Origin: Candidatus Mediterraneibacter faecipullorum
GTDB taxonomy: Bacteria; Bacillota; Clostridia; Lachnospirales; Lachnospiraceae
Assembly (NCBI GenBank): GCA_019119675.1
Contig: DWWO01000016.1
Coordinates: 1-39,826, forward strand
Direction of reading: 5' to 3'
Length of the DNA: 39,826 bases
Shown here: one piece after another, positions 1-39,826 of the stretch
Layout: every line of letters begins with the position of its first letter
How positions within the stretch are numbered: the stretch's first letter is position 1
Notes under the pieces: generated by a model
Told to the model about the DNA's origin: nothing
Seen by the model: only the letters and a program-made list of their open reading frames with translations
Database searches by the model: none
Translations under genes and position numbers: made by a program

Positions 1-27
1 GCCAGTTACTCCCTTTTACCAAAATTT

Positions 28-56
28 AATATAAACGAATCTCCCCGATATGTCAA
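28..56 (-). promoter_or_regulatory. SigA-type promoter reading out of the left edge
   Basis: Reading leftward there is TTGACA (51-56), a 17-nt spacer and TATATT (28-33), close to the SigA consensus. It lies downstream of the gdhA terminator, so it most likely drives a minus-strand gene whose coding region is outside the window. Confidence 0.7.
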
Positions 57-281
57 CGCTTTTCACATTTTTTTTACTTTTGCCAGAAAATTTTGAACTG
101 CCCGGTGCCCTTCATTGCCAGTTCGTCAGTATACATTATATCCCGGGATCCTGCGCTTTATCCTTCCAGATCCCCGCCGGGCGGCTTTTTTCAGAGAATT
201 CTGTTCTCATGTTCTTAAAAATCCCGTTTCCGGAATGGTCTCTGTAAAAGATCCTGCCGGACTTTATCAGAGAAAGCAGAA
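57..281. other. Intergenic region downstream of gdhA, no gene seen
   Basis: Between the gdhA terminator and the promoter at the left edge I see no convincing gene. The short open frames here have no good ribosome binding site and no recognisable protein features. It probably holds only the untranscribed spacer before the next leftward gene. Confidence 0.5.
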
Positions 282-307
282 AGGCTGCCGCTTTGACACG
301 GCAGCCT
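276..307 (-). terminator. gdhA intrinsic terminator
   Basis: A perfect 9-bp GC-rich stem (282-290 with 299-307, arms AGGCTGCCG and CGGCAGCCT) starts about 20 nt after the gdhA stop. On the minus strand it is followed by a moderately T-rich tract (TTTCTGCTTTCT). Placement and shape fit Rho-independent termination of gdhA. Confidence 0.8.
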
Positions 308-325
308 GATCTTTTAGGATCTTGT

Positions 326-1666
<1,341 letters not shown>

Positions 1667-1687
1667 CTACCTCCTAAGTTAAAAATA

Positions 1688-1710
1688 AGCGGGTAGATAT
1701 TCTGCCCGCT
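1688..1710 (-). promoter_or_regulatory. Terminator-like hairpin in the gdhA leader
   Basis: Arms AGCGGG (1688-1693) and CCCGCT (1705-1710) pair perfectly and the stem continues through a G-U pair and three more pairs. On the minus strand it is followed directly by TTATTTTT and then the gdhA ribosome binding site (1671-1677). It lies in gdhA's own leader, because the upstream rpsU transcript already ends at 1948-1973. It therefore looks like a possible attenuator of gdhA. Confidence 0.5.
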
Positions 1711-1736
1711 CTCTCGACATCATTGTCTACTCGTCT

Positions 1737-1765
1737 ATTTTAAAAGGAAAATGAAGTAATGTCAA
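1737..1765 (-). promoter_or_regulatory. gdhA promoter (SigA-type)
   Basis: TTGACA (1760-1765), exactly 17 nt, then TAAAAT (1737-1742). The predicted start is near 1730, giving a leader of about 70 nt that contains the hairpin at 1688-1710. Confidence 0.8.
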
Positions 1766-1946
1766 TCAAAAGTTTCATTATTTCACAGTTTTAGCACTTT
1801 ATTTTGTTAAATTTGCATGAAAGTTCATTCCGGAATTGCAGATCCGGCAGATTCAGTATCTGTTTTCTGTCTGTATAAACACACGCCGGAAATCCCGGAA
1901 CTGATCCTCGTTCTGCGGTGTCATGGTCATCCGCTGATAAAAGTAA

Positions 1947-1973
1947 AGCAGGATACCGTCTCCGGTATCCTGC
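1947..1973 (-). terminator. rpsU intrinsic terminator
   Basis: An 11-bp perfect stem (1948-1958 with 1963-1973) and 4-nt loop lie about 13 nt after the rpsU stop. They are followed on the minus strand by TTTACTTTTATC. This is a strong Rho-independent terminator. Confidence 0.9.
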
Positions 1974-1986
1974 CTGTCTGCACATA

Positions 1987-2163
1987 TTAGTTATATTTAC
2001 GTTTTCTAGCAGCTTCAGATTTTTTCTTACGTCTTACGCTTGGCTTTTCATAGTGTTCTCTCTTGCGGATTTCCTGCTGAATGCCAGCTTTAGCGCAGTT
2101 TCTTTTGAATCTGCGTAAAGCGCTGTCTAACGTCTCGTTTTCTTTAACGATTACATTTGACAT
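1987..2163 (-). CDS. rpsU: 30S ribosomal protein S21
   Basis: A 58-aa, very basic protein that joins the small ribosomal subunit near the anti-Shine-Dalgarno end of 16S rRNA. The sequence begins [20 protein letters not shown] and ends in a lysine/arginine-rich tail ([16 protein letters not shown]), the typical S21 layout and length. The frame stays open upstream, but the ATG at 2161-2163 is the true start: GGAGGGGAGG lies just before it and S21 homology starts there. It is a monocistronic unit with a consensus promoter (2243-2270) and a strong terminator. Confidence 0.96.
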
Positions 2164-2242
2164 AGTCTCACACCTTACCTCCCCTCCAGCCTTGTATTGT
2201 GCATAATACGACTGTTCGGGTATTTTTATTGCACTACCAAAG

Positions 2243-2270
2243 ATTATATCATATTTTTCTTTCCCGTCAA
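2243..2270 (-). promoter_or_regulatory. rpsU promoter (SigA-type)
   Basis: TTGACG (2265-2270), 16-nt spacer, TATAAT (2243-2248). The -35 box directly abuts a 9-bp inverted repeat (2272-2298). Confidence 0.75.
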
Positions 2271-2271
2271 C

Positions 2272-2298
2272 CGTTTTCAGCCAAAAACTCTGAAAACG
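2272..2298. repeat. 9-bp inverted repeat between alaS and the rpsU promoter
   Basis: Arms CGTTTTCAG (2272-2280) and CTGAAAACG (2290-2298) are perfect, with a 9-nt loop. It follows the alaS stop by about 35 nt and abuts the rpsU -35 box. There is no T-tract on the minus strand, so it is a poor terminator. It may be a weak alaS terminator or a binding site acting on rpsU. Confidence 0.4.
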
Positions 2299-2332
2299 TT
2301 GTAAATGCGCTGTTTCGAAGACGCTGTACAGG

Positions 2333-4972
2333 TTATTTGATCTGCGATTCAAGCACTTCCGCCGCTTTCGCAAGGGCGTCCGGAATTCCGGCCGGATTTT
2401 TACCTCCCGCCTGAGCCATGTTCGGGCGTCCGCCGCCACCGCCGCCGACGCATCCCGCGATTGCTTTCACAAGATTTCCGGCATGTGCGCCCTGTTTCAT
2501 TGCACCGTCTGTAGCGGTTACCATCAGGCTTACTTTTCCATCGTTTGCAGACGCGAGCACAACAACGCCGTCTCCCAGTTTAGCCTTAAACTGGTCGCCG
2601 AGATCGCGAAGGCCGTTCATGTCGATACCGTCAAGCCGGGCAGCAAGCAGTTTTACGCCTTTGATCTCTGTCACCTGATCCATAACATCTCCGGCAGCTT
2701 CCTGCGCCATTTTGCTCTTCAGGCTTTCTACTTCTCCGTGAAGTGCTTTATTCTCTGCCATCAGATGGGTGATCTTGTCTGCCAGATTCTCCGGAGTTGC
2801 TTTCACAAGATGCGCTGCATTCTTTAATGTTTCTTCGATCTGTGCGTAATACTTCATCAGTCCGTCGGAAGTCAGGGCTTCGATACGGCGGACACCTGCA
2901 GCTACGCCGGTCTCGGAGATGATCTTAAACGCCATGATCTCAGAGGTGTTCTTCACATGAGTACCTCCGCAGAATTCTATCGAGAAGTCGCTCATATTTA
3001 CTACGCGTACGATATCGCCGTACTTCTCTCCGAAGAGTGCCTGTGCCCCCGTTTTCTTCGCCTCTTCCATCGGCATATTCTTCACGATGACATCAAGTCC
3101 TTTTGAAATCTGTTCGTTAACGATATCTTCTACTTTCTTAAGTTCTTCTGCTGTCATCGCCGAGAAATGAGTAAAATCGAATCTCAGTCTGTCTTCATTT
3201 ACACTGGAACCTGCCTGCTCGACATGTGTGCCGAGTACGGTGCGCAGTGCTTTCTGGAGAAGATGTGTCGCGCTGTGGTTCCTTGCGGAGAGAGCACGTT
3301 TCTTTGCGTCTACTTCAAGTGTTACTTTATCTCCTGATTTGATCATGCCTTTTGTCATGACACCGATATGACCGATCTTACCACCCAGAAGTTTTACAGT
3401 ATCTTCTACTCTGAACTCACCCTCTACAGTGCGGATATATCCTGTGTCAGCTTCCTGACCGCCGCTCGTGGCATAAAACGGTGTCTCCTGTACGAAGATC
3501 GTACCTTTCTGGCCCTCGGAAAGCGCCTCGACTATCTCATCTTCTGTTGTGAGCACCGTCACATCGGATTCGTATGTCAGATTGTCATAGCCGACAAATG
3601 TGCTTGTTACGCTCGGATCGATAGACTCGTATACCGTTACATCTGCACCCATGTAGTTTGTCACTTCGCGGGCGTCACGCGCTTTCTTTCTCTGGATCTC
3701 CATGCATGCATGGAATCCTTCTTCATCCACATCCAGGTCTTTCTCTTCCAGGATCTCTTTTGTCAGATCCAGAGGAAATCCGTATGTGTCATAGAGACGG
3801 AATGCATCTTCACCGTTCAGAGTCTTTATGCTTTTCGCTTCCATATCAGCTATCATATCTGACAAGATTCCGAGCCCCTGATCGATCGTCTTGTTAAACT
3901 GTTCTTCTTCTTTGGAGATGACTTTGAGAATAAACTCTCTCTTCTCCTCCAGTTCCGGATATCCGTCTTTCGAACCTGCGATCACACTCTCGGCCAGCTC
4001 CGGCAGGAAACCCTTGTGTATACCGAGCAGCCTTCCGTGGCGGCATGCCCTTCTCAGAAGACGGCGGAGCACATAGCCGCGTCCTTCGTTGGACGGCATG
4101 ATTCCGTCAGAGATCATAAATGTTACGGAACGGATGTGGTCTGTGATAACACGGATAGACACATCATCTTTATACTCTTTTCCGTACTCTTTTTCTGCAA
4201 GACGGCAGACATGATCTCTCAGAGCCTTGATCGTATCAACATCGAAGATGGAGTCTACATCCTGTACGACACTTGCGAGACGCTCAAGTCCCATTCCGGT
4301 ATCGATATTTTTCTGCTCCAGCTCGGAGTAGTGCCCCTCACCGTCATTGTCAAACTGGGTGAACACGTCATTCCAGATCTCCATATAGCGGTCACAGTCA
4401 CAGCCTACCGTACAGTCCGGTTTGCCGCATCCATATTTCTCGCCCCTGTCATAGTATACTTCCGAACATGGACCGCACGGACCCGAGCCATGCTCCCAGA
4501 AGTTATCTTCTTTTCCAAATTTGAAGATCCTCTCCGCAGGGATACCCATTTTCTTATTCCAGATTTCAAACGCCTCGTCGTCGTCCACATAGACAGACGG
4601 ATACAGACGGTCAGGGTCCAGTCCCACTACATCCGTCAGAAATTCCCATGTCCACTGGATAGCCTCTTCTTTAAAGTAGTCTCCGAAGGAGAAGTTCCCA
4701 AGCATCTCAAAGAACGTGCCATGACGGGCAGTCTTTCCGACATTCTCGATATCTCCTGTGCGGATACACTTCTGGCAGGTAGTGACCCGTTTTCTCGGCG
4801 GGATCTCCTGTCCTGTAAAATATGGTTTTAAAGGTGCCATACCTGAATTGATGAGCAGTAAGCTCTTGTCATTGTGGGGCACCAGAGAAAAGCTCTTCAT
4901 GGCAAGATGTCCCTTGCTCTCAAAGAACTCCAGAAACATTTTTCTCAGCTCGTTTACTCCATATGGCTGCAT
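2333..4972 (-). CDS. alaS: Alanyl-tRNA synthetase
   Basis: Charges tRNA-Ala in the cytoplasm and edits mischarged Ser/Gly. At 879 aa it is full length. The N-terminal class II aminoacylation domain starts at the initiator ([20 protein letters not shown]). The editing domain carries the zinc-binding motifs [12 protein letters not shown] (HxxxH) and [10 protein letters not shown] (Cys...His). A C-terminal coiled segment and a glycine-rich C-Ala domain ([15 protein letters not shown]) complete it. Start: ATG preceded by GAGGAGG. It has its own promoter just upstream. I see no T-box leader, as the 5' leader is only about 30 nt. Confidence 0.98.
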
Positions 4973-5012
4973 GACTATAATCCTCCTCTTTCGCTCAAAA
5001 AGCCTGTTTTAT

Positions 5013-5041
5013 AATATATCACAGCAGGATATATTTGTAAA
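5013..5041 (-). promoter_or_regulatory. alaS promoter (SigA-type)
   Basis: TTTACA (5036-5041), 17 nt, TATATT (5013-5018), placed between the hydrogenase terminator and the alaS ribosome binding site. Confidence 0.6.
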
Positions 5042-5044
5042 GAT

Positions 5045-5076
5045 TTGTAAAGCGGACGCCTGTTTAAGCGTCCGCT
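5045..5076 (-). terminator. Hydrogenase gene terminator
   Basis: Perfect 9-bp stem (AGCGGACGC 5051-5059 with GCGTCCGCT 5068-5076), followed on the minus strand by TTTACAAATCTTT. It lies about 30 nt after the stop of the [FeFe] hydrogenase gene. Confidence 0.8.
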
Positions 5077-5107
5077 CTGCCATTAACGTTATTATTTACA
5101 TTTGGAT

Positions 5108-6556
5108 TTATCTGTGCATTGAGAAGGAATCTTCGTCATAATTGCTCAGATTTTTGTAAATACCTCTGTCATCTGCCTCTTTGATCAGGGCATCTCTGGA
5201 TTTCTTCGCCATCATCTGATCTTTGAAAGAGCTCGGTCCGCCGACACATCCGCCGTCACACGCCATACCTTCGATGAAGTCTTCCGGCAGTCTTCCCACT
5301 TTCATGAGCAGGAGTGCCTTCTTACATTCTGCTGCTCCGTTTGCCTTGTATACTTTTACATCGATATCGTTGCCTGACTCTTTCAGGCTCTGCTGGACTG
5401 CTGCTGCAACACCGCCTGAATTTCCGAATCTCTTTCCAAATACAGAAGCTTCCTGATATGTATTTTCTACCGGCTCTAAAGCCACGCCCTTTGCACGCAT
5501 CATCGCACGGATTTCGCTGTATGTCATGGCATAATCTGCGTTGCCTTCGATTTTCTGGTCAACGATCTCTGATTTCTTTGCCAGACAGGGACCGATAAAT
5601 ACGGTCACAGCTTCCGGGTCTTTTGCCTTGATCATACGTGAGACACCGCACATCGGAGATACTGTCGTAGAAACTGCATCGTTCAGCTCCGGATAATGTT
5701 TGCGGACCATATTGACAAATCCCGGACAGCAGGAAGTAACTTTCTTCTTGCCTTCCTGATATGCTTCACGCCACTCTTCCGCCTCGTATTTTGCAGTCAG
5801 GTCACCGCCCAGGCCCACTTCAACAAACTCTGTAAAGCCAAGCTCTTTCATGGCTTTTCTCCAGCTTGCCATGGTAATGTCCGGACCAAACTGGCCTTCA
5901 GTAGCAGGTGCGAGCATTGCATACACATGTTTTCCTGCATTGATAGCATTGATAACATCCACGATCCATGTCTTGGATCCGATCGCGCCAAACGGACAGC
6001 TGTGGATACATTTTCCGCAGCGGATACATTTTTCTTCATCGATCACGGAAATACCATACTCATCATAGGAAATTGCGTCTACAGGGCAGCTGAACTTGCA
6101 GGGCCTCTGCAGATGGGCAATGGCATTATACGGACAGGCATCAGCACATTTTCCGCATTCTTTACATTTGGACGGATCAATATGCGAACGGTGGCGGCCT
6201 GCCTCGATCGCACCGAATTTACAAGCATTGATACATGCTTTTCCAAGGCAATTCTGGCAGTTTTCTGTCACTGTATAACTTGAGATCGGGCAGTCCTCGC
6301 ATGCCGAGCTGATGACCTGAATAATATTACCGTCATCCTCTGTCCCCGGCGCTTTACCTTCCGCAAGACGTACTCTCTGGCGGATGATCTCTCTTTCTTT
6401 GTAAATACAGCAGCGGAACTGCGGTGTCGGTCCCGGGATCAGCTTAAACGGGATATCATCCTTGCGCTCTTCCAGTTCTCCGGCAAAAGCCAGACGCGCA
6501 ACCTCTTCCAAAACTGCATGTTTGATTTTGATTACATTTGCATCTGCGTACCTCAA
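5108..6556 (-). CDS. Monomeric [FeFe] hydrogenase, probably group B type
   Basis: A 482-aa cytoplasmic protein expected to make H2 from reduced ferredoxin. The N-terminal half has ferredoxin-like clusters: Cys86/89/100/103/108/112, a CxxCxxCxxxC set at 131-141, CKFSC at 153-157 and a second CxxCxxCxxxC at 177-187. The H-cluster domain shows L1 TSCCPGF (274-280), L2 as GPCLAKKSE (322-330) and L3 MACDGGCVGG (431-440). L2 has Gly where the best-studied group A enzymes have Met (MPC), which points away from group A. Group B enzymes are common in gut Firmicutes, but that assignment is inference. The start is TTG at 6554-6556, nine nt after a perfect GGAGG; the nearby ATG at 6570-6572 is out of frame. 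It is a single gene with its own terminator. A sensory rather than catalytic role is possible. Confidence 0.88.
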   Translation of the reverse strand: MRYADANVIKIKHAVLEEVARLAFAGELEERKDDIPFKLIPGPTPQFRCCIYKEREIIRQRVRLAEGKAPGTEDDGNIIQVISSACEDCPISSYTVTENCQNCLGKACINACKFGAIEAGRHRSHIDPSKCKECGKCADACPYNAIAHLQRPCKFSCPVDAISYDEYGISVIDEEKCIRCGKCIHSCPFGAIGSKTWIVDVINAINAGKHVYAMLAPATEGQFGPDITMASWRKAMKELGFTEFVEVGLGGDLTAKYEAEEWREAYQEGKKKVTSCCPGFVNMVRKHYPELNDAVSTTVSPMCGVSRMIKAKDPEAVTVFIGPCLAKKSEIVDQKIEGNADYAMTYSEIRAMMRAKGVALEPVENTYQEASVFGKRFGNSGGVAAAVQQSLKESGNDIDVKVYKANGAAECKKALLLMKVGRLPEDFIEGMACDGGCVGGPSSFKDQMMAKKSRDALIKEADDRGIYKNLSNYDEDSFSMHR

Positions 6557-6626
6557 AACTCTTTTCCTCCATAACGATAATCTTTTTCAGTTACAAAGCA
6601 CGGTAACCCCTTACTTTCCTTTCACT

Positions 6627-6671
6627 AATATATCATGTAGAGCCGATTTTTCATAGTGATTTTTTTAACAA
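6627..6671 (-). promoter_or_regulatory. Tentative hydrogenase promoter with Rex-like half site
   Basis: TATATT (6627-6632) is a plausible -10 with a weak -35 (TATGAA, 6650-6655). Overlapping the -35 is TTGTTAAAAAAATCACTA (6654-6671). Its left half matches the clostridial Rex half site TTGTTAA; the right half matches only 4 of 7. Redox control by Rex would make sense for a hydrogenase but is weakly supported here. Confidence 0.3.
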
Positions 6672-6749
6672 GCCTGTACTAATTGAGATACAATCGTGTT
6701 ACTGTTCACATGAGGGTGGCGGACAGGTGTAAACTGCCTCTGCTGATAT

Positions 6750-9176
6750 TCAGCCGGCAAACAGTTCCTGCGCATATCGGACAGACTGCATTGCATCTTT
6801 GCCGTAAAAGTCGGCCCCTATCATATCGGCATATTCCTGATTAAGTACAGCTCCTCCGACCATCACCTTACATTGCGGTGCCTGTTCCCGGAGCATATGT
6901 ATCGTTTCTTCCATGCTCACGACAGTAGTCGTCATCAGTGCACTGAGCCCTACCAGCTTCACATTCTTATCAAGCACCATATCTACGATCTGTTCCGGAG
7001 CAACATCTTTGCCCAGATCGATCACGTCAAAGCTGTAATTCTCAAGAAGTACTTTCACGATATTTTTTCCGATATCATGGATATCACCTTTTACGGTGGC
7101 AAGGATAATTGTTCCGATCTTTTCCTGCACTTCTCCGCATTTATCCATTTTATCTTTCAGGATCGCGAAAGCGCTTTTGGCCGCCTCGGCACTCATAAGA
7201 AGCTGCGGGAGAAAGATTGTCCCCGCTTCAAATCCGTCACCCACATGGTTCAACGCCGGAATGAGTTCCGTATTAATGATCCCGAGCGGCTCCTGTGTCT
7301 CAGAGAGTTCTGCCGTGATCAGGGCAGCGTCTTCCTTAAGTCCTTTTTCGATAGATTCTCTCAGACCGACTGCTGTTTTCATTCCGTTTTCGGAAAGAGC
7401 AGCATTGGCTGTCTGTGCATTACTGTAATGATCAATATACGATTCACAGTTTGCATCCAGCCCCATCAAAGCATGATACGCATACCACGCCTTCATCATG
7501 TCCTCTGATGACGGGTTGATGATCCCTGCACTCAGCCCGTTCATCATTGCCATCGTATAGAATGCAGCGTTTACAACAGGGCGTGCCGGAAGACCGAAAG
7601 AGATATTGGATACTCCGAGTACAGTATTAACATCCAGTTCATCCCTCAGGCGCCGGAGTGTCTCGAGAGTCACTTTTGCTCCGTCCGGTTCCGAACTTAT
7701 CGTCATTGCCAGTGCGTCGATCACAATATCTTTTTTCTTAATTCCGTATTTTACCGCTTCAGAGATGATCCGTTCAGCGATGCGGACACGCCCCTCTGCA
7801 TCCCCGGGAATTCCCGTTTCATCCAGCGTCAGCCCGATGACAACGCCCCCGTATTTCCGGATCAGGGGAAACACTTTATCCATGGATTCCTGCTTGCCGC
7901 TGACGGAATTGACCATAGCCTTACCATTATAGATTCGCAGCGCCGCCTCCATTGCAGCAGCATCCACCGTATCGATCTGAAGAGGCAGATTAACGACACT
8001 CTGCAATGCCTGCACGGTTTCTTTCATCATAGATATTTCATCAATATCTGGCAGGCCTACATTAACATCAAGGATATGGGCTCCGTTGTCCTGCTGGGCA
8101 ATCCCCTCACGCAGGATGTACTCAAGGTCATGATCCTTCAGCGCCTGTTTGAATTTTTTCTTTCCGGTCGGATTGATTCGTTCTCCAATGATCTTTGAAC
8201 CTTTTCCGAGAAAGACGCTCTGTCCGTAGGAAGATACGATCGTATCGTTTTTTTCGGATGGCGGAATGATGTCCAGCCTTCTGCAGAAGTTTGTCATAAC
8301 CTGTATATGATCCGGAGTAGTCCCGCAGCACCCGCCGATCACACATGCCCCCATTGAAACGATCTTCCCCATATATCCGGCAAATTCTTCCGGTGACACA
8401 TCATAGTAAGTATGTCCGTCTCTTTGCTTCGGGAGCCCGGCATTTGGTTTAACGATCACGGGTAGAGAAGAATATTTTATATACTCTTCGACCACAGGAA
8501 GCATCTGTTCCGGTCCCATCCCGCAGTTAATGCCCAGAGCATCCACCCTGAGTCCTTCAAGAAGAGCGATAACAGAAGGAACATCCGCACCAGTAAGCAG
8601 TTTCCTGCGCTCATCGAAGATGGCGGTGGCAAATACAGGAAGTGAAGTATTCTCTTTTGCCGCCAGGACAGCTGCTTTCAGCTCATAGGTATCACTCATG
8701 GTCTCTATATGGATCAGGTCGGCCCCGGCCTCTTCTCCCCAGACCATTACTTCCCTGAAAGCCTCGTAAGCGGTTTCAAAATCCAGGTCACCCATAGGTT
8801 TTAACAGTTTCCCTGTAGGCCCGATGTCAAGAGCTGTATATACGGTGCGTTTTCTACCTGCTGTGCCGGAACGGTCAGATGATACTGTATCGGCTTCAGC
8901 AGCAGCTTTCTTAGCAAGATCTACTGCTGTTTTTACGATTTCTTCGAGTGAGCATCCTTCCGCATGAAATTTCAGTGCATTGGCCCCGAATGTATTGGTA
9001 AGCACAATGTCGCTTCCGGCTTCAATATATCTTTTATGTATTTCTTTGATCACTTCCGGCCGGGATATATTCCACGTTTCCGGGAGTTCACCCGGAGCCA
9101 GCCCTTTCTCCTGCAGAAGTGTACCCATTCCCCCGTCAAAGAAAAGCAATTCTTTACCTAATCTGTCTGTGATCAT
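6750..9176 (-). CDS. metH: Cobalamin-dependent methionine synthase lacking the reactivation domain
   Basis: Transfers methyl from 5-methyl-THF through cobalamin to homocysteine, making methionine. At 808 aa it contains three of the four MetH modules. The homocysteine barrel (about 1-300) has zinc ligands in INCGMGP and GGCCGTTPDH. The pterin-binding barrel (about 320-580) starts at IIGERINPTG. The cobalamin cap and binding domain (about 600-808) carries the cobalt-ligating His in GDIHDIGKNIV. The roughly 350-aa SAM-dependent reactivation domain of E. coli MetH is absent. A separate protein just upstream (9234-9878) supplies related sequence. The start has an AAAGGA ribosome binding site. It is the last gene of metF-activation protein-metH. 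Confidence 0.95.
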   Translation of the reverse strand: MITDRLGKELLFFDGGMGTLLQEKGLAPGELPETWNISRPEVIKEIHKRYIEAGSDIVLTNTFGANALKFHAEGCSLEEIVKTAVDLAKKAAAEADTVSSDRSGTAGRKRTVYTALDIGPTGKLLKPMGDLDFETAYEAFREVMVWGEEAGADLIHIETMSDTYELKAAVLAAKENTSLPVFATAIFDERRKLLTGADVPSVIALLEGLRVDALGINCGMGPEQMLPVVEEYIKYSSLPVIVKPNAGLPKQRDGHTYYDVSPEEFAGYMGKIVSMGACVIGGCCGTTPDHIQVMTNFCRRLDIIPPSEKNDTIVSSYGQSVFLGKGSKIIGERINPTGKKKFKQALKDHDLEYILREGIAQQDNGAHILDVNVGLPDIDEISMMKETVQALQSVVNLPLQIDTVDAAAMEAALRIYNGKAMVNSVSGKQESMDKVFPLIRKYGGVVIGLTLDETGIPGDAEGRVRIAERIISEAVKYGIKKKDIVIDALAMTISSEPDGAKVTLETLRRLRDELDVNTVLGVSNISFGLPARPVVNAAFYTMAMMNGLSAGIINPSSEDMMKAWYAYHALMGLDANCESYIDHYSNAQTANAALSENGMKTAVGLRESIEKGLKEDAALITAELSETQEPLGIINTELIPALNHVGDGFEAGTIFLPQLLMSAEAAKSAFAILKDKMDKCGEVQEKIGTIILATVKGDIHDIGKNIVKVLLENYSFDVIDLGKDVAPEQIVDMVLDKNVKLVGLSALMTTTVVSMEETIHMLREQAPQCKVMVGGAVLNQEYADMIGADFYGKDAMQSVRYAQELFAG

Positions 9177-9233
9177 ATGTAGTCCTTTCTCATCTTGTCA
9201 TTAATTTGTATATTTATGCTGAATTTCAGCATT

Positions 9234-9878
9234 CTATCTGCGGTACCCGCAATCGGTCTTGTCACACGCCTCACATCCGGCAACGGGACATCTCTCTTTC
9301 ACCGGGCTTATGCCGATCAATGCCGTAACAGATTTGGATGGAGTCATCATATAACTGTCCGTCATTGTGAGTCCGATCGTTTTTGCGCAGTCCAGAATCT
9401 GCATAAGCGGTTTCTGGTAATGAATATCAAAATCTCCGTATCCCGGGCTGAAACGCGGTCTGAGGTACAGGCCGTCTTTTTCCAGCTCCTCTCCGAGCTC
9501 CGTCTGTTTTTCATCACAGAATTCTTCGAGGAGTGTGGCCGCGCATGCCTGCTGGATCACGGCACGGCTCATATCCGTAAGCGAGGTCCTCCGGATCAGC
9601 TGATCCACCCCCGGGCCGAGAGTCGCACCGAAAAGTACGGCTTTGATACAGCCTTTCAGATTCCTCGAAAGGCTGCGGCTCTCGATTGAAATATTTCCTA
9701 TCATTATCCTGCCGTCCGTAATCTGTGCTATATCAAAAATGCGGCAGATGGATTTGGGCCCCGATGCATTTTCCACATCAGAAAATGCGTCTTTGATCAT
9801 CATACGGGTCCTCTCATCTGCCGTATTTCTTCCATATCCCAGATAACGGACGGCTTCTTTCATCCGTCTGTCTGTCAT
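9234..9878 (-). CDS. Free-standing MetH reactivation-domain protein
   Basis: A 214-aa protein resembling the C-terminal vitamin B12-dependent methionine synthase activation domain. The clearest signature is RFSPGYGDFDI (about residues 142-152), matching the SAM-binding Arg-x-x-x-Gly-Tyr motif of MetH, followed by a methionine/serine segment (MMTPSKSVTALIGISP). It ends in a cysteine-rich tail (CPVAGCEACDKTDC) with four cysteines that could bind metal. It lies between metF and metH, 57 nt before metH, and probably re-methylates oxidised cob(II)alamin in trans using SAM and a flavodoxin-like donor. It is shorter than the E. coli domain, a form seen in other Clostridia. The ribosome binding site is TTAGGAG. 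Confidence 0.85.
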   Translation of the reverse strand: MTDRRMKEAVRYLGYGRNTADERTRMMIKDAFSDVENASGPKSICRIFDIAQITDGRIMIGNISIESRSLSRNLKGCIKAVLFGATLGPGVDQLIRRTSLTDMSRAVIQQACAATLLEEFCDEKQTELGEELEKDGLYLRPRFSPGYGDFDIHYQKPLMQILDCAKTIGLTMTDSYMMTPSKSVTALIGISPVKERCPVAGCEACDKTDCGYRR

Positions 9879-9887
9879 TTAAATCTC

Positions 9888-10757
9888 CTAAGCTTTAATG
9901 ATATCTGATAAATTGTTTATGATCGCCGCAGCTACATCGGGTCTGTTCATCGAATAAATATGTATGTTTTTTACACCATTGGCGAGCAGATCGATGATCT
10001 GATCCGTTGCATATGCGATTCCTGCCTGTTTCATAGCTGCCGGTGAACTGCCGAATCGATCCAGGATCGCCAGAAACCGGCGCGGAAAGACCGTACCTGA
10101 GAGCTCCTGGCTCTTCTTCATCTGGGCAGCGCTTGTGATCGGCATGATACCCGGAAGGACAGGAACAGTGATTCCCGCCTCTCTGATCCTGTAAAGGAAA
10201 TTATAATGGATATCATTATCAAAAAACATCTGAGTCGTAAGGAAGTCTACCCCGCTGTCGACTTTCTGCTTCAGATAACGGATATCATCTGTCTTGTGTT
10301 CATTCTCTACATGCCCTTCGGGATAACATGCGGCCCCGACACAGAAGTCACCATGCTTTCTGATTTCTTCTACGAGTTCATAAGCATATCTGAACCGGTC
10401 TGCATCCGGGAATGTCATGCCTTCCGGGATATCCCCGCGCAGCGCAAGGATATTTTCGATACCGAGTTCTTTGAGCCTGCCGATCACCAGCCTTACTTCC
10501 TCCTTTGTCGAGGAGGCACACGTCAGATGGGCAAGACTTAATAAATGCAGGTCATCTTTGATGTGTGAAGCAATTTTTGCAGTATTTTTGCTGGTGCCTC
10601 CCCCGGCGCCGTAAGTCACACTGATAAATGCCGGATCCAGTGTGGCAATCTCATCAACGGCACGGATCACCTTATCGTAATCCTCATCTTTCTTGGGCGG
10701 AAACACTTCAAAGGATATGTGTATCCTGTCTTCATTCAATCTGTCAATTATTTTCAT
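9888..10757 (-). CDS. metF: 5,10-methylenetetrahydrofolate reductase
   Basis: Flavin-dependent reduction of 5,10-methylene-THF to 5-methyl-THF, the methyl donor for the downstream MetH. At 289 aa it matches the single-domain bacterial TIM-barrel family. Visible landmarks are SFEVFPPK near the start, the catalytic-Glu region, FISVTYGAGGG (about 40-50), ILALRGD (about 103-109) and DFLTTQMFFDN (about 171-181). It sits 9 nt upstream of the activation-domain gene and about 30 nt after glgA. I found no clear promoter or SAM riboswitch in that short gap, so it may be read through from glgA or start inside glgA. Confidence 0.95.
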   Translation of the reverse strand: MKIIDRLNEDRIHISFEVFPPKKDEDYDKVIRAVDEIATLDPAFISVTYGAGGGTSKNTAKIASHIKDDLHLLSLAHLTCASSTKEEVRLVIGRLKELGIENILALRGDIPEGMTFPDADRFRYAYELVEEIRKHGDFCVGAACYPEGHVENEHKTDDIRYLKQKVDSGVDFLTTQMFFDNDIHYNFLYRIREAGITVPVLPGIMPITSAAQMKKSQELSGTVFPRRFLAILDRFGSSPAAMKQAGIAYATDQIIDLLANGVKNIHIYSMNRPDVAAAIINNLSDIIKA

Positions 10758-10789
10758 CAGGCCTGAATGCTCCTGTTTTCCTGTGAAGC

Positions 10790-12238
10790 CTACTCGCCGA
10801 TCAGACTTTTGTAGAGCTCCTCATACTGTCCTGCTGAGTTCTTCCATGAGAAATCCTGACTCATGGCACGCTCAATGATCTTGTTCCAGTCGCGTTTTTT
10901 ATCGTAGTAAATTCTTTCTGCATAGCGTACCGTATTCAGCATCTCATGTGCATTATAATTGCAGAAGCTGAAACCGGTGCCGGTCTTTTCATATTCATTA
11001 TACGGCTCAACCGTATCTTTAAGTCCGCCTGTCTCACGAACGATCGGGATTGTTCCGTAGCGGAGGCTCATAAGCTGGCTCAGTCCGCATGGCTCAAAGA
11101 GCGAAGGCATCAGGAACGTGTCGCACGACGCATAAATCCTGTGTGAGAGTTCGTCGGAATAATAAATATTTGCCGAAACACGGCCGGAATACTTCCATGC
11201 AAAGTGGCGGAACATGTTTTCATATTTTACATCGCCTGTACCGAGCACTACGATCTGTACTGCGTCCTGGCACAGCTCATCCATAATATAGTCGACCAGA
11301 TCGAATCCTTTCTGATCTGTCAGGCGGGATACCATACCGATCATCATTACTTTCGGATCTTTCTCCAGTCCGAGTTCTTCCTGAAGAGATGTCTTGTTGA
11401 TCGGTTTGTTCTTTCTGAAATCATCGATCGTAAAGTTCTTTGCGATACGGTTGTCAGTCGCAGGATTCCAGTCGTCGTAATCAAGTCCGTTCACGATACC
11501 GCACAGATCACCGGATCTGGCAGACATGAGCCCGTCAAGTCCTTCTCCGTAGAACGGAGTTTTGATCTCCTCTGCATAACTGCTGCTGACTGTCGTTACT
11601 TTATCAGCATATACAAGGCCTCCTTTTAACAGGTTGGCATCTTTGTAAGCTTCCATCTTATCCGGTACAAAGTAATACTCCGGAAGTCCTGTGATACCTC
11701 TGACTGTCTTTGTATCCCATACACCCTGGAATTTCAGGTTATGTATTGTCATGATCGTCTTGATCCCGCGGTAATATTCACCCAGATATCTGAAGTTATC
11801 AAGATAAACAGGGATCAGTCCCGTCTGCCAGTCGTGGCAGTGGATGAGATCCGGCCGGAATCCGATCACCGGCAGTATACTCAGAACGGCCTTTGAGAAG
11901 AAAGCAAATTTCTCGATCCCCCACTTCGGATCACCGTCGTACGGTGCAAATCCGCTGAAATAATGTTCATTATCAATAAAGTAGAACGTAATGTCATTGA
12001 GTACAGTCTTCAGTACGCCTACATACTGATCCTGGCCTGCTATATCCATGTAGAAATGTGTGACATATTCCATCCGGTCTTTCCATTCCTGTTTCATACA
12101 GGTATATTTAGGCATCACTACACGGACATCATACTTCGATTTGTCAAATTCTTTCGGGAGCGAGCCGACAACATCGGCAAGTCCTCCTGTCTTGATAAAC
12201 GGGACACACTCTGATGCAGCAAACAAAATGTTCTTCAT
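10790..12238 (-). CDS. glgA: Glycogen synthase (ADP-glucose)
   Basis: GT5-family glucosyltransferase that extends alpha-1,4-glucan from ADP-glucose. The protein is 482 aa. The N-terminal ADP-glucose loop KTGGLADVVGSLPKEF lies at about residues 16-31. The C-terminal donor-site motif EPCGLSQLMSLRYGTIPIV and the ETGGLKDTV segment are also present. An in-frame ATG exists 15 nt upstream (12251-12253), but its codons contain the GGAGG (12247-12251) sitting 8 nt before the ATG at 12236-12238, so the latter is the start. No other glycogen genes are adjacent. Clostridia accumulate glycogen-like granulose before sporulation, which could explain the position right after spo0A, but that link is inference. 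Confidence 0.96.
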   Translation of the reverse strand: MKNILFAASECVPFIKTGGLADVVGSLPKEFDKSKYDVRVVMPKYTCMKQEWKDRMEYVTHFYMDIAGQDQYVGVLKTVLNDITFYFIDNEHYFSGFAPYDGDPKWGIEKFAFFSKAVLSILPVIGFRPDLIHCHDWQTGLIPVYLDNFRYLGEYYRGIKTIMTIHNLKFQGVWDTKTVRGITGLPEYYFVPDKMEAYKDANLLKGGLVYADKVTTVSSSYAEEIKTPFYGEGLDGLMSARSGDLCGIVNGLDYDDWNPATDNRIAKNFTIDDFRKNKPINKTSLQEELGLEKDPKVMMIGMVSRLTDQKGFDLVDYIMDELCQDAVQIVVLGTGDVKYENMFRHFAWKYSGRVSANIYYSDELSHRIYASCDTFLMPSLFEPCGLSQLMSLRYGTIPIVRETGGLKDTVEPYNEYEKTGTGFSFCNYNAHEMLNTVRYAERIYYDKKRDWNKIIERAMSQDFSWKNSAGQYEELYKSLIGE

Positions 12239-12295
12239 ATTACGATCCTCCATTTTCTGCCTTTCCTCGCCGCAAAAGGCATCTTATCACTTGCT

Positions 12296-12323
12296 ATTAT
12301 ACTCCATTCCCTGTATATTGCAA
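12296..12323 (-). promoter_or_regulatory. glgA promoter (SigA-type)
   Basis: TTGCAA (12318-12323), 16 nt, TATAAT (12296-12301), in the gap between spo0A and glgA. No hairpin terminator was seen after spo0A, so read-through may also occur. Confidence 0.65.
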
Positions 12324-12332
12324 AGGATTTTA

Positions 12333-13124
12333 TCAGCTTTTGTGACGATATTCCAGCTGGATCGTATCCGCGATCAGTGCAATGAATTCAGAGTTTGTCG
12401 GTTTTCCCTTTCCTGTGCTTACCGTGTATCCGAACAGTTGGTCCAGTGTGTCAAGTTTCCCTCTGCTCCAGGCCACCTCGATGGCATGCCGTATGGCCCG
12501 TTCCACACGGCTGGAAGTTGTCTGATACTTCTTTGCCACCGTAGGATAGAGTATCTTTGTTATTGCATTTAAGACATCCATGTCATTTACTGCCATTATG
12601 ATGGCGTCACGCAGATAATGGTATCCTTTTATATGAGCAGGGATTCCTATCTCATGGAGCATATTTGTGACACGGCTCTCCAGATTCTCTGTTTTCAGAG
12701 TATTATCTGTCGTAATATCGTCATTCTTCCTTTCCGTATTTCTTGACAGATTTCTTATGGATTTTATCCGTTCAAGCAGCATCCTGTTGTTGAACGGTTT
12801 CATAATATAGTAATTTGCGCCTTTGTCAAATGCGTCTTCTGTGATCTTTTCCTGACCGACCGCTGTGATCACAATAAAATACGGATGTTTACTGACAGAG
12901 TTGTCCTGTCCCACTTTCTCCATGACGGTCAGTCCGTCCATTTTCGGCATGATCAGATCGAGAAGAACAACATCCGGTTTCCTGTCCTTGATGATCTGAC
13001 ACATTTCCTCGCCGTTTTTGGCCTTTCCGACCAGATCCAGCTCTTTGTCCGTGCTGATGATCTCGTCAAGAACATCCAGTATTTTCTGGTTATCATCAGC
13101 GATGGCCACACGCAAATGCTCCAT
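12333..13124 (-). CDS. spo0A: Sporulation master regulator Spo0A
   Basis: Response regulator that on phosphorylation switches the cell into sporulation. The 263-aa protein has a receiver domain (about 1-120) with acidic pocket DD at 10-11, phospho-acceptor Asp56 in [13 protein letters not shown] and the conserved Lys in YYIMKPFN. The C-terminal DNA-binding domain contains [21 protein letters not shown] and ends in the helix [18 protein letters not shown], as expected for Spo0A. The ATG at 13122-13124 has GGAGAGGAG upstream; the longer open frame has no such site. It is preceded by a good promoter and Spo0A boxes, implying autoregulation, and lies directly after spoIVB as in Bacillus and Clostridium. 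Confidence 0.98.
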
Positions 13125-13174
13125 TTTCTCCTCTCCTTTAGAACCGAGCACCTTCCTTAAAACGCCACTCGCTT

Positions 13175-13203
13175 ATTATATCCGCGCAAAAATGCAGAAT
13201 CAA
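13175..13203 (-). promoter_or_regulatory. spo0A promoter
   Basis: TTGATT (13198-13203), 17 nt, TATAAT (13175-13180). The boxes at 13223-13243 lie just upstream of the -35, the position expected for activation by Spo0A-P. Confidence 0.7.
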
Positions 13204-13218
13204 GAATATTTTGTAGCA

Positions 13219-14328
13219 CTAATTCGACACTATTTTCGACGAGTCAGACGATTCGACCTGGTTCAGCATATTTTCAATAAATATGCCATATCCCATTGTC
13301 GAATCCTGCACGAACACATGTGTCACCGCTCCGATCAGTTTCCCGTTCTGTATGATCGGGCTACCGCTCATTCCCTGGATGATACCTCCTGTTTTTTCGA
13401 GCAATTCCGGATCTGTAACCTGTATCACGAGTCCTTTATTGATCTCGGATGATGTCATGTCGATATCTGTCACCCTGATATCATATTCTTTTATTTCATT
13501 GTCGATATAACAGCGGATTTTAGCATCGCCGATTTCAATCTCCTCTTTTGACGCCGTTTCAATGGGGATCTGCTCATCAAAAAGATCATCAATCTTATCA
13601 ATACTTCCATAAATTCCGGCTTCGGTATTTTTGTCGATGGTACCAAGAATATTATATTTATTATATACGATGATCCCTTCCATTGTTCCCGGAGAACCGC
13701 TGTAACCTTTAGTGATATCCTGTATGCTTGTCCGGTATACCCTCCCGTTATCGATCGTCATGAGCATATTCGTATCCGTATCACTGATCCCGTGTCCGAG
13801 AGCTCCAAATCTGCTCTGCTCCGTCAGAAACGTGATCGTGCCAAGCCCCTGTACATTGTCTCGCACCCAGATCCCAAGTTTATATTCTCCTGTTTCACAT
13901 TCAACAGGGCTGATCGTCCTGTCCAGCATATCTTCACCCCTGCGCAGTGTGAGGACAACATCGCCGCCGTCGATCTGGCCGACCGCGCTGAGAAGGTCTG
14001 CCTTTCCTGAAATCTCACGATGATTCACTGCAGTAATATAATCACCGGATTCAACTACGTCCGCTGCAGGCTCATAATCTTTCCCGTCGATCCCCTCTAT
14101 CTCCTCTGTATTCAACACCAAGACACCGTCTGTTTCCATGTAAATACCCACGGGCATTCCTCCGAGGAGAACTGTATCATTTCCGGCTGATGATGTGCTT
14201 GCCTCTGTCTGCCAGAGCGCCTTTTCTTCCTGCAGTGTCTGTATCTGATTCCATACAACAACGCCGGAAAGAAACAGAAAAGCCCAAAGTGCCTTTTGGC
14301 ACTTCCGGTGATTCAGCCTTAATGCCAT
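13219..14328 (-). CDS. spoIVB: SpoIVB serine peptidase
   Basis: Secreted from the forespore and cleaves SpoIVFA to release SigK activation in the mother cell (known from Bacillus; clostridial wiring may differ). The 369-aa protein starts with a short basic stretch and one membrane segment (about 12-26). A PDZ region follows (about 100-150, DYITAVNHREISG), then the S55 peptidase domain with His in GALGHGISDTD and the nucleophile in GMSGSPIIQNGKLIGAVTHV. The frame is open 132 nt further upstream. I place the start at ATG 14326-14328 because GAAAGGG precedes it and the protein then begins with its signal anchor. It is followed by spo0A. Confidence 0.95.
   Translation of the reverse strand: MALRLNHRKCQKALWAFLFLSGVVVWNQIQTLQEEKALWQTEASTSSAGNDTVLLGGMPVGIYMETDGVLVLNTEEIEGIDGKDYEPAADVVESGDYITAVNHREISGKADLLSAVGQIDGGDVVLTLRRGEDMLDRTISPVECETGEYKLGIWVRDNVQGLGTITFLTEQSRFGALGHGISDTDTNMLMTIDNGRVYRTSIQDITKGYSGSPGTMEGIIVYNKYNILGTIDKNTEAGIYGSIDKIDDLFDEQIPIETASKEEIEIGDAKIRCYIDNEIKEYDIRVTDIDMTSSEINKGLVIQVTDPELLEKTGGIIQGMSGSPIIQNGKLIGAVTHVFVQDSTMGYGIFIENMLNQVESSDSSKIVSN
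13223..13258 (-). promoter_or_regulatory. Cluster of Spo0A-box-like sites
   Basis: Three GTCGAA cores lie on the minus strand: TGTCGAA (13223-13229, exact core), TCGTCGAAAA (13234-13243) and GGTCGAA (13252-13258). The Spo0A box is TGTCGAA, often written TTTGTCRAA. The cluster spans the end of spoIVB and is centred about 20-55 nt upstream of the spo0A -35 box. Confidence 0.7.
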
Positions 14329-14385
14329 ATTTTCACACCCTTTCCTGACCTGATGTATATGCAAAGCGCGTCTGCATACCTGATC

Positions 14386-14431
14386 GCGCGATACTTCGCT
14401 CAGCTCACGGCACAAATCAGACGTATCGCGC
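14386..14431. repeat. Long-range dyad upstream of spoIVB
   Basis: GCGCGATAC (14386-14394) and GTATCGCGC (14423-14431) form a perfect 9-bp inverted repeat with a 28-nt centre. It lies between the recN terminator and the spoIVB start, so it is either an operator or a leader stem-loop of spoIVB. Confidence 0.45.
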
Positions 14432-14437
14432 AAATCG

Positions 14438-14476
14438 CAAAAAAAGAAACGGATACTCATTGCCGTATCCGTTTCT
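14438..14476 (-). terminator. recN operon terminator
   Basis: Perfect 12-bp stem (AGAAACGGATAC 14445-14456 with GTATCCGTTTCT 14465-14476), followed on the minus strand by seven or more T. It lies about 35 nt after the recN stop and ends the nusB-to-recN operon. Confidence 0.92.
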
Positions 14477-14510
14477 ATTATGTGTGTTTTTTTCTGTTTT
14501 CACACTGGTA

Positions 14511-16187
14511 TTATCTTTCACCCATTGCCAGTTCTTTCATTTCTTTTGCACTTTTCAAAATGGAGTCTGTTACTTTTGATCCTCCAAGTATCCTGGCCAG
14601 TTCTCTTACGGAAGAATCCTGATCCAGCCGTTCGATCCTCGTTTTTACAGAATTATCTTCTGCATTTTTTTCAATCAAAAAGTGGACGTCCGCGGCAGCA
14701 GCGATCTGTGGCAGATGGGTGATACATATAACCTGGCGGCTCTTACCGATCAGGTGAAGCTTTTCTCCGACTTTATCGGCCGTAATGCCGGATATTCCTG
14801 CATCGATCTCATCGAAGATCAATGTGGGCGTATCTTCCTCGTCGGCCAGCACCGTCTTGATCGCGAGCATGATTCTGGAGAGTTCACCGCCTGACGCAAT
14901 ATCGGCCAGCGGCCGGAGCGGTTCTCCCGGATTCAGCGCGATATAGAATTCAGCCTCATCCCGTCCGTTTGCACTGCATCGGCCGGTATCTACAAGACGG
15001 ATTTCAAGTCTCGTGTCCATGAAATTCAATTCCTGCATCTGCTTTTTGATTTCTTCGGAAAAGATACCGGCATACTGTGCACGTATCCCATGAAGAGTTT
15101 CCGACACTTCATCTGTCTCTGCCTTCGCTTCCTTTAATTTTGCTTCCAGCTCCTGCATAAAAGTGTCATAATCATTCAGCTCTTCTATTCTCTGTTTTTT
15201 TCTCTCACAGTATGCAAGGATATCACTTACTGTTTTACCATATTTTGCTTTCAGATGATTGATCAGGTTCAGTCTTTCTTCGGTCTCATTGAACTCTTCT
15301 TCGGAGAATTCAAATCTTTTGGCATATTCAGAGAGTTCGCGGTTAAAATCATTGAGAAGGCTGTCTGCATCCAGAAGCTGGCTGTAAAGCTGTGAGGCAC
15401 TGTCATCAAAGTCCGAGATTTCCTGGAAAGCCCGGATTGCCCGGCTTAAGCAGTCGCTGGCATTTGCAGACGAGTCCTCAGCTGTATACTGATAAGTCCC
15501 GGCGATGGCTTCTGTAACTTTCCTGCTCTCGGTCATCCGGCGGTAAAGCTGTTCCAGCTCGTCATCTTCCCCTTCTGTCAGAGTGGCTTCTTCGATCTCA
15601 TTCACCTCAAATTCAGCAAGAGAAAGCTCCCTTCTTTTGCTCTCATCGTCAAGAGATGCCTCTTCCAGCTGTCTTTTGAGCTTCTGATATGTATGATAGA
15701 CTTCTGCCATACGTTCTTTTACAGGATCTATCTCTTTTCCTGAAAACAGATCCAAAAGCGCAAGATGATTTTTGCGGTTCAGGAGAGTCTGGTTGTCATG
15801 CTGACCGTGAATATCGATCAGAAGGGAAGCCGCCTCTCTGAGAGTCCCCATGCTGACAGTTTCTCCATTGATCCTGCTGATACTTCGCCCTTCCATGAGC
15901 CTGCGGCTCAGAGTGATCATATCATCCTCCGGAACGATATCCATTGACTTTAATTTATCCCGTATTCTGCCATCCTCGACCGTAAATGTAAGTTCGACAA
16001 GACCGCTTGATGCTCCGTTCCTGAGCATGTCCGCACTGTATCTTCCGCCAAGCGCCAGACCGACCGATCCCATAAGGATAGATTTGCCGGCTCCTGTCTC
16101 TCCGGTGAGTATGTTAAGGCCCGGACCGAAATCCACTTCTGTCTCATCGATCAATGCAAGATTTTTTACATGAAGATTCTGTAGCAT
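14511..16187 (-). CDS. recN: DNA repair protein RecN
   Basis: SMC-like ATPase that acts early at double-strand breaks. At 558 aa it is full length. The N-terminal Walker A is TGETGAGKSILMG (about residues 29-41), with two long coiled-coil arms through the middle. The C-terminal half has the ABC signature ASGGELSR and Walker B LIFDEIDAGISG. It begins 3 nt after argR and is the last gene of the operon before a strong terminator. The ribosome binding site is AGGA at normal spacing. Confidence 0.97.
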   Translation of the reverse strand: MLQNLHVKNLALIDETEVDFGPGLNILTGETGAGKSILMGSVGLALGGRYSADMLRNGASSGLVELTFTVEDGRIRDKLKSMDIVPEDDMITLSRRLMEGRSISRINGETVSMGTLREAASLLIDIHGQHDNQTLLNRKNHLALLDLFSGKEIDPVKERMAEVYHTYQKLKRQLEEASLDDESKRRELSLAEFEVNEIEEATLTEGEDDELEQLYRRMTESRKVTEAIAGTYQYTAEDSSANASDCLSRAIRAFQEISDFDDSASQLYSQLLDADSLLNDFNRELSEYAKRFEFSEEEFNETEERLNLINHLKAKYGKTVSDILAYCERKKQRIEELNDYDTFMQELEAKLKEAKAETDEVSETLHGIRAQYAGIFSEEIKKQMQELNFMDTRLEIRLVDTGRCSANGRDEAEFYIALNPGEPLRPLADIASGGELSRIMLAIKTVLADEEDTPTLIFDEIDAGISGITADKVGEKLHLIGKSRQVICITHLPQIAAAADVHFLIEKNAEDNSVKTRIERLDQDSSVRELARILGGSKVTDSILKSAKEMKELAMGER

Positions 16188-16190
16188 AAT

Positions 16191-16655
16191 TTATTCCTGT
16201 ACTCCTTTTGAAACGATCCTGCGGATCTTTTCCATAACAATTGATGTATCTTCTGCGGTACGTATCGCGCACATGATCGTATCGTCGCCTGCAATGCATC
16301 CGACGACTTCATGCCACTTCATAGCATCTACAGCAGCCGCAACTGCCATTGCCATTCCGGATACGGTCTTGATGACAAGGATATTCTGTGCCTTGTCCAT
16401 TGAGACATAGCCGTCTCGCAGTACCCGGATGTATTTTTCATTCATTTCAGGCTCTTCCTGTCTGTGAATGACATATTTCTGCCTGCCGCCGCTGACGGAA
16501 ATTTTTGTCAGCTTCAGGTCGCGGATATCTCTGGAGACAGTTGCCTGTGTCACTTTGAAGCCTGCATTATTAAGATATTCTGCCAGTTCTTCCTGTGTCT
16601 CGATATCATACTGGCTGATCAGTTCAATGATTTTTGCATGTCGGCTGACTTTCAT
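16191..16655 (-). CDS. argR: Arginine repressor
   Basis: A hexameric, arginine-responsive regulator of arginine synthesis and catabolism. The 154-aa protein has an N-terminal winged helix (about 1-70, with TQATVSRDIRDLKL carrying the conserved Ser-Arg recognition pair) and a C-terminal oligomerisation/arginine-binding domain with the GDDTIM motif (about 124-129). It is embedded between nadK and recN, the same argR-recN linkage seen across Firmicutes. Confidence 0.96.
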   Translation of the reverse strand: MKVSRHAKIIELISQYDIETQEELAEYLNNAGFKVTQATVSRDIRDLKLTKISVSGGRQKYVIHRQEEPEMNEKYIRVLRDGYVSMDKAQNILVIKTVSGMAMAVAAAVDAMKWHEVVGCIAGDDTIMCAIRTAEDTSIVMEKIRRIVSKGVQE

Positions 16656-16661
16656 CTTTCT

Positions 16662-17495
16662 CTAATTTCCTTTCATTTTTCTGCGCATCGTTATCATGAA
16701 GCTCTCGCGGCTGAGCCTGATGAGCCTTGCTGTCTGTTCTGCTTTTCTGATGCAGACTTTCTCGCCTGTTACAAGCGTTGTCTGCTCTGCCCCGTCAAAG
16801 CAGAGTGAGACCTGCTCCTGTCTGCCATAACGTCCTTCACATATTTCAACCTCGATCGTATCTCCGGCTGAAAGAACCACACTGCTGGTGTTGAGTGCGT
16901 GGGAGCAGATCGGAGTGACCACGATCAGCTCAGCCGTCGGTTCAACCACCGGCCCTCCGGCAGAAAGGTTATAACCTGTACTGCCTGTAGGAGTGGAGAG
17001 GATCACGCCGTCTGCATGATAGGTATTGAGAAGTGTACCGTTTACATAAATGTTAAAGCTGACGATCCTTACTTTTCCCTCTCTTGCAAGCACGATGTCA
17101 TTCATGGCAATATCTGTCCGTGAACCGCGGAAAGATCCCTCCAGCATCATACGTTCTTCAATATCAGGCTCCCCGTCAAAAAGCCGTTCCAGAGCCGGTT
17201 TGAAATCTTTGAGTTCTACGTCTGTCAGATAACCCAGTGTCCCCAGATTGATACCCAGAAGCGGAAGCGTGTTTTCGCCCAGGTCCCTGACTGCACGGAT
17301 CAGCGTACCGTCTCCTCCGAGTACGAGGCCGCACCGTGCATCCGAAGGAACAGTTCCGGGGATAATATGTCCTTCGCTGTCTTTTTCCGACACATAACAT
17401 TTTTTTCCGTTGTTTTCTATATATTGCCTGATCTCGTTTGTGATCGCAAAATCCGGATCTTTCAATTTATTCGTAATAATATAAAAGCCGTCCAT
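16662..17495 (-). CDS. nadK: NAD kinase
   Basis: Phosphorylates NAD to NADP using ATP or polyphosphate. The 277-aa protein shows the GGDGT motif (LVLGGDGTLIRAV, about 58-70) and the second conserved segment STPTGSTGYNLSAGGP (about 164-179). It lies between tlyA and argR, an arrangement typical of Clostridia but absent from the B. subtilis version of this cluster. The start has an AAGAGG site. Confidence 0.96.
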   Translation of the reverse strand: MDGFYIITNKLKDPDFAITNEIRQYIENNGKKCYVSEKDSEGHIIPGTVPSDARCGLVLGGDGTLIRAVRDLGENTLPLLGINLGTLGYLTDVELKDFKPALERLFDGEPDIEERMMLEGSFRGSRTDIAMNDIVLAREGKVRIVSFNIYVNGTLLNTYHADGVILSTPTGSTGYNLSAGGPVVEPTAELIVVTPICSHALNTSSVVLSAGDTIEVEICEGRYGRQEQVSLCFDGAEQTTLVTGEKVCIRKAEQTARLIRLSRESFMITMRRKMKGN

Positions 17496-17512
17496 CCTAT
17501 ACCTCTTGTAGT

Positions 17513-18319
17513 TTATTTTGCCAGTGTATCAAATGCTTTTCCTACGACTGTATCCGGGTCGATCCCATGGTTTGTCCCTGTTTCCTCTGTGCATTTTCTG
17601 AGATGGATCAGATACTCGATATTTCCCTCCGGCCCTTTGATCGGCGAAAAGTCAAGGGCGCATAGGTCAAATCCGATAGACATGGCATAATCCATTACTT
17701 TCCGGATCACTTCCAGATGTGTGCTCTTCTCCCGCACAACACCTTTCTTACCTACTTTCTCCCTGCCTGCCTCAAACTGGGGTTTGATCAGCGCCACGAT
17801 TTCTCCATTGTCTCTCAGATAATCACGGATCGGCGTCAGTACCTTTGTCAGCGAAATAAAAGAGACGTCGATGGAAGAAAAGTCGACGGGTTCCCCGATG
17901 TCATCCGGCGTGACGTAACGGATATTTGTCTTTTCCATACAGACGACCCTCGGGTCGTTCCTCAGTTTCCAGTCCAGCTGGCCGCGGCCTACATCGATAG
18001 CAAATACTTTCCTGGCACCGTTTTGCAGCATACAGTCTGTAAATCCTCCGGTCGAAGATCCAACATCAGTACATACTTTATCCTTAACATCCACATCGAA
18101 ATTTGTCAGGGCTTTCTCAAGTTTGAGGCCTCCGCGGCTCACATAAGGAAGAGCATGCCCCCGAACTTCAATAGTTACTTCCGGAGCGAATGTGCTGCCT
18201 GCCTTGTCTTCTCTCTGACCGTCAACAAACACATTTCCCGACATGATGACAGCTTTTGCTTTCTCGCGTGATTCCGCCAGATTTCTCTTTACAAGTAATA
18301 CATCCAAACGTTCTTTCAT
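17513..18319 (-). CDS. tlyA: TlyA-family rRNA 2'-O-methyltransferase
   Basis: The 268-aa protein has an N-terminal S4 RNA-binding domain (RLDVLLVKRNLAESREKAKA, about 4-60) followed by an FtsJ-like SAM-dependent methyltransferase with motif I DVGSSTGGFTDCML (about 84-97). Characterised members methylate ribosomal RNA riboses; some are annotated as haemolysins. It starts 2 nt before the dxs stop region, with AAAGGA within dxs, so translation is coupled. The exact rRNA target is not readable from sequence. Confidence 0.92.
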   Translation of the reverse strand: MKERLDVLLVKRNLAESREKAKAVIMSGNVFVDGQREDKAGSTFAPEVTIEVRGHALPYVSRGGLKLEKALTNFDVDVKDKVCTDVGSSTGGFTDCMLQNGARKVFAIDVGRGQLDWKLRNDPRVVCMEKTNIRYVTPDDIGEPVDFSSIDVSFISLTKVLTPIRDYLRDNGEIVALIKPQFEAGREKVGKKGVVREKSTHLEVIRKVMDYAMSIGFDLCALDFSPIKGPEGNIEYLIHLRKCTEETGTNHGIDPDTVVGKAFDTLAK

Positions 18320-18320
18320 A

Positions 18321-20195
18321 TTATCTGTCCTTTATCATCAAATAGTCAGAGACCGCCTGCTTTACGATCGTATCACAGTCCAGGCCGACCTCTTTTCTGA
18401 GGATTTCTACATTTCCATGTTCAACATAATCATCTGAGATTCCGATATTGCGGACATGTACATCCAGTTTTGCAGAAGACACATAATCCAGCACCTGTTC
18501 GCCGAACCCGCCTGTCAGTACATTTTCCTCGATCGTCACAAACAGACAGTGGTCTTTTGAAAGGTATTCCAGCATTTCTTTATCAAATGGTTTCACGAAT
18601 CTTGCGTTGACCAGACTGCAGCTGTAGCCTGTCTCCTTGATCTTCCGCCTGACACGATCTGCCAGCTCCGACATATGTCCTACAAAGATGATTGCTATAT
18701 CCTCTTCTTCGTAGAGGATCTCACTTTTTCCATATTCTACCGGTGCTCTGAATTCCCGCATTCCTTCGTATGCGCTGCCGCGCGGATACCGGATTGCGAT
18801 CGGATACTGGAAGTCAACGGCAAAACGCAGCATATCCGCCATCTCCCATCGGTTTTTCGGAGAGACGATCGTCATGTTCGGTATTGTCGACAGGAAGGAC
18901 AGGTCAAAGACCCCCTGGTGTGTTTCCCCGTCGCTTCCCACAAGCCCGGCACGGTCCACCGCGATCACCACCGGAAGGTTCTGGAGACAGACATCATGAA
19001 GGGTCTGGTCATATGCCCTCTGCAGGAAAGAAGAATAGACGGCAAACACCGGTTTCATGCCCCCTGCCGCAAGTCCTGCAGCAAATGTCATAGCATGTTC
19101 TTCAGCAATACCTACATCAAAAAAGCGGCCGGGAAAGTGTTTCGCGAAGGTAGACAGTCCTGTGCCGTCCGCCATGGCAGCAGTGATGGCAACAACTTTA
19201 TCATCCTTCTTCGCAATATCCGTGAGAACTTTTGAAAAAACCTGTGTATAACTGTCTGTTGTACCGGCTTCCGCAGGCTCACCTGTCTCAATCTGAAAAG
19301 GACCTGTACCATGAAACTTCGCGGGATTCTCCTCTGCCGGAGGGTATCCTTTTCCTTTTTTAGTTATAACATGCACGAGCACTGCATGATCTACTCGCTT
19401 TGCTTCATTGAACACTTTCACTAGTTTGCGGATGTCGTGTCCGTCTACCGGACCAAGATAGGTAATGTCCATATCCTCAAAAAACATCCCCGGTACAAGC
19501 AGCTGTTTAATTCCGCTTTTTGTTCTTCGGATCTGGCTGACGATCCGTTCCCCTTTTCCCGGGATTCTTTTCAATGTATCTTCGACACCTTTTTTTATGT
19601 CGGTATATGTGTGTGCTGTCCGGATCCCGTTCAGATATCTGGACATGCCTCCCACATTTTCTGATATCGACATATTGTTGTCATTGAGAACAATGATAAA
19701 ATTGCTCTTCAGTCTCGAAGCGTTGTTCAATGCTTCATAAGCCATCCCGCCTGTCAGGGATCCGTCCCCGATAACGGATACAACACTATGATCTTCGCCT
19801 TTGAGCTCCCGTGCGGCTACATAGCCGAGTCCTGCAGAAATAGAAGTAGAGCTGTGCCCTGTGTCAAAGGCATCACATTCACTTTCTTTCCTTTTGGGGA
19901 ATCCGCTCATCCCGCCGTATTTACGCAGACTGTCAAAACCGTCCCGGCGTCCTGTGAGCAGCTTGTGCGTATAAGACTGGTGGCCTACATCCCATATCAG
20001 TTTGTCTTCAGGGAAATCAAGGGTCAGATGCAGTGCCATCGTAAGTTCGACGACTCCCAGGTTCGATGCCAGATGCCCTCCTGTATGGCTGATCTTCTCG
20101 ATCAGGAACCGGCGGATCTCATCTGCAAGAAGCTTAAGCTGTTCCCCGTTTAATTTTTTTATATCATTTGCCTGACGGATCATTTCAAGTACCAT
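18321..20195 (-). CDS. dxs: 1-deoxy-D-xylulose-5-phosphate synthase
   Basis: Thiamine-diphosphate enzyme that joins pyruvate and glyceraldehyde 3-phosphate, the first step of the MEP isoprenoid pathway. The 624-aa protein has the ThDP motif GDGSLTGGMAYEALNNA (about 143-159), the catalytic Glu region DVGIAEEHAMTFAAGLA and a C-terminal transketolase domain (IEENVLTGGFGEQVL). The start has AAGGAGG. It lies directly after ispA, so entry into isoprenoid synthesis and chain elongation share an operon. Confidence 0.97.
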   Translation of the reverse strand: MVLEMIRQANDIKKLNGEQLKLLADEIRRFLIEKISHTGGHLASNLGVVELTMALHLTLDFPEDKLIWDVGHQSYTHKLLTGRRDGFDSLRKYGGMSGFPKRKESECDAFDTGHSSTSISAGLGYVAARELKGEDHSVVSVIGDGSLTGGMAYEALNNASRLKSNFIIVLNDNNMSISENVGGMSRYLNGIRTAHTYTDIKKGVEDTLKRIPGKGERIVSQIRRTKSGIKQLLVPGMFFEDMDITYLGPVDGHDIRKLVKVFNEAKRVDHAVLVHVITKKGKGYPPAEENPAKFHGTGPFQIETGEPAEAGTTDSYTQVFSKVLTDIAKKDDKVVAITAAMADGTGLSTFAKHFPGRFFDVGIAEEHAMTFAAGLAAGGMKPVFAVYSSFLQRAYDQTLHDVCLQNLPVVIAVDRAGLVGSDGETHQGVFDLSFLSTIPNMTIVSPKNRWEMADMLRFAVDFQYPIAIRYPRGSAYEGMREFRAPVEYGKSEILYEEEDIAIIFVGHMSELADRVRRKIKETGYSCSLVNARFVKPFDKEMLEYLSKDHCLFVTIEENVLTGGFGEQVLDYVSSAKLDVHVRNIGISDDYVEHGNVEILRKEVGLDCDTIVKQAVSDYLMIKDR

Positions 20196-20219
20196 GACGA
20201 TCCTCCTTGTCTTCCCTGT

Positions 20220-21110
20220 TTATTTTTCTCTGTATACGAGCCATTCCAGCAGTTCGTTCAGAAATGCATTCTCGTACTTCAGACCTTTAAGTGTATCGAG
20301 AGCCTCTGATGTCAGACGTTTGACTTCTTTCCTCGATTCTTCTATCCCTCTTAAGGTTACATAAGTCGTTTTTTCATTCTTTTCATCACTGTGTATCGGT
20401 TTTCCCAGCATTTCCGTGGTACTTGTGACATCAAGAATATCATCCTGGATCTGGAATGCCATCCCGACTTTTCCTGCGATCTCTTCAATCTTCAAAATCT
20501 CTTCATCAGATGCTCCCGCAAGAACAGCCCCGATCATGACGGATGCCTCAATGAGCGCTCCGGTCTTCAGCCGGTAGATAAAATCAAGCATATCACCGGT
20601 TATTTTATGACCGGACTCTTTGACATCTACTACCTGTCCGCCGATCATTCCATAGATACCGGCCTTATCAGCCAGAATTTTGAGTGCTCGTCCGATCATA
20701 AGACTTTTTTCGGGTTCCAGTTCGAAGGCAGAACATGCCGTCTCAAATGCATAGTTCAGAAGAGCGTCCCCTGCAAGGATTCCCATATCCTCCCCATAGA
20801 CTACATGGGTCGTCTTTCTTCCGCGCCGGTAGTCGTCATTGTCCATTGCAGGAAGGTCATCATGTACCAGGGAATAGGTGTGGATCATCTCGATCGCAGC
20901 CATAAACGGCTCGATCACTTTTCCCTTGCCGCCAAATAGTTCAAAAGATTCCCGCATCAGCATGGGGCGAAGGCGCTTTCCTCCTGCCATCAGGCTGTAC
21001 TCCATGGCTTCCATGATAATTTTCTGATACCCCTGCTGCACGGGCAGATATTTCTGTAATATATCCTCGATCGATTCTATTCTTTTTTGATATTCTTCTT
21101 TAAAACTCAT
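20220..21110 (-). CDS. ispA: Polyprenyl (farnesyl-type) diphosphate synthase
   Basis: Condenses IPP with allylic diphosphates to make C15 or longer prenyl chains for undecaprenyl carriers and quinone-like lipids. The 296-aa protein has the first Asp-rich motif DDLPAMDNDD (about 84-93) and the second DDILD (about 223-227). I take the start at ATG 21108-21110, which overlaps the last codons of xseB and uses GGAGAG within xseB. The longer open frame upstream lacks a site. Chain length cannot be fixed from sequence alone. Confidence 0.94.
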   Translation of the reverse strand: MSFKEEYQKRIESIEDILQKYLPVQQGYQKIIMEAMEYSLMAGGKRLRPMLMRESFELFGGKGKVIEPFMAAIEMIHTYSLVHDDLPAMDNDDYRRGRKTTHVVYGEDMGILAGDALLNYAFETACSAFELEPEKSLMIGRALKILADKAGIYGMIGGQVVDVKESGHKITGDMLDFIYRLKTGALIEASVMIGAVLAGASDEEILKIEEIAGKVGMAFQIQDDILDVTSTTEMLGKPIHSDEKNEKTTYVTLRGIEESRKEVKRLTSEALDTLKGLKYENAFLNELLEWLVYREK

Positions 21111-21360
21111 GAATCTCTCCATCTTCGTCCAGAACAAGGACTTTCTTTTCTACTTCATCGATTGTCCGGCTGCATTCCTTTAAAATCTTCATTCCTCTGT
21201 TATACATGTCAAAAGACTGCTCCAGCGTCACGCTGCTCTCCTCCATTCCTTTGATCACTTCTTCAAGGCTTTGAAACATCTCTTCCAGGTTCTCTCTCTT
21301 CTCCGTTCCCGCTGTATCTTCTGCAGCAGGTTCGATTGCTTTACTCGCAGTATCGCTCAC
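21100..21360 (-). CDS. xseB: Exodeoxyribonuclease VII small subunit
   Basis: The 86-aa small subunit binds in several copies to XseA to form the exonuclease VII complex that degrades single-stranded DNA. The conserved family core is NLEEMFQSLEEVIKGMEESS (about 24-43), followed by a helix with a run of acidic and basic residues. The start codon is GTG (21358-21360), supported by a perfect GGAGG 7 nt upstream. It overlaps the start of ispA by 11 nt and lies 21 nt after xseA. Confidence 0.93.
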   Translation of the reverse strand: MSDTASKAIEPAAEDTAGTEKRENLEEMFQSLEEVIKGMEESSVTLEQSFDMYNRGMKILKECSRTIDEVEKKVLVLDEDGEIHEF

Positions 21361-21381
21361 TTTGCGACCTCCTTATCCCGT

Positions 21382-22587
21382 TTATTTGATTTCTTCTCCT
21401 GATCCGGTTACCAGTGCGCGTATCCTGCCGTCACTGACATAGATCTCCAGAGCGGTCCCGTCACTGACCTGCCGGATACTTCTGATATTTTCACCGTTCT
21501 GATTCTGTATATAGGAATAACCGTGACTGAGTTTCTCTAAAGGTGACAACCCTTTCATCTTTTCCACGCATAGGGCCAGTCTGTGTTTCTCCCTGTCAAG
21601 CCGGTTCTGCATCAGCAGTCGGAGACGGGTTTCCAGATCTGCAGCATATTGCCTGCTCTCGTTCAATTTCTGCCTGGGATGCGCATAATTGAGTCTCATC
21701 CGCAGACGTTCAAGTGCAGAACGCTTCTCTGATATTTTCAATGTAACCTGCCTTAGCATCGCTTCCTGATATGTGCGTATCCGTTCTCTTGCTTCCCGGT
21801 GATCATAGACCGCAAGCTCCGCAGCCGCCGATGGTGTCGGTGCGCGAAGGTCTGCGACAAAATCTGCGATCGTAGTATCTGTCTCGTGACCGACCGCAGA
21901 AATGACCGGTATACTGCACTCAAAAATCGCCCTGGCAACAGGCTCTTCATTAAACGCCCAGAGATCTTCGATACTTCCGCCGCCCCTTCCTACGATCATC
22001 ACATCTACTTTTTTCTTCTCAAGTGCACGGATTCCCCTGACAATACTTTCCGCGGCACCTTCCCCCTGCACCTGTGCAGGATATAAAATGATCTGTACAT
22101 ATGGATTCCGGCGTCCGGCAATGTTAATGATATCCCGGACAGCAGCTCCTGTTGGCGCTGTGACGACTCCGAGCGTATGGATATACTTAGGGATCGGCTG
22201 CTTGTATTCCCGGGCAAACATACCCATTTCAGCCAGCTCTTTCTTCAGCGCCTCAAATTTCTCATAGAGTGCACCGGCGCCATCCAGTATGATTTCCCTC
22301 GCATAGAGCTGATACTGGCCGCTCCTTTCATACACGCTGACCGAGCCGAGTACGATCACCTGCTGTCCTTCCTGTAACCGAAAAGAAAGCCCTGACCTGT
22401 GGCCTGCGAACATGACGCAGGCGATCGTGCCGGACTCATCTTTTAATGAAAAATATATATGCCCTGATGTATGATATTTACAATTGGAGACTTCGCCCTT
22501 GACATAGATGCGGTTCAGCATGAAGTCCTGCGTGAACATATTCTTGATATAAGTATTGACCTGCCTCACAGTGTAGACATTTTTCAT
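21382..22587 (-). CDS. xseA: Exodeoxyribonuclease VII large subunit
   Basis: Catalytic subunit for single-strand DNA degradation. The 401-aa protein has an N-terminal OB-fold (about 1-95, YTVRQVNTYIKNMF), the catalytic core with GRGGGSIEDLWAFNEE (about 201-216) and DTTIADFVADLRAPTPSAAAE, a coiled-coil region and a short C-terminal domain ending SDGRIRALV. It begins 2 nt after the nusB stop, with AGGAG inside nusB, so the two are translationally coupled. Confidence 0.96.
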   Translation of the reverse strand: MKNVYTVRQVNTYIKNMFTQDFMLNRIYVKGEVSNCKYHTSGHIYFSLKDESGTIACVMFAGHRSGLSFRLQEGQQVIVLGSVSVYERSGQYQLYAREIILDGAGALYEKFEALKKELAEMGMFAREYKQPIPKYIHTLGVVTAPTGAAVRDIINIAGRRNPYVQIILYPAQVQGEGAAESIVRGIRALEKKKVDVMIVGRGGGSIEDLWAFNEEPVARAIFECSIPVISAVGHETDTTIADFVADLRAPTPSAAAELAVYDHREARERIRTYQEAMLRQVTLKISEKRSALERLRMRLNYAHPRQKLNESRQYAADLETRLRLLMQNRLDREKHRLALCVEKMKGLSPLEKLSHGYSYIQNQNGENIRSIRQVSDGTALEIYVSDGRIRALVTGSGEEIK

Positions 22588-22589
22588 TT

Positions 22590-22997
22590 TCAGGACTCCT
22601 GTTTTGCGACTTTACCGAGCACACCGTTGACAAAGGAAGAACTGCTGTCCCCGCCAAATCTTTTGGCCAGTTCCACAGCCTCGTTGATGGCGACGCCTTC
22701 CGGCACTTCATCATCCCATTTCATCTCATAGACGGCAAGACGCAGAATCGTAAGATCTACTTTATTCATCCTGGCTGTCTTCCATCCCTTTGAAGCAGTA
22801 TTGAGAAGACGGTCGATCTCTTCCACGTGGGAGATCACTCCTTCGTACTTTTTCTGTATGTCATTCTTATTTTTTGTGCTGGCGTTCCCGATGGACTCGA
22901 AATAATACTGCAGATGCTCCGGCATCTCAGCTTCATCATTAAATTCAATCTGGAAAAGCATCTTAAAAACATGCTCTCTCAGCTCTGATCTTGTCAT
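22590..22997 (-). CDS. nusB: Transcription antitermination factor NusB
   Basis: The 135-aa all-helical protein pairs with S10 (NusE) on boxA RNA to keep RNA polymerase processive on rRNA operons. Recognisable parts are TRSELREHVFKMLFQIEF at the N-terminus and the C-terminal NEAVELAKRFGGDSSSSFVNGVLG. First gene of the nine-gene operon that runs to recN. GAAGGAG lies before the ATG. Its leader begins with a short terminator-like hairpin (23033-23050). Confidence 0.96.
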   Translation of the reverse strand: MTRSELREHVFKMLFQIEFNDEAEMPEHLQYYFESIGNASTKNKNDIQKKYEGVISHVEEIDRLLNTASKGWKTARMNKVDLTILRLAVYEMKWDDEVPEGVAINEAVELAKRFGGDSSSSFVNGVLGKVAKQES

Positions 22998-23027
22998 AAT
23001 AATTTTCTCCTTCTGTCATAACTATAG

Positions 23028-23050
23028 AAAAAGGATGTCTTGCGACATCC
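23028..23050 (-). terminator. Hairpin with T-run between the asp23/yqhY gene and nusB
   Basis: Stem GGATGTC/GACATCC (23033-23039 with 23044-23050) with a 4-nt loop is followed on the minus strand by five T. It lies about 50 nt after the Asp23-family gene, so it can serve as its terminator. It also begins only about 3 nt after the nusB -10 box, so it would form the 5' end of nusB mRNA. Confidence 0.75.
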
Positions 23051-23053
23051 TCT

Positions 23054-23083
23054 ATTATACAACACAGGGTGCATGATTTGCAA
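23054..23083 (-). promoter_or_regulatory. nusB operon promoter
   Basis: TTGCAA (23078-23083), 18 nt, TATAAT (23054-23059). Predicted start near 23047, inside the hairpin described at 23028-23050. Confidence 0.6.
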
Positions 23084-23099
23084 TAACACCCGAAACGGA

Positions 23100-23483
23100 T
23101 CAGTCCTGTTTCTCCATCTCGACCCCGGCTACTTTAATATTGACATCAGCAACCTCAAGGCCGGTCATATTTTCGACGGCATTTTTCACTTTCTCCTGAA
23201 CTTTTCCGGTCACATCGACAATGCTGTAATTATATTTGATGTTAAGTGCAAGGGATACAGTTACCACGCCCTCAAGAACATCTACTTTAGCACCTTTTGA
23301 AAGGTTCTTGATCCCGAGCTTTCCGATCACCTCATTGGTGATATTTCCGGCCATGGAAGCGACCCCTTCAACCTCTGTAGCCGCCAGTGCCGCAATGATC
23401 GCAACTACTTCATCGGCAATCTTCACTTCGCCCAGACTCGCCTCGTTCTGTATCGTATAAGTGTTCTTTTCGTCCTTAGCCAT
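23100..23483 (-). CDS. Asp23/Gls24-family envelope stress protein (YqhY-like)
   Basis: The 127-aa protein has the Asp23 fold signature: an N-terminal strand region (ASLGEVKIADEVVAIIAALAA), GVASMAGN in the middle and a C-terminal stretch of alternating hydrophobic residues (GLEVADVNIKVAGVEM). In B. subtilis yqhY lies in the same spot before nusB and is linked to acetyl-CoA carboxylase control; here accB/accC are absent from this position. An upstream TTG is in frame, but ATG 23481-23483 sits 8 nt from GGGAGG and is preferred. Confidence 0.9.
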   Translation of the reverse strand: MAKDEKNTYTIQNEASLGEVKIADEVVAIIAALAATEVEGVASMAGNITNEVIGKLGIKNLSKGAKVDVLEGVVTVSLALNIKYNYSIVDVTGKVQEKVKNAVENMTGLEVADVNIKVAGVEMEKQD

Positions 23484-23519
23484 CTTCAAAACCTCCCGTT
23501 TTGTCTAATCTCTTTTCAC

Positions 23520-23547
23520 ATTATAGCAAATATCCGCTCATTTGCAA
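23520..23547 (-). promoter_or_regulatory. Promoter of the Asp23/YqhY-like gene
   Basis: TTGCAA (23542-23547), 16 nt, TATAAT (23520-23525), about 35 nt before the start codon. Confidence 0.65.
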
Positions 23548-23558
23548 AGAAAAACCTT

Positions 23559-25151
23559 TTATGAACGTCCGAATTCAGAGAGGATAAGACCTTCGTTGCG
23601 TTCCTGCGTCATGCGGATGCTCCATTCATGCACAAACAGGAGCAGCGGGCGGTCTTTCAAGTCCTTGATCTTCTTCATATCCGAGGTTCCGCTGACGTGA
23701 TCGAGATCGATATTTTCATTTTCAATCCACCGGATATGTTCATACGGCAGATTCTCCAGGATGATCTCAACATTGTATTCATTTTTCAGTCGATATTTCA
23801 GCACGTCAAACTGCAGCACGCCCACAACTCCGACAATGATCTCCTCCATACCGGTGTTATACTCCTGGAAGATCTGTATCGCCCCCTCCTGCGCGATCTG
23901 ATTGATGCCTTTTACGAACTGTTTTCTCTTCATTGTATCCACCTGACGCACTCTTGCGAAATGCTCCGGTGCAAATGTGGGAATTCCCTCAAAGGCAAAC
24001 TTATCTTTCGCAGTAGTCAGGGTGTCTCCAATAGAGAAAATCCCCGGATCGAATACACCGATAACGTCTCCGGCGTAAGCCTTATCAATGATCTTTCGTT
24101 CGCTTGCCATCATCTGCTGGGGCTGCGAGAGCCTTACGTCTTTGCCGCCCTGTACATGATAGACCGTCATTCCGGCGTCAAACTCACCGGAGCATATCCG
24201 CATAAAGGCAATCCTGTCTCTGTGTGCTTTATTCATATTAGCCTGTATCTTAAAGACGAATGCCGAAAAATCTTCCTCATCCATCGGATCTATCGCCCCT
24301 CTGTCAGACATACGGGGAAGCGGCGATGTAGTCATGGCAAGAAAGTGTTTCAGGAATGTCTCCACGCCGAAGTTTGTCAGCGCTGAGCCGAAAAATACAG
24401 GTGAGAGCTGCCCTTTATCCACAAGTTCCTGGTCAAATTCTGCTGATGCGCCGTCCAGGAGCTCGATCTCCTCCTCCAGAGTGACCTTCGCCTCTGTACC
24501 GATCAGCCAGTCCACTTCCGGGTTATTGATAGAGACTTTCTTCACCTCACCCGTGGAAGTACCTTTCCGGGTATCAGAGAAAATATCTACTTCTTTTTCC
24601 TGACGGTCATAAACACCTTTGAATGCTTTACCTGATCCGATCGGCCAGTTGACCGGACAGGTCGGGATTCCCAGCTCTTTTTCTATATCGTCCAGAAGGT
24701 CAAATGTATCTTTTGCGTCCCTGTCCATCTTATTAATAAAAGTAAAGATCGGTATGTGTCTCATGGCACATACCTTGAACAGCTTTCTTGTCTGTGCCTC
24801 CACACCTTTCGATGCATCAATCACCATGACCGCTGAATCTGCCGCCATCAGAGTACGGTACGTATCCTCCGAGAAATCCTGATGTCCCGGAGTATCCAGG
24901 ATATTGATACAATATCCGTCATAATTAAACTGAAGCACGGATGAAGTTACTGAAATACCTCTTTCTTTCTCGATTTCCATCCAGTCGGAAACAGCATGCT
25001 TTGCCGTCGCCTTGCCTTTTACCGATCCTGCCGTATTGATGACACCGCCATAGAGAAGAAATTTCTCTGTAAGTGTTGTCTTACCTGCGTCCGGATGAGA
25101 GATGATCGCAAATGTTCTTCTCTTTTTTATTTCACTCTTAATATCAGACAT
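23559..25151 (-). CDS. prfC: Peptide chain release factor 3
   Basis: GTPase that recycles RF1/RF2 from the ribosome after termination. The 530-aa protein has G1 SHPDAGKTTLTEK (about 18-30), G3 DTPGHQDFSEDTYR (about 83-96) and G4 NKMDRDAKD (about 141-149), followed by the beta-barrel and C-terminal domains (FAPEHFARVRQVDTMKRKQF) typical of RF3 rather than EF-G. It sits between spoIIIAH and yqhY, where B. subtilis has accBC. AAAGGGAG precedes the ATG. Its leader contains two stable stem-loops. Confidence 0.95.
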   Translation of the reverse strand: MSDIKSEIKKRRTFAIISHPDAGKTTLTEKFLLYGGVINTAGSVKGKATAKHAVSDWMEIEKERGISVTSSVLQFNYDGYCINILDTPGHQDFSEDTYRTLMAADSAVMVIDASKGVEAQTRKLFKVCAMRHIPIFTFINKMDRDAKDTFDLLDDIEKELGIPTCPVNWPIGSGKAFKGVYDRQEKEVDIFSDTRKGTSTGEVKKVSINNPEVDWLIGTEAKVTLEEEIELLDGASAEFDQELVDKGQLSPVFFGSALTNFGVETFLKHFLAMTTSPLPRMSDRGAIDPMDEEDFSAFVFKIQANMNKAHRDRIAFMRICSGEFDAGMTVYHVQGGKDVRLSQPQQMMASERKIIDKAYAGDVIGVFDPGIFSIGDTLTTAKDKFAFEGIPTFAPEHFARVRQVDTMKRKQFVKGINQIAQEGAIQIFQEYNTGMEEIIVGVVGVLQFDVLKYRLKNEYNVEIILENLPYEHIRWIENENIDLDHVSGTSDMKKIKDLKDRPLLLFVHEWSIRMTQERNEGLILSEFGRS

Positions 25152-25172
25152 ACTAACTCCCTTTCTGACACT

Positions 25173-25229
25173 ATAGCAGCGCCGGCTCTGTAACCGGCGC
25201 TCTATGAAGTTCCCGGAGACTGACTCCGG
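25173..25229 (-). promoter_or_regulatory. Two consecutive stem-loops in the prfC leader
   Basis: Reading in the direction of transcription: CCGGAG/CTCCGG (25213-25218 with 25224-25229, 5-nt loop), then a longer stem, 25178-25185 with 25194-25201 (AGCGCCGG/CCGGCGCT), extended by four more pairs across a one-base bulge (25173-25176 with 25202-25205). Neither is followed by a T-run, so they are not terminators. They lie between the promoter and the ribosome binding site. Confidence 0.55.
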
Positions 25230-25241
25230 ACATGCTTATTC

Positions 25242-25270
25242 AGTTTAGCATATCTGAAGCAAGACTTCAA
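25242..25270 (-). promoter_or_regulatory. prfC promoter
   Basis: TTGAAG (25265-25270), 17 nt, TAAACT (25242-25247). Moderately good SigA match placed upstream of the structured prfC leader. Confidence 0.5.
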
Positions 25271-25274
25271 CTAT

Positions 25275-25324
25275 TCAACGACTGTACTTATTCATGAATT
25301 CAACGACTGTGCTTATTCATGAAT
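25275..25324. repeat. Two tandem 25-bp copies at the spoIIIAH stop
   Basis: 25275-25299 and 25300-25324 are adjacent copies of the same 25-bp unit with a single difference (A at 25286 versus G at 25311). The right copy holds the last codons and stop of spoIIIAH; the left copy repeats them in untranslated DNA. Confidence 0.95.
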
Positions 25325-25933
25325 CGGGGTGATCACTATATTTTCCGGCGCTATATCGGTTTTCCTTGTCACGATATCCTCGATCTGCGCCCGGTTTGCA
25401 TCAGTCAGTTCATCCGCTTTCACAACGATATCCGCAGAATCGTCATCCAGACTGACTACAGACTCTGAAAATCCTTTCGACGACATAAGCGTTTCGATCG
25501 CTGCTTCCTGCTCGGCTATTTCCGTGATCCTGACCATCTGATCTACGGCATCCTGTTTCTCTGCATCACTCAGATTCGTATTGTCGATAATAGCCTGCAG
25601 GGTTTCTTTGTTTTCTGCCCTCACCTGCTCTCTTGTTACTTTTGCCTGGGCTACGGTTGCTTCGGCGGTACCGCTTGTAAGAACTGCTTCGCCCGGAGTC
25701 CCTTCCACATCTGAATCATTGCTTTCAATATCTTCTGTAGAACTCTCGATGTCATCTTCTGAAATATCCAGAAGTTCCTGATTCGCGAGATCTGCATTTG
25801 CCTCCGTCGTGCTGTCCCCGTTCTCACCGAACAGAATACCGGAATAGTTCAGATATCCGGCAATGGCGATCATAACCGCCAGCGTTGCGATGATGATCTG
25901 ATTTTTTTTGAATAATCGTTTCACTTTCTCCAT
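25313..25933 (-). CDS. spoIIIAH: Stage III sporulation protein AH
   Basis: The 206-aa mother-cell protein is the partner of forespore SpoIIQ across the intermembrane space. It has one N-terminal membrane segment (about 12-33, QIIIATLAVMIAIAGYL), a low-complexity acidic linker (about 37-80, rich in Glu/Ser/Asp/Thr) and a C-terminal ring-building domain similar to YscJ/FliF (about 90-206, SLDDDSADIVVKADELT). It is the last gene of the spoIIIA operon. Its 3' end is partly duplicated in tandem. Confidence 0.94.
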   Translation of the reverse strand: MEKVKRLFKKNQIIIATLAVMIAIAGYLNYSGILFGENGDSTTEANADLANQELLDISEDDIESSTEDIESNDSDVEGTPGEAVLTSGTAEATVAQAKVTREQVRAENKETLQAIIDNTNLSDAEKQDAVDQMVRITEIAEQEAAIETLMSSKGFSESVVSLDDDSADIVVKADELTDANRAQIEDIVTRKTDIAPENIVITPIHE

Positions 25934-25947
25934 CCTCCTTTTATGTA

Positions 25948-26550
25948 TCAGGCCCGTTTCATTATTTTTATCTTATGCGCTTCTACACCGAATAATGCCT
26001 GAACTGCTTCCGTAATATTCTGCGCTGTGACTGCGTTTCCGCCTCCATCTGCGATCACAACTACTCCTTCGATCTCCGGCGACAGCTCCTTGCTCACATA
26101 AGGTGCGGATGAGCCGTCGGAATCCTGTTCATAAATGCTCGTCTTATCTGAGGTGCTCTCTTCCACCGTGCGTTTACCGCCCTCGCTGTCCTCCTCTTCT
26201 GTTGTCTGGGAAGAACCGGACTGGTCTTTCTCTATAATCTTCTGTCCGCCTGATTTCAGCGTGATCATAACCGTCACATCTCCTACTCCGTCTACCTGTT
26301 TTAAAATATCCGCTGTCTTTTCCTCAAGATAAGATTCATATTCCCCCAGGGTTGTGCTGCCTTCATTTACTGAAGCCGCGGAAGTGCTTTCTACTGTATC
26401 TGCGCCTGACTGATCTGATGCCGGAAAAGGAAAAACAGCAACAAAAAGCAGCAATCCCACAAGGAACAGGATCAGAAGATGATTTTTCTTAGGCAGTTTT
26501 TCGCCTGACCGAATACTTTGAAGCAAAGCTTTCCATTTACTATTGTCCAA
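25948..26550 (-). CDS. spoIIIAG: Stage III sporulation protein AG
   Basis: The 200-aa protein has one membrane segment (about 23-43, HLLILFLVGLLLFVAVFPFP) and an extracytoplasmic ring-building domain (about 65-200). That domain contains YLEEKTADILKQVDGVGDVTVMITLKSG-like strands interrupted by a Ser/Glu/Asp-rich insert (about 110-150), then VVVIADGGGNAVTAQNITEAV. SpoIIIAG forms a large ring in the channel between mother cell and forespore. It overlaps spoIIIAF by 11 nt. Confidence 0.94.
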   Translation of the reverse strand: MDNSKWKALLQSIRSGEKLPKKNHLLILFLVGLLLFVAVFPFPASDQSGADTVESTSAASVNEGSTTLGEYESYLEEKTADILKQVDGVGDVTVMITLKSGGQKIIEKDQSGSSQTTEEEDSEGGKRTVEESTSDKTSIYEQDSDGSSAPYVSKELSPEIEGVVVIADGGGNAVTAQNITEAVQALFGVEAHKIKIMKRA

Positions 26551-26902
26551 TCTCTATCTCCCCCACCTCTATCCGGCTGTTTCCTTCTTTCATGCTGTCT
26601 TGCTCCGTCTCTTCTTCTGACTGGAGATAATCTGAAAGTGCAGAATCTTTATAGAGCTCTTCTACGCTTTCGATTTCCTGCTTTTCCAGTTTATATTCAT
26701 TATTTCTATAAAGTGTTTCGAACTTTTCATTCATCCCTGTCAGATTCAGAAGCGGCGTTGCCAGCAGAAGAATAAGGATCAGCCCGGAAAAGAAACGGAC
26801 ATATTTTCCATAATCTTTTCCAGGTACAGCGTGCATGACAGCAGCCGTAATGATCAGATACACTGTGATATTCTGTATCCATTTGTAAATCTGTTGAAAC
26901 AT
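26540..26902 (-). CDS. spoIIIAF: Stage III sporulation protein AF
   Basis: The 120-aa protein has two N-terminal membrane segments (about 9-26 and 35-53, split by PGKDYGKY) and a soluble C-terminal tail. It is shorter than the roughly 200-aa B. subtilis protein, as is usual in Clostridia. The gene lies between spoIIIAE and spoIIIAG with normal spacing, and GGAGAGGAG precedes the ATG. It is one of the inner-membrane parts of the SpoIIIA complex. Confidence 0.88.
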   Translation of the reverse strand: MFQQIYKWIQNITVYLIITAAVMHAVPGKDYGKYVRFFSGLILILLLATPLLNLTGMNEKFETLYRNNEYKLEKQEIESVEELYKDSALSDYLQSEEETEQDSMKEGNSRIEVGEIEIGQ

Positions 26903-26927
26903 ATTAGTCAGCTCCTCTCCGGCGTGA

Positions 26928-28094
26928 TCAGGAAGTGGATGCAGCTACGATCGCAATTGTGATCATGAAAAGCAGCCCGGAAGTGAAAATTACTTTCACC
27001 ATGATCTCATAACCCTCGCTGATACCGCTGATACATGTAGTGATCCGTTTATCCGAAACCGGCTGTACAAGCGCGGCAGCCAGTTTATACATAAATGCCA
27101 TGATCAGCATCTGAAGGATCGGTACGGCACAAATGGCTATAGTGATCACTGCTCCCGCCATACCGATCCCGTTTTTGATCAGGACTGCTGTTCCCAGCAC
27201 AACCTCGGCAACTCCGCCCACAGCATTTCCGACCCATGGCAGAGCCTCAGCCGTGCGGGTAAGAGCACTCCTCTTTACCGCATCGATAGCCGGGGCAAGC
27301 AGCCCCTGCACTACATTGACACTGACAACACAGATGAGAAGCGTCTTCAGGATCCAGGACACAGCTTTGCGGATGAGGTCAGCAAATTCTGAGAGAAAAT
27401 CCTCGCCAGTCAGGTTTCCCAGCACACGTACCATAATGTAAATATTAACGACCGGGAGCAGGAACCGGACGATCACCAGTTCCACTACATAGATGAGAAA
27501 CAAGATCACATTATAAAAAAAGAGTGATGTCACGCTCCCGGATGCAAATGCCACTGCCAGAAAATAACTGGGACAGAGTACTCGCATAAAATCTACCAGA
27601 GCACTCAGTCTGTCCTCCAGTCCTTCAGCAGATATCCTGAAAGAAGTAAGACATAAAGTGATAAGCAGCATATACATAATATAAAAGCTGATATCTGAGA
27701 TCTGTCTGCTCTTAAATGCTCCCGCAAAGTTACTGAACACCGCCGCAGTCAATGCTGTCATCAGGACATATACAAGACTTCTCCGGTTGTAATCAAATTC
27801 GTAAGATATCTGATCTGTAAGAAACCGTAGAAATATCCGTATCGTTTCTGCCATATTTCCTGACATCAATGCGGAAAACACATCACTAAATGATATCTTT
27901 TCCTGAGGGAACATCCGGTCCAGTTTTTCCTCGATCTCATTGAAATCGAATTCCGCGAGAAGTGCATCCTGAATTTCATCCTGCAGAATGTCCGTTTCCG
28001 GATCTTCTTTTGCATTTACGATCTTTGTTCCCAGCCCGAAGACGATCAGGACCAGCAATATCGTGAACAGGAATCTGCCCTTTTTCCCGCTCAT
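26928..28094 (-). CDS. spoIIIAE: Stage III sporulation protein AE
   Basis: The 388-aa polytopic membrane protein starts with a signal-like segment (about 7-25), followed by an extracytoplasmic stretch and then about seven to eight membrane spans (from about 110 to the end). It is the largest membrane component and likely part of the export gate of the SpoIIIA complex. The start overlaps the spoIIIAD stop as ATGA, so translation is coupled. Confidence 0.95.
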   Translation of the reverse strand: MSGKKGRFLFTILLVLIVFGLGTKIVNAKEDPETDILQDEIQDALLAEFDFNEIEEKLDRMFPQEKISFSDVFSALMSGNMAETIRIFLRFLTDQISYEFDYNRRSLVYVLMTALTAAVFSNFAGAFKSRQISDISFYIMYMLLITLCLTSFRISAEGLEDRLSALVDFMRVLCPSYFLAVAFASGSVTSLFFYNVILFLIYVVELVIVRFLLPVVNIYIMVRVLGNLTGEDFLSEFADLIRKAVSWILKTLLICVVSVNVVQGLLAPAIDAVKRSALTRTAEALPWVGNAVGGVAEVVLGTAVLIKNGIGMAGAVITIAICAVPILQMLIMAFMYKLAAALVQPVSDKRITTCISGISEGYEIMVKVIFTSGLLFMITIAIVAASTS

Positions 28095-28477
28095 GACAGA
28101 AACTCCTGGATAGTCTGGAGCAGTGTGAGGAGCACAGGCAGCCCGAGCACAAGGATCGTCAGCTTCCCGAAGATTTCAATCTGTCCTGCAAGCGTCTGAT
28201 ATCCTGCGTCTCTGCAAATGCCTGATGAGAATTCTGCAATATACGTAATTCCGATCATTTTGAACATAGTAGACAGATATCCTGCATCCAGGTCAATATA
28301 AGATGTGATCTGTTCCAAGGTACTGATAAAGATTCCGAGCCTGTCTACGATCAGTGAAAACAGGATCACGCCTGTTGCGACACAGACATAAATGCCGTAT
28401 TCTGACTTTCCTGCTTTCAGCTGGACTGCGAGGACTGCACCGATCACACCGATGACCCCCGCCTGTATCATACTCAT
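28091..28477 (-). CDS. spoIIIAD: Stage III sporulation protein AD
   Basis: The 128-aa protein has about three to four membrane segments with conserved AGYLSTMFKMIGITYIAEF in the middle. It resembles SpoIIIAC in its repeated two-helix pattern. AGGAGG lies 8 nt before the ATG. Confidence 0.94.
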   Translation of the reverse strand: MSMIQAGVIGVIGAVLAVQLKAGKSEYGIYVCVATGVILFSLIVDRLGIFISTLEQITSYIDLDAGYLSTMFKMIGITYIAEFSSGICRDAGYQTLAGQIEIFGKLTILVLGLPVLLTLLQTIQEFLS

Positions 28478-28514
28478 TCTTTTTCCCTCCTGTTCTTAAA
28501 AACGTTGAAGCGCT

Positions 28515-28709
28515 TTATAACGCAAACAGTTGACGGATTGTTTGGAACAGATCGTAAATATAAGGCAGCACCCATGAAAGTACCAGGATCAGTCCGGCCA
28601 GGCTTGCCAGAAATGCCTGTTCCTCCCTGCCGCTGTGCTTAAGTACCTGACTGAGGATCGATACAAGTATCCCGACCGCCGCTATTCGAAAAATCAGATT
28701 GATATCCAT
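28515..28709 (-). CDS. spoIIIAC: Stage III sporulation protein AC
   Basis: The 64-aa protein has two membrane segments (about 3-20 and 33-55), matching the small SpoIIIAC family. The ATG at 28707-28709 is preferred because GGGAGG lies just before it; the in-frame ATG 12 nt upstream would place that ribosome binding site inside the gene. Confidence 0.93.
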   Translation of the reverse strand: MDINLIFRIAAVGILVSILSQVLKHSGREEQAFLASLAGLILVLSWVLPYIYDLFQTIRQLFAL

Positions 28710-28722
28710 GTTTCCTCCCATC

Positions 28723-29241
28723 TCAGATCAGGATTACTATGAGAAAAATCCCGCTCATCACCCCAAGGCAGCTGCCAATACGCGTTTTTGCCGCCAGGCC
28801 TTCCCGGAGCTTTTCAATCTCCAGATCTAACCGGTTCAGATACATCTGCAGTGTATGATCCAGTGTATTCTGCTCAAGGCTTCCTAAAAATGTACCTGGT
28901 TCTTTCATCAGAATCGAATGTTCCTGTTTTAATCCCAGTGGTTTCAAGTATCTGTCCACGCACCGGCTCCATGCTCTTGCAAACCCGCTCTCTTCTCTCA
29001 TTTCTACCGCTCGGGCAGTTTCAAGAAGCCATGTACGGTATGGTTTTTTCACTCGTCTTGCCACCTCTGTAAATATTTCCGGCAGTGGAGCATGCGTATA
29101 AGCGATCTCGCCTTTGATCAAACTGAAAATATATCTCAGATAAAGCATTTTTTCCAGATAAGCTTTCAGTTCCCTGCAATAAACATATCCGGCTCCGGTT
29201 GTCGCAGTAAGGATCAATATCCCGCCTATCACTCTCTGCAC
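28723..29241 (-). CDS. spoIIIAB: Stage III sporulation protein AB
   Basis: The 172-aa protein resembles type II secretion GspF proteins. It has an N-terminal membrane segment (about 3-20), a helical cytoplasmic region (IFSLIKGEIAYTHAPLPEIF) and a C-terminal hydrophobic end (SGIFLIVILI). It presumably docks the SpoIIIAA ATPase. It overlaps the end of spoIIIAA by 13 nt. Confidence 0.93.
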   Translation of the reverse strand: MQRVIGGILILTATTGAGYVYCRELKAYLEKMLYLRYIFSLIKGEIAYTHAPLPEIFTEVARRVKKPYRTWLLETARAVEMREESGFARAWSRCVDRYLKPLGLKQEHSILMKEPGTFLGSLEQNTLDHTLQMYLNRLDLEIEKLREGLAAKTRIGSCLGVMSGIFLIVILI

Positions 29242-30185
29242 AGCACACTCCCCCGCTCATCATAGATTCCACGGATCTCTCCCGGGTGTTCTCCATTGCC
29301 GAGCACTACATACCGCTCGAACATCCTGCGCCGGATCAATTCACCAAGCACCGGTTTCTTCTTAGCCTCTTCCATATCAAGGCCGTGTACACTTGCGATC
29401 AGTTTGCAGCCGCACTGCATTGCATATTCTACAGCATGGATATCTTCACTTGTACCGATCTCATCCACAGCAATAACCTGCGGCGACATTGAACGGATCA
29501 GCATGATCATTCCCTCTGCTTTCGGACAGCAGTCCAGGATATCTGTCCGTGAGCCCAGATGATTCTGGGCAATACCCAGATAGCAGCCGCCCAGTTCAGA
29601 CCTCTCATCTACTACACCTACAGAACACCCCTTTACATACTGGTTCCCGTCTGATATCTGTCTGATCAGATCACGTATAAGTGTCGTCTTGCCACAGCAG
29701 GGCGGCGATATGATCAGAGTATGACATACTTGTTTATTCTTTGTGATATACGGAAGCAGACTGTCAGCACACCCGATCACTTCATGTGATACCCGGATAT
29801 TGACAGATGATATGTACTGTATGTTCTTTATCTTGTCCCTCTCCATGATCACCTTTCCAGCCACTCCTACTCTGTGCCCTCCTTCGATCGTCAAAAATCC
29901 CTGCCGCAGTTCATTCTCATATGCATAGAGGGAGTAATGGCTTATGTAGTCCATTGTCTCCCTCACTTCTTCTTTCGTAATAATATGTGGGCTCGCTTCT
30001 GACGGCAGGATCTTTTCCCTGTTGTCACACACGATCCGGACAGGCTGTCCTGTCCGAAGCCTTATTTCCTGCAGACTATCAAGGCCGCCTGTATCCTCCT
30101 GTATGATCTTTCTGACATTCTTTGCCAGAATGTTTAGTATCTGTCCGTTTCTATTTGATTCCTGTCTTCTATCACTTCTTTCCAT
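29229..30185 (-). CDS. spoIIIAA: Stage III sporulation protein AA, ATPase
   Basis: The 318-aa secretion-type ATPase (VirB11/GspE-like) is thought to power the SpoIIIA channel. Walker A reads SPPCCGKTTLIRDLIRQ (about 164-180), with Ser in place of the usual first Gly. Walker B is in VIAVDEIGTSED (about 237-248). The N-terminal domain includes EIRLRTGQPVRIV and MDYISHYSLYAYENE. The frame is open upstream, but ATG 30183-30185 is the start: AGAGGTG precedes it and the SigE-like promoter lies between the two candidate starts. First gene of an eight-gene operon. Confidence 0.95.
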   Translation of the reverse strand: MERSDRRQESNRNGQILNILAKNVRKIIQEDTGGLDSLQEIRLRTGQPVRIVCDNREKILPSEASPHIITKEEVRETMDYISHYSLYAYENELRQGFLTIEGGHRVGVAGKVIMERDKIKNIQYISSVNIRVSHEVIGCADSLLPYITKNKQVCHTLIISPPCCGKTTLIRDLIRQISDGNQYVKGCSVGVVDERSELGGCYLGIAQNHLGSRTDILDCCPKAEGMIMLIRSMSPQVIAVDEIGTSEDIHAVEYAMQCGCKLIASVHGLDMEEAKKKPVLGELIRRRMFERYVVLGNGEHPGEIRGIYDERGSVLCRE

Positions 30186-30204
30186 CTTGTCCACCTCTTT
30201 ACAC

Positions 30205-30232
30205 AATATATGTGGACCCACCAAAAATATGA
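30205..30232 (-). promoter_or_regulatory. SigE-like promoter of the spoIIIA operon
   Basis: TCATATT (30226-30232), 13 nt, CATATATT (30205-30212), close to the SigE pattern (ATATT, 13-15 nt, CATACA-T). Position and the known mother-cell expression of spoIIIA agree. No good SigA promoter is seen this close. Confidence 0.7.
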
Positions 30233-30302
30233 TTGAAATTTCGTATTTGTCGGAGTGACATCCTATAATAAAATCATCCGAAAATCAAGTGGATACAGAG
30301 GA

Positions 30303-30371
30303 ATGACGACGTATGTATTCGAATCAGGCGGGATTGTAATGCTTCCGGCTCCGGTTACGAAAGGAAGATAA
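30303..30371 (+). CDS. Possible 22-aa peptide, very uncertain
   Basis: A plus-strand ATG frame of 22 codons (MTTYVFESGGIVMLPAPVTK and two more residues). AGAGGA abuts the ATG with no spacing, which is poor for initiation. TATAAT lies at 30264-30269 upstream, but without a good -35. It may be coincidental. Confidence 0.12.
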   Translation: MTTYVFESGGIVMLPAPVTKGR

Positions 30372-30479
30372 ACTAATAACCCTGAAATATAGCTAAAAAC
30401 AATCAGCCAGACGAACAACTCGCAATGCTCAAACAAGTCCGTCTGGCTGATTAACGCTATATCTCAGGGTTAAAGTTTA
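30369..30479 (-). terminator. 111-nt nested hairpin; inner part acts as likely miaB terminator
   Basis: Outer stem: 30378-30393 pairs with 30456-30471 at 15 of 16 positions, and six further pairs close at 30369-30374 with 30474-30479. Inner stem: a perfect 13 bp, 30401-30413 with 30440-30452 (arms AATCAGCCAGACG and CGTCTGGCTGATT) around a 26-nt loop. On the minus strand the inner stem is followed by GTTTTTAGC, which fits termination of the miaB transcript. The outer stem is more than a terminator needs. Confidence 0.75.
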
Positions 30480-30574
30480 TTTAGCCTTTCTTCACAGTCA
30501 CCGTCCGCATCACAGTCCCCCTGATCCGAAAGATACATCATATCGGCTGTATCCGTTTGATTTTCTGGGCTCAT
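30470..30574 (-). CDS. Possible 34-aa acidic peptide, very uncertain
   Basis: A minus-strand ATG frame of 34 codons. The peptide is acidic with two cysteines (GDCDADGDCEERLNKL at the C-terminus). GAGGAG lies 14 nt upstream, longer than ideal. It ends at the foot of the nested hairpin. No family recognised; possibly the remnant of a larger gene. Confidence 0.15.
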   Translation of the reverse strand: MSPENQTDTADMMYLSDQGDCDADGDCEERLNKL

Positions 30575-30619
30575 CCAATCGGAAGTGTCTCCTCGACAAT
30601 CGCGAAATTTACGGGAAAT

Positions 30620-30670
30620 CGGTTGAAAGGGTGAACTTTATCGACTACGTCCCCATTTCAACCGTTTTTT
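30620..30670 (+). terminator. Plus-strand terminator-like hairpin downstream of miaB
   Basis: CGGTTGAAA (30620-30628) pairs perfectly with TTTCAACCG (30656-30664), with three more G-C pairs after a one-base bulge. It is followed on the plus strand by six T. It would stop rightward transcription before it runs antisense into miaB. Confidence 0.55.
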
Positions 30671-30728
30671 CTAACTTTCGGCTTTGTCGGAGTGACTGCC
30701 GGATTCGATGAAGCAGAAAACTGACGGA

Positions 30729-32180
30729 TCATATATCATCGACATTCAGTCCGATAAAGTAGAATCCCCTGCATTCTTTCAGCAGCACCTGATAAAATTT
30801 ACCGATCATGGAAGCATCGCCCGGGAAATGGACGAGCAGATTATTGCTCAGTCGTCCTGTCACGAGGCTGCTGTCATGATCATTTACTGATTCTACCAGA
30901 GCGGTCTGCACAGTCCCTTCATGGACAGCGCACACTTCTGCGGAGATATCCTGTACTTCTCCCAGCAGTCTGTTGAACCGGTCTTTTACGACATCTTCCG
31001 GCACCTGATCTTTCATTACTGCGGCAGGCGTACCGGTGCGTTTAGAATAGATAAACGTAAAAGCGCTGTCATAGCGGACTTTCCTTACTACATCGAGTGT
31101 CTCCCGGAAGTCTTCTTCTGTTTCTCCCGGGAAGCCTACAATGATGTCCGTGGTCAGAGAAATGTCCGGTATAGCTTTTTTGATACGGCTGACCAGCTCG
31201 AGATATCCTTCCTTTGTATATCGCCGGTTCATCATTTCCAGAATCCTGGTGCTGCCCGACTGCACCGGAAGATGCAGATGACGGCAGATTTTTTTTGACT
31301 CAGCCATAACACGGATCAGCTCATCCGAGAGATCTTTCGGGTGTGAGGTCATGAAACGGATACGTTCCAGTCCCTCTATCTTCTCAATTTCTTTCAATAG
31401 ACCGGCAAATGTGACCGGATGCTCAAGTGTCTTGCCGTAAGAATTTACATTCTGCCCAAGGAGCATAACTTCAACCACACCGTCAGCCACGAGACGTTCA
31501 ATCTCCCGGATGATCGCCTTTGGATCACGGCTCCGTTCCCGCCCGCGCACATAGGGTACAATACAGTAGCTGCAGAAATTATTACATCCGAACATGATAT
31601 TGACTCCGGATTTAAAGGGATATTTTCTCTCTACAGGCAGATCTTCTACAATCTTATCTGTATCTTTCCAGATGTCGATCACTGTGCGTCCGGATTCCAT
31701 GCGGGTTGCCAGAAGTTCGGCAAATTTAAAAATATTGTGGGTGCCGAAGATCAGGTCTACAAAACGATAACTCTTTTTTAATTTCTCTACCACTTCGGGC
31801 TCCTGCATCATGCAGCCGCACAGTGCGATCATCATGTGCGGATTTTTCTTTTTGATCCTGCCGAGCTGGCCAAGGCGTCCGTATACTCTCTGGTTTGCAT
31901 TTTCGCGGACAGTACACGTATTATAGATGACAAAGTCAGCCTTTTCTTCTTCAGGTTCTTCGATGTAACCAATCTGCTCAAGGATGCCGGTCAGTTTTTC
32001 CGAATCACGCGCGTTCATCTGACAGCCAAATGTAGTGACACAAAAAGTGAGCGGCCGGCCGGCCGCCTCGCTCATTTTTTCCAGATATTTTTTTGCTCTG
32101 TCAATAAAATAATACTGCCGCTGAGGTTCTGTAGACGGGATATCTGTATCCTGTCCGGCAGCGTTCCATATATTCTCCAT
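30729..32180 (-). CDS. miaB: tRNA-2-methylthio-N6-dimethylallyladenosine synthase
   Basis: Radical-SAM methylthiotransferase modifying A37 of tRNAs that read UNN codons. The 483-aa protein has the N-terminal UPF0004 domain with three cluster cysteines (TFGCQMNARDSE, YNTCTVREN, ALCGCMMQ). The radical-SAM motif is GCNNFCSYCIVPYVRGRE (CxxxCxxC, about 194-211). A C-terminal TRAM RNA-binding domain follows. An upstream TTG is in frame, but ATG 32178-32180 sits after GGAAGG and is preferred. It is separated from spoIIIAA by the unusual repeat region. Confidence 0.96.
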   Translation of the reverse strand: MENIWNAAGQDTDIPSTEPQRQYYFIDRAKKYLEKMSEAAGRPLTFCVTTFGCQMNARDSEKLTGILEQIGYIEEPEEEKADFVIYNTCTVRENANQRVYGRLGQLGRIKKKNPHMMIALCGCMMQEPEVVEKLKKSYRFVDLIFGTHNIFKFAELLATRMESGRTVIDIWKDTDKIVEDLPVERKYPFKSGVNIMFGCNNFCSYCIVPYVRGRERSRDPKAIIREIERLVADGVVEVMLLGQNVNSYGKTLEHPVTFAGLLKEIEKIEGLERIRFMTSHPKDLSDELIRVMAESKKICRHLHLPVQSGSTRILEMMNRRYTKEGYLELVSRIKKAIPDISLTTDIIVGFPGETEEDFRETLDVVRKVRYDSAFTFIYSKRTGTPAAVMKDQVPEDVVKDRFNRLLGEVQDISAEVCAVHEGTVQTALVESVNDHDSSLVTGRLSNNLLVHFPGDASMIGKFYQVLLKECRGFYFIGLNVDDI

Positions 32181-32230
32181 ACTACCTTCCAATCTTATGT
32201 AATCTTCCTGTACTGAAATCTGTCGTAATA

Positions 32231-32423
32231 AGTATCTGTATTATACAAATTGATTGCGCCCAGCATCATATGCATAATCTATCAGATCCAGCTTGTCCGC
32301 AAGCTCTTTCCTGTCAATCTGCATATCATCACAGAGTGCGTCCAATGTCGGATAATAATCTCTTAATTTTGTGTTAATGACACTCAGGAGTATTACCGGA
32401 TCTCCCGGAAGTCCTGTGAGCAT
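32231..32423 (-). CDS. DUF4250 small protein
   Basis: The coding part is 32241-32423, 60 aa; the preceding few bases are the end of the miaB promoter gap. The sequence (GDPVILLSVINTKLRDYYPT near the N-terminus, IDYAYDAGRNQFV at the end) matches my memory of the DUF4250 family, common in Clostridia and of unknown function. AAGGAG lies 8 nt before the ATG, inside the preceding cyclo-ligase gene, which it overlaps by 31 nt. That overlap implies translational coupling with a folate enzyme. Confidence 0.75.
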
Positions 32424-32998
32424 ATGATCAACTCCTTCTCTGTTACAATCATATCAACCTTTATATCGGTGGGAGCAGCCGGTATCTCCGGTGCGATCTG
32501 GACAGAATAGGCAAGAGCCGCTTTTATACATTCGGAATGTCCTTCCAAATATGTATCATAGTAGCCTCCGCCATATCCGGCTCTTGTGCCGTTTCTGTCA
32601 AATGCAATACCGGGCATAAGGACCAATGAATCTTTAAACGGTGCAGGAGCCTTCGGGCACCACGGACCGGGCTCCTTAATTCCCATAAATCCGGGCTTCA
32701 GGTCCGCCGGGCTCTTGATAAAACAGAACTCCATCCCCCGTTTTCCCCTTACCCGGGGCAGAGCCACTCTCTTACCGTTTCGAAGCGCCTCTTCTATGAT
32801 CATATTTGTTCCTGCTTCATCTTTTAAAGACGCATAGCAATAAATAAACCGGGCATTCTGGTAAAATGCACAGTCGAAGAGACGCTTCGCGATCATTTCA
32901 TCCGCACTCTTTCGCTTTTCAGGCGGCAGCGCTTCCCTGATCCGCCGGTATTGTTCCCTAATTTCCTTTTTTGTCTGTTTTATTTCCGTACTTTTCAC
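32393..32998 (-). CDS. 5-formyltetrahydrofolate cyclo-ligase
   Basis: The 201-aa protein converts 5-formyl-THF to 5,10-methenyl-THF with ATP, returning an inactive folate to the one-carbon pool. The C-terminal motif GIAFDRNGTRAGYGGGYYD (about 131-149) is diagnostic. Basic N-terminal helices (KKEIREQYRRIREAL) are also typical. The start is GTG (32996-32998) with a poor ribosome binding site, and the gene overlaps the DUF896 gene by 41 nt, so it probably depends on translational coupling; the exact start is uncertain. Confidence 0.93.
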   Translation of the reverse strand: MKSTEIKQTKKEIREQYRRIREALPPEKRKSADEMIAKRLFDCAFYQNARFIYCYASLKDEAGTNMIIEEALRNGKRVALPRVRGKRGMEFCFIKSPADLKPGFMGIKEPGPWCPKAPAPFKDSLVLMPGIAFDRNGTRAGYGGGYYDTYLEGHSECIKAALAYSVQIAPEIPAAPTDIKVDMIVTEKELIICSQDFREIR

Positions 32999-33188
32999 CT
33001 AAATTCACTACCGTTCCGTCTTTTTCTTCAATATCAATATTGTTAAGCTGTACCCTGAGGTTGCGTTTTACGGATTCCAGATATTCCATGCGGAGAATTT
33101 TCTGTTCCTTCTTTTCCGCTTCCGTAAGCCCCTCTGCTTTTGATTTCCGGTACAGCTCATTGATTCTGTTTATCTTCTGTCTGTCCAT
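32958..33188 (-). CDS. DUF896 (YnzC-like) protein
   Basis: The 76-aa protein has the highly recognisable DUF896 core MDRQKINRINELYRKSKAEG, followed by LTEAEKKEQKILRMEYLESV. It is a short helical hairpin family widespread in Firmicutes and of unclear function. The B. subtilis relative yneB-ynzC region is SOS-linked, but I see no LexA site here. ATG 33186-33188 follows AAAGGA; the slightly longer frame is less likely. First gene of the DUF896-cyclo-ligase-DUF4250 unit. Confidence 0.85.
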   Translation of the reverse strand: MDRQKINRINELYRKSKAEGLTEAEKKEQKILRMEYLESVKRNLRVQLNNIDIEEKDGTVVNLGEKYGNKTDKKGN

Positions 33189-33247
33189 GACCGATCCTTT
33201 CAATACATATATTATTAATGATCTAATCCGGCTTTTCCCTTCGCCGG

Positions 33248-33278
33248 ACTGTATTATACACTATTTCACCGGGTTCGT
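33248..33278 (-). promoter_or_regulatory. Promoter of the DUF896 unit
   Basis: TGGACG, about 17 nt, then TATAAT on the minus strand, 60-90 nt before the DUF896 start. A 6-bp hairpin (TCCGGC/GCCGGA) follows in the leader. Confidence 0.5.
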
Positions 33279-33295
33279 CCAGAATATCCATCCGA

Positions 33296-33670
33296 TCAGC
33301 TAGAGTAGTTTTCCAGGAAGCCATATAATTCATCCCTGGTTGCAATATATTTTCCGGCTGCGACTTCCTGTTGGACTTCCTCCGGAAGATCAGAGAGAGG
33401 GATCTCTGTCATTTCATAGATTGTCTTTCTGTCATTGAGATATACTACTACAAACCCCTGCATCTCGCAGAGATAATAGCCTTCATCTTCTTCGGCATCT
33501 TCAGCCGCAGCCTCCCCTTCGGCCGTTATGCTGCGTGTATCTGTAACCTCATTTCCAGGCGGTGAGCTTCGTTCTGCAACCCGCTCATAGGATATCTGAT
33601 ATCCGGCTGTAAGAAGCACTCCAAAGATCAGTATCGCAGCAAAAAAGCCAACAATGTATTTTGTCTTCAT
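33296..33670 (-). CDS. BofC C-terminal-domain-like protein
   Basis: The 124-aa protein has a single N-terminal membrane or signal segment (about 5-24, IVGFFAAILIFGVLLTAGY), an acidic linker (EGEAAAEDAEEDEG) and a compact C-terminal part (CEMQGFVVVYLNDRKTIYEM). The end of that part (LPEEVQQEVAAGKYIATRDE) resembles the BofC C-terminal domain. In Bacillus BofC restrains SpoIVB; a spoIVB gene lies about 19 kb away in this window. The full BofC N-terminal domain is missing, so the same role is not assured. ATG 33668-33670 fits the AAAGGA site better than the upstream GTG. Confidence 0.65.
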   Translation of the reverse strand: MKTKYIVGFFAAILIFGVLLTAGYQISYERVAERSSPPGNEVTDTRSITAEGEAAAEDAEEDEGYYLCEMQGFVVVYLNDRKTIYEMTEIPLSDLPEEVQQEVAAGKYIATRDELYGFLENYSS

Positions 33671-33716
33671 GATTCCCACATCCTTTTTTCATACAGTATT
33701 GGCTTTTTTTACTTTT

Positions 33717-35423
33717 TTATTCAGTTATATCCTCATCAGAATCTCCGGCTTCAGGAACGAGATGGAATTTCCGGCTGTACCGCAGTAATTTTCCTCCCAA
33801 CGGAAGTGAAAGGATATCGTCTTCTGAAAGCGTCCCCATTTTGAGTATCAATACGATGTAAACAACTATAGCCACACAAATCGCGATCACCGTCGGGATC
33901 ACACGTCCTCCGATCAGAAGATCCAGCACAAACCAGATAATATATGTAACAACTCCCATCACCGCCGCCGCGATGAAAGGTTTCAGGAACATGTGCCTGA
34001 TGTTTATCTTATAACCGCATACTTTCCGGATCTTCAACTGGTTCAGAACACACATGATAAGAGCAAATACAATGTTACTTCCGACCAAAGCATACACATT
34101 CATGCGGAAGGCCACGAGCATGACTACAAAAGCTATCAGATGGATCACAAGCGCAACAGCTGCATTCTTTGCCGGACTGGACATATAGTTAAGCCCGTGC
34201 AGTACAGAATTTGTGATGGATGACCATCCGTACAGTACTATAACAATAGCTCCGAGCATGAGAAGATTGGCCGGCGTTGCACTTGAGTCATTGTATAAGA
34301 GCACCATGAGAGGAGAGGCAAGCACCGCTATACCCACACAGCTTGGGATGGTGATGATCGTTGCAATACGAAGAGTCTGATCGATCTGATAGTGGACTTT
34401 TTTCCTCTGTCTGTTCATAACCGCTGCAGTAAGCGTAGGAACGATCGATGCGCTGACTGCCGAGGGGATGGACAACGGAACATTGATCAGCGGATCGTAT
34501 TTACCTGTATAGATCCCCTGCAGCGCCATATACTCCTGCTCGGAGAATCCCTGCCATGACATGATATGGTTAAACACTGTAAGATCTATGATCTGGTTGA
34601 TATTGTAGATTGCCGTACTGAAGATCACGGGAACTGCAGTAAGTATGAGAGCTTTCAGTATATGGGAATATGCCTCTTTCTTTTTTGAATGGTCACGCTT
34701 CAGCTGCCTTTTGATCCCGCCTCTGAAAAGCCAGAGTACGAACAAAAGAAACAAAAGTCCTGCAAAGGCACCCGTCACGGTACCGAGTGTGCCTCCGGCA
34801 GCACCATATGCAGGTCCCAAAAGTTCCTCGCCTGCCTCCTGGCCCGCACGTGTACCAATCCCGAACAGCACTCCGGCTCCTACGATACTTACTACGGCAT
34901 TGATGAGCTGTTCGATCACCTGGGAGACGGCAGTCGGCATCATTGTCCCCAGGCCCTGGAAATATCCCCGGAGCACCGCCATTACGGCTACAATGAACAG
35001 TCCCGGAGCGAGCACTTTCAGCGCATAGACGCTGAGCGGCGCCTTCATCACATGTTCTGAGATTGCCCCCGCCCCGAAGAAAATAGCGACCGCAATAATA
35101 AATCCTATAATAATGGCAAAAACAAGCGAACACAGGAACGCACGGAATGCATTTCTTCTCTGGCCGACAGAAACCCGCATTGATACAATCTTTGATACAG
35201 CAGTCGGAAGACTCAGTGAAGAGATCATCAGCGCAAATGCATATACCTGATACGCATAGCCGTAAAATCCATTTCCTTCATCACCCAGGAGATTGGTCAG
35301 CGGGATTCGATATACAACACCGATCACTTTTGTGATAACAGCTGCTGCCGCCAGGATCGATCCCTGGACGATATAGTCTCCTCCCCTGGATTTTGTTTTA
35401 TTGTTCCTTGGTGTATCAGACAT
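33717..35423 (-). CDS. MATE-like lipid/polysaccharide flippase (SpoVB/MurJ-type)
   Basis: The 568-aa protein has about 14 membrane segments. The start is typical of the family (YIVQGSILAAAAVITKVIGV), with IYRIPLTNLLGDEG-like residues and the conserved LYGWSSITNSVLHGLNYM in the second half. Relatives include MurJ/YtgP, which flips lipid II, and SpoVB, needed for spore cortex. Either role is possible; the presence of sporulation genes nearby does not decide it. It has AAGGAGG and lies 14 nt after ybeY. Confidence 0.88.
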   Translation of the reverse strand: MSDTPRNNKTKSRGGDYIVQGSILAAAAVITKVIGVVYRIPLTNLLGDEGNGFYGYAYQVYAFALMISSLSLPTAVSKIVSMRVSVGQRRNAFRAFLCSLVFAIIIGFIIAVAIFFGAGAISEHVMKAPLSVYALKVLAPGLFIVAVMAVLRGYFQGLGTMMPTAVSQVIEQLINAVVSIVGAGVLFGIGTRAGQEAGEELLGPAYGAAGGTLGTVTGAFAGLLFLLFVLWLFRGGIKRQLKRDHSKKKEAYSHILKALILTAVPVIFSTAIYNINQIIDLTVFNHIMSWQGFSEQEYMALQGIYTGKYDPLINVPLSIPSAVSASIVPTLTAAVMNRQRKKVHYQIDQTLRIATIITIPSCVGIAVLASPLMVLLYNDSSATPANLLMLGAIVIVLYGWSSITNSVLHGLNYMSSPAKNAAVALVIHLIAFVVMLVAFRMNVYALVGSNIVFALIMCVLNQLKIRKVCGYKINIRHMFLKPFIAAAVMGVVTYIIWFVLDLLIGGRVIPTVIAICVAIVVYIVLILKMGTLSEDDILSLPLGGKLLRYSRKFHLVPEAGDSDEDITE

Positions 35424-35437
35424 GTAAGTCCTCCTTG

Positions 35438-35935
35438 CTATCGCAGAATGTTGATCTTTTCCAAGATCATTCTCTGTTTCTGTTCCATCTCTTTTCTTTC
35501 GTCGTCTTCCATATGGTCATATCCGCACAGATGAAGCATACTGTGGGCTATAAGAAAAGCATATTCACGCTTCGGTGAATGACCGTATTCTTCAGCCTGA
35601 GCCATAACTTTATCTGCAGAGATGACAATATCTCCAAGCATGAGCTCACCTGTCTCGGGATTAAAAACATCCGACATTTCTTCGTCGATTCCCGAAAAAT
35701 TACCGGGAATATCAAACTCCAGCATGGGGAACGATAATACATCGGTAGCCCGGTCAATCCCTCTGTGTTCCCTGTTCATTTCATGGATTTCCTCATCGTG
35801 CGTGATCAAAAGGCTGATCTCCGCCTCATAAGGACACCCTATATGTTCCAGGGCTGCATCCACGACCATTTCTGCAATTTCTTTTACATCAAAAGGAAAG
35901 TCAATGTTCCCTTCTGTCTCTATATAAAGACTCAT
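35438..35935 (-). CDS. ybeY: Endoribonuclease YbeY
   Basis: The 165-aa zinc-dependent RNase takes part in 16S rRNA 3'-end maturation and ribosome quality control. The metal-binding motif HSMLHLCGYDH (about 130-140) and the upstream TDVLSFPM (about 64-71) are diagnostic. It overlaps phoH as ATGA, the standard phoH-ybeY pairing in bacteria. Confidence 0.97.
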   Translation of the reverse strand: MSLYIETEGNIDFPFDVKEIAEMVVDAALEHIGCPYEAEISLLITHDEEIHEMNREHRGIDRATDVLSFPMLEFDIPGNFSGIDEEMSDVFNPETGELMLGDIVISADKVMAQAEEYGHSPKREYAFLIAHSMLHLCGYDHMEDDERKEMEQKQRMILEKINILR

Positions 35936-36930
35936 GATCGTTTCCTCCTGCCGGTCCCCCGCGGCTTTGCAGTAGTTTTCTTCTCGTACTCCTCATAGGC
36001 TTTTACGATCTTCTGGACAAGCGGATGGCGGACCACGTCTTTGCTCGTCAGTGTGCAGATACTGATTCCTTCCAGATCTTTCACAACTTTGACTGCCACG
36101 TCAAGCCCGGATGTAGTTCCTGATGGCAGATCCTTCTGTGTGGCATCCCCCGTGATCACTACCTTTGATCCGAAACCGATCCTGGTCAGGAACATTTTCA
36201 TCTGGGCAGGAGTCGTATTCTGTGCCTCATCTAATATGATAAATGCATTGTCAAGAGTACGTCCCCTCATGTACGCAAGGGGTGCCACCTCGATCAGGCC
36301 TTTCTCTGAATTTTTTACAAAGCTGTCCGCTCCCATGATCTCGTACAGTGCATCATAGAGAGGTCTCAGATAAGGGTCGATCTTGCTCTGCAGATCCCCC
36401 GGCAGAAATCCCAGTTTTTCTCCCGCCTCGATCGCGGGACGGGTCAGGATGATCCGGTTCACTTCATTCCGTTTAAATGCTGTGATCGCCATTGCCATTG
36501 CGAGATAGGTCTTACCGGTTCCGGCCGGTCCCAGCCCGAACGTGATCATATCCTTTCGTATGGCATCGACATATTTCTTCTGTCCCAGGGTCTTCGGCTT
36601 GATCGGCTTACCCTGAAGTGTATGGCAGATCAGTTCCCGGTCTATCTCAACGATGCCCTCCTCCTGATCTTCAAAAACAAGAGAAATCGCATAATCTACA
36701 TTCTGCTCTGTGATCGTATTTCCTCTTTTCGCAAGTTCCAGCAGCTGCGTCAGTACACGCTGTGCTTTCTGCGCCGCATTTGTCTCGCCCACGATCTTCG
36801 TGTTCCCGTCGCGTGCGATCAATGTGACATGAAACGTGCGCTCAAGTTTTTTTGCATATGTGTCAAACTGGCCGAATACATTTGCCTCGTGTTCGGCCGG
36901 TATATCAATCATCAGTTCCGACAGGCTCAT
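35932..36930 (-). CDS. phoH: PhoH-family ATPase
   Basis: The 332-aa protein has Walker A GPAGTGKTYLAMAMA (about 138-152), Walker B FIILDEAQNTTP (about 230-241) and the conserved LGFLPGDLQSKIDPYLRPLY. An N-terminal KH-like region (about 30-75) and a basic C-terminal tail (TTAKPRGTGRRKR) suggest RNA contact. The family is tied to ribosome/RNA metabolism with YbeY. It overlaps the end of yqfD by 26 nt. Confidence 0.96.
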   Translation of the reverse strand: MSLSELMIDIPAEHEANVFGQFDTYAKKLERTFHVTLIARDGNTKIVGETNAAQKAQRVLTQLLELAKRGNTITEQNVDYAISLVFEDQEEGIVEIDRELICHTLQGKPIKPKTLGQKKYVDAIRKDMITFGLGPAGTGKTYLAMAMAITAFKRNEVNRIILTRPAIEAGEKLGFLPGDLQSKIDPYLRPLYDALYEIMGADSFVKNSEKGLIEVAPLAYMRGRTLDNAFIILDEAQNTTPAQMKMFLTRIGFGSKVVITGDATQKDLPSGTTSGLDVAVKVVKDLEGISICTLTSKDVVRHPLVQKIVKAYEEYEKKTTAKPRGTGRRKRS

Positions 36931-38185
36931 CCGTTTCTTTCCTTTCGATCGTCAATATTTCTGTATCTGCCTCTTCCGTGATCCTCTCATTCAGCCAGAG
37001 GGTGCCCGAAGCACTGGCAGAATCGGCATACAGATGTATTTTAACACTATTTTCTCTGATTTGAATACCTTTTTCCTCCAAATCTTTACAAAACTGCTGA
37101 AAATTTCCGCTCAGGATCCTCCTGATTTCTTCCTCAGTATATGTTTTTTTCTGAAATGTATAAGATCTTGCTTTCTTTATCCCCCAGGAAAAAGGCAGAT
37201 AAAAATTTTCGCCCGCTTTCAGCGGATGCTCAGTTACAGAAAGCTCTCTGTTTTCATATTCTCCGGAAACAGACCCGATCGATATCCTGACCTCTCCGAC
37301 TCTGATATAGGGCTGATATCTGTTTTTATCATCATAAACCTTTTCCTGATAAGTCCGCGCAATACTGTCTGTATATTCAAGCTGAGTATCGGCAAATATA
37401 TCAGCATCCGACTGCTGATATTGATAGCCGGTCACTTCTCCGCTGTCATTTACCACATCCACCCGGCCAAGTACAAGGATATCTCCTTTCTTTACTTCGT
37501 CCCCCACATGCACCTGCGGAACCCCGGAACGTGTAACAATACTCGTTATAACGCCGTCTGAAGCGGCGATCAGATCAGTCGGCCGTTCTTCTCCGCCGGC
37601 AGATGTTTTTTCATCAGCACCTGCAGCACCGGACTCACTCAAAAAAGTATCATCATTCTCTTTGATCTGTATTTTCAGCCGGCTACCGTCAACTGACGCA
37701 GATACCCAAACTATATCATTATATTCTTTCCGGATATTTTTTACAATACCCGGACAGTCGACTTCACTTTTCAGCATGAGCGGGGCGACACCCTCGCTTT
37801 TAAGATATTCGGCAAGAGTTTCGTCAGGCCACTTTTCATTTCCTTCAAAATGGATATCCCATATGAACAAAGAATATATCTTTAAAAGGATAATACATAT
37901 AAGAAATCCGAAAAAAAACAGTTTTCTCTTCCTGTAACGAAAAAGAAAGAACGGAAACCCGCAGCGCCTGACCAGTTTGACTTTTGAGTGCGTTTTTCTT
38001 GCCAACGGTTTCAGTCTTCGAAAATCAGCGATACTGAGATACATTTCATATCCGTTTCCGGCGGGAGCCAGCCCCCAGATATAAATGTCATGATAGGAGC
38101 ACATATTGAGAAACCGTTCCGGAGAAAAGCCCTGTATCCGGATCTTCACATAACCTTTAAGATAACGTATGAATGAACGGATCAT
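36905..38185 (-). CDS. yqfD: Sporulation protein YqfD
   Basis: The 426-aa protein has a basic N-terminal part, one membrane segment (about 88-110, KLFFFGFLICIILLKIYSLF) and a large outer domain (POTRA-like strand VASVDGSRLKIQIKEN-type region, then DGVITSIVTRSG and VHVGDEVKKGDILVLGRV, resembling lipoyl/barrel-sandwich hybrid folds). YqfD is a conserved mother-cell sporulation protein. It overlaps yqfC as ATGA. Likely expressed from the SigE-like promoter upstream of yqfC. Confidence 0.92.
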   Translation of the reverse strand: MIRSFIRYLKGYVKIRIQGFSPERFLNMCSYHDIYIWGLAPAGNGYEMYLSIADFRRLKPLARKTHSKVKLVRRCGFPFFLFRYRKRKLFFFGFLICIILLKIYSLFIWDIHFEGNEKWPDETLAEYLKSEGVAPLMLKSEVDCPGIVKNIRKEYNDIVWVSASVDGSRLKIQIKENDDTFLSESGAAGADEKTSAGGEERPTDLIAASDGVITSIVTRSGVPQVHVGDEVKKGDILVLGRVDVVNDSGEVTGYQYQQSDADIFADTQLEYTDSIARTYQEKVYDDKNRYQPYIRVGEVRISIGSVSGEYENRELSVTEHPLKAGENFYLPFSWGIKKARSYTFQKKTYTEEEIRRILSGNFQQFCKDLEEKGIQIRENSVKIHLYADSASASGTLWLNERITEEADTEILTIERKETDEPVGTDD

Positions 38186-38469
38186 TCTTTGTTCCTCCCG
38201 TCAGCAAATTCAATACACTCAATCTTTCCGGTGATCTTCATCTCGTCGTTTGTATAATACTCTACCTTCAGACGTTTCCCGGTCAGACGGATCTGACCTC
38301 CTTTTGTCTGTACTCTGACAAGGCACTCAGTATATTCCGTTATCCCTCTGTAGTTTTCGATACATACTTCAAAATTCCCTAATGCGGTAAGAACTGCTGC
38401 TTTCATGACAACATCTTTCGGCATACTTGCAGCCGATGCAAGCCGTTCTCCAAACTGTTCTTTTTCCAT
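38182..38469 (-). CDS. yqfC: YqfC/YabP-family sporulation protein
   Basis: The 95-aa protein shows the family pattern: PKDVVMKAAVLTALGNFEVC, then IENYRGITEYTECLVRVQTK, then a strand-rich end. YabP/YqfC proteins are small spore-formation proteins, and here the gene is coupled to yqfD. The start is ambiguous: ATG 38467-38469 gives the family-typical beginning but a weak ribosome binding site; ATG 38482-38484 is in frame with AAAGG only 3 nt away. Confidence 0.88.
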   Translation of the reverse strand: MEKEQFGERLASAASMPKDVVMKAAVLTALGNFEVCIENYRGITEYTECLVRVQTKGGQIRLTGKRLKVEYYTNDEMKITGKIECIEFADGRNKE

Positions 38470-38499
38470 AAAAATGCCACACATACGCCTTTTATAATC

Positions 38500-38529
38500 A
38501 GTATATGTGCGGCATATAATGTCCTATTC
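38500..38529 (-). promoter_or_regulatory. SigE-like promoter of yqfC
   Basis: GAATAGG (38523-38529), 15 nt, CATATACT (38500-38507) resembles the SigE pattern and agrees with the known mother-cell control of yqfC/yqfD in Bacillus. The -35 match is only partial. Confidence 0.45.
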
Positions 38530-38563
38530 CATTTTCGCCGGCCCTTTCCCGCGAGCCCGGATC

Positions 38564-38863
38564 CTACTCATAATCCAGGCATGCACGTTCTGTCACATAC
38601 GGTCTGACATACGTGTCTGCAACAGCCACATGAGCCGGGTGTGTCGCGTAAACAGCAATATCTTCTGCCTTTTCCAGCGTTGTCACAAGTGCGATGTCAT
38701 GTGTGCTTGACGGGATCGGATCTTCCACAAACTCAACGGTAAGAAGCCCCGGTACTTTTCCGACAAGCTCACTTAAATTTTCATTCATTGCCTTTTTCAA
38801 TTCCGGCTTCTCTGCCTCCTCGATCTCCGGTTTGAATTTCCACATTACGATATGATGTACCAT
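38564..38863 (-). CDS. Dabb-family stress-responsive A/B barrel protein
   Basis: The 99-aa protein begins MVHHIVMWKFKPE, the standard Dabb (stress-responsive alpha-beta barrel) start, and ends with THPAHVAVADTYVRPYVTER, the conserved His-rich second half. These form dimeric ferredoxin-like barrels. Many are of unknown function, some are enzymes. AAAGGAG sits inside the last codons of the DUF89 gene and the ATG follows that stop by one base, so the two genes are translationally coupled. Confidence 0.88.
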   Translation of the reverse strand: MVHHIVMWKFKPEIEEAEKPELKKAMNENLSELVGKVPGLLTVEFVEDPIPSSTHDIALVTTLEKAEDIAVYATHPAHVAVADTYVRPYVTERACLDYE

Positions 38864-38864
38864 T

Positions 38865-39734
38865 TTATATTCTCCTTTCATTGACAAACATTCCCTTGAA
38901 TCGCTCAACTCCGAATTTTTGTACAAACCAGTCACATTTACACAGGAACAGATAATAAATATTGAGTCCGCATCCGTGTATGGTTTCAAAATTCCCCTGG
39001 CCTTTGGAGAGGATCACATTTGCTGTTTCTATTTCATTCCGTGCTTCATCACTGATGTCATCAAGATCTGTTCCTGCAATGCCGCTTCCATTATCAATCA
39101 CTTTCACTACACGGTCAAGCCCTATATAGCGGGCTGCTTCAAGATCCGCATCGTTTACCACAGGTTCGCCCCGGACAACGGCAGTCACTTCCAGATCCGG
39201 ATATCTATCCTGTATGATCTTAAGCGCAATCTTGTCAAGAACGACTTCTCCGCAGTTATCAGTCAGATAGACGAGCTTAGACGCCTTTTCCATGTCTTTC
39301 AGGAATGACTCATATTCATTTTTCTCAAGGCCCGCCTGCTCCTGCTCTTCAAAGAGTTCCAGCAACTTATCTTTCGAGATATCCTTTACCGCGGCATAGT
39401 CGATATAGTTTCCGGTCCGTGCAAAGCAGAGCGCGGCTTCCAGCGGATCTTCATGTTTCCGGATCTGATCTTCTATCTCTTCTTCCATAGACATAAGAAA
39501 GTCGTTAAATTCCTTCTTTACTTCAGCCATGCTGTCCCTCTTGCCCCAGTATTTCTCATATATCCTTGCCAGCGGCTTTACAAGCGCAGGCGCGGACAGA
39601 TCCGGATTACATGACGAAAGAAATGCAAGTATCTCTCTCATATATCTCATTTTCTTCTCTTCATCATCAAACTTCCGTATCTGTGACTCCTGCATCCGGA
39701 TCAGACAGGCAAGGCAGAAAGAGTTGATCTTCAT
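38865..39734 (-). CDS. DUF89 / ARMT1-like metal-dependent phosphatase
   Basis: The 289-aa protein has the DUF89 signatures: LTDNCGEVVLDK (about 157-168), VRGEPVVNDADLE (about 187-199), DNGSGIAGTDLDD (about 213-225) and LSKGQGNFE (about 243-251). The Asp/Asn residues of these motifs bind metal in known relatives. The N-terminal CLACLIRM cysteine pair is typical of the microbial subfamily. Relatives act as damage-control phosphatases on phosphorylated sugars or metabolites; the substrate here is unknown. AGGAGGAG precedes the ATG. It forms a two-gene unit with the Dabb gene. Confidence 0.9.
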   Translation of the reverse strand: MKINSFCLACLIRMQESQIRKFDDEEKKMRYMREILAFLSSCNPDLSAPALVKPLARIYEKYWGKRDSMAEVKKEFNDFLMSMEEEIEDQIRKHEDPLEAALCFARTGNYIDYAAVKDISKDKLLELFEEQEQAGLEKNEYESFLKDMEKASKLVYLTDNCGEVVLDKIALKIIQDRYPDLEVTAVVRGEPVVNDADLEAARYIGLDRVVKVIDNGSGIAGTDLDDISDEARNEIETANVILSKGQGNFETIHGCGLNIYYLFLCKCDWFVQKFGVERFKGMFVNERRI

Positions 39735-39760
39735 AACGCTCCTCCTAGTATAATAATGGT

Positions 39761-39778
39761 GTAGTCAATAATGACTAC
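39761..39778. promoter_or_regulatory. 18-bp palindrome in the divergent region at the right edge
   Basis: GTAGTCA (39761-39767), ATAA, TGACTAC (39772-39778): a perfect 7-bp dyad, operator-like. It lies about 27 nt upstream of the DUF89 start and close to AT-rich promoter-like sequence, including TATAAT on the plus strand at 39749-39754. Confidence 0.55.
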
Positions 39779-39808
39779 GAGTTAATAGTTACAAAATCTA
39801 AATGAATA

Positions 39809-39826
39809 ACTGAAGGAGGGATTCCC
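39809..39826 (+). promoter_or_regulatory. Shine-Dalgarno sequence of a rightward gene beyond the window
   Basis: The plus strand ends in GAAGGAGGGATTCCC. The AAGGAGG is a near-perfect ribosome binding site and a start codon would fall just outside. This suggests a gene divergent from the DUF89 unit; only its leader is visible. Confidence 0.45.

Follow-up and report, generated by a model that had tools for sequence, protein, structure and literature searches.

A dispersed, two-armed palindromic element in the miaB–spoIIIAA spacer of Candidatus Mediterraneibacter faecipullorum, a candidate two-way transcription barrier

What is the long, structured, non-coding sequence that separates miaB from spoIIIAA in Candidatus Mediterraneibacter faecipullorum? 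The window (all 39,826 nucleotides of contig DWWO01000016.1) is otherwise gene-dense, and to an earlier note this spacer looked inserted: it could be either a mobile or interspersed repeat framed by a target-site duplication, or a structured RNA gene.

Extent and parts of the element in the spacer

The names given to the two neighbours fit their Pfam families (all other gene names below, VanZ excepted, were assigned by eye from translations). The direct repeats on which the earlier note relied are real (30236-30259 and 30673-30696, 88% identical over 24 nt, spacing 437), but they were wrongly taken as borders. A profile search of the whole window puts the limits of the unit at about 30237 and about 30758. 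A complete arm of family I was found at 30240-30608 (nhmmer, whole window, E 7e-99, 324.8 bits), together with two minus-strand pieces of a second arm, 30728-30683 (model positions 308-353, E 4e-9) and 30758-30725 (model positions 7-41, E 0.07, a weak match when taken alone), from which about 266 model positions are missing internally. We therefore rejected the repeats, matching at 18 of 20 positions, as a target-site duplication: one is arm I's outer end and the other the second arm's inner end, and it is the inversion of the second arm that gives both one direction. The features are as follows.

29229..30185, minus strand: spoIIIAA, the downstream neighbour (Spore_III_AA, 553.5 bits)
30205..30232, minus strand: promoter-like sequence of spoIIIAA, TCATATTT-12-CATATATT, beside the end of arm I (similar motif before spoIIIAA in short and long gaps of relatives)
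30237..30611, unstranded: arm I, a complete family I quasi-palindromic arm of about 370 bp (nhmmer match, own-genome copies, 30-copy alignment)
30369..30479, minus strand: apical part of arm I, where the 111-nt hairpin of the earlier note is placed (repeats, alignment, helices 11-13)
30612..30680, unstranded: linker hairpin between the arms, stem AAATCGGTTGAAA/TTTCAACCGTTTTTT (inverted repeat I2 and a fold of z only -1.6)
30683..30758, minus strand: remnant of the second arm (two model pieces, and alignment with L098, where the second arm at this locus is full-length)
30729..30749, minus strand: terminal codons of miaB, LNVDDI and stop (open reading frame, tails of relatives, alignment)
30729..32192, minus strand: miaB, the upstream neighbour, its 3' end entered by the element (Radical_SAM, UPF0004 and TRAM matches, open reading frame)

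The inverted repeat of the 111-nt hairpin holds (30401-30416/30437-30452, 94%), although the hairpin is merely the tip of a fold covering 30237-30611. The stem of the apical part varies; read on the minus strand, the alignment shows that its loop, TGTYTGAG..CGAGTT, is conserved and that there is an internal loop, GCGTTAA/TTGYTTTTAGC. With its outer end (30237) arm I faces the promoter-like sequence of spoIIIAA, which is sigma-E-like by consensus; its inner end lies at 30611. A linker similar to that of the window follows the inner end in many of the 70 arm copies described below (by eye).

In relatives, the MiaB tails after FYYIG are other short ones, such as GERV, GEQIK and GERNS. We read the LNVDDI end as probably derived from the arm end, and the window copy as one in which an internal deletion of the second arm was accompanied by a join into miaB, which would be why this MiaB ends in LNVDDI. 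By these alignments the spacer is a damaged copy, with most of the second arm apparently lost and the remnant entering miaB.

Copies, two-arm units and filled or short gaps in relatives

A blast search with 30230-30710 gave 28 matches in the genome itself (counting the window and its own palindromic match), many of them at contig ends; in practical terms, a number of the contigs of this genome end inside these elements. Three contigs (C1, C30 and C152) open with arm ends sharing 96-100% identity over 42-50 nt and then diverge, two of them being identical at 42 of 42 nt, and this near identity would count for recent spread. Family I copies within one genome average 75% identity, no higher than between genomes, and most of the spread is therefore old.

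Profile searches over the collected loci gave 70 distinct full-length arms of 312-378 bp (retained from 312 profile matches upon removal of partial matches, second orientations and duplicate loci). Above 280 bits stand 32 arms, which resemble the window copy and are called family I, whereas the other 38 belong to further families having the same layout. The inner ends face each other at all 15 loci with two arms. Ten of these loci have 66-75 bp between the arms, giving an arm, linker and inverted arm unit of 787-796 bp, and nine of the ten pair a family I arm with an arm of another family. The two outer ends of a two-arm unit match one and the same end of the model, inverted with respect to each other, and hence the units have terminal inverted repeats. 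Family III has outer ends of the same kind and its copies begin and end with the same sequence; they are mostly 620-685 bp, with one of 517 and one of 310 bp. A protein-coding role for the arm was rejected. Among 30 copies, some have no stop-free run longer than 43 codons (plus strand) or 39 codons (minus strand), and therefore no longer frame can be common to all 30, although runs of up to 111 codons are found in other copies.

Matches were obtained in 15 of 61 genomes in a search of relatives, all in the same genus (37 of the 61 genomes) and several of them weak or partial; the carriers are mainly Mediterraneibacter. These are gut bacteria, and chicken appears in the records of many of the relatives. 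Among 299 genomes of the family (apparently one per genus), searched with one family I query and with few candidates scored per genome, the only matches were to the genome itself and one marginal match of 40 nt. Carriage by phages or plasmids was rejected, as neither gave a match, and four viral contigs having a conserved 17-mer were taken as chance occurrences, as they had no match to the arm profile. Rfam gave no match at gathering scores in the window; by E-value, the window stretch and 16 loci returned only microRNA-hairpin families far below those scores. In the open-access library that was searched, no listed paper describes such an element, judged by title or the start of the abstract.

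Of 73 related loci, 28 allowed the length of the miaB-spoIIIAA gap to be determined (in the other 45 the end of miaB was not located). It is 27-110 nt in 15 loci, 113-190 nt in four (one of which, L101, keeps a piece resembling family I) and at least 246 nt in nine. By eye, the long gaps differ in content: L098 has an arm of a second family together with another structure, L103 and L136 have family III in opposite orientations, L104 and L109 have a shorter palindrome, and some others have sequence lacking such arms. In M. catenae (L100) the gap contains a further palindromic sequence (..GGGAGGTATGTATTGTTATCGCACAC..), similar pieces of which are seen in L173 and L205.

Between aroA and a kinase gene, 14 of 30 loci have a measurable gap. 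In seven of these there are arms, which in every case start at the stop codons on both sides. Their forms are a lone arm, an arm followed by a linker and an incomplete second arm, a pair of half arms joined together, and arms flanking a VanZ-like gene. The other seven gaps are 18, 46, 61, 100, 349, 721 and 1293 nt. The VanZ-family gene (PF04892, 5e-21) lies between two arms at L095:2170-2676 and by eye also in L199 and L207, indicating that units can hold cargo. Between degV and a transporter gene only 6 nt separate the stop codons in G036 and G027, whereas G004 has a 681-bp element. At the site of L081, G000 keeps a single end sequence only, and at that of L082 G000 looks clean whereas G076 and G002 have apparent remnants.

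These short or empty versus filled gaps indicate that whole units come and go, and they already speak against strictly orthologous copies. The exact fit between stop codons arises at least partly because the original gaps were tiny. At three sites for which relatives have an empty or nearly empty counterpart, inspection by eye revealed no target duplication, although the sequences have diverged. Of the proposals in the earlier note, the interspersed repeat is borne out by copies in this genome and in relatives of the genus, and insertion by the short miaB-spoIIIAA gaps; target-site duplication found no support, and a stand-alone structured RNA gene is left with no Rfam family. We also looked for the opposite outcome, a sequence at one locus only with neither other copies nor empty sites, and the mobile-element idea survived.

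Two further structures were observed in the genus. In two other species (L185 and L187) a palindrome of about 60 bp with related-looking ends fills the stop-to-stop gap behind a ferritin-like gene. At L093:2038-3812, downstream of a thioredoxin-reductase-like gene (named by eye), two open reading frames of 308 and 277 aa with no Pfam family lie between element copies.

Fold, strand asymmetry and position at stop codons

Folded as RNA, the window arm (30237-30611) has a minimum free energy of -171.7 kcal/mol (z -13.5) and 0 of 100 shuffles were as good. RNAalifold on 30 of the 32 family I arms (alignment A2) gave 85 pairs, 44 of which have a kept double change. The minus-strand fold supplied a fuller structure, with 134 pairs, in which 69 pairs were changed on both sides versus 52 in shuffles, and 87.9% of the cells pair versus 79.3% in shuffles. 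Double-change cells numbered 409 versus 152 (sd 9.5) in shuffles and 49-68 in slid controls, a comparison in which the structure is favoured because it was derived from the tested copies. Pair types are no higher than in shuffles (145 versus 144). Pair 185-226 illustrates the changes: 12 copies have GC there, 10 have CG and 6 have UA. The apical and internal loops, in contrast, are mostly conserved. The aligned copies thus show an arm fold maintained by compensatory changes, which bears out the covariation of the arms that the earlier note had put forward as a check on its RNA idea.

The mismatches are unequal between strands. For the pairs of the plus-strand fold, family I has 129 A.C and 68 G.U mismatches on the window plus strand and the other families have 219 and 134 on the plus orientation, cells that are not independent owing to shared ancestry, so that p-values are not to be taken at face value. 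G.U therefore prevails on the other strand of each arm. If the palindrome mattered only as double-stranded DNA, neither G.U nor A.C should prevail, as G.T on one strand is A.C on the other. An RNA-level role is thus possible, since G.U is the favoured mismatch on one of the strands. If mutation were coupled to transcription of the adjoining gene, an asymmetry of the opposite sign would be expected. A mutational cause of the asymmetry could nevertheless apply.

The G.U-tolerating strand leads away from the linker, towards the neighbouring gene's stop codon, and on it TTGYTTTTAGC follows the apical hairpin. This direction is what a barrier to antisense read-through would require. An intrinsic terminator would consist of a hairpin with a T-run behind it; a simple terminator scan allowing loops of up to 8 nt found none.

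Position relative to genes is polar. The outer (5' in the model) end lies at a stop codon in 60 of 68 arms, versus 4 of 65 for the inner end and 115 of 4000 random positions in the longer loci (a stop within -12 to +13 nt, closing an open frame of at least 110 codons; two outer and five inner ends with short flanks were left out, and the same gene end in several species is included). When the 87 ends with a facing open frame were reduced to 62 gene ends by protein tail, 44 of the 62 were within 14 nt of the arm end. Both neighbours could be called for 58 arms, 37 of which lie between convergent and 21 between co-directional open reading frames. The window is an exception in that its arm I end faces a promoter-like sequence; its neighbours are co-directional. 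In two species (L174 and L084) another repeated hairpin (GAACAAAATCGCTACGCGATGGC..) directly adjoins the outer arm end.

Possible modes of action and of spread

We lean towards the view that this is a Mediterraneibacter-restricted, non-autonomous dispersed element acting as a two-way transcription barrier, of which the window has a degraded copy; the dispersal is shown by the comparisons above, whereas mechanism and function are inferred. Units would enter very small gaps, often between convergent genes, and each arm would stop, in one direction and much as a terminator does, the transcripts that come in from the opposite gene, such that the arm pair makes a two-way barrier. Spread could be by a putative transposase acting in trans or by ectopic recombination. 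Several observations weigh against this barrier reading. The linker folds weakly (10 of 200 shuffles as good as its z of -1.6), and a script test found the linker hairpin in only 18 of the 70 copies, with a T-run behind five of these. The negative terminator scan, the age of most copies and pair types not above shuffles point the same way, as does a window copy that is damaged and sits between co-directional genes. No mobilising enzyme was found in a transposase search of the Y1_Tnp family, nor any target duplication. If the element does end transcripts, a dispersed element would set where many transcripts stop, and sites filled in one species and empty in another make it testable whether the repeats are kept for RNA function or merely spread. 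Compared with the short bacterial repeats in the portions of the literature available to us, this is a large element, in many cases two-armed and then of uniform length, that is maintained by covariation over many copies and is polar at stop codons.

The nearest competitor, which we consider unlikely, is a classical MITE whose ends are terminal inverted repeats for a DDE transposase acting in trans at TA targets, the stop-codon position being due to selection and tiny gaps only. The outer ends are often TA+AATTCG (by eye, among the matches listed), a 6-nt gap between stop codons forces any insertion to lie at both stops, and one G000 site was left with a single end sequence. Against this, the flanking dinucleotides vary at five G004 sites, L078-L082 (GA/CA, GA/TA, TA/TA, GG/TC and CA/TT, by eye), no target duplication was seen, and in three genomes exact copies of the 11-mer ATTCGTGTTTG never face each other at 0.8-5 kb, a distance that would leave room for a transposase gene. 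Bacterial MITEs (NEMIS/Correia, ERIC, RUP and YAPL), in the sections of PMC2229807 drawn on here, are below 200 bp and most have TA ends and target duplications. The element shares their terminal inverted repeats, dispersal in intergenic space and absence of protein (MITEs also have long stem-loop transcripts), but is larger, two-armed and polar at stop codons, and none of the target duplications usual in MITEs was seen. Caulobacter CIR, as far as the same source describes it, also has two stem-loop arms with a linker and does not lie inside genes; that description sets it apart in size, stop-codon position and taxon (PMC2229807).

Somewhat less likely still is that the element is immobile, ancient spacer palindromes having been homogenised and swapped by ectopic gene conversion among existing copies. 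This would account for different arm families in the same gap across species with the gene ends unchanged, for family III in opposite orientations in L103 versus L136 at the miaB site, and for the gap that looks like two joined half arms (L204, by eye). However, the short or empty gaps at several loci in related species need whole-unit gains or losses.

A stronger form of the barrier reading seems to us improbable: in it the folded single strand (RNA, or one defined DNA strand per arm) would be both the moving and the functional form of a mobile two-way barrier, entering convergent gaps and installing or replacing transcript ends.

Quite doubtful is an element of REP/BIME type that the genomes' own RAYT-like tyrosine transposase would move. 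In the passages of PMC3733652 that we could draw on, REPs are extragenic palindromes located mostly between convergent or co-directional genes, they often touch genes and supply the stop codon, and GT pairing of stem residues is taken as a sign of RNA function (for other REP literature see PMC3116915 and PMC2817692). The present element resembles REP/BIME/REPIN with RAYT in these respects of location, stop contact and G.U pairing (PMC3733652). It fails on size and tag, however, REPs being described as 20-40 bp long with a GTAG or CGTC tag, whereas the arms here are about 370 bp with ATTCGTG-type ends and the units about 790 bp. A Y1_Tnp protein of 255-285 aa does occur in the same neighbourhood (glyS by eye) in the eight genomes inspected, six of them carriers, and the 11-mer GGGGACGTAGT is common to the palindromes flanking its gene and the window linker. 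Yet the 11-mer is in few linkers of the arm copies, and the 350-nt flanks of the gene in the eight genomes carry another palindrome, GGGGACGTAGTNAAA, a separate repeat with 14-25 matches per strand in five carriers and none in the window contig; an origin of the linker from this system was rejected on these grounds. Moreover, arms without any Y1_Tnp match occur in G036 and G074, and the Y1_Tnp gene without a family I match in G010 and G023.

A single structured RNA gene or riboswitch of spoIIIAA, suggested by a strong covarying fold adjoining the promoter, is refuted by the many copies beside unrelated genes and by gaps no longer than 110 nt at this locus in 15 of the 28 relatives, and with no Rfam family either we give it almost no weight.

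The RAYT-like gene and the GGGGACGTAGTNAAA palindrome look like a REP-RAYT system of their own. The gene lies beside a glyS-like gene in eight Mediterraneibacter genomes (L246, L237, L247, L238, L245, L240, L236 and L239), and the palindrome (GGGGACGTAGTNAAA..) occurs 11-25 times per strand in seven of ten genomes and 0-1 times in G001, G018 and G028, compared with 0-4 for controls.
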